Notes under the pieces: generated by a model | Told to the model about the DNA's origin: nothing | The model's input: the letters and a program-made list of their open reading frames with translations, nothing else | The model's database searches: none | Position numbers and translations under genes: made by a program | NCBI RefSeq assembly: GCF_002355375.1 | Contig: NZ_AP017312.1 | Span: forward strand, 1,133,001-1,197,000 | Reading direction: 5' to 3' | Source: Aneurinibacillus soli | Lineage (GTDB): Bacteria > Bacillota > Bacilli > Aneurinibacillales > Aneurinibacillaceae | DNA length: 64,000 nt | Part shown: one piece after another, positions 1 to 64,000 of the stretch | How positions within the stretch are numbered: position 1 is the first letter of the stretch | Layout: every line of letters begins with the position of its first letter

Positions 1-846
1 ATCGAACGGGGGGAGCTTGATTTCTCATACGGCCTGCCGGGAGTATCGCGTTTTCGTGTTAATGCGTATCATCAGCGCGGCTGTATCAGTCTGGTAGCTC
101 GCGTTGTGCCATCGGGTATTCCAGGACTTGATTCTCTGGCGTTGCCTGAAGTACTCAAGACGCTTTGTCGCAAACCACAGGGGCTTGTACTCGTTACAGG
201 TCCGACGGGTAGCGGGAAATCGACCACGCTTGCGGCAATGATCGACTATATTAACAGTACGATGCGCAAGCATATCATTACGCTGGAAGATCCGATTGAA
301 TATTTGCATAAGCATCAGCTTTCAATCATCAACCAGCGGGAGGTCGGATTTGACACGAATAATTTTGCGAGCGGGCTTCGATCAGCGCTCAGACAGGACC
401 CGGATGTCATTCTAGTTGGGGAGATGCGTGATCTGGAGACGATTAGTACGGCGATTACGGCAGCGGAAACCGGGCACCTCGTATTCGCAACGTTGCACAC
501 ATCGGATGCACCGCAGACCATTGATCGCATCATTGATGTATTTCCAGGGAGTCAGCAGCCGCAGGTTCGAATTCAACTGGCATCTGTTCTGGTCAGCATT
601 GTCTCTCAGCGTTTGTTCCCAAAAGTGGGGGGCGGACGGGTAGCAGCGACAGAAGTGCTGGTGAATACATCGGCCATCGGCAACTTGATTCGCATGGAGA
701 AAGTGCATCAGATTAAAAGCATGATGCAGACAGGTCGCGAGCTTGGCATGCACACGATGGAGATGTCGATTAAGGAACTGCTGGGTCAGGGGAGCGTCGC
801 ACGTCAGGCGGTACAGCACCATCTGAATGAAAGGGCTTTTGAGTAA
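1..846 (+). CDS. pilT: Type IV pilus retraction ATPase PilT (3' part)
   Basis: Hexameric cytoplasmic ATPase that powers pilus retraction for twitching motility. The frame is open from base 1, so the N-terminal PAS-like part lies upstream; 281 codons are visible. Walker A GPTGSGKST is at 199-225, followed by an Asp box (ITLEDPIEY), a Walker B region with the PilT-type GEMRD motif, and a His box (FATLHT). Near the C-terminus an AIGNLIRMEKVHQI segment matches the AIRNLIRE motif that marks PilT rather than the extension ATPase PilB. An ATG or GTG inside the frame, such as the GTG at 106, is not the start because the coding sequence runs through it without a ribosome site. First of a tightly packed pil cluster; pilC follows after 1 bp. 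Confidence 0.93.
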   Translation: MERGELDFSYGLPGVSRFRVNAYHQRGCISLVARVVPSGIPGLDSLALPEVLKTLCRKPQGLVLVTGPTGSGKSTTLAAMIDYINSTMRKHIITLEDPIEYLHKHQLSIINQREVGFDTNNFASGLRSALRQDPDVILVGEMRDLETISTAITAAETGHLVFATLHTSDAPQTIDRIIDVFPGSQQPQVRIQLASVLVSIVSQRLFPKVGGGRVAATEVLVNTSAIGNLIRMEKVHQIKSMMQTGRELGMHTMEMSIKELLGQGSVARQAVQHHLNERAFE

Positions 847-847
847 C

Positions 848-2062
848 ATGCCGTTGTTTTCGTATGAAGCAGTCGGGCTGGATGGAGTCAAGACAAAGGG
901 CAAGCTTACGGCGGCAAATAAGCTGTTAGCACTTGCGGAGCTGAAGCAGCAGGGACTGTATGTTTCCGTGATTCGTGAAGAGAAGCAAGGTGTGTTGAAA
1001 CGGGAGATCACGCTGTTTCGTCCAGTTAAGAGTAAAGATTTTATTGTGTTTTTGCGGCAGCTCTCAACACTCATTAAGGCGGGTGTTGGCATTGTAGAAA
1101 GTATTCATATTCTTGCCCAGCAGAGTGAGAGTAAGCGGCTTCGTCAGGTGCTGCTTGATATTGAGATTGAGATTCAAGGGGGACGGCAGCTTTCGGAAGC
1201 ATGCGCAAAGCATCCACGTATTTTTGATGAATTGTATATTAGCATGCTAAAAGCAGCTGAGGCGTCCGGTAGTATGGAAACCATACTGGACCGGATGGCC
1301 GGGTTTTATGAGAAGTCGCATTATACGAGAGAGAAGCTCAAATCTGCGATGATTTACCCGCTTACGATGCTGGGACTTACCGTGGGAGTTACCTTGTATT
1401 TGCTGACAAATGTGGTGCCCATGTTTGTCCAGATGTTTAACGGGCTGCATGCAGAACTTCCCGCTATTACGAAAAGCGTCGTGGCCGTTAGTAATAGCAT
1501 GATTGAAACATGGTACATGTATGTACTGGCTATACTCGGCCTATATATTGCCCTGCGGTTGATTTTTCGTACGAAGCGAGGACGATACTGGGCGGATTAT
1601 ATGAAACTACGTATCCCGGTGTTCGGCAAGCTGTTGCAAAAAGGGGCGCTGGCGCGGCTGAGCCGGACGATGAGCACGCTGTTTGCGAGTTCCGTGCCGG
1701 TCTTACAGGCACTTACGATTGTGGAGAATGTGGCGGATAATCGGGTGATCGGGCAGGCAATCGCCAAATCAAGAGACAGCTTGCGAGCAGGTCGACCGCT
1801 ATCTGAACCACTCAAGCAGGAGAAGGTTTTTCCACCGCTTGTAAGTCACATGATTGCGATCGGGGAGGAGACCGGCGCAATGGATGGGATGCTAGAGAAG
1901 ATTGCGGAATTCTACGAGGCGGAAGTAGAGAACTCGGTTGAGCGCATTAAAGCGCTCATTGAGCCTGTTATGATTATCGTACTTGCGGTTATCATCGGTT
2001 CGATTGTTCTATCTATCATGGTACCGATGTTTGAGATTTTTAACCGAATTGATCAACAGTAA
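848..2062 (+). CDS. pilC: Type IV pilus inner-membrane platform protein PilC
   Basis: Polytopic membrane protein of the T2SF/PilC family that couples the pilus ATPases to pilin insertion and removal. It has 404 residues, normal for the family, with two repeated T2SF helical domains (about residues 65-190 and 270-395). Hydrophobic segments lie near 170-192, 215-238 and 375-398. The start is placed at ATG 848 (MPLFSYEAVG), which matches PilC N-termini. An upstream in-frame ATG at 827 would overlap pilT and has no ribosome site, while AAAGGG lies 13 bases before 848. Co-transcribed with pilT (1-bp gap) and the pilin gene downstream. Confidence 0.93.
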   Translation: MPLFSYEAVGLDGVKTKGKLTAANKLLALAELKQQGLYVSVIREEKQGVLKREITLFRPVKSKDFIVFLRQLSTLIKAGVGIVESIHILAQQSESKRLRQVLLDIEIEIQGGRQLSEACAKHPRIFDELYISMLKAAEASGSMETILDRMAGFYEKSHYTREKLKSAMIYPLTMLGLTVGVTLYLLTNVVPMFVQMFNGLHAELPAITKSVVAVSNSMIETWYMYVLAILGLYIALRLIFRTKRGRYWADYMKLRIPVFGKLLQKGALARLSRTMSTLFASSVPVLQALTIVENVADNRVIGQAIAKSRDSLRAGRPLSEPLKQEKVFPPLVSHMIAIGEETGAMDGMLEKIAEFYEAEVENSVERIKALIEPVMIIVLAVIIGSIVLSIMVPMFEIFNRIDQQ

Positions 2063-2083
2063 AGAAGAAATGGGGAGTGTGTT

Positions 2084-2527
2084 ATGTTCAAACGTTTGAG
2101 GGAAGATCAGAAAGGTTTGACACTGATCGAATTATTGGCGGTTGTTGTCATCTTGGGGATTATTCTTGCAATTGCAATCCCTTCAATTAGCGGGATTATT
2201 GAGAAGCAGAAAGCAAAGGCGCATCAGTCTAATGCACTGATGATTCTTGATGCAGCGAAGTTGTATTATATTGATCATCCAGATCAGACAACTAATGCTA
2301 GTGGTGTTACAGCAACTGTCCTGGTACAAAACAGATGCTTGGAGGATATTCCAAAAAACCCGTTCACAGGTAATGGATATAACGGTAACAATATTGTTGT
2401 CGTTTACAATAATGGAAATCCGCAAATTACGCTTTCTACAGAAGTATCAAATAATCCGAATCCGGATGCTAAGGAGTACAATCAGTTCACCAGAAGTCAA
2501 GTGCTAGGTGTAGCGGATAATAAATAA
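2084..2527 (+). CDS. Type IV prepilin (class III signal peptide)
   Basis: Major pilin candidate of 147 residues. The N-terminus has a short basic leader ending in glycine, then a hydrophobic helix beginning LTLIELLAVVVILG. This is the prepilin peptidase site (cleavage after Gly11) with the conserved Glu at mature position 5. Position +1 is Leu instead of the usual Phe, a common Gram-positive variant. The globular part is short and ends in ...QVLGVADNK without a disulfide loop. The lone Cys (RCLED) is unpaired. GGGGAG precedes the ATG by about 8 bases. It is the only pilin-like gene in the visible cluster, so minor pilins must lie upstream or elsewhere. Confidence 0.9.
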   Translation: MFKRLREDQKGLTLIELLAVVVILGIILAIAIPSISGIIEKQKAKAHQSNALMILDAAKLYYIDHPDQTTNASGVTATVLVQNRCLEDIPKNPFTGNGYNGNNIVVVYNNGNPQITLSTEVSNNPNPDAKEYNQFTRSQVLGVADNK

Positions 2528-2573
2528 TCAGGAACAACTCCTTAAACATAGTAAGACGAAGTATGGTGTGAAA

Positions 2574-2693
2574 TGGAGGAGAGAAGAGCGAGAAAACACA
2601 AGAATGATGGTAAGGTGGGAAAAGACAATGCCTTTTCCGCCTGCTAATCGCCCTTATGTTTTCTCCCCCTCATCTCTTTTCTCTCCACATTCT
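2574..2693 (+). repeat. Long imperfect palindrome between pilin and prepilin peptidase genes
   Basis: The gap 2528-2714 has no gene. Three nested helices can be drawn: GGAGAGAAGAG (2578-2588) with CTCTTTTCTCTCC (2674-2686), GAGAAAACA (2590-2598) with TGTTTTCTC (2657-2665), and a hairpin GGAAAAG (2618-2624) with CTTTTCC (2632-2638). No U-tract follows, so it is not an ordinary terminator. The purine-rich 5' arm and pyrimidine-rich 3' arm resemble the outer arms of the dispersed elements at 20512 and beyond, but the conserved TACGC and CAAAGGCCCG blocks are missing. Kinship with that family is only a possibility. It may instead stabilise or process the pilin mRNA. Confidence 0.55.
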
Positions 2694-2714
2694 TAATAAA
2701 CAGGGAGGAGGAGC

Positions 2715-3485
2715 GTGGTGATCAGCTCTATCATTACAGGATTCTTTTTTTTATATGGGCTGATACTAGGCTCGTTCTTCAATGTTGTTGGACTCAGAAT
2801 GCCGAACGGGGAGTCAATCGTACGACCACGTTCCTACTGTCCGCACTGCCATCGTACGTTAGCGGCACGCGATCTGGTGCCGATTCTATCATATATGTGG
2901 AATAAGGGACATTGCCGATACTGCGGGAATCCAATCCCACCCGGTTATTCTGTCATGGAATTCATAACTGGATTGTTATTTGCGGTGACGTATCAAGTAT
3001 TTGGCTTAACGCCTGAAACAGGCATGGTTTTGCTGTTCATCTCCGTTCTCGTTATTGTCACGGTATCGGACCTGGCGTATTTTCTTATTCTGGATAAAAT
3101 TACATTTCCGGCGTTTTTTGCGATACTTATTCTTCGTTTCTTCATTCACCCGAATGAGTCGTATGAATCGCATCTTATTGGCGCGGGGCTTGGATTTGGC
3201 ATCTTTTATATTATCGCTATGTTTGCACGGGGCGGATTCGGTTTGGGAGATGTAAAGCTGTTTGCAGTCGTCGGGTTGTTTCTTGGTTGGCCGCGTCTGC
3301 TAGTTGTCATCATGCTATCCACTTGTCTCGGTACGCTGTTCGGGTTGCTCATGATGGTGGCGGGACGTGCGACGGAAGGGCGCAAGACTGCCATTCCGTT
3401 CGGCCCGTTTATCGCGCTTGGAAGCGTGTTAGCTGTCTTTTTCGGTTATGATCTGATTGACTGGTACTGGAGTCTGTTCTGGTGA
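2715..3485 (+). CDS. pilD: Prepilin peptidase (PilD/ComC family)
   Basis: Membrane aspartyl protease that removes the leader of the prepilin and, in this family, usually N-methylates the new end. It has 256 residues with about eight hydrophobic segments. After the first membrane segment comes a cytoplasmic zinc-ribbon-like domain with two CxxC pairs (YCPHCH and HCRYCG). The catalytic aspartates are in VSDLAYF (about residue 117) and in the GxGD-type motif FGLGDVK (about residue 178). GTG at 2715 or GTG at 2718 can start translation; GGGAGGAG at 2703-2710 spaces better with 2718. In B. subtilis a single homologue, comC, sits in this chromosomal neighbourhood. Confidence 0.92.
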   Translation: MVISSIITGFFFLYGLILGSFFNVVGLRMPNGESIVRPRSYCPHCHRTLAARDLVPILSYMWNKGHCRYCGNPIPPGYSVMEFITGLLFAVTYQVFGLTPETGMVLLFISVLVIVTVSDLAYFLILDKITFPAFFAILILRFFIHPNESYESHLIGAGLGFGIFYIIAMFARGGFGLGDVKLFAVVGLFLGWPRLLVVIMLSTCLGTLFGLLMMVAGRATEGRKTAIPFGPFIALGSVLAVFFGYDLIDWYWSLFW

Positions 3486-3535
3486 CGGTCATTTTGTAGT
3501 ATGATTTTGCCTGTGTACAGGTAAGGAGGAAGGAT

Positions 3536-4537
3536 ATGAAGCTTCCATTTTTCCGGCAGCCTACCGGTTCGGTAGGCATGCTGTTGACAGATACCGGCCT
3601 GCGGTACGCGGAAGTACGTACGACGGGGGATCGGGTTCAGGTCAAACAGGCAGGGTTGATTGAGCTTGAGTCCGGCTGTGTAGAGGGTGGTCGGATTGTT
3701 GATATGGAGAAAACAATAGCTCGTCTTAGCGCCGGGCTTCGGCACACACGCCTGAAGCATAAACGAGTGAGTGTATCGGTCCCGACTTCCATGGTCATCG
3801 TGCGGACGGTTCCGCTTCCAAAAGTGCCAGCCCGTGAAGTGCGACCGCTTCTGGAGATGGAGCTTTCTTCAACGGTGCACCTGCCGTTTACCAATCCATA
3901 TTTTGATTATTATAAGCTTCCAGATGAAGTGATAGAAGAGAGAGAGAATGAGGAAGGTCAAACAGAGACGATACGGCTCGACAACTATCTGATAGTGGCC
4001 GCTCCAGGTGGTATAATTGAAGAGTATACCGGACTTTTTGATCGACTTGATCTGTCGCTTCATGCAATCGATATTGAGCCACTGGCACTGCACCGCCTTC
4101 TTATGCGGGCAGGAGTAGACAATGAATCGTGTATGATGTACATGCAGTTTGGTACAGATGTGATCAATGTCTCCTTTTTTCAGGAAGGAGTTCCTGAGTT
4201 CATCCGTAGCATCCCGCTTACGCTGTCCAATTATCAGTCGGTGGCGGGGGCACATATCCCAGAAGGTCTCGAAGCATTTGCGATCGAGGCTACACGTGAA
4301 GTGGAGCGTGTTCTTAATTTTTATCAGTTCACGATAAAAAATGATGGGACACGTGTTAGAACGATCCGTATTACCGGCACGTTTGCTGGGGCCGAGAAAG
4401 TGATCGAAGTTATGCGCGGAGTATTGTCGGGGATTGATATTAGCCTGTTTCCGGCTGACCATATTATTCATCCGTTTTTTGAAGACCGCGACATTCAAGA
4501 TTATACAATTCCAATCGGATTATCAATGAAAGGTTGA
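3536..4537 (+). CDS. pilM: Type IV pilus assembly protein PilM
   Basis: Cytoplasmic actin-like ATPase-fold protein that binds the N-terminal tail of PilN and forms the inner ring of the pilus alignment complex. It has 333 residues and a typical N-terminus (GMLLTDTGLRYAEVR) containing the PilM/FtsA-like phosphate-loop strand, followed by KRVSVSVPTSMVIVRTVPLP. No membrane segment is apparent. AAGGAGGAAGG precedes the ATG closely. The stop codon lies 5 bp before the pilN start, suggesting translational coupling. Confidence 0.9.
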   Translation: MKLPFFRQPTGSVGMLLTDTGLRYAEVRTTGDRVQVKQAGLIELESGCVEGGRIVDMEKTIARLSAGLRHTRLKHKRVSVSVPTSMVIVRTVPLPKVPAREVRPLLEMELSSTVHLPFTNPYFDYYKLPDEVIEERENEEGQTETIRLDNYLIVAAPGGIIEEYTGLFDRLDLSLHAIDIEPLALHRLLMRAGVDNESCMMYMQFGTDVINVSFFQEGVPEFIRSIPLTLSNYQSVAGAHIPEGLEAFAIEATREVERVLNFYQFTIKNDGTRVRTIRITGTFAGAEKVIEVMRGVLSGIDISLFPADHIIHPFFEDRDIQDYTIPIGLSMKG

Positions 4538-4542
4538 GCGGC

Positions 4543-5154
4543 ATGGTTGAGATTAATCTTCTTCCCCCGAAAAAACCAAAAATCAACACGCATAGACTGA
4601 CGGTGGGCATCCTTTCGTTTGTCTGGGGAGTCGGTACGATTGTAACCGGGTACGCACACTATAGTGCGATACAGGAACAAGGAGCATTGTCTCAGCAGAT
4701 TGAGCAGCAGGAGAAGATGCTGTCGCGTGCCGAGCAAAAGCAAAGTGCAGATCAATCACCGGCTACATGGCAACAGTATGCCGATCTTTCAGAAAAAATG
4801 AAGCAATTGTTTTATCCACCAACCGTTATGCTCGATGAGCTAGCACAAAGTCTGCCTGAGAACAGTCGGTTAACAGAGGTGAAGTATACGTTGAATGGAC
4901 AGATTACTGTCCAGGGATATTTTGAGAAGTATGAAGATATCGCAGCGTATGTCCATCATCTCCAGAAGTCACCTCATATGGTGAGTGCTACTATGAAAAG
5001 CATTACAGCGCTTCCGGTTACATGGAATGGCAAAGAAGAGCCTTCCCCGTTAGTAAAAGCAGTAGGAGGCAAGGTACAGCCGCGCTATCGGGCGGAGTTT
5101 ACGCTGGTTGCGGTAACAATTGATGAGAAGAATGTTGTGCGGAAGAAGGGATAG
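4543..5154 (+). CDS. pilN: Type IV pilus assembly protein PilN
   Basis: Bitopic membrane protein of the PilMNO alignment complex. The N-terminus MVEINLLPPKKPK carries the INLLP motif that docks in PilM. A single membrane helix lies at about residues 18-38, and the rest is extracytoplasmic with a coiled coil (about 42-65) and a ferredoxin-like PilN domain. I start it at ATG 4543, 9 bases after AAAGG. A TTG at 4534 overlapping the pilM stop is possible but would put three extra residues before the conserved motif. Length 203 residues, usual for the family. Confidence 0.88.
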   Translation: MVEINLLPPKKPKINTHRLTVGILSFVWGVGTIVTGYAHYSAIQEQGALSQQIEQQEKMLSRAEQKQSADQSPATWQQYADLSEKMKQLFYPPTVMLDELAQSLPENSRLTEVKYTLNGQITVQGYFEKYEDIAAYVHHLQKSPHMVSATMKSITALPVTWNGKEEPSPLVKAVGGKVQPRYRAEFTLVAVTIDEKNVVRKKG

Positions 5155-5157
5155 TCG

Positions 5158-5943
5158 ATGGAAGAAAAGCAGCGTCAGTCGATTCTTATCTTATTCAGTT
5201 TGCTGTTCGTACTGCTTGCTGTTTACTACTTTCTTTATTATCAGCCTGCTGTGAGGGAGAAAGAACAGGCTCTAGTACGTGTAGAGACGCTAAAAAGCAA
5301 AGTGAGCGCCATATCATCCAACCAAAAACAGACAGATGGCAAACCGCCGCAGGAGCAAGTGCAAAAAATTGCCGAGCGCATCCCGGTTGAACCGTATACC
5401 GATCAGCTTGTGCTTGATCTGGGCAATCTACAGAGTATCGGTCGTGTGCAGATTGTGACCGTTTCGTTTGAGGAAGGGAAAGACGTGAACGTAAAGCAGC
5501 TAGCAGCACTGTTCGGAACACCGCTTGCAAACGAGCAAGAGAACAAGAAGACGTCGCTTGAAGAAAAGCTCGATGTGACCACGAAAAAAGAACCAGCGTC
5601 TATTAAAAATGACGTAAAGCCTTCTGTGAATGTACAGGCTGTTGAGCAGGCACTTCCGTCTGAAACGCTGAAAGCGGTAGAGATGAAGCTTACGGTGAAA
5701 GGAAATTACTCTGATATTTACACGTTTGTTAACGAACTACAAAATATCTCGCGTTACTTGCGTGTTGATGAGTTGTCGTTTACTTCCCCACGAAAAGATG
5801 ATTTTGTGATTCCGAAAGACCAGCAGTTGAATGCGTCTCTCAAATTGACAAGCTACTACGCACCCCAGTATGCACCGTTGCTTGATAAGAAACCGGAGCC
5901 AGTCGTGCCGGCTGCTGTCGGAAAGAAAGACCCGACTGAATAA
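5158..5943 (+). CDS. pilO: Type IV pilus assembly protein PilO
   Basis: Partner of PilN in the alignment complex. It has 261 residues: a membrane helix at about residues 7-26 (ILILFSLLFVLLAVYYFLYY), a coiled coil (about 32-60), then an extracellular PilO domain. A charged, low-complexity insert lies around residues 120-155 (rich in Lys/Glu). The spacing from pilN is 3 bp. PilP and the secretin PilQ are absent, as expected without an outer membrane. It is the last gene of the pil transcript, since a strong terminator lies 11 bp downstream. Confidence 0.87.
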   Translation: MEEKQRQSILILFSLLFVLLAVYYFLYYQPAVREKEQALVRVETLKSKVSAISSNQKQTDGKPPQEQVQKIAERIPVEPYTDQLVLDLGNLQSIGRVQIVTVSFEEGKDVNVKQLAALFGTPLANEQENKKTSLEEKLDVTTKKEPASIKNDVKPSVNVQAVEQALPSETLKAVEMKLTVKGNYSDIYTFVNELQNISRYLRVDELSFTSPRKDDFVIPKDQQLNASLKLTSYYAPQYAPLLDKKPEPVVPAAVGKKDPTE

Positions 5944-5953
5944 GTACAACCTG

Positions 5954-5976
5954 CCGCGCATTGCGCGGTTTTTTTT
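5954..5976 (+). terminator. Rho-independent terminator after pilO
   Basis: CCGCGC (5954-5959), loop ATT, GCGCGG (5963-5968), followed by eight T residues. It separates the pil operon from the SPOR-domain gene. Confidence 0.9.
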
Positions 5977-6051
5977 ATACATAAACACGAGCGGTGGAAC
6001 ATATCGTATAGCGAAGGACAAGCAAAGAGTAATAGGAAGGAGACGCTTTTG

Positions 6052-7182
6052 ATGAGCAAATGTCCAGACTATACGATTCGTACTCGACCCGTCCCCGAAG
6101 CGTCCAGGAAGGACACGGAAAGCAAAAATCCAAAAGTAACGCTGAATACAGCGCCTGTTTCTCGGCTGACAGACGGAAGTACGGCGCCTGTTATAGAGCC
6201 AGTTCCGATTGAAACCGATATACCGTATGAAGTCGAAACTGTACCGTATGTAGAGGAAGCGGTTGGAAGAAGCGGCTTCATGGGAGGGAAAAAACGGAAT
6301 CGAAATAGAAACATGCATCGGCTATTCGCAATGCGGATCACTGGAATCGTTGGAGGAGCAATTGCGGTTGGCCTGCTGTTTGGCTATGCCGCTCTACAGA
6401 TGCTTGCTGTTCCGGAAAAAAAACAGCCACCTGTGCCAGCTCGATCGACAGCTGTGCGATCCGATGTGCAGGTCCCTTCCCCGGCTGCTTCTGTTCCGAA
6501 GCCGAAAGCTGAAGCGGTCGTACCGGCTGCCCAAACAAAATCAGTAGCGCTTGCCTTCCCTGCGCTTTCGCTTTACATGGTACAGGGCGGAGTTTTTACG
6601 ACAAAAGAAGGGGCGATGCAGGAGCAGGCGGCCTATAAGCAGAAAGGCTGGCCGGTATATCAAGTAGCAGATGGCGGCAAGTACGCCGTGTTTCTCGGTA
6701 TGGGGATCTCCAAGGAGGATGCGGTGTCCATTGCTCAAATGTATCGGGATGCGGGGCAGGCGGTGTATGTGAAAGAGAAATCTGTAGCCGCTTCATCGGT
6801 TGCGATTACGGTGCCGGAGGGGCTGGCCGCGAAAGAAGTTGCGAACATCACAAAGATTGGAGAAGTACAGGCAGCTCTGTTTAAAGAGCTGTCAGCTATG
6901 GCAGGTACAGGATTTAGAGACGGGAAGGTGGCACCTGAACGGATGCAGCGGGCAGTCGAGCTTCATCAGCAACTGCTTGAGAAGGGACGAAGTCTGCTTG
7001 CTGTTACAGAAGAAAAAAAGAAGCCGTTCATTCAGGCAGTATTGAACGAAGCAACGACGTCAGTAGCAGCGATGAAGCAGTTTGGCTCACAGTCGAACCG
7101 GACGTATTTGTGGCAGGCAGAAGAAGCGATGATGAAATGGATGGAAGCTTCGAAGTTGTGGCAAAATTCTATGAAGCAGTAG
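6052..7182 (+). CDS. spoIIB: SPOR-domain membrane protein, SpoIIB-like
   Basis: The 376-residue protein has a disordered, Pro/Thr/Glu-rich cytoplasmic segment (about 1-85), a basic patch, one membrane helix (about 98-120), a Pro/Ala-rich linker, and a SPOR domain (about 170-240, LSLYMVQGGVFTTKEGA...). A predominantly helical tail follows. SPOR domains bind denuded septal peptidoglycan. In B. subtilis the SPOR protein SpoIIB lies directly upstream of maf and helps septal wall thinning during engulfment; the same position here supports the name, although sequence identity cannot be judged by eye. ATG 6052 is chosen because AGGAAGGAGA at 6034-6043 spaces well; a TTG at 6049 is the alternative. 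Confidence 0.72.
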   Translation: MSKCPDYTIRTRPVPEASRKDTESKNPKVTLNTAPVSRLTDGSTAPVIEPVPIETDIPYEVETVPYVEEAVGRSGFMGGKKRNRNRNMHRLFAMRITGIVGGAIAVGLLFGYAALQMLAVPEKKQPPVPARSTAVRSDVQVPSPAASVPKPKAEAVVPAAQTKSVALAFPALSLYMVQGGVFTTKEGAMQEQAAYKQKGWPVYQVADGGKYAVFLGMGISKEDAVSIAQMYRDAGQAVYVKEKSVAASSVAITVPEGLAAKEVANITKIGEVQAALFKELSAMAGTGFRDGKVAPERMQRAVELHQQLLEKGRSLLAVTEEKKKPFIQAVLNEATTSVAAMKQFGSQSNRTYLWQAEEAMMKWMEASKLWQNSMKQ

Positions 7183-7183
7183 A

Positions 7184-7207
7184 AGGGAGGGAGACCTCCT
7201 TTTTTTG
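7184..7207 (+). terminator. Short terminator after the SPOR-domain gene
   Basis: GGAGG (7186-7190), loop GAGA, CCTCC (7195-7199), then a run of seven T. The stem is short, so termination may be partial. Confidence 0.65.
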
Positions 7208-7312
7208 TTGTTATGTCCCTGTGACTTTGTTACACTATAATACAATATGTGTCTACGTGGAAGAAGAGGCATATGAACGTACTGAATTGTATTTTTTGGC
7301 TAAAGCAGGTGA

Positions 7313-7924
7313 ATGATGTTGGCAAAGGCAAAACAACGCTCTTTAATTCTTGCATCCGCATCACCGCGGCGCAAAGAGCTTCTTGAAGGACTCGGTTTGA
7401 CGTTTACCGTACAGCCGAGTGTGGCGAATGAAGTAGTGGAGGGTGGAGTCTCTCCGGAAGAATTCGTAACCATTCTAGCTCGACGTAAAGCCCGTGATGT
7501 TGCATTTTCTCTTGCGGAGCCAGAAGAAGAAGTAGCGCTTGTGATCGGCTCTGATACCGTCGTTGTGCTAGACGGTGAGATTCTCGGTAAGCCGGTGGAT
7601 GAATTTGACGCATTTCGCATTCTCTCAAGCCTTCAGGGGAAAACCCACACCGTATATACCGGGATATGCATTGTAGAAGCAGCGACTGGCAAAGAAAAGG
7701 TCGGCTTCCGGGCAACTCATGTTACGATGCGACCGCTGTCCTCAGACCGCATCCGTCGCTATATCGCTACCGGCGAACCGATGGATAAAGCGGGGGCCTA
7801 TGGCATCCAGGGATACGGTGCAACGCTTGTAGAGAATATGGACGGCGATTATTTTTCAGTTGTTGGCCTGCCTGTGTCATTGGTCAGTGACTTTTTGGAA
7901 GAATTTGGTGTACAATTACTCTAG
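7313..7924 (+). CDS. maf: Maf-family nucleoside triphosphate pyrophosphatase
   Basis: Hydrolyses non-canonical or UTP/dTTP nucleotides to the monophosphate and diphosphate (YhdE/Maf type), and is linked to septation control in Firmicutes. It has 203 residues beginning near LILASASPRRKELLEGLG, the conserved Maf substrate loop with the SPRR motif. A catalytic SDTVV Asp lies at about residue 83 and the YGIQGYG motif near 163. ATG codons at 7313 and 7316 are both possible; AGG at 7307-7309 favours the second. It precedes radC by 83 bp, the order seen in B. subtilis. Confidence 0.93.
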   Translation: MMLAKAKQRSLILASASPRRKELLEGLGLTFTVQPSVANEVVEGGVSPEEFVTILARRKARDVAFSLAEPEEEVALVIGSDTVVVLDGEILGKPVDEFDAFRILSSLQGKTHTVYTGICIVEAATGKEKVGFRATHVTMRPLSSDRIRRYIATGEPMDKAGAYGIQGYGATLVENMDGDYFSVVGLPVSLVSDFLEEFGVQLL

Positions 7925-8007
7925 GTGCTTATAGCGCCTGTGGGGCGTACACATCATGTACAGCAACGAGAACCCCCGGATTTTATACGGAATGGGGGAA
8001 GATCGAC

Positions 8008-8712
8008 ATGCATCCAGATAAGACGTTGGAGTCGTGTGTGATGCTGCGTGATATACCGGTGGCGGAGAGGCCAAGAGAGCGCATGGAGCGCTTCGGGCCT
8101 GCTGCACTATCGAATGAAGAACTGCTCGCTGTGCTGCTCAGAACGGGAACGAAGCAGGAATCCGCCTTGGCTCTTGCTGGGCGGATGCTATACGAGATCG
8201 GTGACTTGCGCGGGTTAAAATCCGTTTCGCTTGAAGAGTTGACTACGATTAAGGGGATAGGTAGCGCAAAAGCACTTATGATTCTTGCTGGATTGGAGCT
8301 TGGACGTCGCATTGCACTTCCGCCACTCAGCCGCGTTGCAGTTCGTTCACCGAAAGATGTAGCGGATGTGATGATGGAGGAGCTACGTTATCACACACAG
8401 GAGCATTTTGTCTGTCTGTACTTGAATACGAAAAATCAAATTATCGGAAAAGATACCGTATTTATTGGAAGTTTGAATTCATCGGTTGTCCATCCACGAG
8501 AAGTATTTCACAAAGCCATTCGTCGCAGCAGTGCATCTGTGATCTGTCTTCATAATCATCCGAGCGGGGACCCCGTTCCAAGCAAAGAAGACATTGATGT
8601 AACACGCCGCTTGCGAGAAGCTGGCAGAATACTTGGGATTGAACTGCTCGATCATGTTATTATAGGGGATGGACAGTTTTATAGCTTAAAAGAAAAAGGA
8701 CATTTCTCATGA
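8008..8712 (+). CDS. radC: RadC-family JAB/MPN domain protein
   Basis: 234 residues: an N-terminal helix-hairpin-helix-like region (IKGIGSAKALMILAGLELGRR) and a C-terminal JAB1/MPN metalloprotease-fold domain with the HNHPSGD...SKED metal site (about residues 173-190). RadC was named for DNA repair, but its true substrate is uncertain. The start is ATG 8008, preceded by GGGGGAAG. Located between maf and mreB as in Bacilli. Confidence 0.92.
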   Translation: MHPDKTLESCVMLRDIPVAERPRERMERFGPAALSNEELLAVLLRTGTKQESALALAGRMLYEIGDLRGLKSVSLEELTTIKGIGSAKALMILAGLELGRRIALPPLSRVAVRSPKDVADVMMEELRYHTQEHFVCLYLNTKNQIIGKDTVFIGSLNSSVVHPREVFHKAIRRSSASVICLHNHPSGDPVPSKEDIDVTRRLREAGRILGIELLDHVIIGDGQFYSLKEKGHFS

Positions 8713-8729
8713 TGGTGCTTTTTTCCTGA

Positions 8730-8757
8730 TTGAAAATAAGGGCCATTCGAGTATAAT
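8730..8757 (+). promoter_or_regulatory. Sigma-A-type promoter for mreB
   Basis: TTGAAA (8730-8735), 16-bp spacer, TATAAT (8752-8757). It lies just after radC and 57 bp before the mreB start, giving a separate start for the shape operon. Confidence 0.75.
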
Positions 8758-8813
8758 TTTATAGTTGTCGTATGACAGATTCGATCTGTAGCATGAAGGG
8801 AGATATCACACCA

Positions 8814-9854
8814 ATGTTTGGTAGCTTTAATAGAGACATGGGTATTGATCTGGGAACAGCTAATACGTTAGTGTATGCAAAATCTAAAGGAATTGTAGTG
8901 CGTGAGCCGTCTGTGGTTGCACTTCGTACGGATACCGGCAGTATTGAAGCGGTAGGTAATTCTGCGAAGAGCATGATTGGCCGTACGCCAGGTAATATTG
9001 TGGCGGTGCGCCCGATGAAGGATGGCGTAATCGCAGACTTTGAAACAACAGCAACGATGCTGCGCTATTTTATTGAGCAGGCGCAAAAAAGCCGTGGACT
9101 GTTCTCACGCAAACCGAATGTTATGGTGTGTGTGCCATCCGGCATTACCGCAGTAGAGAAGCGTGCGGTAGAAGATGCGACGAAGCTTGCGGGTGCACGG
9201 GAAGCTTTCACGATTGAAGAGCCGTTCGCAGCAGCAATTGGCGCTGATCTTCCGGTATGGGAACCGACGGGAAGCATGGTGGTTGATATCGGTGGCGGTA
9301 CAACAGAAGTCGCGATTATCTCACTGGGCGGTATTGTAACAAGTAAGTCAATTCGTGTCGCAGGCGATGAGATGGATGAAGCGGTTATTCAATACATTAA
9401 GAAGAAATATAGCCTGATGATCGGGGAGCGCACATCCGAAATCCTTAAAATGGAGATTGGTTCTGCGATTTCACCTGAACAGAAGGAAACAATGGACATT
9501 CGCGGTCGTGATCTGATCACAGGCTTACCGAAAACGATTGAAATTACGGCGCAGGAAATTGCGGATGCATTAAGTGAAACGGTAACGAGCATTATTGATG
9601 CTGTGAAGATTACGCTGGAGAAAAGCCCACCAGAACTTGCAGCTGATATTATGGACCGTGGTATTGTTCTGACAGGCGGCGGTGCGCTGCTGCGCAACAT
9701 GGACAAGCTTCTCGCTCAGGAGACTGGCATGCCGGTTATCGTAGCGGAGAACGCGCTGGACTGTGTAGCAATTGGGACAGGACGCGCGCTTGAGAATCTG
9801 CATTTGTTTAAATCAAAGTCAGGCATTACTCAGCGTTCCGGACGCAATCGATAA
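8814..9854 (+). CDS. mreB: Rod-shape actin homologue MreB
   Basis: Membrane-associated actin-like ATPase that guides the elongation machinery. It has 346 residues starting [18 protein letters not shown], the usual MreB N-terminus with the phosphate-1 loop. [11 protein letters not shown] (phosphate 2) and [15 protein letters not shown] (adenosine loop) follow. An upstream in-frame ATG at 8772 would add 14 residues not seen in MreB, and GAAGGGAG sits at proper distance from 8814. First gene of mreBCD-minCD-rodA. Confidence 0.96.
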
Positions 9855-9868
9855 GCGGGTGTTGACGG

Positions 9869-10789
9869 GTGATCAATTTTTTTGGCAATAAACGACTCAT
9901 TGCAATATTGATTGGCCTGATCGTGCTGATCGTCGTTATGGGTGCTACCATCAAGGAGCGCCCTTTTGCTACCTGGCCGGAGCGAGTTCTTAGGGACACG
10001 TCGTCGTTCGTACAGGGCATCTTTTATAAGCCGGCTCTGATGATGTCTGGCGCTGCTGGTGGGGTTCGGCATATTTTTACAGTGTACGAGGAGAATAAAC
10101 AGCTAAAGGCAAATCAGGACCAGTATGCTCGCGTGAAGACAGAAGTAGACGAGTTAAAGCGACAAAACCGGGAGCTTCGCCAGATGCTTGATATTAAAGA
10201 TAACAAGCTGTCTAAGTACGATACAGTGGCGGCAGATGTGATCGCACGTACGCCGGATCGCTGGAACAATCTGCTGACAATCAGCAAAGGGAAAAATGAT
10301 GGGATTGCACCAAACATGGCGGTTCTTTCGTCTGATGGAGCGCTCATTGGGCGGGTGCAGTCTGTATCTACGTTCTCCTCGCAGGTAGAGCTTCTGATGG
10401 ATATTGAGGAGGAGAATCACATTGCTGCCGTGATTCAGGGAACGCAGGCGATCTATGGGGTCATTGAAAGCTATGATCTGGATAGGCATGAGCTGATTAT
10501 GCGGAAAATCCCGAAAGCAAAAGACTTGAAAATTACTCCGGGACAGTACGTAACGACGTCCGGCATGGGCGGCGTAATGCCAGCCGGGTTAGTAATTGGC
10601 CAGGTTAGTTCTGTTGGTGAAGGGGATTATGGCTTGACACAGACGGCGCGGATTACACCTCTGGCGAACTTTTATCAGTTAGAGCATGTATTCGTTGTGA
10701 ATCGTAGCTTTGTTGTGCCACCTGTTGCCAATAATCCGACGCCAAAGTCCGGCAGTCAAACAGGAGAAGGGCAGGGACCGGCGCAATGA
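9869..10789 (+). CDS. mreC: Rod-shape-determining protein MreC
   Basis: Extracytoplasmic scaffold protein that links MreB/MreD with penicillin-binding proteins. It has 306 residues with a short cytoplasmic end, a membrane helix (about 8-27), a coiled coil (about 68-110) and the two beta-barrel MreC domain (about 112-275, including TSGMGGVMPAGLVIGQV). The C-terminal tail is rich in Pro/Gly/Gln. Starts with GTG. Its last codons overlap the mreD start by 4 bp (ATGA). Confidence 0.93.
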   Translation: MINFFGNKRLIAILIGLIVLIVVMGATIKERPFATWPERVLRDTSSFVQGIFYKPALMMSGAAGGVRHIFTVYEENKQLKANQDQYARVKTEVDELKRQNRELRQMLDIKDNKLSKYDTVAADVIARTPDRWNNLLTISKGKNDGIAPNMAVLSSDGALIGRVQSVSTFSSQVELLMDIEEENHIAAVIQGTQAIYGVIESYDLDRHELIMRKIPKAKDLKITPGQYVTTSGMGGVMPAGLVIGQVSSVGEGDYGLTQTARITPLANFYQLEHVFVVNRSFVVPPVANNPTPKSGSQTGEGQGPAQ

Positions 10790-11304
10790 GGAATGGATGG
10801 CTTTATGCGGTAATGCTCCTCTTTTTTATACTGGAAGGTACGGTGGCCCAGGTGTTCGCTCCGGACGCATGGGGAGCGAGCTGGATTGTCGTGCCGCGTT
10901 TTACCCTGGCCGGAATTGTGCTGATCGGACTGTATGCAGGCCGGAGAAAGGGGCTTATCTTCGGCCTTTTCTTCGGCCTTTTGTATGATGTGCTGTATGC
11001 GCAGGTGATTGGGGTAGAGGTATTTACGATGGGGGTAATGGGGTATTTAGCTGGTCTTACATCCCGTTATTTCCACCAGAACTTTATACTTGCCGTGGTC
11101 GATGTTATCGTGCTGACCGCGTTACATGAGTGGATTACATATGAAATCTATGATTTGTTTAATCTGGCTTCCATGAGTCTGCTGAATTTGTTTATGAGGG
11201 AGATTCTGCCTACTGTTGTGTGTAGTGCACTGTTCACGCTTATTGTGTTCCGACCTTTCAGCTATATCCTGAACCGGACTCTTCTCAAGAAGGAGATTGT
11301 GTAG
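10786..11304 (+). CDS. mreD: Rod-shape-determining protein MreD
   Basis: Integral membrane partner of MreC. It has 172 residues with five or six hydrophobic helices and the MreD-type motif RFTLAGIVLIGLYAGRRKGLIFGLFFGLLYDV. The 4-bp ATGA overlap with mreC indicates translational coupling. Confidence 0.92.
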   Translation: MRNGWLYAVMLLFFILEGTVAQVFAPDAWGASWIVVPRFTLAGIVLIGLYAGRRKGLIFGLFFGLLYDVLYAQVIGVEVFTMGVMGYLAGLTSRYFHQNFILAVVDVIVLTALHEWITYEIYDLFNLASMSLLNLFMREILPTVVCSALFTLIVFRPFSYILNRTLLKKEIV

Positions 11305-11366
11305 GAAAGGAAGGAAAAAATGTGCGTTGCAGCGAATAGACAAGGAGGTAGGGGGAAGGCTGGCAT

Positions 11367-12035
11367 ATGGTAAAATTAAAGCAGAATGTATGGATAAAAG
11401 GGACGAAAGATGGACTTGTCTTTCACCTTGATGATGCTTGCGCCTTTAGCGACCTGCTTGATGAGCTGCAAGAAAAAGTGCATAACAGTCACCAGCAGAT
11501 TTTGAGTGGCCCGATCATCAGTGTTGTGCTCAAATTCGGGCGGCGCTATGTAACGGCGGAGCAGGAGGAGAGTGTCCGGGAGATTCTACGCCATCGCGGC
11601 AATCTGGTTGTGCGAAAAGTGGAGTCTGATGTCATTACTAGAGAGGAAGCGCTACAGGACAAGTTGTCCGCTCAGATGCAGATCTATTCGCGGACTGTGC
11701 GCTCTGGTCAGGTAATCCGGCATAACGGGGATCTTCTGTTGCTTGGAGATGTGAATTCGGGAGCGCTTGTTGTTTGTACAGGTAGTGTCTATGTATTGGG
11801 TTCTCTTCGGGGAACGGTACATGCGGGTGCGGAAGGGAGCGGAGAGGCAATTATCGTTGCGTATGACTTCATTCCAAGCCAGGTACGAATTGCAAATGTG
11901 TTGTTCCCTGATTCACTGGAAGCGGAACAAATCAAGCGAATGGAGTTTGTCTATTTAGAAGACAATCATCTTATAAAAGCACCGATGAGCCAGCTTCATA
12001 GAATACGGCCTAATCTCGGGCAGTTTGTCATATGA
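11367..12035 (+). CDS. minC: Septum-site inhibitor MinC
   Basis: FtsZ polymerisation inhibitor that acts with MinD near poles. It has 222 residues: an N-terminal FtsZ-binding domain (about 1-100) and a C-terminal right-handed beta-helix for dimerisation and MinD binding (VIRHNGDLLLLGDVNSGA, about residues 112-210). The ATG follows a 62-bp gap after mreD; a purine-rich stretch including AAGGAGG is 20 bases upstream, so the effective ribosome site is probably GGGGGAAGG. Confidence 0.93.
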   Translation: MVKLKQNVWIKGTKDGLVFHLDDACAFSDLLDELQEKVHNSHQQILSGPIISVVLKFGRRYVTAEQEESVREILRHRGNLVVRKVESDVITREEALQDKLSAQMQIYSRTVRSGQVIRHNGDLLLLGDVNSGALVVCTGSVYVLGSLRGTVHAGAEGSGEAIIVAYDFIPSQVRIANVLFPDSLEAEQIKRMEFVYLEDNHLIKAPMSQLHRIRPNLGQFVI

Positions 12036-12058
12036 GATAGAGAAGAGGGGGAATCCTC

Positions 12059-12856
12059 ATGAGTGAAGCCATTGTAGTGACTTCAGGGAAAGGCGGAGTC
12101 GGCAAAACCACAACGACAGCGAATATTGGGACAGCGCTGGCTCAGTTGGGCAAGAAAGTATGCATGATTGATACAGACATTGGCCTGCGTAATCTAGATC
12201 TTGTTATGGGGTTGGAGAATCGGATCATCTTTGATCTTGTGGATGTAGTGGAAGGCAACTGCAAGCTGCATCAAGCAATGATTAAGGATAAACGGTTTGA
12301 TGATTTGCTGTATTTGCTTCCAGCTGCGCAGACGAAGGACAAGTCCGCCGTCACGCCGGAACAAATGAAGAAACTTGTGGATGAGTTGAAAGCAGATTTT
12401 GATATTGTGCTGATTGATTGTCCGGCAGGCATCGAGCAGGGATTTAAAAATGCAGTAGTGGGCGCAGATAAGGCGATTGTCGTCACAACGCCGGAAATTT
12501 CTTCTATTAGGGACGCAGACCGGGTGATTGGTCTGCTTGAACGAGAGAATCTTACGATGACATATCTGGTCATCAACCGCATTCGTCCTCATATGACACA
12601 GAGCGGCGATATGCTCGATGTGGAAGATGTAGTGGCGATGCTGTCGGTGGACCCGATTGGCTATGTGCCGGATGATGAAGAAGTAATCAAGCATTTGAAT
12701 TTACGGGAGCCCGTCGCAATGAATCATGAAGCAAAAGCAGGCATCGCATACCGGAACATCGCGCGCCGTATGCTTGGCGATTCGGTTCCGTTTTTAAACA
12801 TGGACGAGCCGGACGGATTTTTCAAAAAGGTTAAGCGGCTGTTTGGGATGAAATAG
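12059..12856 (+). CDS. minD: Septum-site ATPase MinD
   Basis: ParA/MinD-family ATPase that recruits MinC to the membrane. It has 265 residues with deviant Walker A GKGGVGKTT at residues 10-18, DTDIGLRNLD, and LIDCPAGIEQGF (Walker B). The C-terminal amphipathic membrane-targeting helix FFKKVKRLFGMK is intact. Follows minC by 23 bp with GAGGGGGAA as ribosome site. Confidence 0.96.
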   Translation: MSEAIVVTSGKGGVGKTTTTANIGTALAQLGKKVCMIDTDIGLRNLDLVMGLENRIIFDLVDVVEGNCKLHQAMIKDKRFDDLLYLLPAAQTKDKSAVTPEQMKKLVDELKADFDIVLIDCPAGIEQGFKNAVVGADKAIVVTTPEISSIRDADRVIGLLERENLTMTYLVINRIRPHMTQSGDMLDVEDVVAMLSVDPIGYVPDDEEVIKHLNLREPVAMNHEAKAGIAYRNIARRMLGDSVPFLNMDEPDGFFKKVKRLFGMK

Positions 12857-12890
12857 GGCGGTGCGTGTACGCATCGGAGGATAGACGACC

Positions 12891-14027
12891 ATGGAGTTCG
12901 ACAAGAAATATATACGGAATTTAGATTGGCTGTTGATTTTGCTTTTGATGTGCCTTGGCATTTTTAGTTTTATCGGGATTTCTGGGGCGACGATTGCAGC
13001 CAACTACGAATGGAAGCAGGTGATCTGGTACGGAATTGGATTTCTTGTTCTGACCGGGATTTTGCTGTTTGATTATCATTTGTTTAGCAATGGGGCGTAT
13101 GCGCTGTATGGATTCGGGCTTGTTCTGATTATCGGGGTGTTATTCACTCCCTTAAAAAGTGGTGCGCACAGTTGGTATCAGCTGGGTGTGGTTGACTTTC
13201 AGCCTTCTGAGTTGATGAAAATTTTTACCATTGTGGCGGTCGCCCGGTATTTAGCGAAGATAGATGAGTTGGAAGAAAGTATTGGGAATTTCCGTCATCT
13301 GTTTCGTGTCCTTTTGCTCGTAGGTGTGCCGACTTTTTTGATTTTCATTCAGCCGGACCTTGGCACAGCACTCGTCTTCATGGGCATTCTGTTCAGCATA
13401 TTAATCGTAGCGGGTTTGCCAATCCGGTATTTTGCCATTATGGGTACGATCGTGGCTATTTTTCTCGGATCGCTGATGTATATTTTTACGTATCACCAGC
13501 AGTTTTTTACCCAGCACATTATGCACGAGTACCAGTGGATGCGGATTGCGTCCTGGCTAGATCCATATAACGAGAAATACAAGAAGGAAGGCTACCAGCT
13601 TCGCCAGTCATTGACGGCGATCGGGTCCGGCCAGCTTGTCGGCAAAGGAGTTAACCAGGGAACCCAGGCACGTAATGGCTGGGTGCCGGTTGGGGAGAGT
13701 GACTTTGTATTTACCGTTATTGGGGAAGAGCTCGGCTTTATCGGTTCAAGTATTTTAATCTTCCTGTATTTCTTTTTCATATATAGGATGGTGCGCATTG
13801 CGATGGAGGCTAAAGATACGTTTGGTATGTATGTCATAGCCGGTGTGATCGGAATGTATGTGTTTCAGATTTTCGAGAACATCGGCATGACCATTCAATT
13901 GATGCCCATCACGGGGATTCCGCTTCCGTTCATCAGTTATGGAGGAAGCTCGATTGTCACGAACTTCCTTGTCATGGGGCTTGTGCTGAACATCGGGATG
14001 CGCCGTAAAAAGCTTATGTTCGATTAA
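12891..14027 (+). CDS. rodA: SEDS-family peptidoglycan polymerase RodA
   Basis: Glycan polymerase of the elongasome. It has 378 residues and about ten membrane helices. Typical SEDS motifs are SWYQLGVVDFQPSELMK, the QPDLGTALVF segment with the catalytic Asp, NQGTQARNGWVPVGESDFVFTVIGEELGF, and ITGIPLPFISYGGSS near the C-terminus. Its position next to minCD and mreBCD favours RodA rather than FtsW. Its stop lies 7 bases before a hairpin that covers the next ribosome site. Confidence 0.92.
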   Translation: MEFDKKYIRNLDWLLILLLMCLGIFSFIGISGATIAANYEWKQVIWYGIGFLVLTGILLFDYHLFSNGAYALYGFGLVLIIGVLFTPLKSGAHSWYQLGVVDFQPSELMKIFTIVAVARYLAKIDELEESIGNFRHLFRVLLLVGVPTFLIFIQPDLGTALVFMGILFSILIVAGLPIRYFAIMGTIVAIFLGSLMYIFTYHQQFFTQHIMHEYQWMRIASWLDPYNEKYKKEGYQLRQSLTAIGSGQLVGKGVNQGTQARNGWVPVGESDFVFTVIGEELGFIGSSILIFLYFFFIYRMVRIAMEAKDTFGMYVIAGVIGMYVFQIFENIGMTIQLMPITGIPLPFISYGGSSIVTNFLVMGLVLNIGMRRKKLMFD

Positions 14028-14033
14028 GAATAT

Positions 14034-14095
14034 CGCCCATTTTCCTCTCATACACTTGTACTACGAAACGGACAAGGAAGAGAGGAGGATGGGCG
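14034..14095 (+). promoter_or_regulatory. Hairpin sequestering the spoIVFA ribosome-binding site
   Basis: CGCCCAT (14034-14040) pairs with ATGGGCG (14089-14095), and CCTCTC (14044-14049) pairs with GAGAGG (14080-14085), with TTT opposite AGG between them. The AGGAGG Shine-Dalgarno (14083-14088) lies inside this stem, 8 bases before the spoIVFA ATG. No T-run follows, so it is not a terminator. The 5' arm begins 7 nt after the rodA stop, so a ribosome finishing rodA would open it. This suggests translational coupling, or silencing of spoIVFA when rodA is not translated. The pairing is read directly; the function is inferred. Confidence 0.65.
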
Positions 14096-14096
14096 T

Positions 14097-15083
14097 ATGT
14101 CATTTTATGATACAGACGGTATCAAACGCCGCCGGGAAGAGAGGGTACGCCGCCTGCGGGAGCAGATGGAGGATACGTACTCTTCCTATTTTTTTGATGA
14201 GCAGGACATGTCTCGCCCTTACGAAGAGGATGAGCATGATTCATATAGAGTGGATCGAGCGTATCGTGAGCGTTACCAGGACGATTTGACATATGAACGG
14301 GACGAGCGATACGAACAGGCATTGAAGCGGTATCATGAGCATGAAGAACCGTATCGGCGATATGATCACGCAGGAGAGCCATACTCCAGGTATCCGGGTG
14401 AACGCTATATTCCAGCAGTCCGCCGTCCGGGCAATCGACCACAGAAGAAGCATTCAGGAACGCCGCCTGCACCGATGCGCCGTGGGGACAAATGGTTGAT
14501 TAAGATCATCGCCTCCTTGTTCGTGTTAAGCACAGCGTACATTATACAGACGGTTCCATTTCCCGGAGCAGAAAAATACCGGGCCGTGCTGGGGGAAGTA
14601 TTCGACCGTTCCTATGATTTTGGAGCTATGTCTGCCTGGTATGAGCAAAAATTTGGAGCGGTACCAACGTTGCTTCCGGCAGTCGGCGCTCCGGGCAACG
14701 AAGCAAAGCCTGTACTTCAATCACAGGGACTCCTGTTGAAAGCTCCTTCTTCCGGCAAGGTCATCCAGACATTTGCAGAACAGGGGAGCGGCGTATTTTT
14801 TACTCCCGGTACAGCGGAGATTCGCGCAGTTGATCAGGGGTGGGTGACATTTGCGGGACAGAAGGAGGGCCTTGGGAATACGGTAATCATTCAGCATGCA
14901 AAAGGGGTGGAGACATGGTATTCCGGGCTTGGCAGTGTGAGTGTGAAGCAGAACGACTGGATTGAAGTGCAGAAAGAGATTGGGCGTGCAGCAACAGCGG
15001 ACAGCAAAGTAAGGCCGGTATATTTTGCAGTAAAGAAAAACGGGCAGTTCATTGATCCGCAGGGCGTGGTGCGCTTTGACTAG
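14097..15083 (+). CDS. spoIVFA: Sporulation membrane protein SpoIVFA (degenerate LytM domain)
   Basis: Regulatory partner that holds the intramembrane protease SpoIVFB inactive in the mother cell until a forespore signal arrives. It has 328 residues: a very charged Tyr/Arg/Glu-rich cytoplasmic part (about 1-125), one membrane helix (about 133-152), and a C-terminal LytM/M23-fold domain (about 220-325). The metal-binding His residues of active M23 peptidases are not in place: FFTPGTAEI stands where HxGxD would be, and the last motif reads IIQHAKGVETWYSG. It should therefore be non-catalytic, as known for SpoIVFA. Directly followed by spoIVFB with overlap. Confidence 0.85.
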   Translation: MSFYDTDGIKRRREERVRRLREQMEDTYSSYFFDEQDMSRPYEEDEHDSYRVDRAYRERYQDDLTYERDERYEQALKRYHEHEEPYRRYDHAGEPYSRYPGERYIPAVRRPGNRPQKKHSGTPPAPMRRGDKWLIKIIASLFVLSTAYIIQTVPFPGAEKYRAVLGEVFDRSYDFGAMSAWYEQKFGAVPTLLPAVGAPGNEAKPVLQSQGLLLKAPSSGKVIQTFAEQGSGVFFTPGTAEIRAVDQGWVTFAGQKEGLGNTVIIQHAKGVETWYSGLGSVSVKQNDWIEVQKEIGRAATADSKVRPVYFAVKKNGQFIDPQGVVRFD

Positions 15084-15921
15084 CATTGCGTTTCACGTCC
15101 ACCCGGTTTTTTGGGCGCTCATGCTCCTGGCACTTCTCGCCGGACAGTTCGTTCAGGTCGTGACACTGTTTGTACTTGTTTTGCTGCATGAAGCAGGTCA
15201 TGTCATAGCAGCGCTTCTGTATGGCTGGCGCATTCGCAAAATTGAGTTGCTCCCGTTTGGCGGTGTGGCCGAAATGGATGAGTGGGGGGGAACGCGAGCG
15301 CGGGAAGAAATCGTGGTCACATTGGCGGGCCCGGCAGTGAATGCCGCTCTGATCTTACTCGGCTGGCTTCTGGAATATATGGGAATATGGTCGTCTGTGT
15401 GGACGGCTTTTTTTGTGTACAGCAATATGGTGATTGCAGTATTTAACATGCTGCCCATCTGGCCCCTGGACGGTGGTCGCCTGTTGCAGATCGTGTACAG
15501 CTTTTTTATCTCGTACCGTCGTTCTATGGATGTGACGTTATACGGAAGTGTGCTGGGGGCACTTGTGCTATTGTACTGGAGCAGTACGCAGCCTGTCCCC
15601 CATCTCAACGGCATGGCGGTGTCGTTTTATTTGCTGTTCCACAATGTGATGGATTATCGACAGCGGCCCTATTTGTTTTTACGTTTTCTGCTTTCTAGGC
15701 AGGCCCGTCTTTCTCGCTATGCGGAAGGGCTGGCCATTCTGCCGGTGCGAATTGAGCCAGACATGCGGGTGCATGAAGCGGTACGTACACTGCGACGGAA
15801 TCGGTATCATCATTTTTGGCTGACGGGAGAGCGAAGTGGCTTTGTGCCGGAAGAGAAGCTGCTGGCGTCTTTTTTTGATGCCAGGCTCAGAAATTGTACA
15901 GTTCGAGAGCTTTTGCGCTAA
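15052..15921 (+). CDS. spoIVFB: Intramembrane metalloprotease SpoIVFB
   Basis: Site-2-type zinc protease that cleaves pro-sigma-K in the outer forespore membrane. Zinc motif HEAGH (about residue 47) and the third ligand motif NMLPIWPLDGGR (about 130-141) are present among six hydrophobic segments. A C-terminal CBS-like domain (about 225-289) is cytoplasmic and in B. subtilis senses ATP. The start is uncertain: TTG 15052 overlaps spoIVFA by 32 bp, while TTG 15076, just before the conserved FHVHP region, is as likely. Overlap implies coupled translation with spoIVFA. Confidence 0.9.
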   Translation: MIRRAWCALTSIAFHVHPVFWALMLLALLAGQFVQVVTLFVLVLLHEAGHVIAALLYGWRIRKIELLPFGGVAEMDEWGGTRAREEIVVTLAGPAVNAALILLGWLLEYMGIWSSVWTAFFVYSNMVIAVFNMLPIWPLDGGRLLQIVYSFFISYRRSMDVTLYGSVLGALVLLYWSSTQPVPHLNGMAVSFYLLFHNVMDYRQRPYLFLRFLLSRQARLSRYAEGLAILPVRIEPDMRVHEAVRTLRRNRYHHFWLTGERSGFVPEEKLLASFFDARLRNCTVRELLR

Positions 15922-15961
15922 AATGGGAAGCAGGATGTTTAGATTGTGAGGGGGAACGGCG

Positions 15962-17404
15962 TTGAGAAGAATTGTCGTGAACGGTGTGGGTCGGGAAACG
16001 CGGGTCGCGATACTCGAGCAGAAGCGGCTGATGGAATACTACCTGGAACGTCCGGAAGCAGATCGGATCGTCGGCAACATTTATCGGGGACGGGTAGAGA
16101 ATGTGCTACCCGGCATGCAAGCTGCTTTTGTCGATATTGGTACGGGAAAAAATGCATTTTTATATATTGATGACTGTCTTTCACCAGGCGAGGAGGGCAA
16201 GCACAAGCCTGCGATTAATCAAGTGGTAACACAGGGGCAAGAAATTGTGGTGCAGGTGAGTAAAGAGTCGTTCGGGACAAAAGGGGCGCGTGTTACGACG
16301 CAGGTGTCGCTGCCAGGGCGGTACGGTGTGTTTATGCCGGAAGTGGACTACATTGGGATTTCGCGGCGCATTCAGCAGGAATCTGAACGCACGCGTCTGC
16401 GAAACATCGCAGCCGAAGCACTGGGGCCTGGGGAAGGCACAATTATTCGAACGCTTGCAGAAGGGGCAAGTCGGGAAGAACTTGCGGCGGATATTGCCTT
16501 TTTGCGTGCCCGGTGGCAGCGGGCATGGGATGAGGCGAAAGATCGGAAGTCGCCTGTACTCGTCCATCGGGATATGGACCTTATCTCGCGTGTAGCGCGT
16601 GACATGCTGAGTGAAGAAGTGGAGGAGCTGGTAGTGGACAGCCGTGCATGCTATCAGGAAATTCGGGAGCTGCTAGCACACTATCGCCCTTCGCTTACCG
16701 ATCGGGTTAAGCTGTATGGCGAGCCGGAGGATTTGTTTGTTCATTATGGAGTAGAGAGCGAAATTGAGAAAGCACTCCGCCGCAAAGTCTGGCTCAAGAA
16801 CGGCGGATATCTCGTGATTGATCAAACAGAAGCGATGACGGTATTTGATGTGAACACGGGTAAATTTACTGGCAATCATGATCTGGAAGAAACCGTTGTC
16901 AAAACAAATGTGGAAGCGTGTTGGGAGATTGCTCGTCAGCTTCGCCTGCGGCGGATTGGCGGCATCATTATTATTGATTTCATCGATATGAAACAGGACG
17001 AGCATCGGGCTCGTGTGCTCGATGCGATGAGCCAGGAGCTTAGGAAAGACCGGACAAAAACACACCTGCTCGGCTTTACGAAACTAGGACTTCTTGAGAT
17101 GACTCGTAAAAAAGAGCATCAGACACTCTCGGATACCCTGCTACGTCTCTGTCCGTCCTGTGATGGCCGGGGCCGCATTTTGTCCGAAGAAACACTGCTT
17201 GGCGCCCTGGAGCGCGAGTTGATTGCTCATGGACGAGATGATCGGAATGAATCCGTCACAGTGGAAGTCCATCCGCATGTGTTGGCGTTTCTTGCGCCGC
17301 ATCGGGACGAGCTTGCACGGGCAAGTGGCCTTGACGTACGCTGCTGTCCGAATGAATTGCTTGATCAACAGAGCTATCGTATTACCCAGCTTGGGAGGAA
17401 ATAA
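15962..17404 (+). CDS. rng: Ribonuclease G/E family protein (RNase G)
   Basis: Single-strand-specific endoribonuclease of the RNase E/G family. It has 480 residues: an S1 domain (about 35-120), an RNase H-like and DNase I-like catalytic core with the magnesium-binding Asp residues in VFDVNTGKF and IIIIDFIDMK (about 296-345), and the zinc-link CPSCDGRG (about 397-404). It lacks the long E. coli RNase E tail. TTG start with GAGGGGGAA 7 bases upstream. B. subtilis lacks this gene, but it is frequent in Paenibacillaceae next to rplU. Confidence 0.92.
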   Translation: MRRIVVNGVGRETRVAILEQKRLMEYYLERPEADRIVGNIYRGRVENVLPGMQAAFVDIGTGKNAFLYIDDCLSPGEEGKHKPAINQVVTQGQEIVVQVSKESFGTKGARVTTQVSLPGRYGVFMPEVDYIGISRRIQQESERTRLRNIAAEALGPGEGTIIRTLAEGASREELAADIAFLRARWQRAWDEAKDRKSPVLVHRDMDLISRVARDMLSEEVEELVVDSRACYQEIRELLAHYRPSLTDRVKLYGEPEDLFVHYGVESEIEKALRRKVWLKNGGYLVIDQTEAMTVFDVNTGKFTGNHDLEETVVKTNVEACWEIARQLRLRRIGGIIIIDFIDMKQDEHRARVLDAMSQELRKDRTKTHLLGFTKLGLLEMTRKKEHQTLSDTLLRLCPSCDGRGRILSEETLLGALERELIAHGRDDRNESVTVEVHPHVLAFLAPHRDELARASGLDVRCCPNELLDQQSYRITQLGRK

Positions 17405-17407
17405 TGG

Positions 17408-17436
17408 TTGCTTTTGCTGGCAGATTGTGATAATCT
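17408..17436 (+). promoter_or_regulatory. Probable promoter of the rplU operon
   Basis: TTGCTT (17408-17413), 17-bp spacer, TAATCT (17431-17436). The start would lie about 25 bases before the L21 leader. Both hexamers deviate from consensus, so confidence is moderate. Confidence 0.45.
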
Positions 17437-17465
17437 ATTTTCTGTTGGTTAGTGTGCTTGACGCC

Positions 17466-17540
17466 TCAAGCAGACTCCAACCGCTCAATTAAGGTTACCA
17501 AGTCGGCAGAGGCTGCACCGGATATTGGCGAGTCTGAGTA
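17466..17540 (+). ncRNA. L21 ribosomal protein leader
   Basis: Cis-regulatory leader of Firmicute rplU operons. The closing helix CAGACTC (17471-17477) pairs exactly with GAGTCTG (17530-17536) and continues with CCAA/TTGG. Within it lies the unpaired, purine-rich core around GGTTACCAAGTCGGCAGAGG, which as I recall resembles the L21 leader consensus. It sits 19 bases before the rplU start. It is thought to let L21 repress its own operon. Confidence 0.75.
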
Positions 17541-17558
17541 TATGGAGGAGGTGCAATT

Positions 17559-17870
17559 ATGTACGCAATTATCGAAACAGGTGGCAAGCAATACAAAGTA
17601 GAACAAGGTACTGAACTCTACATCGAGAAGCTCGAAACAGCTGAAGGTGAGACAGTAACATTCGACAAAGTGTTGCTCGTAGCCGGTGAAAACGGTGTGA
17701 AAGCAGGTGCTCCGCTCGTAGCAGGAGCAACTGTAACAGCGAAAGTAGAACGTCACGGTAAAGGTCAAAAAATTATCGTGTACAAATACAAAGCGAAAAA
17801 GAACTACCGTCGTAAGCAAGGTCACCGTCAACCGTACACAAAGGTTGTTATTGAAGCAATCAATGCGTAA
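17559..17870 (+). CDS. rplU: 50S ribosomal protein L21
   Basis: 103 residues with the L21 signature [17 protein letters not shown] and the basic RNA-binding end [27 protein letters not shown] is 6 bases before the ATG. Its stop overlaps the prp start (TAATG). Confidence 0.97.
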
Positions 17871-18208
17871 TGATTACGGTACAAGTAAAACGACGCGCAG
17901 ATGAGTCGATTTACGAGATGAAGATACGTGGACATGCCGGGTCTGCCGAATACGGTCGCGATCTGGTATGCGCCGCTGTTTCTGCAATCTCGCTCGGCAC
18001 AGTCAATGCGATTGAAATGGTATTGAACATCGCCCTGCCTGTGAAGCAGGGGGAGAGCGGCTTTCTCCATGTTACCGTTCCGGACGAGTATGAATCGGAT
18101 ACGGCGGAGAAGGTGCAGCTTCTCCTCGAAGGCATGATTGCCTCGCTTCGTGCAGTGGAGATGAGCAACGGAAAATATGTCCGCATACAGGACACACGTA
18201 AATATTGA
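17870..18208 (+). CDS. prp: Ribosomal-processing cysteine protease Prp
   Basis: YsxB/Prp family protease that removes the N-terminal extension of L27, an essential step in Firmicutes. It has 112 residues with the conserved catalytic His in [19 protein letters not shown] (His23) and Cys34. Overlaps rplU by one base and lies just before rpmA, its substrate gene, the universal order for cleaved L27. Confidence 0.93.
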
Positions 18209-18221
18209 GGAGGTGGATCTC

Positions 18222-18512
18222 ATGTTAAGAATGGACCTTCAATTCTTCGCCTCTAAAAAAGGGGTAGGTAGTACAAAGAATGGCCGTGACTCAATCTCGA
18301 AGCGCCTTGGCGCTAAGCGTGCAGACGGTCAATTCGTTAAAGCGGGTAACATCCTGTACCGCCAGCGTGGTACGAAGATCTATCCGGGTGCGAACGTAGG
18401 CCGTGGCGGCGACGACACGCTGTTCGCTCTGACAGATGGCATCGTTCGTTTCAAGCGTCTTGGTCGTGACCGCAAACAAGTGGTTATCGAGCCAGTAGCA
18501 AACGAAGCGTAA
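18222..18512 (+). CDS. rpmA: 50S ribosomal protein L27 with cleavable N-terminus
   Basis: 96 residues. The N-terminus [17 protein letters not shown] contains the Prp recognition stretch; known cleavage is after FFA, exposing the SKKGVGS end that reaches the peptidyl-transferase centre. ATG 18222 is the start because GAGGAGGTG lies 8 bases before it; an earlier in-frame ATG at 18177 is inside prp. Confidence 0.97.
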
Positions 18513-18529
18513 TAGAGCGCCTGACATAA

Positions 18530-18558
18530 GGCTGTCGACTCACGTCGGCAGCCTTTTT
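18530..18558 (+). terminator. Terminator of the rplU-prp-rpmA operon
   Basis: GGCTGTCGAC (18530-18539), loop TCAC, GTCGGCAGCC (18544-18553), then five T. Confidence 0.88.
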
Positions 18559-18590
18559 GCGTGAGTATGGTTCCCATCGTGTCAGAGTGA

Positions 18591-18596
18591 TATAAT
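18591..18596 (+). promoter_or_regulatory. Extended -10 promoter of spo0B-obg
   Basis: Perfect TATAAT with the extended element TGA just before it (TGATATAAT). The -35 position (TGGTTC) is poor, which suits an extended -10 promoter. The predicted start near 18603 is 25 bases before the spo0B ATG. It also rules out the in-frame ATG at 18595, which overlaps the -10 box. Confidence 0.6.
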
Positions 18597-18627
18597 GGAG
18601 AGAAAAGCCGACAGGGAGAGAAGCCGG

Positions 18628-19185
18628 ATGAATAAATTGATCGAAGTTATCAATCATCAGCGGCATGACTGGCTGAACCATATCCAGGTTCTGCTCGGAT
18701 ATTTGAAGCTTCAAAAATACGATTTATGTGAAGAATATATGTATCGTGTCATTAAAGAGGCGAATCGGGATACGCTTATCGCGCGTCTTGCCCATCCGTC
18801 TCTTGTGACGTATCTGCTTTCATTTAACGCCCTGCACAAGGAAGTGGTGCTTGACGTCGAGATTCCGGCCCCGTTCTCGCTGCTGGACAGACCGGATCTC
18901 GGGAACTGTATTTTGGGCATGGTGGAGACATATCGACAGCATGCACAGATGAATGGAGAACCGAATACGCTTTTGCTGACGTTGACGTATAGTGGGGACT
19001 GTTTGCATGGAGTCGCTGATTATGCCGGACGTCTGGATGCGGCGGGAATGAAGCAGGCGCTTGTAGCAATGGAGCAGGAGATAATAGCACTTGGCGGACA
19101 GTTTGTGATGGATATTCATACGGATGAAGAGTCTGTGATTGAGTGTATAATCCCGTTCACTGCAGAAGCGGACAAGTCTAGATAA
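18628..19185 (+). CDS. spo0B: Sporulation phosphotransferase Spo0B
   Basis: Relay protein that passes phosphate from Spo0F to Spo0A. It has 185 residues. The DHp-like helix carries the phosphoacceptor His in [17 protein letters not shown] (His13), followed by a second helix and a degenerate ATPase-like C-terminal domain. ATG 18628 has GGGAGAG 7 bases upstream. It precedes obg by 13 bp, exactly as in B. subtilis. Confidence 0.92.
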
Positions 19186-19198
19186 GGGTGGAATCAGC

Positions 19199-20479
19199 AT
19201 GTTTGTAGATAGCGTAAAAATATACGTAAAAGGCGGCGACGGCGGCAACGGCATGGTTGCGTTTCGTCGCGAGAAATATGTAGCTGCAGGAGGACCTGCT
19301 GGCGGCGATGGTGGGCGCGGCGGCGATGTTGTGTTTGTGGTGGACGAAGGATTGCGGACACTTGTTGACTTCCGCTACCAGCGTCATTTCAAAGCAACAC
19401 GCGGTGAGAATGGCCGGACCAAGTCCCAGCACGGCGCAGGTGCGGACGATATGGTCGTACGGGTACCACCAGGAACGACAGTGATTGATGACGATACGCA
19501 GCAAGTTATTGCGGATCTTGTTATGCACGGCCAGCAGGCGGTAATCGCCCGTGGTGGACGCGGTGGCCGGGGCAATACTCGTTTTGCGACACCGGCGAAC
19601 TCTGCTCCAGAGATCGCGGAGAACGGCGAACCAGGTCAGGAGCGTTATGTACGCCTCGAACTGAAGGTACTCGCAGATGTCGGGCTGGTTGGGTTCCCGA
19701 GCGTCGGCAAGTCAACCCTGCTGTCTGTTGTATCAGCAGCCCGCCCGAAAATTGCGGCGTATCACTTTACAACGATTACGCCTAATCTCGGTGTGGTAGA
19801 TATTGATGAGGAACGTAGCTTTGTAATGGCAGACTTGCCCGGTCTGATTGAAGGGGCGCATGAAGGGGTGGGCCTCGGTCATCAATTCCTGCGCCATGTA
19901 GAGCGGACGCGTGTCATTGTTCATGTGGTGGACATGGCAGGCTCTGAAGGACGTGATCCGTATACCGACTACGTGCAGATCAATGAAGAGCTGAAGCTGT
20001 ACAATCGGAAACTTGAAGATCGCCCGCAGATTATTGCCGCGAACAAGATGGACATTCCGGATGCAGAAGAAAATCTCGCTGAATTCAAGGAGAAGGTAGG
20101 CGATGTGCCAATCTTCCCGATCTCGGCCGCGACCAATCAGGGTATTCGCGAGCTAATGTATGCGGTAGCCGACAAGCTTGATCAGATTCCGTTCCTGCCG
20201 GATGTAGAAGAGGTAGCGGAAGAAGAGACAACCGTCATGTACCGTGCAGAGCAGGAAGGACCAGGATTTACGGTGCGCCGCGATAACGAGACGTATGTGG
20301 TGGAAGGCGAGAAGTTAGAGAAGCTTGTTAAGATGACAAACCTGAACAGCCACGATTCGATTCAGCGTTTTGCTCGTACGATGCGAAACATGGGCGTGGA
20401 CAATGCCCTGCGTAAAAAAGGCGCGAAAAATGGCGATATTGTGGTCATTGGCAAGTTTGAGTTTGAGTTTGTGGAGTAG
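19199..20479 (+). CDS. obgE: Ribosome-associated GTPase Obg
   Basis: Essential GTPase in 50S assembly and stress and sporulation entry. It has 426 residues: Gly-rich Obg fold (about 1-157; [18 protein letters not shown]), G domain ([29 protein letters not shown]; about 158-330), and the C-terminal OCT domain (about 345-425). In Bacilli pheB follows directly; here an 1.9-kb patch intervenes. Confidence 0.96.
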
Positions 20480-20511
20480 GCGCATATCTGCATGTAATGT
20501 AGTAATGGTCG

Positions 20512-20756
20512 TATAAACAAAGTGTGGTGAGGGAGCCGGGAAGAGAGAATCCTGTCACTTCGGGTTGCTTGGCAGGGAAGCGGAGACTGGCCGCTCCAGA
20601 AGACATGCAGACTCGCCCGCAAAGTGCAGGCCAGGGAAGTATGACAGGGAAGAATTGCGGGCAAAGGCCCGTCTGCCTGCCTCCTTCCGCTGGGGAGAGC
20701 GCATACAAGGCGTTCCTTGATTCTCTCTTCCCGTCTCCTGACATACTTTGTTATAT
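20512..20756 (+). repeat. Structured palindromic repeat, copy A (plus orientation)
   Basis: First of six related intergenic elements. Ends are inverted (TATAAACAAAG / CTTTGTTATA). The outer arms pair almost fully: GGAGCCGGGAAGAGAGAATC (from 20532) with GATTCTCTCTTCCCGTCTCC (ending 20740). An inner helix GCAGAC (20607-20612)/GTCTGC (20671-20676) leads through an asymmetric loop (CAAAGGCCC on the 3' side) to CCCGCAA (20616-20622)/TTGCGGG (20655-20661). A hairpin CCTG/CAGG precedes the middle. The TACGC block is degenerate here. No convincing gene. Small reading frames across it lack ribosome sites. Confidence 0.85.
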
Positions 20757-20823
20757 CCATTGCTAAACTAAGTGCGATCTGTGCCTGCTTTTTGACGCAG
20801 TGTAATCGCATAGATGTAATGTA

Positions 20824-20861
20824 GAGGGTGTTCTCATCATTGATGGGGATACCCTCTTTTT
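20824..20861 (+). terminator. Terminator between repeat A and the small membrane-protein gene
   Basis: GAGGGTGTTCTCATC and GATGGGGATACCCTC form an imperfect stem, followed by TTTTT. It probably ends transcripts from obg that cross copy A. Confidence 0.75.
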
Positions 20862-21024
20862 GTTGGCAAAATGAAAAGACGCCTTGATTGGCGTCATACA
20901 TAATCATCAGGTATACAACCCGATTACGTCCAAGTTTTTACTTCGTGCTCTCTTGCATAATTATCTGATCTATCAGCACACCTTTACATTATATGATAAA
21001 ATATGTAAAAAAAGGAGGTGTCAT

Positions 21025-21204
21025 GTGGACATTCAATTTGGAACACTTATCTTTCAGGTAATAATGCTTTTTATTTTTGTGGTACTGCCTATTAGCTTGT
21101 TAGTTTTTCTGATTCGCAAGCCTTTTAGAAAGCGAGATAACAAAATAGAATTATTAGAAAAACGTATAGAAAAGTTGGAAAATGAAATGAAAAATGGACA
21201 ATAG
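21025..21204 (+). CDS. Small membrane protein, DUF4083-like
   Basis: 59 residues: one membrane helix (about 8-30) followed by a basic, strongly coiled-coil tail (RKRDNKIELLEKRIEKLENEMKNG). This resembles small Bacillus DUF4083 proteins of unknown role; the assignment is by layout only. GTG 21025 is the start because AAAGGAGGTG ends 4 bases before it; upstream in-frame codons lack a ribosome site. By eye the gene is more AT-rich than its neighbours. It lies between inverted repeat copies A and B. Confidence 0.7.
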   Translation: MDIQFGTLIFQVIMLFIFVVLPISLLVFLIRKPFRKRDNKIELLEKRIEKLENEMKNGQ

Positions 21205-21355
21205 AATGGAGCTGCTCGCCTTCTAGTGGATGAAAAAACACAGGATGGTTTCTGGTTAAGATTTGATTTGTTCATACGTAGACGTTACCATTGTGTTTAA
21301 TGCCAATAAAGTAGTAAATAACATAGAGGAAAAAGGATTAAGGGGCGGCTTTCAC

Positions 21356-21952
21356 ATGGAACATCAGTTAGATTACCTACTTGCTCACTATGGTTATTTT
21401 GGAATTGTACTCGCTCTTGTAGGAGGCATTGTTGGTCTGCCTTTGCCTGATGAAATTGTGCTGACGTATGTAGGCTATAACATATATCAGGGAAAGATGC
21501 TGTATGCACTGTCAGTAGTAAGCGCTGTTATAGGTGCGCTCACTGGAATTACGATTAGCTATTTGTTGGGGATAAAGTTAGGTAGCCCTTTCCTGAAAAA
21601 GTTTGGTCCTAAGATTCACATTACAGAAAAGAAAATAGAGCGTACGCAAGCACTCTTCAATAAATTTGGTCCATTTCTGCTCTTTATCGGCTATTTCATT
21701 CCTGGCGTAAGGCATGTTACTGCTTATTTAGCAGGTATTTCCTGTTTGGGATTTCGTAAATTTGCTCTTTACGCGTATGCAGGAGGGGTATTGTGGATTT
21801 TTACTTTTATCACATTGGGAAGAGTATTGGGGCATGATTGGAAAAAAGCAGAACACTATATCCATCCGAATGGTGGTCTACTTGTTATACTGGTTGTAGT
21901 GTTGGTTTTCCTTGTTTTTCTCTATCGCAAGAGGAAGAAAAGGAGTTTGTAA
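21356..21952 (+). CDS. DedA-family membrane protein
   Basis: DedA/SNARE-associated family (PF09335 type); members act in undecaprenyl-phosphate or phospholipid recycling across the membrane. It has 198 residues with a re-entrant N-terminal region (GGIVGLPLPDEIVLTYVG), the conserved FIPGVRHVTAYLAG motif (about 120-133), and two C-terminal helices ending in a basic tail. Start ATG 21356 follows AAGGGGCGG; the longer frame from 21263 has no ribosome site. AT-rich relative to flanking genes, and absent from this position in B. subtilis, so likely an insertion between obg and pheB. Confidence 0.85.
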   Translation: MEHQLDYLLAHYGYFGIVLALVGGIVGLPLPDEIVLTYVGYNIYQGKMLYALSVVSAVIGALTGITISYLLGIKLGSPFLKKFGPKIHITEKKIERTQALFNKFGPFLLFIGYFIPGVRHVTAYLAGISCLGFRKFALYAYAGGVLWIFTFITLGRVLGHDWKKAEHYIHPNGGLLVILVVVLVFLVFLYRKRKKRSL

Positions 21953-21987
21953 TTCATAAAAGCGTAAAGTGAACCATGATAAAGAAC

Positions 21988-22018
21988 AGCCAGCTCACAT
22001 CGAAGCTGGCTTGTTTTT
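21988..22018 (+). terminator. Terminator after the DedA gene
   Basis: AGCCAGCT (21988-21995) and AGCTGGCT (22004-22011) followed by TGTTTTTG. Confidence 0.82.
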
Positions 22019-22068
22019 GTAGTAGTTGTTTTTCATCGGAGCTTAGACATTCAAAACAGAGTGAAGTA

Positions 22069-22313
22069 TAAAAACGAAAGCTTGCGCTGGGAGACGGGAG
22101 TGGAAATTAGCGAAACATTGTACGCGACAACCTAGCGGAAGGAGAGAAGCAGACGGGCTTTTGTCCGCAATCTACTTCTTTAGCATGCCTTCGGAAGCGC
22201 TTTGCGGACGAGTCTGCAGCTCTCCTGAAGCGGACAGTCTATACTTCCCCGCAGAGCGTACGTAGTGCCGATCATTTTCACTCCCGGCTCCCCACCACAA
22301 ACTATCGCTTTAC
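22069..22313 (-). repeat. Structured palindromic repeat, copy B (minus orientation)
   Basis: Same family as copy A, inverted. On the plus strand: outer arms GGAGACGGGAGTGGAAATTAGC (from 22090) with GATCATTTTCACTCCCGGCTCC (ending 22291); helix GCAGAC (22149-22154)/GTCTGC (22212-22217); central helix TCCGCAA (22164-22170)/TTGCGGA (22202-22208), a compensatory variant of CCCGCAA/TTGCGGG in copy A; long-range GTACGC/GCGTAC (near 22130 and 22256). Copies A and B face each other and enclose the two AT-rich genes. Confidence 0.85.
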
Positions 22314-22348
22314 ACATACATAAAATTTGAAAAATAAACAAATATCCC

Positions 22349-22377
22349 TTGTAAGGCTGCAAAAAAGCAGGTATACT
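22349..22377 (+). promoter_or_regulatory. Sigma-A-type promoter of pheB-hom-thrC-thrB-pheA
   Basis: TTGTAA (22349-22354), 17-bp spacer, TATACT (22372-22377), starting about 35 bases before the pheB ATG. Confidence 0.75.
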
Positions 22378-22419
22378 GTCCATTGTATATAAACATTTGT
22401 TTTTACCGGGAGGACTTGT

Positions 22420-22866
22420 ATGGAAAAGAGGGAGGAGCAGTTTTATTTGATCCGCTCGGATGTGCTGCCGGAATCGATTGCCAAAACGATTGAAGCGAAG
22501 AAACTGCTTGATTCCGGAGCGGTGGATACCGTGAATGAAGCCGTGGATCGTGTAGGGTTAAGCCGAAGTGCGTACTACAAATACAAGGATAGCATATTTC
22601 CGTTTAACTCCATGATGCAGAACATGATTGTTACACTGTCCCTGTATCTGGAGCACCAGTCAGGCGTGTTATCGAACGTGTTGAAATTCGTGGCTGAACG
22701 GGGCGGTAATGTATTAACGATAAACCAAACCATTCCGCTACAGGGAATGGCAAACGTAGCGATGTCGATTGACACAGCGCAATTGTCGCAGTCGACGACA
22801 GAGTTTTTGGAAGAATTACATGCACTGGATGGGGTCCGTCGTGCCGCGATTGTCGGCCGAGGATAA
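22420..22866 (+). CDS. pheB: ACT-domain protein PheB
   Basis: 148 residues: an N-terminal winged-helix-like part (AKTIEAKKLLDSGAVDTVNEAVDRVGLSRSAYYKYKDSIFPF, where the first 60 residues suggest DNA binding) and a C-terminal ACT domain (about 70-145) that could bind an amino acid. UPF0735/PheB family; function unproven, possibly control of the downstream Thr/Phe genes. GGGAGGA precedes the ATG. In B. subtilis pheB lies between obg and pheA. Confidence 0.88.
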   Translation: MEKREEQFYLIRSDVLPESIAKTIEAKKLLDSGAVDTVNEAVDRVGLSRSAYYKYKDSIFPFNSMMQNMIVTLSLYLEHQSGVLSNVLKFVAERGGNVLTINQTIPLQGMANVAMSIDTAQLSQSTTEFLEELHALDGVRRAAIVGRG

Positions 22867-22915
22867 CGTCTGTCTGTACTTATATGTTAATTAGAAAGAA
22901 AAGAGGAGAGATATA

Positions 22916-24217
22916 ATGCGAGAAAACACAGTCAAGATAGGCTTAATGGGATTAGGAACAGTCGGAACTGGCGTAGTTCGTATCGTGCAGGGGCATCAGG
23001 AAGACTTGCAGAAGCAAACGGGCCTGGCAATTGAGATTGCGAAGGTGCTTGTAAAAAATGCAGAAAAAGAACGTAATATTTCCTTAGATGATGACATCCT
23101 GACAACTGATCCGGCTGATCTGGTCGAGAACCCGGATATTGATGTAATCGTGGAAGTAATCGGTGGCATCAACCCAACGAAACAATACATGCTGCAGGCG
23201 CTTGAGAACGGTAAACATATCGTTACAGCGAACAAAGATTTGATGGCGCTGCATGGAGCAGAAATCCTCTCCAAAGCACAGGAAAAAGGCTGCGATGTTT
23301 TTTATGAAGCGAGCGTAGGGGGCGGCATTCCGATTTTGCGTGCGCTTGTAGAAGGCTTCTCGTCTGACCGCATCACAAAAATGATGGGGATTGTAAATGG
23401 AACAACCAACTACATCATGACCAAGATGAGCAAAGAGGGTGCGGATTACGCAGAAGTGCTGAAAGAAGCACAGGAGCTTGGGTATGCGGAATCTGATCCG
23501 ACCGCAGACGTAGAAGGACACGATGCAGCACGCAAGATGGCGATCCTCGGTACGCTTGGTTTCCACGTAGACATGAACCTCGATGATGTAGATTGCGAAG
23601 GCATCTCTCGTGTATCAGCAGAAGACATCGCTCATGCGAAACAGCTTGGCTACGAGATTAAGCTGCTCGGTATTGCACAGCGCGACGGGGAACTTATCGA
23701 TGTGAGTGTACAGCCTACGCTTGTAGCACGCAGTCATCCGCTTGCGTCTGTTAACGGCGTGTTTAATGCGGTATATGTACACGGCGAAGCGGTAGGAGAG
23801 ACGATGTTCTACGGACCAGGCGCAGGGGAGCTTCCGACTGCGACAGCCGTTGTGTCTGACCTTGTTACGGTGGTAAAAAACAAGAAGCTTGGCGTTAATG
23901 GTCGTGGCAGTGTAGCTCCATATAAGGAAAAGCATCTGAAAACAGACGATCAGATCGTTTCGAAATATTTCCTCCGTTTGATTGTCGATGACAAACGCGG
24001 TGTTTTGGCGCAAATCACTCGCATTCTCGCCGATCATGATGTAAGCTTAGAACAAGTTCTTCAACAGCCGTACAATGATGGCAAGCAGTCGGAAATTATT
24101 CTCGTTACGCATCAAGCGTCCCGAAAAAATATTTTCGATGTGCGCAAGCTGTTTGAAGAAATAGACAGTGTATACGAAGTGAAAAGCCTCTATCGGGTAG
24201 AAGGCGGGGAGGAGTAA
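22916..24217 (+). CDS. hom: Homoserine dehydrogenase
   Basis: NAD(P)H-dependent reduction of aspartate semialdehyde to homoserine. It has 433 residues: Rossmann fold ([11 protein letters not shown], about 10-20), catalytic domain with [10 protein letters not shown] and [11 protein letters not shown], and a C-terminal ACT domain (about 350-430) that usually gives threonine feedback inhibition. AAAGAGGAGAG precedes the ATG. thrC follows after 4 bp. Confidence 0.96.
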
Positions 24218-24221
24218 TAAA

Positions 24222-25280
24222 ATGGCAGGCATTATCGAACGTTACGCAAATCAATTACCGGTGACAGAGAAAACACCTCGGCTCACGCTGCATGAGGGGG
24301 ATACACCGCTTATTTTTGCACCAAAATTGTCGGAAGAATTGGATTTAGAAGTTTATTTTAAATATGAGGGATTGAATCCGACTGGTTCTTTTAAAGACCG
24401 TGGCATGGTTATGGCGGTAGCGAAAGCAGTAGAAGAGGGCAGCCATACCATTATGTGTGCGTCTACTGGTAATACGTCCGCTGCAGCAGCAGCGTATGCG
24501 GCACGTGCAAACTTGCGCTGTATCGTACTCATTCCGAACAACAACATTGCACTTGGCAAGTTGGCGCAGGCGATGATGTACGGAGCTGAAATTATCGCAA
24601 TCGAAGGCAACTTCGATCAGGCGCTACAAATCGTGCGTGACATTACAGAAAAGCACCCGATCACACTTGTGAACTCGGTGAATCCATACCGTCTGGAAGG
24701 TCAGAAAACAGCGGCATTTGAGGTTTGCGACGAACTTGGTAAAGCACCAGACATTCTTGCGATCCCGGTTGGTAACGCAGGCAACATCTCTGCATACTGG
24801 AAAGGATTCAAAGAATATTACGAAGCAGGCAAAATCGCAAGCAAGCCGCGTATGTTCGGTTTTGAAGCGGAAGGTGCTGCTGCTCTTGTAAAAGGCGAGC
24901 CGATCGAAAACCCAGAGACGCTTGCGACTGCAATTCGCATCGGAAAACCGGCAAGCTGGGATCTGGCGCTTGCAGCACGTGATGAATCAAACGGTCACAT
25001 CGACTTCGTAACTGATGATGAAATCGTAGCGGCATACCGCAAGCTTGCATCAATGGAAGGCATCTTCGCAGAGCCAGCTTCTGCGGCATCTCTTGCAGGT
25101 ATTATTAAAATGCGTAAGCTTGGCAAGCTCGAAGCAGGCCAGCAAGTCGTATGTGTCCTGACAGGAAACGGCTTGAAAGACCCGAACATTGCGATCAAGT
25201 CCGCAGGTATCGAGCCGGTTGTCGTGGAAAGCACAGAAGAAGCCGTTCTTGGCATCATCGCTCAGGGAGCGGGGGTATAA
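24222..25280 (+). CDS. thrC: Threonine synthase
   Basis: PLP enzyme converting O-phosphohomoserine to threonine. It has 352 residues; the PLP Lys is in [11 protein letters not shown] (about residue 59) and the phosphate-binding loop [14 protein letters not shown] follows. Short, Bacillus-type threonine synthase without an N-terminal extension. Overlap-tight with hom and thrB. Confidence 0.96.
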
Positions 25281-25282
25281 AC

Positions 25283-26215
25283 GTGCAGAACGGAAAGGTA
25301 ACGGTCAAGGTCCCGGCTAGCACCGCCAACCTCGGTCCGGGATTTGACACGCTTGGCATGGCGTTTCAACTGTACACCACGATTTCTTTTGAAGCGGCGG
25401 ATGAGACAATCATCCGCCTTCACGGTTCACAGCTCGAAGGCATTGCTACAGATAAAACAAACTTAATCTACAAAGTAGCGGCGGATCTGTTCGAGCAAGC
25501 AGGTCTGTCTGTGCCAGAGCTTATCATTGATATTGATAGCGATGTGCCGCTTACGCGCGGTCTTGGCAGCAGTGCATCCGCGATTGTGGGCGCACTTGTC
25601 GCGGCGAATGAGCTTGCAGGCAAACCGTTTACGACGGATGAGCTGTTCAGCATGGCCACCGCACGGGAAGGGCACCCCGATAATGTGGGGGCATCTTTAT
25701 TTGGCGGTATCATCGTAGCATTGATGGATGAAGACGATGTGCCGTATGTGCGCCTGCCGGTACCGGAGCATCTCGGCGCACTTGTCGTCATCCCTGATTT
25801 TATGCTTTCGACATCAAAATCGCGTGATGTACTGCCTTCTATGTACAGTCGCCATGATGTCGTGCATACATCGAGTCATACAGGTGTGCTTGTCGCAGCC
25901 CTTGCGACCGGACAGCTTGGACTGTTGAAGTCTGCGATGAAAGACGTACTGCACCAGCCATACCGTGTACCGCTTGTACCGGGTCTAGAGGCGATCATTG
26001 AAGATGCGACGAAGTATGGTGCGCTAGGCGCTGCATTGTCGGGAGCAGGTCCGACAATTATTGCCCTCGTAGATCAGCGGAACTCGACAGCAAAACTCGA
26101 AGCTTTTATGGTGAACGCTCTGGCAGAGCAGGGAATTGCCTGTACGGTGATGAATCTCATTCCGGATACACAAGGTGTTCAGGTGGAAGCCTGCTTGTCC
26201 GGTGTGACACGGTAG
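25283..26215 (+). CDS. thrB: Homoserine kinase
   Basis: GHMP kinase that phosphorylates homoserine. It has 310 residues: PASTANLGPGFDTLG near the N-terminus, the ATP loop PLTRGLGSSASAIVGA (about 88-103), and the C-terminal motif GAALSGAGPTI. Start taken at GTG 25283, 2 bases after the thrC stop, with GGAGCGGGGG upstream; earlier in-frame codons overlap thrC. Confidence 0.95.
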   Translation: MQNGKVTVKVPASTANLGPGFDTLGMAFQLYTTISFEAADETIIRLHGSQLEGIATDKTNLIYKVAADLFEQAGLSVPELIIDIDSDVPLTRGLGSSASAIVGALVAANELAGKPFTTDELFSMATAREGHPDNVGASLFGGIIVALMDEDDVPYVRLPVPEHLGALVVIPDFMLSTSKSRDVLPSMYSRHDVVHTSSHTGVLVAALATGQLGLLKSAMKDVLHQPYRVPLVPGLEAIIEDATKYGALGAALSGAGPTIIALVDQRNSTAKLEAFMVNALAEQGIACTVMNLIPDTQGVQVEACLSGVTR

Positions 26216-26227
26216 GGGGACCTGTAT

Positions 26228-27097
26228 ATGCAGAGAAGATTTTCGTTTCTTGGTCCGAGCGGCACGAATACAGAGGAAGCAGCCCGGTATTTGTTCCGGG
26301 AAGAAAGCGACGCGTTTCTGCCATGCCGTACGATTCCGGATTGTATGGAAGCCGCTGTGGATGGAAAAGTTACGCATGCGGTTGTGCCGTGGGAAAATTC
26401 GCTGGAGGGCTCGGTTAATCTAACACTTGATTGGATGATTCATAAGGTGAATCTGCCAATCCTAGCTGAAGTGATTCTGCCGATCTCTCATCAGCTTGTC
26501 AGCGCTAGACGCCCGGAGCGTATCGACTACAAAGAGGTTACTAAAGTCATGTCGCATCCGCAGGGAATTGCGCAGTGCCACAACTTTCTGCGCGATTACT
26601 TGCCGCATGCAGAGATTGAATATACAAGCAGCACAGCTGAATCGGCACGCATCGTAAGTGAGCATCCGAATGAGCCGTGGCTCGGAATTTGTCCGATGCA
26701 GGCGGTGTACTCATATCCGGTGGATCTGATGGAGGCAAATATTGAAGACTCGTCTGAGCATAATTTTACGTGCTTCGTTGTGGTGAGTAACAATCCGCTT
26801 GAGCTGCCAGAATCAGACATGCATAAGACGACGATTCTTGTCACGCTGCCATCTGATTTCCCTGGGGCGCTTCATCAGGTGTTAGCCGCGTTCTCATGGC
26901 GCCGCCTGAATCTCTCACGCATCGAATCACGTCCAACAAAGACGGGGCTTGGCAACTATCATTTTGTGATTGACATTGATCATAAAATGGATGATATTCT
27001 CATGCCAGGTGCATTTGCGGAGATGGAGGCGCTCGGCTGCCAGATTCGTGTGCTTGGGACGTATCCGGTTTATTTGAAAGCAGAAACCAGCAAATAA
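26228..27097 (+). CDS. pheA: Prephenate dehydratase
   Basis: Monofunctional enzyme converting prephenate to phenylpyruvate in phenylalanine synthesis. It has 289 residues: type-2 periplasmic-binding-like catalytic domain (FLGPSGTNTEEAA at the start, PWENSLEGSVNLTLD) and a C-terminal ACT domain with the phenylalanine-binding ESRPTK motif (about 238). Last gene of the Thr/Phe operon. Confidence 0.95.
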   Translation: MQRRFSFLGPSGTNTEEAARYLFREESDAFLPCRTIPDCMEAAVDGKVTHAVVPWENSLEGSVNLTLDWMIHKVNLPILAEVILPISHQLVSARRPERIDYKEVTKVMSHPQGIAQCHNFLRDYLPHAEIEYTSSTAESARIVSEHPNEPWLGICPMQAVYSYPVDLMEANIEDSSEHNFTCFVVVSNNPLELPESDMHKTTILVTLPSDFPGALHQVLAAFSWRRLNLSRIESRPTKTGLGNYHFVIDIDHKMDDILMPGAFAEMEALGCQIRVLGTYPVYLKAETSK

Positions 27098-27113
27098 ATT
27101 TTGAAGTCCACGC

Positions 27114-27152
27114 AAAAAACTCGCCTGTGGTTAAAAATCAGGCGAGTTTTTT
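27114..27152. terminator. Bidirectional terminator between pheA and the convergent CotS-like gene
   Basis: AAAAAACTCGCCTG (27114-27127) and CAGGCGAGTTTTTT (27139-27152) are exact inverted repeats with A-run and T-run at either side, so it can stop transcripts from both directions. Confidence 0.92.
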
Positions 27153-27167
27153 GTATTCTTGTTCTCT

Positions 27168-28175
27168 TCAGGCTTGGTGAGAAGCTTGGTACAGGAAACG
27201 TTCATATCCAGAAAAAAAGGAGGCTCTTCGTTTCTTGCCCTTCAGAAGAATAGACACATAATATTCGACTCGGTTTACATGTGGGTTCAATCCACTGTCG
27301 TATACCCCGTTTACTTCACGCAGGAAGTTATCGGGAAAGCGTACAAGTAAAAAAATAAGTGCGATCTGTTCTTCTGTCAGTGGGCGAATCTCGCGGTATG
27401 CGGAAATCGCCTGTTCAAACACATCCATATCCCAGTATTGTAGAACAAGCGCACGATTTAGCAGTTGGACAAGGTCGACAATCGGTGTATCATATCCTGC
27501 TGCATCAAGATCGATGAGCGATGTGCGCTTATCGTGAATCAGGAAATTGTGACTTGCCAGGTCCTTATGAGAAATGCGCTGGTCGCGTAGCGCATCTTTG
27601 TAGTCTTGCGTAAGTAGAGAGTTGCGAGCGATCGTAAGTACATAGTTCGCTTCCTCTTGAATATGAGATGCATTTGATTGAACAAGTTGGGTCAGACGTG
27701 TCCGGGGAAGTTCCTGGTTCTCAAGTTGTGTACACACATTCTGAAAGTCTTCTAGCCGCTTCTCCCATTTGGCGAGCAGAGGTACCCCTGTTTCAGGCGG
27801 TGGACCATATGGAATGCCACTTGAAAGTAAATGGAAATGCGCGAGTGTTTGAACAGCCCGCATAATATCAGCACGGTGAAAATAGCTTCCATTACGGCCA
27901 GGCAAGTGTTCCATTGCGGTCATATAGCGGTCGTTCCATTTAAAAACAGGAACGTGCTGAATAGTCGGGACGTAGCGCACAACATTCGTAAATCCTCGTC
28001 CATGAAGCAGGGCAGCCAGACGAGTCACCCAGGCAGCCAGGGAAAAATCATCATACCCTTTTATAATCCATGTACCACGATTTGTTTCGCAATGCCATAC
28101 GGTACGGCGTACCCACAGGCGGGTAACACGACAGTTATACATTTGCTCAATGGCTGTGACTAGTGATTGTTCCAT
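27168..28175 (-). CDS. CotS/YutH-like spore-coat protein kinase-fold protein
   Basis: 335 residues of the aminoglycoside phosphotransferase/choline-kinase fold. Recognisable pieces are the brace motif HKDLASHNFLI (Brenner-type loop, about 218-228) and LIDLDAAGYD (metal-binding Asp). The Gly-rich loop is poorly conserved (RRTVWHCETNRGTWIIKGY, with a candidate Lys). CotS, CotI and YutH family proteins of spore formers look like this and associate with the coat. True kinase activity is uncertain. AGGAGGATCAC precedes the start. Next to safA on the same strand, which supports a spore role. Confidence 0.75.
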   Translation of the reverse strand: MEQSLVTAIEQMYNCRVTRLWVRRTVWHCETNRGTWIIKGYDDFSLAAWVTRLAALLHGRGFTNVVRYVPTIQHVPVFKWNDRYMTAMEHLPGRNGSYFHRADIMRAVQTLAHFHLLSSGIPYGPPPETGVPLLAKWEKRLEDFQNVCTQLENQELPRTRLTQLVQSNASHIQEEANYVLTIARNSLLTQDYKDALRDQRISHKDLASHNFLIHDKRTSLIDLDAAGYDTPIVDLVQLLNRALVLQYWDMDVFEQAISAYREIRPLTEEQIALIFLLVRFPDNFLREVNGVYDSGLNPHVNRVEYYVSILLKGKKRRASFFSGYERFLYQASHQA

Positions 28176-28243
28176 GTGATCCTCCTGAGATCGCCCTTAA
28201 GTGTTCTCACCCTTATCGTTTCTCTCCCCATCTATTTTTACAG

Positions 28244-28272
28244 AAAAAAAGCGGGGCGTATAGATGCCCCGC
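28244..28272 (-). terminator. Terminator of safA (minus strand)
   Basis: On the minus strand GCGGGGC (28272-28266), loop, GCCCCGC (28257-28251) followed by a seven-T run (28250-28244). Confidence 0.88.
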
Positions 28273-28281
28273 TGCATGATG

Positions 28282-29871
28282 TTAGTCTGTAGAAAGCGAG
28301 GAACTGTCTTCTCGTTTACACCCGCAGCCTTTTTTCTTTTTGCCCCATGTCGGTGCAATCGGCGGATGATATGGCATGCAATCATATCCGTACGGCGTAT
28401 ATGGTGGGAATGTGCTTGGTGCATACGGATTCATGATGTTGCCTGTAATCTGCGGATGACTCGGTGGGAGCATCATATTGTCTGTAATCGGTGGATGCCC
28501 CGGAGGCAGCATCATAGCACCTGTAACTGGTGGATGTCCCGGAGGCAACATCATATTATCGGTAATTGGTAGCTGTGCCTGAGGTAGCATCATGTTGTCT
28601 GTAATCGGTGGATGCCCCGGAGGCAGCATCATAGCACCTGTAACTGATGGATGCCCCGGAGGTAGCATCATATTATCGGTAATCGGTAGCTGTGCCTGAG
28701 GTAGCATCATGTTGCCTGTAATCGGTGGATGCCCCGGAGGCAGCATCATAGCACCTGTAACTGATGGATGCCCCGGAGGTAGCATCATATTATCGGTAAT
28801 CGGTAGCTGTGCCTGAGGTAGCATCATGTTGCCTGTAATCGGTGGATGCCCCGGAGGCAGCATCATAGCACCTGTAACTGATGGATGCCCCGGAGGTAGC
28901 ATCATATTATCGGTAATCGGTAGCTGTGCCTGAGGTAGCATCATGTTGCCTGTAATCGGTGGATATCCCGGTGGTACCATCATATCCGCCATGATTTCAC
29001 TGCCATCACCCGGTGTTGTCAGTGGCATTGTCGGCTGAAAGGGTGACATTGTTCCCATGTATGGAGTCGGTTGCGGCATTGGAGACGGCATCATATGCAT
29101 GTGGCTGCAGCCTGGCATCATTGGCATGGGCATCATTGGTCCGCAATACATTGGCATTTGTGGCATTGGTGGCTGCATAGCTGGTTTCTGAGCTGGTTTG
29201 ACTGCGGGCTTTTTCGCTGCAGGCGGTGCTGGTTGTGCTTCTGGCATGATTGGCGGTTGTGGCATAATTGGTGGCATCGGTATAGATTGCACAGGCATTT
29301 GCGGCATTATTGGCATCGGCATAGGTTGCACAGGCATTTGCGGCATAATCGGTGGCATCGGCATAGATTGCACAGGCATTTGTGGCATTACTGGCATCAC
29401 GGGCTTTACTGGTGCCGGTGCTGGTGGAGTCACAGGTAGTGGTGGGTTCTCCATTATGGGCTTTACTGGTGCCGGTGGAGTTACAGGTAGTGGCGGGTTC
29501 TCCATGATGGGCGGCATTTCTACTGGTGATACGACAGGTGGAATAGGGAGCACAACAGAAGGCTGTTCTTTCACGGGCTTTTCTTTGAAATATTTCTCGC
29601 CACGAATATCATTGAAGTCATCGGTTGCAGATACCGCAGTCAGCTCCAGATTAGAAACCGTATTGGTGTTCGGTTTCGGTGTGTGTGGTGAAGCTGGAAG
29701 ATCAGAAACAAGCATTGTGCTTCCCGTTGGAATTTTTACTTTTAGGCCTGGCACCAGTTTGTCGGGGTTCTTGATGTGTCCGTTTACCTGCTTAAGTGTA
29801 TCAGCGTCAAGGTTGTATCTTTGCGCGATTTTCCCCAGGGTATCGCCTTTTTTTACAACGTGAATTTTCAT
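28282..29871 (-). CDS. safA: SafA-like spore-coat assembly protein with LysM domain and Pro/Met repeats
   Basis: Morphogenetic protein that anchors inner-coat proteins at the cortex edge. It has 529 residues. The N-terminus is a LysM domain (about 1-49, HVVKKGDTLGKIAQRYNLD...), which binds cortex peptidoglycan. Then come a charged linker, Pro/Met-rich stretches (MENPPLPVTPPAP twice; MPQMPVQ units), and 14 tandem 13-residue units. The tail is Tyr/Pro-rich and ends in a basic Cys motif KKKKGCGCKRE, which could cross-link. GGAGGAAGG precedes the ATG. The LysM-plus-repeat layout matches SafA of spore formers; the repeat sequence itself is unlike that of B. subtilis. Confidence 0.82.
   Translation of the reverse strand: MKIHVVKKGDTLGKIAQRYNLDADTLKQVNGHIKNPDKLVPGLKVKIPTGSTMLVSDLPASPHTPKPNTNTVSNLELTAVSATDDFNDIRGEKYFKEKPVKEQPSVVLPIPPVVSPVEMPPIMENPPLPVTPPAPVKPIMENPPLPVTPPAPAPVKPVMPVMPQMPVQSMPMPPIMPQMPVQPMPMPIMPQMPVQSIPMPPIMPQPPIMPEAQPAPPAAKKPAVKPAQKPAMQPPMPQMPMYCGPMMPMPMMPGCSHMHMMPSPMPQPTPYMGTMSPFQPTMPLTTPGDGSEIMADMMVPPGYPPITGNMMLPQAQLPITDNMMLPPGHPSVTGAMMLPPGHPPITGNMMLPQAQLPITDNMMLPPGHPSVTGAMMLPPGHPPITGNMMLPQAQLPITDNMMLPPGHPSVTGAMMLPPGHPPITDNMMLPQAQLPITDNMMLPPGHPPVTGAMMLPPGHPPITDNMMLPPSHPQITGNIMNPYAPSTFPPYTPYGYDCMPYHPPIAPTWGKKKKGCGCKREDSSSLSTD
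28438..28983 (-). repeat. Tandem repeat in safA: 14 units of 39 bp in a 117-bp higher-order pattern
   Basis: 14 codon-phased units of 13 residues, type MMLPPGHPPITGN. They alternate in a three-unit order (QAQLPITDN, PGHPSVTGA, PGHPPITGN), so the DNA repeats with a 117-bp period. The first and last units are the most divergent (MMVPPGYPPITGN and MMLPPSHPQITGN). In-phase length keeps the frame open, so unit number can change without damage. Confidence 0.93.
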
Positions 29872-30006
29872 AATGATGGACCTTCCTCCCTTTCAAAAGT
29901 ACGGTACATCATATTCATAGGCGGGCGATTTGTCACCCTGTATAAAAAAATCCCTTTTAGGACAAGATAGGAAGTAAAAACTGTCTTTGTTTAAGAAGGG
30001 ATGCGT

Positions 30007-30594
30007 ATGCAGAATCGAAAAACGCCAGATATATCGCGCCGCCACTGGTGGACTATTGTCGCGTTTGCTGTTTTGCTTGGGCTTATATTCGGCGGCAGCT
30101 TGCTGTATGGCTACCGTACAATTGAGCAGTTAACAGGGAAGGAAACAGCCCGACAGGCGGTTGATGTTTTATTACAGCGTACCTATTTGTGCGGCAAAAT
30201 GGAAGAGGAAACAAGGCGCGAATTCGTTTCATCCGCTCAGGAGCTCACAGAGCGTTATTCGGGATGGACGCTTGTTTCGAATGAGCAAAATAAATATACG
30301 TTTAGGCAGAATGTAGATGCACTGGCTCCCGGATGCGGAGAGCGGGCGTACTTTGGAATAAATACGAATGGTGATTTGACACTGTTTGATGGTCTCCCGA
30401 AAGATGGAAAAGTGATGCAGACGTTTTTTCAAATTGATACGAAAAAGCTGGAAGCCACTCTTCCGACAGAAGAACTTACCTTGCTGCGCCAGGGCATTCG
30501 GGTGAATGATGAAGCGGAATATCACTCTATCTTATCTACGTATGAAGAGTTTGCGAATACAAAAGAGAACGATGCGGCGACCATGGCTCACTAG
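30007..30594 (+). CDS. bofC: Forespore regulator BofC
   Basis: Bypass-of-forespore protein that restrains SpoIVB and so the SpoIVF complex. It has 195 residues with a membrane or signal helix (about 14-36), the conserved LLQRTYLCGKMEEET (about 55-70) and ALAPGCGERAYFGINTNGDLTLFDG segments that mark the family. ATG 30007 suits AAGAAGGG at 29993-30000; ATG 30001 is too close. Upstream of ruvA as in B. subtilis. Confidence 0.9.
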   Translation: MQNRKTPDISRRHWWTIVAFAVLLGLIFGGSLLYGYRTIEQLTGKETARQAVDVLLQRTYLCGKMEEETRREFVSSAQELTERYSGWTLVSNEQNKYTFRQNVDALAPGCGERAYFGINTNGDLTLFDGLPKDGKVMQTFFQIDTKKLEATLPTEELTLLRQGIRVNDEAEYHSILSTYEEFANTKENDAATMAH

Positions 30595-30688
30595 CCAGGC
30601 GCCGTATTTTTGTGGGAAAGAAAGTATGTTCGTGTTTTTTCTTATGGTGTACAATAGGAGGATAATAAACGGGAAGGGAATCAAAAGC

Positions 30689-31324
30689 ATGATTGATTTT
30701 ATTGAGGGACAGGTTGCTTACGTCGAGACGGATGCGGTTGTTATCGCGTCTAATGGAGTAGGGTATCGCATATTTATGGGGAATCCCTTCCGCTATCGCG
30801 AAGGAGAAGGGCAGACAGTCCGTATGTATACGCACCATTATGTGCGGGAAGATGCGATGCATCTGTATGGATTTGCGACGCGGGGAGAGCGGGACTTATT
30901 CCGCAAGCTGCTTGATGTATCAGGAATCGGGCCGAAGGGAGCATTAGCGATGGTGTCGGCTGGAACACCGGAGCAGATCATCGGTGCGGTTGCGCATGAG
31001 GATATTGACTTTCTGACACGCTTTCCGGGCATTGGGAAAAAGACGGCACAACGCATTATTCTGGATCTGAAAGACAAATTGAAAAAAATGCCGGTACTTA
31101 CAGTTGCTACGCGTGTGGAAGGTATGCCGGATACGGCTGAACAAGAGGATTTGTTTGGTGCATTTGCAGAGCCGAAAGAAGAAGCCATGGAAGCGCTCGC
31201 TGCGCTCGGCTACAGCCAGACAGAGATTCAGAAGGTCATGAAGAAGATGGAAAAAGACGGGACCGATCTCGGGTCAACAGACCAAATTATTAAGCGAGCA
31301 CTACAGCTTTTTGTGATGAAGTAA
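30689..31324 (+). CDS. ruvA: Holliday junction branch migration protein RuvA
   Basis: Binds four-way DNA junctions and loads RuvB. It has 211 residues: OB fold, two helix-hairpin-helix motifs (VSGIGPKGALAMV and FPGIGKKTAQRIIL) and a C-terminal RuvB-binding domain after an acidic linker. ATG 30689 (MIDFIEGQV) follows GGGAAGGGAA by 9 bases. Confidence 0.95.
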   Translation: MIDFIEGQVAYVETDAVVIASNGVGYRIFMGNPFRYREGEGQTVRMYTHHYVREDAMHLYGFATRGERDLFRKLLDVSGIGPKGALAMVSAGTPEQIIGAVAHEDIDFLTRFPGIGKKTAQRIILDLKDKLKKMPVLTVATRVEGMPDTAEQEDLFGAFAEPKEEAMEALAALGYSQTEIQKVMKKMEKDGTDLGSTDQIIKRALQLFVMK

Positions 31325-31333
31325 GGGGGGAGT

Positions 31334-32341
31334 ATGGTGGATGAACGAATGGTGTCGGCGAATTCTTTTGATGCCGGAGAACACACGATGGAATTCAGCC
31401 TTCGTCCCCGCTATCTGGCAGAGTACATCGGTCAGAAGCAGATTAAAGATAACTTGAAGATTTTTATCGAAGCGGCTAAAATGCGCAGCGAAGCGCTGGA
31501 TCATGTACTGTTGTATGGACCACCGGGACTGGGCAAAACAACGCTGTCGATGATTATCGCTAACGAACTCGGCGTGAACCTGCGCACGACATCGGGACCG
31601 GCGATTGAGCGTCCAGGGGATCTGGCGGCGATATTGACCGGGCTTGGTGAGGGGGATGTACTGTTCATCGATGAGATTCATCGCCTGCCGCGCAGCGTGG
31701 AAGAAGTGCTGTATCCAGCGATGGAAGATTATGCGCTTGATATTGTCATCGGCAAGGGACCGGGGGCGAAGTCGGTACGCCTTGATTTACCGCCGTTCAC
31801 CCTGGTTGGGGCGACGACACGGGCGGGGATGCTGTCGGCTCCGCTTCGTGACCGATTCGGCGTGGTGAGTCGGCTTGAATATTATACGGTACAGGAGTTA
31901 GCATACATTGTCCTGCGTGCGGCGGAACTGTTTGACGTGGAGATTCGCGGCGAGGGAGCGGAAGAGATTGCTCGTCGTTCCCGTGGCACACCACGGATTG
32001 CGAATCGATTGTTGAAGCGGGTGCGTGATTTTGCTCAAGTGCAGGGCGACGGCATTATTACCAATGTGGTGGCACAGGAAGCATTGGAGCGCATTCAGGT
32101 GGACCGACTCGGACTTGATGACATTGATCATAAGCTGCTATTTGCGATTATGGATTTGTTCCGGGGAGGTCCAGTCGGGCTTGATACGCTGTCGGCGACG
32201 ATCAGTGAGGAAGCGACAACGATTGAGGATGTGTGTGAGCCGTATCTCATGCAGATTGGCTTTTTGCAGCGAACACCAAGAGGGCGCATTGTGACGCCGC
32301 ACGCCTATCAATATTTCGGACGGGAGATGCCAGAGATATGA
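31334..32341 (+). CDS. ruvB: Holliday junction ATPase RuvB
   Basis: AAA+ motor that drives branch migration. It has 335 residues with Walker [10 protein letters not shown] (about 60), [14 protein letters not shown] (Walker B), sensor [18 protein letters not shown] and a winged-helix end ([16 protein letters not shown]). 9 bp after ruvA; its last 4 bp overlap the next gene. Confidence 0.96.
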
Positions 32342-32556
32342 ATCCAATGGCAAAGCTGCTCATTATTGGTGGGGTGATCTTGATTGTCATCGGCCTGCTC
32401 TGGCAGGTAGGGGGACGGTTTTTGAATCTCGGGCGTTTGCCAGGTGACATCGTCGTGGAGAAGGAAAACTTTCGCTTCTATTTCCCGGTTGTCACATGTA
32501 TCGTGCTTAGTGTTGTGCTGTCGCTTATTATGTATGTCATCCGCTTATTTCGATAA
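32338..32556 (+). CDS. DUF2905 membrane protein
   Basis: 72 residues, two hydrophobic helices (about 6-25 and 47-70) joined by the conserved [23 protein letters not shown]. Role unknown. ATGA overlap with ruvB suggests co-translation; commonly found after ruvB. Confidence 0.88.
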
Positions 32557-32625
32557 TGTAGGGAAAACGAGGGCTTTTACACGGTCACTCGTTTTTCTTT
32601 ACAGTCACTAATGAGGAGGAGTTGT

Positions 32626-33453
32626 ATGCAAACAGAAGGATTATTTGGCCAACATATCTGGCGGCTCGTAGACCAGTCGAAAACACATCCGTCGTTTCAC
32701 GCTCTGTATTCGTTCGCTATAGACGATACACTTTGTACATCTGTCCAGCAGGGGACAAGCCCGGCGGTTGTGCGCACATGGGTACATCACCAGAACATTG
32801 TGCTTGGCAATGTGGATACGAAGCTTACCCGGCTTGCGGATGGACTTGCCTATTTGCAAGAGTGCGGCTATACGCCGATTGTTCGTAATTCTGGCGGAGC
32901 AGCTGTTGTGCTAGATGAGGGAGTGCTCAATATTTCGCTTATTCTGCCGACGACGGATGCTTTTGCGGATATTCATGCTGGATATCGAGCAATGGTTGAG
33001 TTTATTCGCCTGTTACTTGCGCCGTATGGAGCAGTAGTGGATACCGGAGAGGTAGTCGGCTCATACTGTCCAGGAGATTTTGATGTAAGTATTGATGGCC
33101 GGAAATTTGGCGGTCTGGCACAGCGCAGGCGGCGTGGAGCAGTGGCGGTGCAAGCGTTTCTTTTGGCCGATGAAGGCGGAACTGCACGGGCGGAGTTGGT
33201 GAAGAGATTTTATTCTATTTCTTCGGTGGAAGGCGACACATACCCCGATGTGAAGCCAGACACACTGGCGTCTCTGAGTGAACTGCTTGGCGTTACGATT
33301 TCATGTGCCGATCTGCAGGCGCGTATCGCAGAAGTATTAGCAGAGAAGGCGGATGAAGTTCGTACATCCGTACAGCTTTTGCCGCAGGAATCAGAAGAGT
33401 TCAACCGTAATTTAGCAGGTATGCAGGCACGTAACCCGCAGCTTGAAATCTAA
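32626..33453 (+). CDS. lipL: LipL-type octanoyl-[GcvH]:protein N-octanoyltransferase
   Basis: Amidotransferase of the LplA/LipB fold that moves octanoyl from GcvH to E2 proteins. It has 275 residues. Motif RNSGGAAVVLDEGVLNISL is the family's binding segment; Cys148 in GSYCPGDFDVSIDGRKFGGLAQRR is at the place of the LipL catalytic Cys, and the Lys of that motif is conserved. Start ATG 32626 after GAGGAGGAG; the earlier in-frame ATG overlaps that site. Lipoate ligase LplJ is the alternative, but that family is longer. Confidence 0.82.
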   Translation: MQTEGLFGQHIWRLVDQSKTHPSFHALYSFAIDDTLCTSVQQGTSPAVVRTWVHHQNIVLGNVDTKLTRLADGLAYLQECGYTPIVRNSGGAAVVLDEGVLNISLILPTTDAFADIHAGYRAMVEFIRLLLAPYGAVVDTGEVVGSYCPGDFDVSIDGRKFGGLAQRRRRGAVAVQAFLLADEGGTARAELVKRFYSISSVEGDTYPDVKPDTLASLSELLGVTISCADLQARIAEVLAEKADEVRTSVQLLPQESEEFNRNLAGMQARNPQLEI

Positions 33454-33548
33454 TCGTTCATAGAAGTGTTTAACTTTTTGCCCCCCTTTCTCTCTCATTT
33501 TTTGCTAGAATGGTAGCATAAGAAAAAAAGAGAAAGGGTGGGAGAGTT

Positions 33549-34955
33549 ATGAAACTGGGAAAAGTACTACCTGCAATTCTTGGCATGGGGCTTTTGCTTC
33601 CGGTGAGTGCGAATGTTGCTTTCGCCGACGAACCTCAGGTGAGAGTGGAAGTTACAACGCCTTTCTCACTTGCTGCTTCCGAGGTTGTGACCAAAGTTTC
33701 GTTTACTGTGCTCGATACATACACTGTTCAAGGCAATTCAGGAGTTACGTTGACTCCCGGACAAAACTACTACGTAAAGATAGAGGCAGGAAAGCTACGA
33801 TTATATGAAGACGGTTTGCTGCCACAATTGCTCACAGAAAGCTCCACATCGATTATCGTGGAACCAACACAACCAAATACCGAGCAAGCTGTGGTACAAC
33901 TGAAAGGAAAGAAAAGTACATACGGTTATCGGGACGCGATGGAATTCAGTCTGAGTACGAAAGGCGTACTCCAGACGATCGCTTCGATCAACAATATTGA
34001 CATGGAAGATTACTTGCGTGGTGTTGTACCACGTGAGATGAGCAGTTCATGGGAACGAGAAGCACTCAAAGCGCAAGCGGTTGCAGCACGTACATATGCG
34101 ATGCGTCAGATGAAAGCGAATCCCCTCATCAACGACACAGTGAAATATCAGGCCTATGAAGGGGCTAACATTGAAGGAGCGAATTCGAATGCGGCTGTCG
34201 CGGAAACAGCCGGACAGGTACTCATGCACGATGGTAAACTAATCGATGCTCTGTACAGCGCAAGTAATGGCGGATATACAGAGGGACCGGAAAACGTATG
34301 GAATGGCTCGCCAATTCCATACTTGACAGCCAAACCGGACCCGTATGATAGTACAATCTCACCGCATAAAAGCTGGCAGGTTACATTAAAAGCAGCCGAC
34401 ATTCAGAGTAAGATTAAAAGCATGAAGCCAGCGACGGGTACGATTACAGGTGTGACAGCTCAGACGGATGAGTCCGGACGAGTGGTTGATCTAGCTATTC
34501 AGGGAGATAAGGGAGTCGTTCACCTGAAAAAAGACGCGACTCGTACCGTACTTGGACTGAAAAGCATGCGTTACAGCGTACAGATGAACGGAGGAAATCA
34601 AGCAGGCGGAACGTCGGTGGCTCAATCATTGATGACGATTGATGGAAATGGCACCATTGCGAATCCGAATGCAGTTATGGTGACGAGTGGCAATGCAACT
34701 AAACAGGTAACAGGACCGATCTATGTGCAGAGCGCTTCAGGAGTGAAGGAAGCAGTTACAACGACAAATTCTTCTGCTTCACAGCCAGGTACACCGCTTA
34801 CGTCTGTGACGTTTACGGGTAGCGGCTGGGGACATGGTGTCGGGATGAGTCAGTGGGGAGCCAAACAGATGGCCAAGGAAGGCATGACATATCAGGACAT
34901 CCTTGATTTCTATTATGGCCCGGCTCGTGCAATAGGCGGTTACGGCGCGGAATAA
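33549..34955 (+). CDS. spoIID: SpoIID/LytB-domain protein
   Basis: Lytic transglycosylase domain family needed for engulfment. It has 468 residues with a signal peptide (about 1-26, cleavage near AFADEP), a Pro/Thr-rich stretch, and the SpoIID domain: MEDYLRGVVPREMSSSWEREALKAQAVAARTYA (contains the catalytic Glu of family members) and the C-terminal GSGWGHGVGMSQWGAKQMA...DILDFYYGPA. Separate from the atpC-murA neighbourhood of B. subtilis spoIID, so it might be a paralogue. GGGAGAG precedes the ATG. Confidence 0.82.
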   Translation: MKLGKVLPAILGMGLLLPVSANVAFADEPQVRVEVTTPFSLAASEVVTKVSFTVLDTYTVQGNSGVTLTPGQNYYVKIEAGKLRLYEDGLLPQLLTESSTSIIVEPTQPNTEQAVVQLKGKKSTYGYRDAMEFSLSTKGVLQTIASINNIDMEDYLRGVVPREMSSSWEREALKAQAVAARTYAMRQMKANPLINDTVKYQAYEGANIEGANSNAAVAETAGQVLMHDGKLIDALYSASNGGYTEGPENVWNGSPIPYLTAKPDPYDSTISPHKSWQVTLKAADIQSKIKSMKPATGTITGVTAQTDESGRVVDLAIQGDKGVVHLKKDATRTVLGLKSMRYSVQMNGGNQAGGTSVAQSLMTIDGNGTIANPNAVMVTSGNATKQVTGPIYVQSASGVKEAVTTTNSSASQPGTPLTSVTFTGSGWGHGVGMSQWGAKQMAKEGMTYQDILDFYYGPARAIGGYGAE

Positions 34956-35045
34956 TCCGCGCCTTTTCTTGCATAAGGCGGCAAAAATCGGTATGATTAA
35001 AACCGTTACACCTATTGAGGCTACAAAGAAATCGAGGGATCGAAC

Positions 35046-36074
35046 GTGAACGTTCAAGATTTTGACTTTTATCTGCCGGAAGAACTCATCGCCCAGAATC
35101 CACTTGCAGACCGGACAGGCTCGCGCCTGCTCGTACTTGATAAGGAAAGCGGTGCGGTAGCACATCGGCAGTTTACTGGCCTAAAGGAATATGTGAAAGC
35201 CGGCGATACGCTTGTGTTAAATGATACACGTGTCATCCCTGCCCGGCTTTTTGGCGTGAAAGAAGGAACGGGTGCGCATATTGAAGTGCTTCTGCTCAAA
35301 CCGCTTGGTGACGATAAGTGGGAAACGCTTGTGCGTCCGGGCAAGCGTGTGCGGGAGGGAGCACGCATTCAGTTCGGGGATGGACTGCTTGTGGCGGAAT
35401 GCCTCGGTAGCACGGACATTGGCGGCCGGATTATGAAGTTTGAATATGATGGCATCTTCAATGAACTGCTTGATCAACTTGGCGAGATGCCGCTTCCACC
35501 GTACATTAAGGCGCAACTATCCGACCGTGAGCGCTACCAGACTGTGTATGCGAAGCACAGTGGCTCTGCGGCGGCGCCGACAGCGGGCTTACATTTTACG
35601 GAAGACTATCTAGAAGAAATCAAAGCGCTTGGTGTGAATCTTGCATTCGTGACGCTTCATGTCGGACTCGGGACATTTCGTCCGGTATCGGCGGATACGA
35701 TTGAAGAGCATGAGATGCATAGCGAGTTTTATAGCTTGAATGAAGAGAACGCTCGCATTATTAATGAAACGAAAGCGCGTGGTAACCGTATTATAGCTGT
35801 GGGGACAACGTCCTGCCGTACGCTTGAGACGATCGGGAAGAAATATAACGGGGAACTTCGGGCCGAAGAAGGTTGGACGGGGATTTTTATTTATCCGGGC
35901 TACGAGTTCTCCGTGATTGATGGCATGGTGACGAATTTTCACTTGCCGAAATCGACGCTTGTTATGCTGATCAGTGCACTTGCAGGACGTGAACATGTTC
36001 TGCGTGCTTATAAGGAAGCGGTAGAAGAGGAATATCGGTTCTTCAGCTTTGGCGATGCGATGCTTATTTTGTAG
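35046..36074 (+). CDS. queA: tRNA preQ1(34) S-adenosylmethionine ribosyltransferase-isomerase
   Basis: Makes epoxyqueuosine on tRNA by ribosyl transfer from S-adenosylmethionine. It has 342 residues; motifs [27 protein letters not shown] and [12 protein letters not shown] are typical. GTG start with GAGGG 8 bases upstream. tgt follows after 18 bp, completing the queuosine pair. Confidence 0.96.
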
Positions 36075-37223
<1,149 letters not shown>

Positions 37224-37289
37224 TCCGACGCAATGCGTTGGGACAAGAATATACTATACATTAAGTGAAAAAAGGAGGATTTTATTACA

Positions 37290-37601
37290 ATGGGACAGGG
37301 AGCACAATCGATTATACTATGGGTAGTTATGTTTGCGATCTTTTATTTCCTTCTGATTCGTCCGAATCAGAAGCGTCAAAAGCAACGCAATATTATGCTC
37401 GGTCAGCTGAAAAAAGGAGATAAAGTTGTAACAATCGGTGGCCTGCATGGCACGATTGATCTGATTAACGAAGAAGCAGGTACAGTCGTACTGAACGCAG
37501 GTGGCAATAAGCTGACGTTTGATAAAGTAGCGGTACAAAATGTAGCCGGTGAGAAGGCAGCGGCTCCGTCTCTTGAGAAGAAAGAAGAAGAGAGCAAGTA
37601 A
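37290..37601 (+). CDS. yajC: Preprotein translocase subunit YajC
   Basis: Accessory subunit of SecDF-YajC. It has 103 residues: one membrane helix (about 7-27), then RPNQKRQKQRNIMLGQLKKGDKVVTIGGLHG. AAAGGAGG precedes the ATG. Confidence 0.93.
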   Translation: MGQGAQSIILWVVMFAIFYFLLIRPNQKRQKQRNIMLGQLKKGDKVVTIGGLHGTIDLINEEAGTVVLNAGGNKLTFDKVAVQNVAGEKAAAPSLEKKEEESK

Positions 37602-37604
37602 AAC

Positions 37605-37636
37605 AAAACGGTGGTCCCATAGCGGGCCACCGTTTT
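37605..37636. terminator. Bidirectional terminator between yajC and kimA
   Basis: AAAACGGTGGTCC (37605-37617) and GGGCCACCGTTTT (37624-37636) form a symmetric stem flanked by A and T runs. Confidence 0.88.
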
Positions 37637-37662
37637 CATGTTGCAGAGGTTGTTATCTTTCT

Positions 37663-39483
37663 TTATTTCTTCAAACGATACGGAACGGTAGCGATCTTAA
37701 CATCTTGTCGTGCAAATAGATAAGCCCGCAACAAGAGACTTGTCTGATTGTGAAGTAAATTGTGCCAGCGACTCTTTGTAATGAATTGCGGAACGAGTAC
37801 AGTAACATGATCTGTGGCTGCGGTTTTCCATTCCACCGTATCAATGAATTTCATTAAGGGCCGTACGATGCTACGATAGTGGGAACGCAATACGATTAAC
37901 CGGACACCTGGATTCCATTCTTCCCACTTTCGTTGCATTTTCTTAATGGATTCATCATCAAACCCTACATATACGGCGACCACATCATCAGTAAGCGATT
38001 GAGCATAGCTAATCGAGTTCCGTACCACTTGTGTAATACCTGCAACGGGAATGACGATTACACTGCCCTTTGGGGCGGGCTTTTCTGTCGCAATGTCAAT
38101 CCGTAATTCATCAGCCAGATCACGATAGTGCTGATTGATCTTCTTAAAAATCATAATAACAGTTGGAAGAAAGATGAAGATCAGCCATACTTGTGAGAAT
38201 TTGGTTACGAGAAAGATTAAACTGATGGTCAGAGTCGTCAGCATACCGATTGTGTTAATCGTGAACGGAACGATCCAGCCCGTTGGTTTCTTTGTGATCC
38301 AACGTTTCATCATGCCAGCCTGTGACAGTGTAAACGGAACGAATACACCAATTGCATATAGCGGGATTAGATTTTCGGTATCGCCACCAGAGACTATGAT
38401 TAAAATTGCAGATAGTATCGCCAGTACAATGATTCCGTTCGAGAATCCAAGTCGGTCACCGCGTACCGTAAACATGTTCGGCATAAATCGGTCTTTAGCC
38501 AGCATAAAAGCAAGAAGAGGGAAAGCTGCAAAGGCCGTATTGGCTGCGAGGAATAAAATTGCGGCTGTTACCGTTTGAATAAAATAATAAACAATTCCAC
38601 GCCCAAAAGTAGCAGATGCAATTTGTGACACTACGGTTTCATTAGCCTTTGGTGCAATACCGTACGCATAGGCTAGTAGACTGATACCGATGAACATCGT
38701 TCCAAGAATTACTCCCATCATCATGAGGGTTTTGGCTGCGTTTCGTTCAGCAGGTGTTTTAAAGTTAGGGATGGCATTTGATACGGCTTCAACACCTGTA
38801 AGTGCAGAACAACCGGAACTGAATGCTTTCAGTAGAATAAATAGCGTAATTCCATGTACAGCTGTGCCGTATGTTGAAGGTATTGCCTGCTGGACATGCC
38901 CCGTCGCCCACTGATATCCACCACCGATGATCAAAATGAAAACAGCCACGACAAATAAGTACACCGGTATCATGAGAATAGAGGCAGATTCCGTTATGCC
39001 TCGCAGGTTCAGCAGTGTGAGTGCCAGAATCATCAGGATTGCGATGGCAACCCGGTGGTCATGAAGTATGGGAATGGCAGACGTGATTGCATCTGTTCCA
39101 GCCGAAGCACTTACGGCTACGGTTAGGATATAGTCCACCAAAAGAGAACCGCCGGCCACCAATCCAGTTGATATACCCAGGTTATCCTTAGCCACAATAT
39201 AAGCGCCACCACCGGATGGATAGGCATAAATCGTCTGTCTGTAAGATAGAACCAGGATAGTCAGCAGTCCAAGAACTGCAATCGAGATCGGAATGGAGTA
39301 CCAGAGTGCTGCCGCTCCCAATGTGATAAGAACAAGCAAAATTTGCTCCGTCCCATATGCGACAGAAGACAGAGCATCAGAAGATAGAACAGCAAGCGCT
39401 TTTAACTTGCTCAACTTCTCTTCGGCTAACTGATGGGATTTCATCGGTCTGCCAATCAAAAAACGCTTTAATTTTGTAACCAT
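37663..39483 (-). CDS. kimA: KimA-type potassium importer (APC superfamily)
   Basis: 606 residues with about 12 membrane helices and a cytosolic C-terminal domain of about 150 residues with a nucleotide-binding-like fold. The N-terminus RFLIGRPMKSHQLAEEKLSKLKALAVLSSDALSSVAYGTEQILLVL and the QTIYAYPSGGGAYIVAKDNLG region match the KimA/YdaO family, a high-affinity K+ importer inhibited by cyclic di-AMP. Other APC amino acid transporters are the alternative, but this length and start fit KimA best. ATG preceded by AGGAG. Confidence 0.82.
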   Translation of the reverse strand: MVTKLKRFLIGRPMKSHQLAEEKLSKLKALAVLSSDALSSVAYGTEQILLVLITLGAAALWYSIPISIAVLGLLTILVLSYRQTIYAYPSGGGAYIVAKDNLGISTGLVAGGSLLVDYILTVAVSASAGTDAITSAIPILHDHRVAIAILMILALTLLNLRGITESASILMIPVYLFVVAVFILIIGGGYQWATGHVQQAIPSTYGTAVHGITLFILLKAFSSGCSALTGVEAVSNAIPNFKTPAERNAAKTLMMMGVILGTMFIGISLLAYAYGIAPKANETVVSQIASATFGRGIVYYFIQTVTAAILFLAANTAFAAFPLLAFMLAKDRFMPNMFTVRGDRLGFSNGIIVLAILSAILIIVSGGDTENLIPLYAIGVFVPFTLSQAGMMKRWITKKPTGWIVPFTINTIGMLTTLTISLIFLVTKFSQVWLIFIFLPTVIMIFKKINQHYRDLADELRIDIATEKPAPKGSVIVIPVAGITQVVRNSISYAQSLTDDVVAVYVGFDDESIKKMQRKWEEWNPGVRLIVLRSHYRSIVRPLMKFIDTVEWKTAATDHVTVLVPQFITKSRWHNLLHNQTSLLLRAYLFARQDVKIATVPYRLKK

Positions 39484-39528
39484 GTTTTTCTCCTGTAATT
39501 TTTATCTATATATTGCCCCCGAAAACGT

Positions 39529-39576
39529 AGAAAACACCGATCGCTGAATGTTATTTCAGTCTGATCCGTGTTTTCT
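39529..39576 (-). promoter_or_regulatory. 5' hairpin in the kimA leader
   Basis: On the minus strand AGAAAACAC (39576-39568) pairs with GTGTTTTCT (39537-39529), with inner helices GATC/GATC and CTGAA/TTCAG around loop ATAACA. A -10-like TACAAT lies at 39588-39583, putting the transcription start near the first base of the hairpin. No T-run follows, so it is not a terminator. It could stabilise the 5' end or act as operator or riboregulator. No ydaO (c-di-AMP) riboswitch consensus is visible. Confidence 0.6.
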
Positions 39577-39610
39577 GTACCTATTGTACGAAAAAAGAAA
39601 AGAAAAAGCA

Positions 39611-39991
39611 TTATTTTTTTTCAGACATGTTTACTCCGATGATACCGCCCATTGCTGAGCAGGCAAGTGCCATAAGTAACTGATACACCTGCGTCATTCC
39701 CATTTTGGCATCAAATCCAAGGAAACTCACAAGCAGCATGAATAAAAAATACAAGAGTCCAGTCAGTCCGCCATAATACCAGCCCTTCTCGCCGCTGCGT
39801 TTCCCGGAGACGAATCCCCCGATAAACAGAGCAAACCCGTTTACCATATAGACGTATAGCGGCAAGGAAGACTCTTTTGTGTCCGAGAACGCCAGCATAC
39901 TTGATGTTACGAGTGCTCCGATCAGTACGATTGCAAGCGCATAGACGAACCCGGCAAGCATCGGCAGTTTTACCTGTCCCACTTTCCACAT
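39611..39991 (-). CDS. TIGR04086-family membrane protein
   Basis: 126 residues, four hydrophobic helices, with the family signature LIGALVTSSMLAF... GGFVSGKRSGEKGWYYGGLTG. Function unknown (YrzE type in Bacilli, near spoVB). Ends 127 bp before the kimA start; ribosome site on the minus strand is GCGAGGTG. Confidence 0.85.
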   Translation of the reverse strand: MWKVGQVKLPMLAGFVYALAIVLIGALVTSSMLAFSDTKESSLPLYVYMVNGFALFIGGFVSGKRSGEKGWYYGGLTGLLYFLFMLLVSFLGFDAKMGMTQVYQLLMALACSAMGGIIGVNMSEKK

Positions 39992-40072
39992 TGCACAACA
40001 CCTCGCTTTCTGTCATCACTATATGAGCCGAGCTGCCGGATTATGTGCAGGTTGTTTGGGGCACATACAAAT

Positions 40073-41656
40073 CTAGCGGCGGGGCAGGAAATAAGCAAGC
40101 GTTCGTCCGATCCACGGAATGCGCTGCACGTCCTGTTTGCCGACGACGCCAAGCCCGATTAGCAGCAGCGTGTACAAAACGAAGGCCGCTGCAATGGATA
40201 CACTGATCGCCGTGACGAGCGAGATGGCATGAGAGATGCTGTATGACGCGGTGTATGAGGCAGCATAGCCGATGACGATGATGCTCCCGAGCACTTTGAC
40301 CGTATCGGTGAGATTGATTGTAAAGCCGGTCAGACGGCTGATACTGTAGAAGTGAAGAAGGGTTACGGATAGAATGCTAATATTAACAGACAGCACAGCT
40401 CCATCCACGCCGAGTTCGGGCCGAGATGCCAGCGCAAAAATCGCAAGTGTTTTTAGAACTGCTCCAATGATGGTATTCCGCATCGCTTCCCCTGCATGAT
40501 CTAGACCTTGAAGTGCCGCCTGTAGCGGTGCCTGAAAATATAAAAACAGGGAGTATGGTGCCATCAACTTCAGGAAATGACCGACCTGCTTGTCGTGGTA
40601 GAGAAGCTCCGCAAGCGGTTCGGCAAATACATACAGCAGAGCAGCAAACGGTGCACCAATCACAAGTGCTAGGCGGACTGATTGATAGAGGCGGCGGTGA
40701 ATGAGGCGCGTGTTTTTCTGGGCGGCTGCTTCTGCCACAGCAGGAACGAGCGAAACGGAAAGCGAATACGTAATAAAAGTCGGAAAGATCAGAAGTGGAA
40801 TCGCCATCCCGGCTAACTGACCGTAGAAGCTCGTGGCGGCAGAAGCGGACAGACCTGCTAAGACCAGGCTTTGTGATACGATAATCGGCTCAATGAAAAA
40901 GGTGAGCGAGCCGATGAGCCGACTCCCTGTGACGGGAAGTGAGATGGCAAACAGACTGCGCAGTGTATCGCGATGATTCGCGAGCAAGTCACGAAAGCGT
41001 CCCACACTACCCACAGGCTTCGGCAGTCGCTGGCGACGGAACTGAAATAACAGACTGGCCATACCGACAGCTTCACCACATACCACGCCGAGCATCGCAC
41101 CTGCCGCAGCATATTCAACCCCTCGGGGCATGAGCCAGTTGGCGAGAATGATGACCGTAAACATGCGGACTATCTGTTCGACTACTTGAGAGGAGGCGGT
41201 AGGAGTCATATTTTGTCGCCCCTGGAAATAGCCGCGTAACACAGATGAAATCGCCACAAGTGGTACGATCGGCGCAATCGCGATCAGTGGATAGAAGGCA
41301 CGCTCGTCCGTTAAAAAATAGCGGGAAATCACGGATGCACCGACAATCATAATCGTCGTAAATACAAAACTTAGGACAGATACAATGGCGAGCGAGAGCT
41401 GCAAGATGGCACGTACCCGTTTTCGGTCACCCGCAACATCGGCTTCGGCGATCAGTTTGGAAACGGAGATGTTCAGACCGAATGTGGCGAGTGAGATAAT
41501 TAGTATGAAGGTTGGAACGGCCATCTGGTATAGCCCGAGTCCTTCTGCTCCGATGATGCGTGCTAGCATAACCCGGTTCACGAAGCCCAGAACTTTGACG
41601 ATGAGACCGGCCAGAACAAGAATGAGAGTTCCTTTCATAAATGTTTGTTTGCTCAT
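40073..41656 (-). CDS. spoVB: Stage V sporulation protein SpoVB (MATE/MurJ-like flippase)
   Basis: Polysaccharide-transport membrane protein of the MOP exporter superfamily, thought to flip lipid II or related precursors for cortex synthesis. It has 527 residues and about 14 membrane helices; LARIIGAEGLGLYQMAVPTF and VLRGYFQGRQNMTPTASSQVVEQIVR are SpoVB-like. Start is taken at ATG 41656 (MSKQTFMKGTLILVLAGL); an extended frame reaching 41725 has no ribosome site. MurJ is a related alternative. Confidence 0.85.
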   Translation of the reverse strand: MSKQTFMKGTLILVLAGLIVKVLGFVNRVMLARIIGAEGLGLYQMAVPTFILIISLATFGLNISVSKLIAEADVAGDRKRVRAILQLSLAIVSVLSFVFTTIMIVGASVISRYFLTDERAFYPLIAIAPIVPLVAISSVLRGYFQGRQNMTPTASSQVVEQIVRMFTVIILANWLMPRGVEYAAAGAMLGVVCGEAVGMASLLFQFRRQRLPKPVGSVGRFRDLLANHRDTLRSLFAISLPVTGSRLIGSLTFFIEPIIVSQSLVLAGLSASAATSFYGQLAGMAIPLLIFPTFITYSLSVSLVPAVAEAAAQKNTRLIHRRLYQSVRLALVIGAPFAALLYVFAEPLAELLYHDKQVGHFLKLMAPYSLFLYFQAPLQAALQGLDHAGEAMRNTIIGAVLKTLAIFALASRPELGVDGAVLSVNISILSVTLLHFYSISRLTGFTINLTDTVKVLGSIIVIGYAASYTASYSISHAISLVTAISVSIAAAFVLYTLLLIGLGVVGKQDVQRIPWIGRTLAYFLPRR

Positions 41657-41754
41657 GACATAAACGCCTCGCTTTAGAATGGAAGAATCTTTGCCTAAAC
41701 ATATGCATGTACCTACCCCAAACATGACTTTGATCGAGAGGATGAGACAACGCG

Positions 41755-41985
41755 ATGGAGAAAAAGCCGTTCGAACAAGACATCATGTACATATGCGAGT
41801 TGAAAATACAAGAGTTTCACCTGCTCGGATATGAGAACATAACACCTGAGGAGATCTGGAACTGTGTATCGGAGAAATATAAGGAGATTCCCCCACTGCA
41901 CCGGGTTGTGAATGACATCCTATCATTGAAGCCGGGACGTCTGATGAACTGGATGACGATGCGGGCATTCAAAGGTGAGATGTGA
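41755..41985 (+). CDS. comN: Post-transcriptional regulator ComN
   Basis: 76 residues with the ComN core LKIQEFHLLGYENITPEEIWNCV...W. In B. subtilis ComN (YrzD) promotes comE competence mRNA use and polar localisation. It is divergent from spoVB and upstream of secDF, as in Bacilli. Confidence 0.85.
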   Translation: MEKKPFEQDIMYICELKIQEFHLLGYENITPEEIWNCVSEKYKEIPPLHRVVNDILSLKPGRLMNWMTMRAFKGEM

Positions 41986-42026
41986 ATTTTATGGAAGTCT
42001 TCCATTTTTCCTCTTCTGCCGAAAAA

Positions 42027-42056
42027 TTGACAGTAAAATTTATAGACGCTTATAAT
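42027..42056 (+). promoter_or_regulatory. Strong sigma-A promoter for secD-secF
   Basis: Consensus TTGACA (42027-42032), 18-bp spacer, TATAAT (42051-42056), 38 bases before the secD ATG. Confidence 0.85.
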
Positions 42057-42093
42057 AGAGTGTATTGGTTTGAAAAAGGAGGAAACACGGGAG

Positions 42094-43329
42094 ATGATTA
42101 AGTGGAGTCGCATTGTTACCTTGCTCATCATTACTGCTGTCATTTTCGGCACAGTGGCAATGACCGGCAAAAAAGTAGCAATGAATACAACCCTTGGCCT
42201 TGATTTGCGCGGAGGGTTTGAAATCCTGTACGAAGTAGCACCGCTGGATCCGAAACAGAAAGCAACGAAGCAGACGCTTCAGGATGCGGTGCATGCACTT
42301 GAGAGCCGTGTGAATGTTCTCGGTGTATCTGAGCCTGAGATTCAGGCGGAAGGGGAGAACCGGATTCGCGTGCGTCTTGCCGGTGTTACTGACCAGCAGA
42401 AGGCGCGGGATTTGATTGGTAAACCAGCGAAATTGACGTTCCGTGACGCTCAGGGCAAAATCCTGATGGATGGTGGCGACCTGGCGGAGAACGGAGCGCA
42501 AGGAGCGTTCGATCAATATCAGCGTCCGATTGTGTCGCTGAAGTTCAAAGATCCGAAGAAATTTGCGGACGTAACACAGAAGTATATTGGCAAACCTATG
42601 GCAATCTACCTGGATCAGGAGCTCATTACAGCACCGACGATTCAAAGTGTAATTCCGAACGGTGTAGCCCAGATTGATGGTCAGAAATCAATTGAAGAAG
42701 CGAAAAATCTAGCGGCGATTCTGAATGCTGGGGCACTTCCGGTTCAGATGAAGGAAGTATTCTCCACAAGTGTCGGTGCGAAGCTTGGTCAGGAAGCATT
42801 GCATAGCGGTGTAGAAGCGGGTCTGATCGGGACAGCTATCGTGCTTGTGTTCATGATGGTGTACTACCGGATGCCGGGCGTAATTGCTTGCATTACACTG
42901 GTCGCTTATATTTATCTCCTGATGTTGATGCAGAACCTGATGCATGCAACCTTAACGCTTCCAGGGATTGCAGCGTTCATCCTTGGGATCGGGATGGCAG
43001 TCGATGCGAATATCATTATGTATGAACGGATTAAAGAAGAGCTGCGCAGCGGCAAGTCGTACTTGTCTGCGATGCGTGCCGGTTCCAAACGCTCGTTGAG
43101 TACGATTTTGGATGCGAATGTAACGAGTATTATCGGGGCGATTGTACTGTTCTGGTTTGGTTCAAGCTCCATCCGTGGTTTTGCGATTACCTTGATTTTA
43201 AGTATTCTGGTCAGCCTGGTAACAGCAGTAGCAGGTTCAAGGCTTCTGCTCAATCTGGCCGTGCGCTCCAACTTGTTCAATAAGCCCGGTTATTATGGGG
43301 TAAAGGAGCGTGACATTCGTGAATTATAA
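42094..43329 (+). CDS. secD: Protein translocase subunit SecD
   Basis: Proton-driven translocation accessory. It has 411 residues with an N-terminal membrane helix, the LGLDLRGGFEILYEV segment, an extracytoplasmic P1 domain, and helices 2-6 with GIGMAVDANIIMYERIKEEL (helix 4). ATG 42094 is preferred because AAGGAGG (42075-42081) lies 12 bases upstream; TTG 42070 would include that site. Confidence 0.93.
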   Translation: MIKWSRIVTLLIITAVIFGTVAMTGKKVAMNTTLGLDLRGGFEILYEVAPLDPKQKATKQTLQDAVHALESRVNVLGVSEPEIQAEGENRIRVRLAGVTDQQKARDLIGKPAKLTFRDAQGKILMDGGDLAENGAQGAFDQYQRPIVSLKFKDPKKFADVTQKYIGKPMAIYLDQELITAPTIQSVIPNGVAQIDGQKSIEEAKNLAAILNAGALPVQMKEVFSTSVGAKLGQEALHSGVEAGLIGTAIVLVFMMVYYRMPGVIACITLVAYIYLLMLMQNLMHATLTLPGIAAFILGIGMAVDANIIMYERIKEELRSGKSYLSAMRAGSKRSLSTILDANVTSIIGAIVLFWFGSSSIRGFAITLILSILVSLVTAVAGSRLLLNLAVRSNLFNKPGYYGVKERDIREL

Positions 43330-44236
43330 TCAGAAGTTTGATGAGTACAAGCTTGACTTTGTTAAGCACCGCAAGAAATATTTTATCGTATCACTTGTTC
43401 TGATCGTAGCCGGGATCATCTCTCTTTTGACAATGGGATTAAATCTTGGCGTTGACTTCAAGAGTGGAACGCGTGTGCAGGTGCAAATCGGTAAAACGTT
43501 CCAGGAAGACGAAGTGAAGCAGATCGTCGAGAAGACAGGGCTTAAAACGGGGAGTGTAACGACAGCTGGAGATAAGAAGGATATGGCGGTTATTCAGTTT
43601 GCGGAGCCGATTCACAAGGATGAATTTGCGAAGTTGACCAAAGCTGTGCAGGATAAGTATGGAAAAAACATTTCCTTACAGGAAAGTACCGTAAATCCGA
43701 TCATCAGTCGTGAGCTGGCGCGTTCGGCAGTGTACTCGATTCTTATTGCGTCCGTGTTCATTGTGCTCTACATTACGATTCGCTTCGAGTTCCGTTTTGC
43801 GTTCTCATCCATTCTGGCGCTGCTGCATAACGTGTTCCTCGTCATCACGATTTTCAGCCTGTTCCAAATTGAAGTCGATCTGCCGTTCATTGCGGGGATC
43901 TTGACCATCGTCGGGTATTCGATTCACGATAACATCATCATTTTTGACCGGATTCGCGATAACTTGAAACACGCGAAGCTGAAATCGACTCAGGATATTG
44001 AAGACCTGGTCAATTATAGTATTGGACAAACATTGGCGCGTTCGATTAATACTGTCTTGACAGTTGTCATCTGCGCACTGGCCCTGTATATTTTCGGTGG
44101 GGAGAGCATCCGCAACTTTATGCTGGCGCTTATCATCGGCCTGATCTTCGGGGCATACTCTTCCATCTTCATTGCCAGTCAGATCTGGGTGTCATGGCGT
44201 GAACGTGATTTTAAAAAGCAAAAAAAGGTTGCGTAG
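43319..44236 (+). CDS. secF: Protein translocase subunit SecF
   Basis: Partner of SecD. It has 305 residues and six helices with GVDFKSGTRVQV, and TIVGYSIHDNIIIFDRIRDNL. Start at GTG 43319 with AAAGGAG 10 bases upstream; GTG 43310 is too close to it. It overlaps the secD end by 11 bp, so the two are translated in concert. B. subtilis has a fused secDF; here they are separate. Confidence 0.92.
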   Translation: MNYNQKFDEYKLDFVKHRKKYFIVSLVLIVAGIISLLTMGLNLGVDFKSGTRVQVQIGKTFQEDEVKQIVEKTGLKTGSVTTAGDKKDMAVIQFAEPIHKDEFAKLTKAVQDKYGKNISLQESTVNPIISRELARSAVYSILIASVFIVLYITIRFEFRFAFSSILALLHNVFLVITIFSLFQIEVDLPFIAGILTIVGYSIHDNIIIFDRIRDNLKHAKLKSTQDIEDLVNYSIGQTLARSINTVLTVVICALALYIFGGESIRNFMLALIIGLIFGAYSSIFIASQIWVSWRERDFKKQKKVA

Positions 44237-44252
44237 TAGAATAGCCGTATAC

Positions 44253-44290
44253 AAAAGCTGTCCCATGAGCGAGTGGGGCAGCTATTTTTT
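44253..44290 (+). terminator. Terminator after secF
   Basis: AGCTGTCCC (44255-44263) and GGGGCAGCT (44274-44282) followed by A and seven T. Confidence 0.88.
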
Positions 44291-44294
44291 TGTG

Positions 44295-44540
44295 GAATCG
44301 ACAACGTGTAGTGGTGGGAGTGAGAGAAGGGATGAGCCGTTCGCTTGATTACGCTTGCAGGGAAGTGGGGGCTGTCCGCTCTGGGAGCTCGACGAACTCG
44401 CCCGCAAAGAAAGCTTACGATGTCGATTCACCGAAGGATTGCGGGCAAAGGCCCGTTCGTCGTTCTCCCTCCGCTGAGTAGTCGCGTAAAGGCGCTCTCT
44501 TACTCATCCCTTCTTCCCCCCTCCCAACAACGTTTGGATT
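44295..44540 (+). repeat. Structured palindromic repeat, copy C (plus orientation)
   Basis: Member of the family described at copy A. Ends: GAATCGACAACGT at the left and AACGTTTGGATTT at the right, related as inverted repeats. Helices: GACGAAC (44390-44396)/GTTCGTC (44454-44460), a compensatory variant of GCAGAC/GTCTGC; CCCGCAA (44400-44406)/TTGCGGG (44438-44444); long-range TTACGC (44348-44353)/GCGTAA (44483-44488), covarying with GTACGC/GCGTAC of other copies. Conserved unpaired CAAAGGCCCG follows the central helix. Gap 44541-44654 to copy D holds nothing else recognisable. Confidence 0.85.
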
Positions 44541-44654
44541 TACAAAAGCTCGTTCAACGTAAGGGATGATTCACACGGTATTTGGTGGCTTTAGCGAAAG
44601 GAATTAGTTGTTTTTTTACCTGCATAGCGAAGCCCAATATTCCTATTGTTTGGC

Positions 44655-44820
44655 GGTTGTCTGTCAAAATTCGGGTAGGAGTGGAGGAGGAAGGTGCTGT
44701 GGAACGCTTTTACGCGATTACCTAGCGGAAGGGGACAGTCTCTACTTCTTTGTAAGCGTAATGAAGTGACAAAGCGCCTTCCTCCTCCGCTCCTCCACCG
44801 CACTTTTGAGCCAGACAACC
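44655..44820 (-). repeat. Structured palindromic repeat, copy D (minus, internally deleted)
   Basis: Family member of only 166 bp. Ends are an exact inverted repeat GGTTGTCTG (44655-44663)/CAGACAACC (44812-44820). Outer arms GTGGAGGAGGAAGGTGCT (from 44681) and AGCGCCTTCCTCCTCCGC (ending 44790) pair. Long-range TTACGC (44710-44715)/GCGTAA (44756-44761) remains. The central region with the two inner hairpin helices and the CAAAGGCCCG block is missing. A helix CTTTGT/ACAAAG retains the variable 5' hairpin. Confidence 0.8.
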
Positions 44821-44830
44821 CCAAAAGCAG

Positions 44831-44860
44831 TTGCCCCTATTTTCTTGTGTCCTGTATAAT
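44831..44860 (+). promoter_or_regulatory. Promoter of recJ-apt
   Basis: TTGCCC (44831-44836), 18-bp spacer, TATAAT (44855-44860), 30 bases before the recJ start. Begins 10 bp beyond repeat copy D. Confidence 0.6.
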
Positions 44861-44890
44861 GAACAAGTGTTTAAGAAGGGTGGGAGAAAC

Positions 44891-47233
44891 GTGCTTAAAT
44901 CGAAAACCCGCTGGAAGACGAAAGCAAATAACGAAGCGGCCGTACAAACGCTTGCACAGACATTACGCATTTCCCCGTTGCTTGCGCATCTGCTCGTTGG
45001 GCGCGAGATCGATACACCTGAGAAGGCAGAGCGGTTTCTTGGTGGAAGTGCCGAAGACTTATATGACCCGTTCCTGCTTGATGGTATGGAGAAGGCGATT
45101 GCCCGTGTGCGTGAAGCGATTGAGATTGGGGAGCCGATTTTAATCTATGGCGATTATGATGCCGATGGCGTGACAAGTACAAGCATTATGGTGCACACGC
45201 TACGGATGGCAGGCGCTGTGTTTCAATATTACATACCGAATCGTTTTACAGAAGGATACGGTTTGAATGAAGAGGCGCTGGTCAAGGCAGCGGAGAACGG
45301 ATTCGGTGTGGTTGTCACGGTTGATACTGGGATTAGTGCGGTGAAGGAAGCTGAAACAGCAAAAGAGCTGGGCATTGATCTGATTATTACGGACCATCAC
45401 GAACCGCCAGAAACAATTCCGGATGCATACGCGGTCATTAATCCGAAAAAGCCAGGCTGTCCGTATCCGTTCGATATGCTCGCAGGTGCCGGGGTCGCGT
45501 TCAAGTTCGCGCATGCGCTGCTCGACGATATTCCGCATCATCTGCTGGAGATCGCAGCGATTGGTACGATTGCCGATCTGGTGCCGCTTGTGGATGAGAA
45601 TCGGCTGATTGCCAGACTTGGTCTGCAAGCACTCGACCGTTCAGTGAATCCGGGCGTCCAGGCGCTCAAAAAAGTATGTGGCATCGAAGGCAAAGTATCA
45701 GCGTATCATATCGGCTTCGGGATGGGGCCGCGTATTAATGCGACAGGTCGCCTGGAGACAGCAGATCGTGCTGTGAAGATGTTTATTACGAACAATCCAG
45801 AAGAAGCGGAGCGTTATGCACAGGAGCTTGACGAACTGAATAAGGAGCGGCAGGAACTGGTGGAAACGATTGCAGCCGAAGCGGAACAGCTCGTGCTGGC
45901 CATGCCGGATGAGCAGACGAATGTCATTGTCGTCGCACAAGAAGGGTGGAATGAAGGGGTCATCGGGATTGTCGCTTCTCGTTTGGTAGAGCGTTTCTAC
46001 CGTCCAGCCATCGTATTAAGCATCAACCGGGAACACAGCAAGGCCAAAGGCTCGGCCCGTAGCATTGCGGGGTTTAATATGTACGGGGCACTGACCGAAT
46101 GCGCGGACATCCTGCCGCATTATGGCGGGCATCCGATGGCAGCTGGTATGACACTTGCGGAAGAGAACGTGGACGCGCTGCGCCGTCGCTTGAATACACT
46201 GGCACAGGAATGGCTAACAGACGAGGATTATATCCCGATTACGAAGGTGGATGCGGTCTGTACACTCGAAGAAGCGAATCTCCAGACGATTGAGCAGATT
46301 GAGCGTATGGCACCGTTCGGCATCGGCAACCCGAGTCCGCGCATTGTCATGGAAGGTGTTGAGATTGCCGATCTGCGTATTATTGGCAAAGATGAGAATC
46401 ATATCAAATGTCAGTTCCGTCAGGATGGCGTGAAGCTCGACGGCATCGGATTTAAAATGGCCGACATCGTGCCGGAACTGCCGACACAAGGAGAAGTGAA
46501 TGTGGTTGGCGAATTATCTGTTAATGAATGGAATAATACCCGCCGCCCACAGTTTATCCTGAAAGATATTAGTGTACCGGGCATGCAGATTTTTGACTGG
46601 CGAGGTGCACGCAGTAAAGAAGAGAAGCTGAGTCTGCTTGAAGAAGCAGGACAGCCGGTGCGTATAGTGGCGTTCCGGGAGCACAATCAGCAGGCATTCT
46701 CCCGCATTCTCCCGACATTCTCTAATCTTGTGACAGCAGGAGATGCACATACACAGGTTGTATTGTACGATCTACCTGCTTCCAGGGAAGAACTGGAGAC
46801 AGCACTTGCCAGACATCCAGACGTAGATCGTCTGTACTGTTTGTTTGGAGAAGAGCCGACGTCTTTGCCATCTATTCCAACGCATCAGCAGTTTAAAGAC
46901 GTGTACAAAACGGTATATCAGCATAAAGCAGTGGCGTATGCTGATGTGAAGCATCTTGCGCAGGCGAAAAAATTGACACCGTCTGCCACTCAATTCATTT
47001 TGTCTGTCTTTACCGAGCTTGCGTTTCTGGAGGACACTGGACGAGAATACCGCTTAGCGGCAAACCCGGCCAAAAAAGATCTGACAGCGTCCACGCTTTA
47101 CAGGCAGCAGCAGTCGGCACTCGAAGTAGAAACTGAATTACTATATTCCTCATACCAATCACTGTGCGCATTTCTGCGCTCGCATATGGCGGACAGCGCA
47201 CCAAATAAGGAGATAACTACTCATGGATTTTAA
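44891..47233 (+). CDS. recJ: Single-stranded-DNA-specific exonuclease RecJ
   Basis: 5'-3' exonuclease of recombination and repair. It has 780 residues: DHH domain with [16 protein letters not shown] and [12 protein letters not shown]1 domain with NGR-type [10 protein letters not shown] and [10 protein letters not shown] fold; and a Firmicute-specific C-terminal domain (about 570-780). GTG 44891 chosen because GGGTGGGAG is 6 bases before it; upstream frame has no signal. Overlaps apt by 11 bp. Confidence 0.95.
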
Positions 47234-47738
47234 AGAAAAGATTCGCGTGATCCTCGACTACCCACAAGAGGGCATCCGCTTCAAAGATATTACCACTCTT
47301 CTGCAGGACGGCCCAACATACAAAGCGGCCATTCAAGAAATGGCCAAATTCGCAGCAGACAAACAGGTGGACATCGTAGTTGGTCCCGAAGCACGCGGCT
47401 TCGTTATCGGCTGCCCGCTTGCCATTGAACTCGGCGCAGGTTTCGCTCCCGTTCGTAAAAAAGGCAAGCTGCCGTACGAAACGATTCAGGCAGAATACAC
47501 ACTCGAATACGGAAAAGATGCGCTTGCGATGCACAAAGACGCGATCAAACCAGGTCAGCGTGTCCTGATTGCAGACGACTTGCTTGCTACAGGCGGCACG
47601 ATCCAGACGACGATTGATCTCGTGAAGCAGCTCGGCGGTGAAATCGTCGGTCTTGCGTTCCTGATCGAGCTGACATATGTGGGCGGTCGTGAAAAGATTG
47701 ACAGTGATTATGATATCTTCACGCTAGTGCAGTACTAA
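47223..47738 (+). CDS. apt: Adenine phosphoribosyltransferase
   Basis: Purine salvage: adenine plus PRPP gives AMP. It has 171 residues; [12 protein letters not shown] near 60 and PRPP loop [13 protein letters not shown] (about 118-130). AAGGAG precedes the ATG, inside the recJ end. Upstream of relA as in Bacilli. Confidence 0.97.
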
Positions 47739-47785
47739 GGATAACAAAAGGCTTGATAGTCAGGCTTTCGTAGGGCAGATTGGTA

Positions 47786-48022
47786 TTTGTACAAAGTTTG
47801 GTGGGGGAGTAGAGAAGAGAGACACCTGTCACTTCGGTACGCTTACAGGGAAGCAAAAACAGGGCGCTCCAGGGAACATGCAAACTCGCCCACAAAAAGT
47901 CGTGATGCGTATTCAAAGAAGTTGTGGGCAAAGGCCCGTTCGCCTATTCCCTTCCGCTGGGCAGTCGCGTACAGGCGTTCCGTGGCGTCTCCCTTCTCCA
48001 CTCCCGACAACTTTTGTATAAA
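47786..48022 (+). repeat. Structured palindromic repeat, copy E (plus orientation)
   Basis: Family member with inverted ends (TTTGTACAAAG left, CTTTTGTATAAA right) and outer arms GGGGGAGTAGAGAAGAGAGA and its near-complement ending TCTCCCTTCTCCACTCCC. Helices: hairpin CCTGT/ACAGG (near 47825-47848); long-range GTACGC (47837-47842)/GCGTAC (47967-47972); central CCCACAA (47889-47895)/TTGTGGG (47922-47928), compensatory to CCCGCAA/TTGCGGG. GCAAAC (47880-47885)/GTTCGC (47938-47943) has one mismatch. CAAAGGCCCG is conserved. No gene here. Confidence 0.85.
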
Positions 48023-48089
48023 ACCCATTTTGCACAAACTTTGATACAAGCCAAAGTTATAACTTCTATATGGTATTGGATATACAGTA

Positions 48090-48127
48090 AAAAGAGCTTC
48101 TTTTGCAGTTGCAAAAGAAGCTCTTTT
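48090..48127. terminator. Perfect inverted repeat between copies E and F
   Basis: AAAAGAGCTTCTTTTGCA (48090-48107) and TGCAAAAGAAGCTCTTTT (48110-48127) pair over 18 bp with a 2-nt centre. With AAAA and TTTT ends this acts as a strong terminator in either direction, ending transcripts that cross copy E. Confidence 0.8.
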
Positions 48128-48167
48128 AAAATCAATTGGAGCAAAGAGTGATGATTTTTTCTTTCAG

Positions 48168-48408
48168 ATAACACAAAAGCTATGCAGAAGCGTGGAAGGG
48201 AGGAGCAATGAACGCCTGTACGCGACCCCTCAGCGGAGGGAGAGCGGCGAACGTGCTTTTGCCCACAATGCTTCGATGTATATACATCGTGGGCTTCTTT
48301 TGTGGGCGAGTTCGCTGGTCTTCTGGAGCGGACAGTTCTGCTTCACTGAAGAGCGTACCAAAGTGAATGCTCCTCCCTTCCACGCTTCTCCACTACACTT
48401 TGTGTAAT
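48168..48408 (-). repeat. Structured palindromic repeat, copy F (minus orientation)
   Basis: Family member in inverse orientation. Ends ATAACACAAAAGC and its counterpart ACTTTGTGTAAT. Arms GCAGAAGCGTGGAAGGGAGG (from 48184) pair with CCTCCCTTCCACGCTTCTCC (ending 48390). GCGAAC (48247-48252)/GTTCGC (48310-48315); CCCACAA (48262-48268)/TTGTGGG (48300-48306); GTACGC (48218-48223)/GCGTAC (48353-48358). The hairpin tip holds a perfect 16-bp palindrome at 48274-48289. Confidence 0.85.
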
Positions 48409-48431
48409 ATCAAACCAGAAAAAAGCTCCTC

Positions 48432-48460
48432 TTGACCTCCGTTTCCCGTTCTAACATAAT
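48432..48460 (+). promoter_or_regulatory. Promoter of relA-dtd
   Basis: TTGACC (48432-48437), 17-bp spacer, CATAAT (48455-48460), each one mismatch from consensus; 43 bases before relA. Confidence 0.65.
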
Positions 48461-48502
48461 AAAAGGTAATATTCCAGGGGAGTGTTAAAGGAGACAAGAT
48501 TC

Positions 48503-50692
48503 ATGAGCATCGAAACGGCGATTGAAACCGCGATCGACCAGGTTACAGACAAAGCGAAAACGTATCTGCCGCAAAAAGACATTGAATTTCTCATCCGTGC
48601 CTATGAATTCGCCAGAGAAGCTCATGAGGGACAAATTCGAAAGTCCGGGCAGCCGTATATTATCCATCCGATTGCCGTTGCTGGTATTTTGATTGATTTG
48701 CAGATGGACGCTGTTACCGTAGCAGCCGCCTTCCTGCATGATGTTGTCGAAGATACAGAAGTTACGAGCGAGCAAATTGCCGAAAATTTCGGTCAAGAGG
48801 TAGCCAATCTTGTAGAAGGTGTTACCAAGCTTGGCCGAATTAAACTAAAGTCCAAAGCACAACAACAGGCCGAGAATCACCGTAAGATGTTTCTCGCTAT
48901 GGCGAAGGACCTACGTGTCGTCATGATCAAGCTGGCGGATCGCCTGCACAACATGCGGACATTGAAGTATTTGCCGGAACCAAAGCAACGCCAGATTTCT
49001 GATGAGACATTAGAAATATTCGCGCCACTTGCGCACCGTCTTGGAATCGCATCCATCAAGTGGGAAATGGAAGACACGGGTCTCCGCTACATCAACCCGC
49101 AGCAGTATTACCGCATCGTAAACTTAATGAAGAAAAAACGTGCGGAGCGTGAGAAGTACATTCATGGTGTGATTGATCTGTTGCAGGAGCGCTTGAAAGA
49201 ACTTTCTATTACATCCGAGATTTCCGGACGTCCGAAACATATTTATAGCATTTACCGTAAAATGGTGAAGCAGAACAAGGAGTTTAACGAGATTTATGAT
49301 CTGCTCGCCGTGCGCATTATTGTCGATGATATCAGGGATTGCTATGCGGCGCTTGGAATCGTGCATACATTATGGAAGCCAATGCCGGGCCGCTTCAAAG
49401 ATTACATTGCTATGCCAAAAGCGAATATGTATCAGTCGCTTCATACAACCGTGATCGGCCCGAACGGAGAGCCGCTGGAAGTACAAATCCGCACAGCCGA
49501 GATGCATCGTATTGCTGAGTACGGGATCGCGGCACACTGGGCGTACAAAGAAGGACAGAATATTTCTGAGGAAGCGACATTTGAGACGAAGTTATCCTGG
49601 TTCCGTGAAATTCTAGAATGGCAGCAGGAAGCACGCGATGCCCAGGAGTTCATGGAATCGCTTAAAATGGATCTGTTTGCCGATCTTGTTTTTGTATTTA
49701 CACCGAAGGGCGATGTTATCGAGCTGCCAAAAGGATCAGTGCCGCTGGACTTTGCTTATCGAATTCATTCTGAAGTCGGTAACCGGACGATTGGTTCGAA
49801 AGTGAACGGCAAAATTGTGCCGCTTGATCACCAGCTCAAAACAGGCGATATTATTGAAATCCTAACATCGAAGCACAGCTATGGACCGAGTCGGGACTGG
49901 CTTAAAATTACGAAGTCCACACAGGCGCGAAGCAAAATTAAGCAGTGGTTCAAGAGAGAGAAGCGCGAAGAAAACGTCATGAAAGGCCGTGAAATGGTCG
50001 AAGCTGAGTTGAAAAGGAACAGCTTTGAGCCAAAAGAGATCATGACAGCAGAGAACCTGCTTGAAGTTGCGAACAAGTTTAATTTTCAGGGAGAAGAAGA
50101 TATGTTTGCGGCGGTCGGCTATGGCGGCATTACCGGCGCACAGATTGCGACTCGCCTGACGGATAAACTGCGTAAAGAGCGGGAGGACATGATGCCGAAC
50201 ACGGCAGAGATTCGTACCGATGCGCCGCGCAAGCGTCCGGACAACGGCGTGAGCGTACGTGGGATCGACAATCTGCTGATCCGCTTCTCCCGCTGCTGCA
50301 ATCCGGTGCCAGGTGACGATATTGTTGGCTTCATTACGCGTGGTCGTGGTGTGTCTGTACACCGTGGGGATTGTCCAAACCTGCAATCATGCAGTGAAGA
50401 CGACCAGGCACGTCTCATCTCGGTTGAATGGGATGCGGATATGAAGCATGAATTCAATGTCGACATTGAGGTTACCGGCCATGACCGAAGTGGCCTTCTG
50501 AACGAAGTGCTCGCGACTGTTGCGGATATGAAGACGAACATTACCGCTGTATCCGGTAAAACCGATAAAAACAGAGTGGCAAAAATCAATATGACGATTG
50601 CGATTCAAAACCTTGACCACCTGCATAAAGTAGTCGAGCGCATCAAAAAAATTCGCGACGTCTACTCTGTACGTCGCGTGCTGAATACGTAG
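48503..50692 (+). CDS. relA: Bifunctional (p)ppGpp synthetase/hydrolase (Rel)
   Basis: Stringent-response enzyme. It has 729 residues: HD hydrolase (HDVVEDT, RLHNMRTL; about 40-190), synthetase (about 225-355; YQSLHTTVIGPNGEPLEVQIRT), TGS domain (about 395-455; VFTPKGDVIELPKGS), zinc-finger-like region (RCCNPVPGDDIVGFITRGRGVSVHRGDC) and C-terminal ACT domain (about 655-729). Catalytic residues of both activities appear present, so it is the long Firmicute Rel. ATG 48503 with AAAGGAG 8 bases upstream. Confidence 0.96.
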   Translation: MSIETAIETAIDQVTDKAKTYLPQKDIEFLIRAYEFAREAHEGQIRKSGQPYIIHPIAVAGILIDLQMDAVTVAAAFLHDVVEDTEVTSEQIAENFGQEVANLVEGVTKLGRIKLKSKAQQQAENHRKMFLAMAKDLRVVMIKLADRLHNMRTLKYLPEPKQRQISDETLEIFAPLAHRLGIASIKWEMEDTGLRYINPQQYYRIVNLMKKKRAEREKYIHGVIDLLQERLKELSITSEISGRPKHIYSIYRKMVKQNKEFNEIYDLLAVRIIVDDIRDCYAALGIVHTLWKPMPGRFKDYIAMPKANMYQSLHTTVIGPNGEPLEVQIRTAEMHRIAEYGIAAHWAYKEGQNISEEATFETKLSWFREILEWQQEARDAQEFMESLKMDLFADLVFVFTPKGDVIELPKGSVPLDFAYRIHSEVGNRTIGSKVNGKIVPLDHQLKTGDIIEILTSKHSYGPSRDWLKITKSTQARSKIKQWFKREKREENVMKGREMVEAELKRNSFEPKEIMTAENLLEVANKFNFQGEEDMFAAVGYGGITGAQIATRLTDKLRKEREDMMPNTAEIRTDAPRKRPDNGVSVRGIDNLLIRFSRCCNPVPGDDIVGFITRGRGVSVHRGDCPNLQSCSEDDQARLISVEWDADMKHEFNVDIEVTGHDRSGLLNEVLATVADMKTNITAVSGKTDKNRVAKINMTIAIQNLDHLHKVVERIKKIRDVYSVRRVLNT

Positions 50693-50713
50693 CGAGACAA
50701 CAAGGAGAGAAAC

Positions 50714-51157
50714 ATGCGAGTAGTACTTCAGCGTTCCAAACAGGCGTCCGTAACCGTAGAGGGCGAGGTAGTAGGCCGCATCGAATCCGGCCTCGTCCTG
50801 CTTGTTGGCATTACGCATACTGATACGAAAGACGACGTGGAATATGTCGCAGACAAGATTGCCAAGCTCCGTATTTTTGAAGACGAAGACGGCAAGATGA
50901 ATCATTCTGTAGAAGAGGCAGGCGGCGCGATTCTTTCTGTGTCTCAGTTTACTTTGTATGGGGACACGCGCAAAGGACGACGCCCAGGGTTCAGTGAAGC
51001 GGCTCGTCCCGATCAGGCACAGCCGCTGTACGATTTCTTTAATGAGAAGCTCCGTGAGCGCGGTCTGCACGTCGAAACAGGGATCTTTGGCGCCATGATG
51101 GATGTGGCTCTTGTCAATGATGGTCCCGTTACTTTCATTGTAGAAAGTAAATCCTAA
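50714..51157 (+). CDS. dtd: D-aminoacyl-tRNA deacylase
   Basis: Frees tRNA from D-amino acids. It has 147 residues, starting [21 protein letters not shown], with catalytic [17 protein letters not shown] and the NDGPVTF motif at the end (family form NxGPVT). 21 bp after relA. Confidence 0.95.
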
Positions 51158-51165
51158 ACCGTACG

Positions 51166-51204
51166 AAAAAAGCCAGACAGTGATTATGCTGTCTGGCTTT
51201 TTTT
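51166..51204. terminator. Bidirectional terminator between dtd and the methyltransferase gene
   Basis: AAAAAAGCCAGACAG and CTGTCTGGCTTTTTTT are symmetric around TGATTATG. It reaches the stop codon of the minus-strand gene. Confidence 0.9.
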
Positions 51205-51754
51205 AGATCGTTTTTTTGCATATATATACAAAAGCCGGAAATATATTAAGCGGCACAAATGTAATGCGAATGTCATCAAAACGCTGTGCTAGCTGCTTTT
51301 TCATTTGCAACGAATACTGGAACGCGATAAATGTTCCGCTTGGTGCTAGTGAACGTTCCACTTCGTCCATTAGTTCATCGCGCAGCTCCTGCGGAAAATT
51401 CATGAACGGAAGCCCGGATAGAATGTAGTCAAATCCATTGATTTTGTGAAGACGCATTGTGTGGCTCATTGTACGTGCATTCGGATAGTGATGCATCTCC
51501 GGATAGTCGGCTGCAAGAGCGTTGCGCATCGTGCTATCCTGTTCGAAAATAAGCGCCTGGCATTCCGGTGTTTTCAGGCGGGAGATATAGCGAGTAAACG
51601 AGCCGGTTCCAGCTCCAAGCTCAGCGATGTTCCGTGCTGTCTCCCATTGTACCGGCTGTGTCATGGCACGGGCGAGAAAACGAGAGCTGGGTGCGATACT
51701 GCCAATCGTACGAGGGGAACGGATGAATTTAGAAAGAAACAAAAGCTTTTCCAT
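51203..51754 (-). CDS. Class I methyltransferase, phospholipid N-methyltransferase/KsgA-like
   Basis: 183 residues with S-adenosylmethionine motif ELGAGTGSFTRYI (about 44-56) and FEQDSTMRNAL. The N-terminus RSPRTIGSIAPSSRFLARAM resembles the COG3963 group (phospholipid N-methyltransferase) found in many Firmicutes. Its true substrate is open: KsgA-like rRNA dimethylases share the fold, but KsgA's NLPY motif is replaced by GLPF. No partner genes nearby. Confidence 0.72.
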   Translation of the reverse strand: MEKLLFLSKFIRSPRTIGSIAPSSRFLARAMTQPVQWETARNIAELGAGTGSFTRYISRLKTPECQALIFEQDSTMRNALAADYPEMHHYPNARTMSHTMRLHKINGFDYILSGLPFMNFPQELRDELMDEVERSLAPSGTFIAFQYSLQMKKQLAQRFDDIRITFVPLNIFPAFVYICKKTI

Positions 51755-51912
51755 GGAACACGACTCCTTAATTTTAATCCTTATTTATCCTACTACGTTA
51801 CTGGTATTACTAGTATTATAAACGATAAGTAAGATAAATGCGAAAAGAAATACGCAGAAAAAGAAAAATCGGGCTCGTAAAACGAATCACGTCCCGATGA
51901 ATTGTGAATGTA

Positions 51913-53913
51913 CTACACAACAAATTTTTTGACGGAGGCTTCGAGATCGCCTGCCATTCTGGATAGAGAGGCGGCAGAAGCGCTTGTTTCCTCGAACGTT
52001 GCGAGCTGTTCTTCTGTAGCAGCAGAGATTTGTTCGGTACGTGAGGCAGCCTGTTCGATAAGATCATGTGCCGTCTGAATGGAAGCGACAGCATGCCTGG
52101 ATCGGTCTTGAATGGTTTGGACCGCATGAGTCGCTTTTGCGGTTTGTTGTTCTACCTGACGGATTGCCTGTTCAATCTCGGTGAAAGAAAGACCGGCTGT
52201 ATGGATGACCGTAATCCCTTCTTGTACTTCTGAAATAGCGGTTGTCATGAATTGAACGGTTTGTGCCGTTTCCTGCTGGATTCCCGAAACCAGCTCGGCA
52301 ATTTTTTGAGCGGAATGGGCAGACTGTTCGGCCAGTTTCCGTACTTCATCCGATACAATCGCAAAGCCGCGACCGTGTTCTCCTGCCCGAGCTGCTTCAA
52401 TCGCTGCATTGAGAGCGAGTAGATTCGTCTGTGCAGAAATGCCTGTGATCACCTCAATAATCTCGTTAATTTGATTAGAACGGTCTGCGAGTGTTTGTAC
52501 GCCTTTTGCGAGCGTGGCCATCGTTTCATTAATCGAATTCATCTGGGTAACCGCCTGATGAATGGCGTTATTTCCTTCGGTAGCTTTCGTGACGGTCACG
52601 CCGATCGTATCAAGAATAGAACCCGTCGTTTGAGAGATGCCTTCCATGCCTTTCGAGATGTTCTGTACGTCGTGGGCTCCGGTCTCCATATCTTTTGTCT
52701 GCTGTTCGGATTGAGCAGCGAGTTCCTGAACAATGGATGCAATCTGTTCACTGGCGGAACGTGTTTGTTCGGCGCTGGCCGTTAATTGCTCAGATGAAGC
52801 GGCAACTTGAACGGAAGACTGCTGGATTTGACGAATCAGCTGCTGGATATGATCAAGCATTTGATTAAATGCGCGGGCTGTTCGACCGATTTCATCATTT
52901 GTGTTGTCCGGGAGGCGTTTTGTTAAATCACCTTTTCCGTCCGCTAGCATGAGCAATGATTGTTCCATGACATGCAGGGGACGTAATGTACGGGAGACAA
53001 GCCAGATAAGAAAGGCGATAACGAGTACAATCCCGATGAGAACGGATGCGATACTGAGGGTGAAGATGCGGGTGAGCACTTCATTCGAAATCGCAACCAC
53101 CATTTTTTGTCCATTTGATAGCGACGCAGCGTAATACGTCACTTTTTTATTTTGGTAATAATCAGATTTTTCCTTGATCGTGGTAGTGCTACTTGCTTGG
53201 TTCATGAGAGTAGAGAGAGCCGGTGGTATTTGAGAAAATGACTTTTCACTCGCCGCGACCACTTTTCCATCTTTATTTATAAGGGCAGCGAGTACGATTT
53301 GATCGCTAAGCTGTGATTTAATACGTGCTAGCAGAGGAGAAGCACCAATTTGGTTGTCCAATTCTGTAAGCATTTGTCCTTTTCGCCCCACCTGTACGAT
53401 GCGCGGCTCATTCCACCCGGGCACGCCGACATATTTAAACACCTGACCATCAAAGTTGCGGACTTGCGCTGCCTGAGACATTTCTTTTTGTTTGCCTGAG
53501 ATTAAATCCATAAACGCGTAGGCCTGGCTGCCTGGCTCGGCGCTGAAATCAAGATGAACAGCTGGGCCGACATTGGTCAGGACAGTTTTACCGGTGGCAT
53601 CGGTAATCCAGAATTCGTCGATGCCCGCACGTTTCGCAAGATCGGTAATTTCATTGAAATTCGTTCCTTTTTTCATAAGGAGAGAAGTCATAGTCGCCTG
53701 GCCGATCATCTCCTTATTCATAATGTCTTCTGCTGTTTTGCGTGCCGTCAGGGCATTTTCAAAACTAATGCGAGTTAGTTCTGCCGTAGCTCTACCTTGA
53801 GATTCCAGGGTGCTAGCGGTTTGATTATATACAAGAGTAGAAATACAAATAATAACAAGTGCGGTAAGGATGGTAATCGGTACAATGATTTTGAAGCGAA
53901 GTGTTCCAAGCAT
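51913..53913 (-). CDS. Methyl-accepting chemotaxis protein with Cache-type sensor
   Basis: 666 residues: membrane helix at 7-30; extracytoplasmic sensor of about 250 residues with Cache-like features ([19 protein letters not shown]); second helix at about 282-305; HAMP (about 306-360); coiled-coil signalling domain with hairpin tip [45 protein letters not shown]. The ligand is unknown. GGAGGAGAG precedes the ATG. A stand-alone receptor; no che genes in the window. Confidence 0.92.
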
Positions 53914-53957
53914 AGTCTCTCCTCCAGTTTTTTCTTTCTAATGTGAATTTAAGTATA

Positions 53958-53982
53958 ATACATTATACCTATTATAATGTAT
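53958..53982. promoter_or_regulatory. Inverted repeat upstream of the chemotaxis receptor gene
   Basis: ATACATTATA (53958-53967) and TATAATGTAT (53973-53982) are exact inverted repeats with a 5-bp spacer, 45 bp before the minus-strand receptor gene. They overlap -10-like sequences in both directions. Possible operator of a dimeric repressor; the rest of the 285-bp gap to hemZ shows nothing else clear. Confidence 0.4.
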
Positions 53983-54198
53983 TTTTCTAAGGGGAATTTG
54001 AAGATATTGTTAATTTTATGATGATGACTCAGCCTGCGGATCACTTCGTAGCGAAAACGATTTTGATGAAATAGAAAAACAGTGCTTTGTTTGGTATAGT
54101 AAATGGAGCAGGATGAGTGTGATCATCCGAAAAAGGTGCGGGTTGCATTCGTGTACAGTAGGGGCACATCGAACAAATGAAAAACAAAGGAGTGCCAT

Positions 54199-55695
54199 AT
54201 GATTATCCGAGTAGCCGGGGTTGATGAGGTTTTTCACCGATCCCTTGACCATATTATCCATTTATTTTTTGAAGACGTGCATGTCGTATTTACAGAAGAA
54301 ACACCTGCTCATATCACGATTTCGATTGAACTGAAAGAGGAGCAAGAGAAAATCATGTCTTACTCCGTCCTCGAAGTAGCAGGAGAATTTCCTATATACG
54401 AAAATCGCTATAGTCGTACAGTGACCGTGGAGAGGGGGAGCAAGGAGCATCGAAGGCAGGTACGGCAAGTCATCAGCCATTCCCTTCTCCATGTCCTCCA
54501 GGAGTATACGGGGATTGAGCAGCCATGGGGCATCCTTACAGGTATCCGCCCAACCAAGCTTTTGCATGCTAGCGTGCGCGATGGAATTCCAATGGAGCAG
54601 GCTCATCATCATCTGCGTGAGAACTATCTCATTCAGGATGCAAAAATAAATCTTATGCAGCAGATTGTCGACCGCCAGCGGGCGATGGTGCCGGATTTGT
54701 ACGATCTGCGCAGGGAAGTCAGCATCTACATTGGCATCCCATTCTGTCCGACCAAATGTGCTTACTGTACGTTCCCGGCGTATGCGATTAACGGACGGCA
54801 AGGCTCTGTTGATTCGTTCCTCGGGGGACTTCATTATGAGATGCGTGAGATTGGACGCTGGCTAAAAGAGCGAGACATGCGCATTACGACGATTTATTTT
54901 GGTGGCGGGACGCCAACGAGTATTACGGTTGAAGAAATGGATATGCTGTATGAAGAGATGTACCATTCGTTTCCTCATATGGATAAAGTGCGGGAGATCA
55001 CAGTGGAAGCCGGGCGACCGGATACGATTACGCCGGAGAAACTTGCCGTACTGAACAAGTGGAATATCGATCGCATCAGTATTAACCCACAGTCATATAT
55101 TGAAGAAACGCTTAAGGCAATTGGCCGCCATCATACCGTGGAAGAGACAATCGAGAAATTCAAGCTGGCACGCAAGGCCGGTATGAATAACATCAACATG
55201 GATCTTATTATTGGTCTTCCTGGTGAAGGCGTGCCAGAATTCGAGTATACGCTTGGCGAAACTGCGAAACTGATGCCAGAATCCGTGACGATCCATACAC
55301 TGTCGTTCAAGCGAGCGAGTGAGATGACGCGCAACAAGGACAAATACCGAGTGGCGAGTCGCGAAGAAATCGGTGATATGATGCAGCGGGCTGAACAGTG
55401 GACCGAAGCGCATGGCTATGTGCCGTACTATTTGTACCGTCAGAAAAATATTCTGGGCAATCTTGAGAACGTTGGCTATGCTATCCCCGGTCAGGAGAGC
55501 ATCTATAACATCATGATTATGGAAGAAGTGCAGTCGATTATCGGACTCGGCTGCGGTGCGGCGAGCAAGTGGGTACACCCAAAGACCGATGTCATTACTC
55601 GTTTTGCCAATCCGAAAGAACCGAAGGCATATAATGATTCGTACGAGCATTATACACAAGCAAAAATTGAGGCATTGAATGAGCTGTTTTCTTGA
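54199..55695 (+). CDS. hemZ: Coproporphyrinogen III oxidase-like radical SAM protein HemZ
   Basis: 498 residues. The radical-SAM cluster motif PFCPTKCAYCTFPAY (CxxxCxxC, about residue 182) is followed by YFGGGTPTSI and a HemN-like C-terminal region. A 175-residue N-terminal extension before the radical-SAM domain distinguishes HemZ from HemN. The cluster motif binds the [4Fe-4S] centre. AAAGGAG precedes the ATG. Upstream of hisS as in Bacilli. Confidence 0.88.
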   Translation: MIIRVAGVDEVFHRSLDHIIHLFFEDVHVVFTEETPAHITISIELKEEQEKIMSYSVLEVAGEFPIYENRYSRTVTVERGSKEHRRQVRQVISHSLLHVLQEYTGIEQPWGILTGIRPTKLLHASVRDGIPMEQAHHHLRENYLIQDAKINLMQQIVDRQRAMVPDLYDLRREVSIYIGIPFCPTKCAYCTFPAYAINGRQGSVDSFLGGLHYEMREIGRWLKERDMRITTIYFGGGTPTSITVEEMDMLYEEMYHSFPHMDKVREITVEAGRPDTITPEKLAVLNKWNIDRISINPQSYIEETLKAIGRHHTVEETIEKFKLARKAGMNNINMDLIIGLPGEGVPEFEYTLGETAKLMPESVTIHTLSFKRASEMTRNKDKYRVASREEIGDMMQRAEQWTEAHGYVPYYLYRQKNILGNLENVGYAIPGQESIYNIMIMEEVQSIIGLGCGAASKWVHPKTDVITRFANPKEPKAYNDSYEHYTQAKIEALNELFS

Positions 55696-55720
55696 CAAAT
55701 GGTGTCGAAAAAGGTAACCT
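55692..55720 (+). promoter_or_regulatory. Sigma-A promoter of the hisS-aspS T-box transcript
   Basis: TTGACA (55692-55697), 17-bp spacer, TAACCT (55715-55720). It overlaps the end of hemZ, so initiation is at about 55728. Confidence 0.75.
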
Positions 55721-55727
55721 AAAAACA

Positions 55728-55987
55728 ATTGTGAACAATGAATATTGATCTAATGAAGGGCACAAAGTAGTCTGGAAGCCCTGCGATACAGAGAGGAATG
55801 CCTGAGGCTGGAAGCATTCCACGCAGTTCAGATGAATGACAACCTGGAAGACCGATGGCAACATACGGCGCCTCTCCTGCGTTATGGGAGTTTCGAGTGG
55901 GATTTTTGAATCCAAGTAGGGTGGCACCACGGGAATTGTAACCAATCTCTCGTCCCTGACAATTTTGTCAGTGGCGGGAGATTTTTT
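55728..55987 (+). ncRNA. T-box riboswitch of hisS-aspS
   Basis: tRNA-sensing leader. Stem I contains AGTAG, an AGAGAGG bulge and a distal GGCTGGAAGC loop. The T-box sequence AGGGTGGCACCACGG is at 55918-55932, followed by the antiterminator and the terminator TCTCTCGTCCCTGACA / TGTCAGTGGCGGGAGA with TTTTTT (55945-55987). On the 3' side of the specifier loop, TGAATGACAACC offers GAC (55838-55840), an Asp codon; CAC (55820-55822, His) lies in the helix region and looks less exposed. Uncharged tRNA pairing allows readthrough to hisS and aspS. Confidence 0.9.
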
Positions 55988-56016
55988 AATTTCTAAAATA
56001 GTAAGGTGGGAAAAAT

Positions 56017-57282
56017 ATGATCCAGGTCCCAAGAGGAACAGCCGATGTACTGCCGGGCGAGATTGAGCTGTGGCAGTATATTGAGAATGCGGCGCGGGAT
56101 ATTTGTCGCCGCTACAATTATGCGGAAATTCGCACACCGGTGTTTGAACATACCGAACTGTTCCAGCGCGGTGTCGGCGAAACAACGGACATCGTGGAGA
56201 AGGAGATGTATACGTTCACGGACCGGGGAGATCGCAGTCTGACTTTGCGCCCGGAAGGAACAGCATCGACAGTTCGCTCGTATGTCGAGAACAAAATGTT
56301 CGGTCTTGCAAATCAGCCGGTCAAGCTGTACTATATCGGCCAGATGTTCCGCTATGAGCGGCCACAGGCGGGCCGGATGCGCCAGTTCACCCAGTTCGGA
56401 GTGGAGGCGATCGGCAGTCACGATCCAGCGATTGATGCCGAGACGATTGCGCTTGCGATGCGTCTGTACGAAGAGCTGGGCCTGAAGAACCTGCATGTCG
56501 AGCTGAATAGCCTGGGCGATGCAGAAAGCCGTCAGGCGCACCGCGATGCGCTTGTGAAGCATTTTACGCCGCATATCGCGGAGTTCTGTGCAGACTGTCA
56601 GTCTCGTCTTGCACGTAACCCGCTGCGCATTCTGGACTGCAAAAAGGATGCTGGTAACGAGTTAATGAAAACAGCGCCTGTCATTCTTGATTACTTGAAT
56701 GAGGAATCAAGCACATACTTTGAAAAGGTGAAACAGCACCTTGATAATCTCGGTATCGCGTACAATGTGAATCCGAATCTTGTGCGCGGTCTGGACTACT
56801 ATACACATACTGCCTTTGAAATTATGGAGCATGGTATCGGCGCGGTCAGTACAATCTGTGGCGGTGGACGCTACAACGGACTCGTCGAGCAGGTCGGGGG
56901 CAATGATATGCCGGGCATTGGCTTTGCGATGAGCATTGAGCGCGTGTTGCTCGCTCTCAAAACGCAGGGCATTGAGCTTCCGATTCAGCAGGGCGTAGAA
57001 TGTTTTGTGATTGGGATGGGTGACGAAGCAGAAAGCAAGGCATTCCAGTTGCTTGACCAGCTTCGTGCTGGCGGCTTGTCGGCGGACAAGGATTTTATGG
57101 GCCGCAAGATGAAAGCACAGTTGAAAGCGGCAGATCGTCTGCAAGCGAAGGCAGTCGTCATTATTGGGGAAGACGAGCTAGCACGCAAGGCAGCCATGGT
57201 CAAAAACATGGCCAGCGGCGAGCAGCAGGAAGTACCGTTTGATGCACTTATAGCACATGTGCAGAAAATCTGTGGCAAGTAA
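56017..57282 (+). CDS. hisS: Histidyl-tRNA synthetase
   Basis: Class II synthetase, 421 residues: PRGTADVLPGE at the start, motif 2 (MFRYERPQAGRMRQFTQFG), histidine motif VRGLDYYTHTAFE, motif 3 (PGIGFAMSIERVL), and an anticodon-binding domain (about 330-420). Followed by aspS after 24 bp; both under the T-box. Confidence 0.96.
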   Translation: MIQVPRGTADVLPGEIELWQYIENAARDICRRYNYAEIRTPVFEHTELFQRGVGETTDIVEKEMYTFTDRGDRSLTLRPEGTASTVRSYVENKMFGLANQPVKLYYIGQMFRYERPQAGRMRQFTQFGVEAIGSHDPAIDAETIALAMRLYEELGLKNLHVELNSLGDAESRQAHRDALVKHFTPHIAEFCADCQSRLARNPLRILDCKKDAGNELMKTAPVILDYLNEESSTYFEKVKQHLDNLGIAYNVNPNLVRGLDYYTHTAFEIMEHGIGAVSTICGGGRYNGLVEQVGGNDMPGIGFAMSIERVLLALKTQGIELPIQQGVECFVIGMGDEAESKAFQLLDQLRAGGLSADKDFMGRKMKAQLKAADRLQAKAVVIIGEDELARKAAMVKNMASGEQQEVPFDALIAHVQKICGK

Positions 57283-57306
57283 AAAAAGAAAGTAGGAGTT
57301 ATCGAG

Positions 57307-59091
57307 ATGGAATTCAAACAACGAACTGTATTTTGCGGCACGCTCCGCAAATCTGATGTAGGCACAGAAGTTACACTGAACGGCTGGGTACAGAAGCGCC
57401 GTGACTTGGGCGGGGTTATTTTCGTCGATCTGCGCGATCGTACAGGTCTTGTACAGGTAGTACTAAACCCGGAATTTAATGCATCTGCACATGAAATCGG
57501 CGACAAAGTACGTACCGAATATGTAATCAGCGTCAAAGGTAAAGTAGTTGAGCGTGATGCCGAGACAGTTAACCCGAACATGCTGACAGGAGAAATCGAG
57601 GTACAGGTTGATGAGATTGAAATCATCAATGCCGCGAAAACACCGCCGTTCTTTATTGAAGACGGGGTCGAAGTAGACGAGCAAGTACGTCTGAAATACC
57701 GTTATCTTGACCTGCGTCGTCCGGAGATGTACAAAACACTGCAAATGCGTCATAAAGTAACGAAGATTATCCGCGATTACCTCGACAGCCGTGAGTTCTT
57801 GGAAGTGGAAACACCAATCCTGACGAAGAGCACGCCAGAAGGTGCGCGTGACTACCTCGTACCGAGCCGTGTGAGCCCAGGCGAATTCTTCGCCCTGCCG
57901 CAGTCGCCGCAGCTCTTCAAGCAGCTCCTTATGGTAGCAGGCTATGAGCGCTATTTCCAAATCGCGCGTTGCTTCCGTGATGAAGACTTGCGTGCAGACC
58001 GCCAGCCGGAATTCACACAGGTCGATATTGAGACATCGTTCCTCAACATGGAAGAGCTTCTATCCATGATGGAAGGCATGATGAAGCTTGTCTGCAAGGA
58101 AGTGCTTGGTGTTGAAGTGGAAACACCGTTCCAGCGTCTGACTTACGCAGATGCGATGAATCGCTATGGCTCGGATAAGCCGGACCTGCGCTTCGGTATG
58201 GAACTTGTAGACATTGGTGATATCGCAGAAAACTGCGGATTCCAGGTGTTCAGCAGTGTAATCAAAAAAGGCAATCAAGTAAAAGGCATCAACGTGAAAG
58301 GCTGCGCCCATTACTCACGTAAAGATGTAGATGAACTGATGAAATTTGCGGCTCGTTATGGTGCGAAAGGTCTTGCATGGATGGCGTTTAAAGACGACGA
58401 AATTAAAGGACCAATCGCGAAATTCTTCTCGGAAGAAGAAGTTAGCCAAATCAAAGACCGCATGCAAGTAGAAGATAACGATCTGATTCTGTTTGTTGCC
58501 GACAAAGCAAAAGTTGTCGCAGATTCCCTTGGTGCGCTTCGCCTGAAGTTTGGTAAAGAGCTCGGTCTGATTGATGAGAGCAAATTTGCCTTTGCTTGGG
58601 TTGTGGACTTCCCGCTGCTTGAATGGGATGAAGATGCGAAGCGCTATGTAGCTCTGCACCACCCGTTCACACGCCCGCGTCCAGAAGATGTGGAGCTGTT
58701 CGATAGCGAGCCAGGTCAAATTCGTGCGCAAGCGTACGACATGGTGCTCAACGGCTATGAAATCGGCGGCGGAAGCATGCGGATTTACAAGCGTGATGTA
58801 CAGGAAAAAATGTTCAAAGCACTCGGCTTCAGTCAGGAAGAAGCGCAAGAGCAATTCGGCTTCTTGCTCGACGCATTCGAATACGGCACACCGCCGCACG
58901 GTGGAATGGCATTCGGTCTCGACCGCATTGTGATGATTCTCGCTAACCGTACAAGCTTGCGTGACACCATTGCCTTCCCGAAAACAGCAAGCGCACGCGA
59001 TATTATGACCGATGCACCAGGAACAGTCGATACGAAGCAGCTAGAAGAACTCTCGATTCGTGTATCGATGCCGAAAAAAGAAACAAAATAA
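57307..59091 (+). CDS. aspS: Aspartyl-tRNA synthetase
   Basis: 594 residues: OB-fold anticodon domain (about 1-105), catalytic core with motif 2 ([16 protein letters not shown]), the bacterial GAD insertion (about 285-430), and motif 3 ([15 protein letters not shown]). Typical bacterial length. Confidence 0.96.
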
Positions 59092-59112
59092 AAATTGGGT
59101 CAAAGCTACCGC

Positions 59113-59141
59113 TTGAAATCGCTTTCTTTTTTGTGTAAGAT
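59113..59141 (+). promoter_or_regulatory. Promoter of the 6S RNA gene
   Basis: TTGAAA (59113-59118), 17-bp spacer, TAAGAT (59136-59141), about 8 bases before the expected RNA 5' end. Confidence 0.75.
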
Positions 59142-59148
59142 AGAAACA

Positions 59149-59345
59149 CAAACAGCATAGAGCCCTGCAATGTACGTGAATGCCCGATTGTTTTGTACCA
59201 ACAGAGTTATTACGGGAGATCGGAGTTCCGGTAAGGCACAGATGCCGCCACCAAGTAGCGGACCTGCAAGCTACCGGGTAGATTGCCCACCTGCGCGAGC
59301 AGGTTCAAAACACCGGCGCACGGCATTTTGGGGCTCTTTGCTTGC
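59149..59345 (+). ncRNA. 6S RNA (bsrA-like)
   Basis: Non-coding gap of 372 bp between aspS and tcdA, where B. subtilis encodes 6S-1 RNA in the aspS-yrvM interval. The ends close as AGAGCCC (59159-59165) with GGGGCTCT (59330-59337), and GAATGCC with GGCATT. A large central region and a hairpin ACCTGC-GCGA-GCAGGT lie inside. 6S RNA traps sigma-A RNA polymerase in stationary phase. Identification rests on position, size and closing helix, not on a covariance search. The exact 3' end is unknown. Confidence 0.75.
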
Positions 59346-59363
59346 GTAGCAATCGAACGTTCG

Positions 59364-59397
59364 GCCCGCAGACAGTCTTTGTCATGCGGGCTTTTTT
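59364..59397 (+). terminator. Terminator of the 6S RNA gene
   Basis: GCCCGCA (59364-59370) and TGCGGGC (59385-59391) then six T. Confidence 0.88.
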
Positions 59398-59463
59398 ATG
59401 TATGATTTGGATTAGGTACATAATACAAGTAGACGTATATTGATATAGACAAAGGAGAATTGT

Positions 59464-60231
59464 ATGCTGCACCAATTTTCACGAACAGAACTCGTCGTTG
59501 GACGCGAAGGACTTGAGATGTTTAAAAACAGCACGGTTGCTGTGCTTGGAGCAGGTGGTGTTGGCTCGTTTACCATGGAATCACTGGCTCGTACTGGCAT
59601 CGGCAAGCTGATTTTAGTTGATAAAGATGATGTAGATATTACGAATTGCAACCGTCAGCTTCCAGCTACGTTAGAAACAGTCGGTCAGGAGAAGGTTGAA
59701 GTCATGAAGCAGCGCATTGCGGCGATTAACCCGGAATGTGAAGTCGTAACGCTTAAAATGTTTTATAATGAAGAGACGTATGAGCAGTTGTTTGCACACA
59801 AGATTGACTATGTAGCAGATGCAATCGATACAATATCCGCTAAGCTACATTTAATTTTGCAGTGCCGTGAGCGCAACATTCCGCTTATCAGTAGCATGGG
59901 GGCGGCGAATAAGCTTGATCCGACACAGTTCCAGGTAGCCGACCTGTTCGATACGTCATACGATCCGATTGCGAAGGTGTTGCGCCGTGAATTGCGGAAG
60001 AGAGGCATTCGGAAAGGTGTAAAGGTTGTGTATTCGACAGAAGCACCGATTATGCAACGGGAAGATGTGCTGGAGCAGGTGGTGCAAAATCCAGATTCAC
60101 CGATTCGTAAAGCGACTCGCCCACCGGCAAGCGTAGCATTCGTGCCATCTGTTGCTGGATTGATCATGACAAGCGTGATTATCCGCGATATGATGGATAA
60201 AGCAGGAATTGAAGTGCGTCGCGACGATTAG
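59464..60231 (+). CDS. tcdA: tRNA threonylcarbamoyladenosine dehydratase TcdA
   Basis: E1-like enzyme that cyclises t6A37 in tRNA. It has 255 residues: nucleotide motif VLGAGGVGSFTMESLARTGIG (about 30-50), DKDDVDITNCNRQL, and the family's short C-terminal part without a transfer Cys-rich domain. AAAGGAG precedes the ATG. YrvM in B. subtilis. Confidence 0.93.
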   Translation: MLHQFSRTELVVGREGLEMFKNSTVAVLGAGGVGSFTMESLARTGIGKLILVDKDDVDITNCNRQLPATLETVGQEKVEVMKQRIAAINPECEVVTLKMFYNEETYEQLFAHKIDYVADAIDTISAKLHLILQCRERNIPLISSMGAANKLDPTQFQVADLFDTSYDPIAKVLRRELRKRGIRKGVKVVYSTEAPIMQREDVLEQVVQNPDSPIRKATRPPASVAFVPSVAGLIMTSVIIRDMMDKAGIEVRRDD

Positions 60232-60260
60232 AACGTGACAGGGTAAGGAGTGAGGGGACT

Positions 60261-61601
60261 GTGGACTTGTTCTCATATGCCCATGAGGAAGAGAAAGAGC
60301 GTGGAGTGAGTCACCGTCAGCCGCTGGCGGATCGAATGCGACCGCGTACACTTGATGAGTTTGCTGGACAAGCACATATCCTTGGAGAAGGAAAGCTCCT
60401 GCGCCGGGCGATTGAAGCCGATCAAGTATCCTCGCTTATTTTTTACGGGCCACCCGGTACAGGCAAGACAACGTTAGCACGAATCATTGCACGCACGACA
60501 AAAACCGATTTTACCGACCTGAATGCCGTGACTGCTGGGGTCGCGGACATTCGTCGTGTTGTTGAGGAAGCGAAGCAGCGGCGTGATATGTATAACCAGG
60601 GAACGACGCTGTTCGTGGATGAAATTCACCGCTTTAACAAGGGGCAGCAGGATGCGCTACTTCCGTATGTGGAAGATGGTACGATCCGGTTGATTGGAGC
60701 GACTACAGAAAATCCGTTTTTTGAAGTGAACGCAGCGCTTCTATCGCGCTCCCAGTTGTTTGGTCTGCAGGCGCTGACAGAGGAAGACTTAAGCGATGTT
60801 ATTGACCGGGTGCTGGTTGATCAAGAGCGCGGATATGGAGAGTTATCCATACAGCTTGACTCGGACGCACGTGAGCATTTGATTCATTATGCGGAAGGGG
60901 ACAGTCGCCGCCTGCTGAATGCGTTGGAACTTGCCGTGGCAACTACCCCGCGCGATAAAGATGGTGGCATTCGGATTACGCTGGACGTAGCTGTTGATTC
61001 CATTCAGCGTCGCGCGGTCCGGTATGACAAAACGGGAGATAATCATTACGATACAATCTCAGCTTATATTAAGTCGATTCGTGGCTCGGACCCGGACGCG
61101 GCACTGTACTGGCTGGCGCGTATGATTGATGCTGGAGAAGATCCGCGTTTTATTGCTCGCCGTCTGGTGATCGCGGCGTCCGAAGATGTAGGGAATGGTG
61201 ATCCACGGGCGTTGCAGGTGGCCATTTCCGCATTTCAGGCGGTAGAGCTGGTTGGGATGCCGGAAGGACGTATTCCACTGGCACAGGCGACGACGTATCT
61301 CGCGTCTGCACCGAAAAGCAACGCATCGTACACCGCGATCAATGATGCGTTGCGTACCGTACGGCAGAGCGGTCACGGTTCGGTTCCCTTGCACCTGCGT
61401 GACTCCCATTATAAAGGAGCCGAGAAACTTGGGTACGGCAAAGACTACGTATATCCGCATGATTATCCGAATGCGTATGTATCGCAGCAGTATTTGCCGG
61501 ACGGAGTACGGGCAGACTTCTATAAACCAAAAGAAATTGGTTATGAACGGCATATGAAACAGTATTTACAAACGATTCGCTCGAATACAAAAAACACATA
61601 G
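60261..61601 (+). CDS. rarA: Replication-associated recombination ATPase RarA
   Basis: AAA+ clamp-loader-like protein (MgsA) acting at stalled forks. It has 446 residues: MRPRTLDEFAGQAHILG, Walker A GPPGTGKTT (about 56), FVDEIHRFNKGQQDALLPYVEDG, sensor GATTENPFFEV, and a C-terminal tetramerisation domain (about 255-430). GTG start. Confidence 0.94.
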   Translation: MDLFSYAHEEEKERGVSHRQPLADRMRPRTLDEFAGQAHILGEGKLLRRAIEADQVSSLIFYGPPGTGKTTLARIIARTTKTDFTDLNAVTAGVADIRRVVEEAKQRRDMYNQGTTLFVDEIHRFNKGQQDALLPYVEDGTIRLIGATTENPFFEVNAALLSRSQLFGLQALTEEDLSDVIDRVLVDQERGYGELSIQLDSDAREHLIHYAEGDSRRLLNALELAVATTPRDKDGGIRITLDVAVDSIQRRAVRYDKTGDNHYDTISAYIKSIRGSDPDAALYWLARMIDAGEDPRFIARRLVIAASEDVGNGDPRALQVAISAFQAVELVGMPEGRIPLAQATTYLASAPKSNASYTAINDALRTVRQSGHGSVPLHLRDSHYKGAEKLGYGKDYVYPHDYPNAYVSQQYLPDGVRADFYKPKEIGYERHMKQYLQTIRSNTKNT

Positions 61602-61615
61602 AAGAGGGGATGTAC

Positions 61616-62035
61616 TTGAAGATTTCAACCAAAGGCCGCTATGGTCTGACGATTATGATGGAACTGGCACGCCGTTATGGGGAAGGCCAGATGTCGCTCA
61701 AATCAATCGCCCAGAAGCATGACTTATCCGAGCATTACCTGGAGCAACTCGTTGCGCCGTTGCGTAACGCCGGGCTTGTAAAAAGCATTCGTGGCGCGTA
61801 CGGTGGCTATATTTTGGCACGTACACCGGAAGAAATTACAGCCGGTGATGTGATCCGGGTGCTCGAAGGTCCGATTAGTCCGGTTGAGTTTGAGGAAGAG
61901 GAAGATCCAGCAAAACGTGATTTGTGGATGCGTATCCGAGACAGCATCAGCGACGTGCTGGATACGACCACACTGCAAGATTTGATTTCGTTCAAAGGGA
62001 ACGACAATCTCGATTCGTATATGTTTTATATTTAA
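61616..62035 (+). CDS. cymR: Rrf2-family cysteine metabolism repressor CymR
   Basis: 139 residues: winged-helix Rrf2 protein whose start MKISTKGRYGLTIMMELARR and SIAQKHDLSEHYLEQLVAPLRNAGLVKSIRGAYGGY match CymR. It has none of the three clustered cysteines of IscR, so it binds no Fe-S cluster; in Bacilli it acts with CysK as sensor. TTG 61616 is preferred, 6 bases after GAGGGG; ATG 61610 sits directly on that site. The C-terminus keeps MFYI. Confidence 0.92.
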   Translation: MKISTKGRYGLTIMMELARRYGEGQMSLKSIAQKHDLSEHYLEQLVAPLRNAGLVKSIRGAYGGYILARTPEEITAGDVIRVLEGPISPVEFEEEEDPAKRDLWMRIRDSISDVLDTTTLQDLISFKGNDNLDSYMFYI

Positions 62036-62049
62036 AAGGAGCAGGATGT

Positions 62050-63180
62050 ATGGACATGATTTATCTCGACCATTCGGCTACGACTCCGGTGCATCCAGAC
62101 GTTGTCGAAGCGATGCTACCACATTACCGGGAGCTGTACGGCAATCCATCAAGCATGCATCGGTTTGGCCAACAGGCACGCTTTGTGCTAGATGAGTCGC
62201 GTATGGCGATTGCACGTAGCCTGAATGCTACGCCGGCTGAAACCATCTTTACAGCGGGCGGTACAGAAGCGGATAATATGGCGATTTTTGGTGTGGCGGC
62301 GGCACAGGCAGAGAAAGGGAAGCATATTATTACAAGTGCGATTGAGCATCATGCGGTGCTGCATGCATGTGAGCGGCTTGCCCAGCTCGGCTATGAGATT
62401 ACATATGTGCCAGCTGATTCGTACGGTCGAATCGCCGTAGCTGATGTGGCAGCAGCGATTCGACCGGATACAGTTCTTATTACGATCATGTACGGCAACA
62501 ATGAGGTGGGCACACTTCAGCCGATTGAGGAAATTGGTCATCTGGCACGGGAGCAGGGCGTGTATTTTCATACGGATGCGGTGCAAGCCTTTGGCATTGA
62601 AGCGATTGATGTACGAGCGCTTCCGATTGATCTGCTTTCGGTATCGGCACACAAAATCAACGGACCAAAAGGCATAGGTATGCTCTACGTGAACCGTAAT
62701 GTAAAGATTGAGCCACATATATATGGGGGCAATCAGGAGAAAAAGCGCCGTGCCGGAACGGAAAATGTGCCAGGCATTGCCGGGTTTGCCCGTGCAGCAC
62801 AGCTAGCGATGGAGACGCGAGACGTGCGCCGTGCTGATTATGAAGCGTACCGTCGTGCGATGCTTGCGGTCTGGGATGAAGCGGGTATTGCGTACGTGGT
62901 GAACGGACATGTAGAAGCGTATATGCCGCATATTTTGAATGTGAGCTTTCCTGGAACGCAAACAGAAGCGATGCTCATGAATCTTGATCTTATGGGTGTC
63001 GCAGCGGCCAGTGGTTCGGCCTGCACATCCGGCTCGCTTGAGATCTCTCATGTGCTACGTGCGATGAACTTATCGGAAGAACGACTTACATCCGCGATTC
63101 GCTTTAGCTTTGGCTATGGCAATACGGTGGAGCAGGTAGAAGAAGCGGCTCGCCGCATTGTGCGCATTGTACAAAAATAA
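62050..63180 (+). CDS. iscS: Cysteine desulfurase (IscS/YrvO-type)
   Basis: PLP enzyme that supplies sulfur to MnmA or Fe-S assembly. It has 376 residues: PLP Lys in SVSAHKINGPKGIG (about 201), catalytic Cys in GSACTSGSLEISHVL (about 325). ATG 62050 with AAAGGAG 8 bases upstream. Next to cymR, consistent with sulfur control. In B. subtilis mnmA follows; here a TPR gene does. Confidence 0.93.
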   Translation: MDMIYLDHSATTPVHPDVVEAMLPHYRELYGNPSSMHRFGQQARFVLDESRMAIARSLNATPAETIFTAGGTEADNMAIFGVAAAQAEKGKHIITSAIEHHAVLHACERLAQLGYEITYVPADSYGRIAVADVAAAIRPDTVLITIMYGNNEVGTLQPIEEIGHLAREQGVYFHTDAVQAFGIEAIDVRALPIDLLSVSAHKINGPKGIGMLYVNRNVKIEPHIYGGNQEKKRRAGTENVPGIAGFARAAQLAMETRDVRRADYEAYRRAMLAVWDEAGIAYVVNGHVEAYMPHILNVSFPGTQTEAMLMNLDLMGVAAASGSACTSGSLEISHVLRAMNLSEERLTSAIRFSFGYGNTVEQVEEAARRIVRIVQK

Positions 63181-63193
63181 AGCAGGTAAATTG

Positions 63194-63223
63194 ACGCCGC
63201 ATTACTCAGGATGCGGCGTTTTC
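63194..63223 (+). terminator. Terminator after iscS
   Basis: ACGCCGCAT (63194-63202) and ATGCGGCGT (63211-63219) then TTTTCT. Confidence 0.8.
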
Positions 63224-63272
63224 TGCTATGATTTAGACATACAGGCAAGAGGATAACAAGGGGGTAGAAAAC

Positions 63273-63938
63273 GTGAAGAAAACGGCAGAAGACTACAATG
63301 ATCTTGGACTGCAGGAACTAGCACAGGGGCATTTTGAAGAAGCGCTCTCACTGTTTGAGAAATCAATTCAGACAGATGGAAGTTACGCACATCCGTACTG
63401 CAACATCGGCAACATTCTCGCAGCGACCGGACATGAAGATGATGCGGTGCGCTGGTTTACCCGTGCCATTGAACTCAATCCGCAGCTGGAGCTGGCTTAT
63501 TATGGTCTGGGCAATTCGTATTTTAATATCGGCAATTATGAATCCGCACGTGTATCGTTTGAGAAAGCAAAAGAAAAAGGCATGGATCATCATGATCTTG
63601 ACTTTATGATTGCGATGTCATACATGCAGGGCGAACAACTGGAAAAAGCGATCGCGTCATTTGAAGCGTGTCTTACTGTACAGCCAGGTGATGTGGAAGC
63701 GTACTTTAATAAAGGCATGTCGTATGCCCGCCTTGGTCATATTGAAGAAGCAAAGCAGGACTTCCTTAAGGCAATTGAACTGGCACCGGAGCATGATGAC
63801 GCACTGTACAATCTTGGGGTAGCGTATGCGTTCCTCGACAACACAGAAGAATCGAAGGCCCAGTTCGAGAAAGCACTTGCCGTCAATCCGAGTCACATTC
63901 TGGCCCAGAATGCGCTTGCTGAATTGAATAAGCAGTAG
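63273..63938 (+). CDS. TPR-repeat protein (YrrB-like)
   Basis: 221 residues built of about six tetratricopeptide repeats (motifs such as AYCNIGNILAATGHEDDAVRWFTRAIELNP and ALYNLGVAYAFLDNTEESKAQFEKALAVNP). No signal peptide or membrane helix, so a cytoplasmic protein-protein adaptor. In Bacilli a TPR protein YrrB is near mnmA and recD2. GTG start with AAGGGGGTAG upstream. The remaining 62 bases of the window show nothing clear. Confidence 0.88.
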   Translation: MKKTAEDYNDLGLQELAQGHFEEALSLFEKSIQTDGSYAHPYCNIGNILAATGHEDDAVRWFTRAIELNPQLELAYYGLGNSYFNIGNYESARVSFEKAKEKGMDHHDLDFMIAMSYMQGEQLEKAIASFEACLTVQPGDVEAYFNKGMSYARLGHIEEAKQDFLKAIELAPEHDDALYNLGVAYAFLDNTEESKAQFEKALAVNPSHILAQNALAELNKQ

Positions 63939-64000
63939 CACTGGAAGATGTGTCCGGGCATAGCTTGCTCTCGTTGTTCCATACTACAAGTACGGAAGGA

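What the first reader, a model, noticed from the sequence alone, without database searches (positions are those of the whole stretch)
44390..48315. Compensatory base changes in three helices of the repeat family
The central helix is CCCGCAA/TTGCGGG in A and C, TCCGCAA/TTGCGGA in B, and CCCACAA/TTGTGGG in E and F. The second helix is GCAGAC/GTCTGC in A and B, GACGAAC/GTTCGTC in C, GCGAAC/GTTCGC in F. The long-range helix is GTACGC/GCGTAC in B, E, F and TTACGC/GCGTAA in C and D. Both sides change together, while the 3' loop CAAAGGCCCG (CAAAAGC in B and F) hardly changes. This is the pattern of a conserved fold with a conserved unpaired motif.
Basis: seen in the sequence. Interest (0 to 1): 0.75.

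Follow-up and report, generated by a model that had tools for sequence, protein, structure and literature searches.

The report
Folded mobile repeats in gene terminators
These repeats belong to a family of mobile, non-coding DNA pieces that keep one particular single-strand fold in scattered relatives across the Bacillus class, and in one relative they insert into the hairpins that end genes and double them.

Summary
With 205 near-full copies from three congeners, a tree-based covariation test gives 8 significant column pairs: six in the outer arm, one in the central helix, one in the long-range helix.

The copies are halves of a ~690-nt unit: C-type, spacer, inverted E-type, with terminator-like hairpins outside. 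The genome gave 180 HMM hits; units come and go between two close species.

A covariance model finds the same fold in 18 of 151 genomes, own included, with 28-107 copies in each of six. No Rfam match. In one distant genome, 18 of 22 copies with both ends recognised (18 of 37 read) lie between direct repeats, mostly whole terminator-like hairpins: a target duplication.

Best reading: a non-autonomous mobile repeat, recognised through one folded strand and settling at terminators. The enzyme, and whether RNA or ssDNA folds, are unknown. bcr1, REPINs and group IIC introns are nearest; none was shown to be the same.

The parts
20516..20750 (+).
   Evidence: HMM hit; covariance-model hit, 136.8 bits on minus; long-range helix broken in this copy
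22075..22299 (-). Copy B, inverted partner of A (1.3 kb between, with an ORF at 21263-21952 that looks DedA-like by eye); folded core on plus at 22116-22268
   Evidence: model hit 122.4 bits
44256..44291 (+). Outer terminator-like hairpin AGCTGTCCC..GGGGCAGCT and T-run, left end of the C/D unit
   Evidence: sequence; the consensus of 48 units carries such a hairpin at both ends
44298..44539 (+). Copy C (C-type half); folded core on minus at 44341-44493
   Evidence: model hit 156.1 bits
44665..44808 (-). Copy D (inverted half, central hairpin deleted); remaining core on plus at 44706-44769
   Evidence: split HMM hits 4-80 and 164-236; model hit 54.3 bits
47790..48017 (+). Copy E; folded core on minus at 47829-47976
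   Evidence: model hit 141.1 bits
48174..48404 (-). Copy F, inverted partner of E; folded core on plus at 48214-48366
   Evidence: model hit 153.4 bits
44401..44445 (-). Central helix of copy C (CCCGCAA 44401-44407 with TTGCGGG 44439-44445); longer on the folded minus strand
48090..48127 (.). Perfect 18-bp inverted repeat with A/T flanks in the spacer between E and F, terminator-like
   Evidence: inverted repeat I10

Best explanation
The repeats are halves of a non-autonomous mobile repeat without a recognised gene of its own. In this genus two halves of different subtype lie back to back as one ~690-nt unit that has multiplied between genes, mostly at gene 3' ends. I infer that an unknown enzyme acting in trans recognises the folded strand (RNA, or single-stranded DNA during replication) and places new copies at transcription terminators. 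In one distant genome the insertion splits a terminator and doubles its hairpin, which would put the element in the 3' UTR of a host gene and leave a terminator behind it. Shown: fold, strand bias, unit, gain and loss, range, hairpin duplication in one genome. Inferred: trans mobilisation, recognition of the fold, transcription.
For: Fold: 8 significant pairs; 95.2% pairing, 0 of 500 shuffles as high; class-wide set 19 significant pairs, all in three helix registers. Strand: inner helices WC->A.C 170 events against WC->G.T 30; in unpaired columns rates are G>A 0.64, C>T 0.41, A>G 0.60, T>C 0.32. Gain and loss: of 25 G000 units placed in 20 chosen G006 stretches, 8 are present as unit or remnant and 17 absent, 11 of these with a G006 interval under 100 nt. 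Range: 18 of 151 genomes; 33, 88, 35, 66, 107 and 28 copies in six genomes. Target: 18 of 22 G054 copies with both ends recognised (18 of 37 read) share a 12-29-nt direct repeat across the element, with a stem of 7 bp or more on the right in 16 of the 18 (random 40-mers 16%). Ends: 107 matches to CAGNNTGNAGACAA in G054, control 1.
Against: No enzyme was found beside copies in the 25 clusters of flanking ORFs shown, judged by eye, and Y1 transposases do not track presence (two in G000, not beside a held copy; 12 matches in G001, which has no copies). No autonomous element with the same ends was recognised in the capped list of G054 places. Hairpin duplication is clear only in G054 and once in G096; at 86 G000/G006 units left and right flanks are no more alike than mismatched flanks (mean 9.8 against 9.6). 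No promoter-like site in the one unit scanned. Single-sequence folding does not settle the strand: C gives -99.3 as written and -103.2 on the complement, E and F were folded only as written. No expression data.
Confidence: 0.6

Rival explanations
1. A functional non-coding RNA or 3'-UTR element kept for the host, for instance an RNA stabiliser or terminator module, that spreads only slowly.
For: Unpaired motifs (AGCGGA, GGAGCGGACAGT) are conserved across six family codes; copies sit mostly at gene 3' ends (flank strands (+,-) 49, (+,+) 37, (-,-) 29, (-,+) 9, 1 unclear, of 125); in G050 8 of 8 copies have the folded strand on the strand of the gene on their 5' side.
Against: Copy number differs strongly and 133 of 151 genomes show none at that search's sensitivity; the neighbouring genes are varied; over six genomes orientation to the 5'-side gene is 33 same, 19 opposite, 3 unclear; units lie in either orientation to genes.
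Confidence: 0.2
2. A purely DNA-level palindrome: covariation comes from hairpin-templated repair or from cruciform function, without selection on one strand.
For: Six of the eight significant pairs are in the outer arm, where strand asymmetry is weak (A.C 136, G.T 68 events); internal deletions occur.
Against: Strong one-strand wobble bias in inner helices, conserved purine loops and covariation in inner helices across families; repair between arms should act on both strands alike.
Confidence: 0.08
3. An ordinary transposase-driven MITE of a known IS family whose internal fold is incidental.
For: TIR-like ends in G054, dispersed copies without a recognised gene, solo and deleted forms.
Against: The ends differ between lineages while the core is what is conserved, the opposite of what IS-derived MITEs show; no pair of these ends at IS spacing was recognised by eye in the lists for G000 and G054.
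Confidence: 0.12

Closest known systems
bcr1-bcr3 (group A repeats of the Bacillus cereus group)
   Same: High-copy intergenic repeats, called MITE-like and often part of UTRs or operon gaps (passages of PMC6542083 and PMC3446304); a stem-loop family, Bcr1, given as 167 nt with 31 copies, in earlier literature 147 nt with 12 (passage of PMC2267715)
   Different: BCR elements are described as restricted to the B. cereus group with TTTAT motifs; here paired units, a fold shared by six family codes, and hairpin duplication. No bcr1 sequence was fetched, so homology was not tested.
REPIN / BIME dimers with RAYT (IS200-like) transposases
   Same: Mobile unit made of two inverted, strand-specific hairpins of two subtypes; non-autonomous (REPIN features recalled)
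   Different: Several times larger (REPIN size recalled); no Y1/RAYT gene beside the held copies; several lineages carry mostly single copies
Group IIC introns
   Same: Settle at rho-independent terminator hairpins (recalled)
   Different: No Rfam intron match; the target hairpin is doubled, which intron insertion does not do (recalled)
IS110-family elements that use repeats as targets
   Same: An IS110-family element sits inside this repeat at one fixed position, as insertion sequences do in REP sequences (PMC1525189: search listing and start of abstract only)
   Different: The IS is a guest in the repeat, not its source

Membership tests
Any Rfam 15 family | Covariance-model match | tested here: not met
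   Window at gathering score: only 6S and L21 leader; 44200-48500 at E<=5: only microRNA models on the perfect hairpin at 48090; 20 distant loci at E<=1: only a c-di-AMP riboswitch outside the repeat
bcr1 repeats | Sequence match to bcr1 and TTTAT motif | not tested
   No bcr1 sequence fetched; features from passages only
REPIN/RAYT | Inverted pair of strand-specific hairpins | tested here: met
   69 of 74 and 22 of 22 close neighbours inverted; strand bias
REPIN/RAYT | Y1 transposase gene bordered by the repeat | tested here: not met
   2 Y1 genes in G000, neither beside a held copy; presence does not track the repeat in 7 congeners
MITE | Terminal inverted repeats | tested here: met
   G054: CAGACTGAAGACAA / CAGCGTGTAGACAA, 107 pattern matches against 1 in the control; G000 units carry inverted hairpins at both ends
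MITE | Target-site duplication | tested here: met
   G054: 18 of 22 copies with both ends recognised, 18 of 37 read; no excess at 86 G000/G006 units
MITE | Autonomous partner with the same ends | tested here: inconclusive
   None recognised by eye in a capped list of the 107 G054 places
Group II intron | Intron RNA domains or reverse transcriptase | tested here: not met
   No Rfam intron match in window or 20 distant loci; reverse transcriptase not searched

The most novel reading that the evidence does not exclude
A new class of mobile element in Bacilli that moves through a folded single strand and recognises its target by shape, a terminator hairpin of any sequence, cutting at the two feet of the hairpin. 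The whole hairpin is thereby doubled, the host gene keeps a terminator behind the insert, and the host's own promoter transcribes the element as 3' UTR.
Probability: 0.35. Interest if true: 0.9.

Novelty: new variant of a known kind. Interest (0 to 1): 0.72.

Why it matters
A repeat family at 28 to about 180 copies per genome in scattered lineages of one class, with a strand-specific fold and no Rfam entry, would add a large structured class to these genomes. If insertion by hairpin shape with hairpin duplication holds, it is a target choice that spares genes and terminators, and it makes the trans-acting enzyme findable. The covariance models give a direct handle for annotation.

Tried and rejected
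Riboswitch or known RNA: no Rfam match on the repeat. Y1/RAYT origin: Y1 genes not linked. Partner protein beside copies: 1079 ORFs within 2 kb of distant copies and 1.5 kb of G000 copies were clustered; of the 25 clusters shown the widest spans four of seven genomes (five loci), and none looked by eye like a transposase or recombinase except the inserted IS110 gene; I ran no family search on them. Divergent promoters in the spacer: none in the one unit scanned. Plasmid carriage: four distant-mode searches without a match; phages were not searched. Naming the hosts: the one genome contigs pattern scan gave two single matches in unrelated bacteria, which I take for chance and did not inspect; the tool leaves out near genomes. 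Range beyond the class: model R2 on 398 genomes of the phylum found only the own genome, but with 8 candidates scored per genome this is a weak negative. Direct duplication at G000/G006 units: not seen. Solo outer hairpins as an independent repeat: left open. The unfitted MAFFT alignment of 36 distant copies gave one significant pair only, so the class-wide statistics rest on model-fitted alignments; there two measures were less extreme (pairs changed on both sides 28 against 25.2, 2 of 500 shuffles as high; pair types 83 against 76.7, 19 of 500).

Rows dropped: the covariation set used 205 of 242 kept hits (span of at least 225 model positions); A1 used 59 of these, filtered by gaps and below 83% identity; 12 of 137 places lacked 1-kb flanks; 16 of 82 convergent pairs had an untyped half; 6 of 54 long-spacer units were not oriented. 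The 20 G006 stretches were chosen mainly where no G006 copy was known yet, so absence is over-represented; G000 units without both flanks there were not counted.
Full report
OBSERVATION. D has lost the central hairpin.

COPIES AND UNIT. The window lies in an unnamed 4.1-Mb genome (G000). Two DNA queries and one pattern located places; the pattern GGGCAAARGCCCGT with up to 2 mismatches matched 108+96 times, its reversed control 33+21. In the stretches fetched, an HMM gives 180 hits in G000 (154 near full) and 53 in the congener G006 (50 near full); three G000 copies are counted twice as split hits, and unfetched copies are not counted. Two subtypes differ at the central pair: C-type CCCGCAA/TTGCGGG and E-type CCCACAA/TTGTGGG. 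Of 66 units with both halves typed, 62 are C/E heterodimers, 3 are E/E and 1 is C/C. A consensus of 48 of 54 units with a 105-125-nt spacer shows the order: hairpin GAGGCTGTC..GACAGC with T-run, C-type half, spacer, inverted E-type half, A-run and hairpin. Of 125 places with both 1-kb flanks, the longest flanking open frames point (+,-) in 49, (+,+) in 37, (-,-) in 29, (-,+) in 9, and 1 is unclear. So divergent promoter regions are rare sites.

COVARIATION. On 205 near-full copies (152 G000, 49 G006, 4 G005; mean identity 0.69) I ran a G-test with average-product correction against 20 null alignments that redistribute the inferred substitutions on the tree. Eight pairs pass E<0.05, all of them standard pairs: six in the outer arm, one in the central helix, one in the long-range helix. 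The best second-helix pair reaches only E=0.25. On 59 diverse cores, read on the complement, RNAalifold gives 31 pairs, 23 with changes on both sides. That structure pairs in 95.2% of cells (shuffled 86.6%), covariation score 0.357 against 0.202, 0 of 500 shuffles as high, and partner sliding lowers pairing to 30-47%.

WHICH STRAND FOLDS. Counted as events on the tree, Watson-Crick to A.C is 170 and to G.T is 30 in the four inner helices, 136 to 68 in the outer arm. In unpaired columns the rates are G>A 0.64, C>T 0.41, A>G 0.60 and T>C 0.32, so mutation bias explains only part. A.C on one strand is G.U on the other. RNAalifold on the 205 copies agrees: -63 on the complement, -29 as written. 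Single sequences do not settle it: C gives -99.3 as written and -103.2 on the complement; E (-87.9) and F (-110.4) were folded only as written. On the complement the central helix is UUGCCCRCAA/UUGYGGGCGA: nine pairs in the model, with U.G in 44 of 59 sequences at its foot, and a tenth, U-A, in 173 of 204 copies. The second helix follows directly on one side, with GGGCYU bulged on the other. This is the largest correction to the finding.

CLASS-WIDE FAMILY. Model R1 was searched in 151 genomes, own included: 18 have matches at E<=0.01, from 13 of 81 genera and family codes f1, f18, f23, f24, f26 and f30. Loci from these genomes keep CCCAGCGGA, GGAGCGGACAGT and CTTC-TGC while the helices change. 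In 55 distinct distant copies from six genomes 95.2% of cells pair against 62.3% shuffled, score 0.678 against 0.186, 0 of 500 as high; two further measures were less extreme (2 and 19 of 500) (this alignment is fitted to the model). A tree-null test on 55 distinct sequences of A5, which include the six window copies, gives 19 significant pairs, all in three helix registers of the structure; 17 of them pair in at least 85% of sequences. An unfitted alignment of 36 distant copies gives one pair. A GC/GC step, kept in 54 of 54 and 53 of 54 cells at its two pairs, lies next to a GGA on both strands. Model R2 counts 33, 88, 35, 66, 107 and 28 copies in G007, G036, G050, G054, G107 and G136. In a phylum-wide sample of 398 genomes only the own genome matched, with 8 candidates scored per genome. 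Close pairs in distant genomes often have the folded strands pointing apart, as here (L212, L216, L246-L249, L252, L289); L265, L271 and an array of three in G054 are tandem. No Rfam family matches the repeat.

GAIN AND LOSS. Fourteen G006 places match G000 places on both flanks. Of 25 G000 units whose flanks both fall in 20 chosen G006 stretches, 8 are present as unit or remnant and 17 absent; 11 of the absent ones have a G006 interval under 100 nt. Five of these hold a strong plain hairpin (567647, 700225, 1283042, 2773992, 3148410; stems 10-17), two hold one solo copy of the unit's own outer hairpin type (2800750, 3500864), and one (3210568) holds only the joined ends of the element. Stems of 7 or more are present in 9 of 11, but also in 53% of random stretches, so that count alone says little; at 1283042 G000 keeps the plain terminator beside the unit. 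At recJ, G000 and G006 share the C/D unit with different internal deletions, and the 12 other RecJ loci held show no hit.

TARGET. In G054 the unit ends are CAGACTGAAGACAA and, inverted, CAGCGTGTAGACAA; CAGNNTGNAGACAA matches 51+56 times, control 1+0. Of 37 copies read, the script recognised both ends in 22, and in 18 of these the sequences outside the left end and outside the right end share a direct repeat of 12-29 nt. In 16 of the 18 the right-hand copy has a stem of 7 bp or more; random 40-mers of the same loci have one in 16%. Many have an A-run before the left copy and a T-run after the right one, as bidirectional terminators do. Two of the 18 are the tandem pair L265, which share a hairpin. 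Of the other four copies, one has a similar hairpin with inverted loop, one has different hairpins on the two sides, and two share nothing. Mismatched flanks within genomes reach a score of 18 or more in 5% of 438 cases, own flanks in 11 of 62 across all genomes. One copy in G096 shows the same with one mismatch. The 86 G000/G006 units show no excess, so there the duplication is either decayed or absent. Consequence, inferred: the left hairpin loses its T-run, transcription continues through the element and ends at the right hairpin.

A GUEST ELEMENT. Seven copies in G000 are cut at the same column by an insert with identical end. It encodes an IS110-family transposase; in the four loci read through, both halves flank a 1,643-nt insert.

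MECHANISM. The evidence favours a non-autonomous mobile repeat whose conserved part is the folded core, not the ends. That the fold is read by a protein is inferred from conserved, apparently non-canonical loops; that it acts as RNA rather than ssDNA is undecided, since wobble pairs are tolerated in both. No linked enzyme was found.

LITERATURE. Nearest in print: bcr1-bcr18 (passages read in PMC6542083 and PMC3446304; table passages in PMC2267715). Searches on MITEs in Geobacillus or Paenibacillus, on structured RNAs with covariation, on target site duplication with rho-independent terminator (0 papers), and on intrinsic terminator, stem-loop and related terms (12 of 21 listed) showed no title that describes these repeats or hairpin duplication by an insertion. 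REPIN and group IIC features are recalled.

Noticed in passing
G000:C1 at 553697, 1005941, 1451698, 2050769, 2915172, 3610317, 3617943: IS110-family element inserted at one fixed position of the repeat's central helix in seven copies; a natural case of an IS110 target in a multicopy repeat.
   Followed up: partly
window 48090-48127: Perfect 18-bp inverted repeat between E and F, a likely bidirectional terminator; it draws microRNA matches below gathering score in Rfam.
   Followed up: no
window 20751-22074: Copies A and B enclose 1.3 kb with an ORF (21263-21952, DedA-like by eye), unlike the close pairs.
   Followed up: no
G000:C1 3213810-3214803: A decayed insert that looks IS1595-like by eye (not searched) in the spacer of one unit.
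   Followed up: no
window 59159-59338 and 17469-17545: 6S RNA and L21 leader, both above gathering score.
   Followed up: no
G000:C1 1-478 kb: No copy of the repeat is listed in the first 478 kb of the contig in the capped lists.
   Followed up: no
L284 (G054:C1 655841-657900): Tandem array of three copies with equal model scores at 353-354-nt spacing.
   Followed up: no
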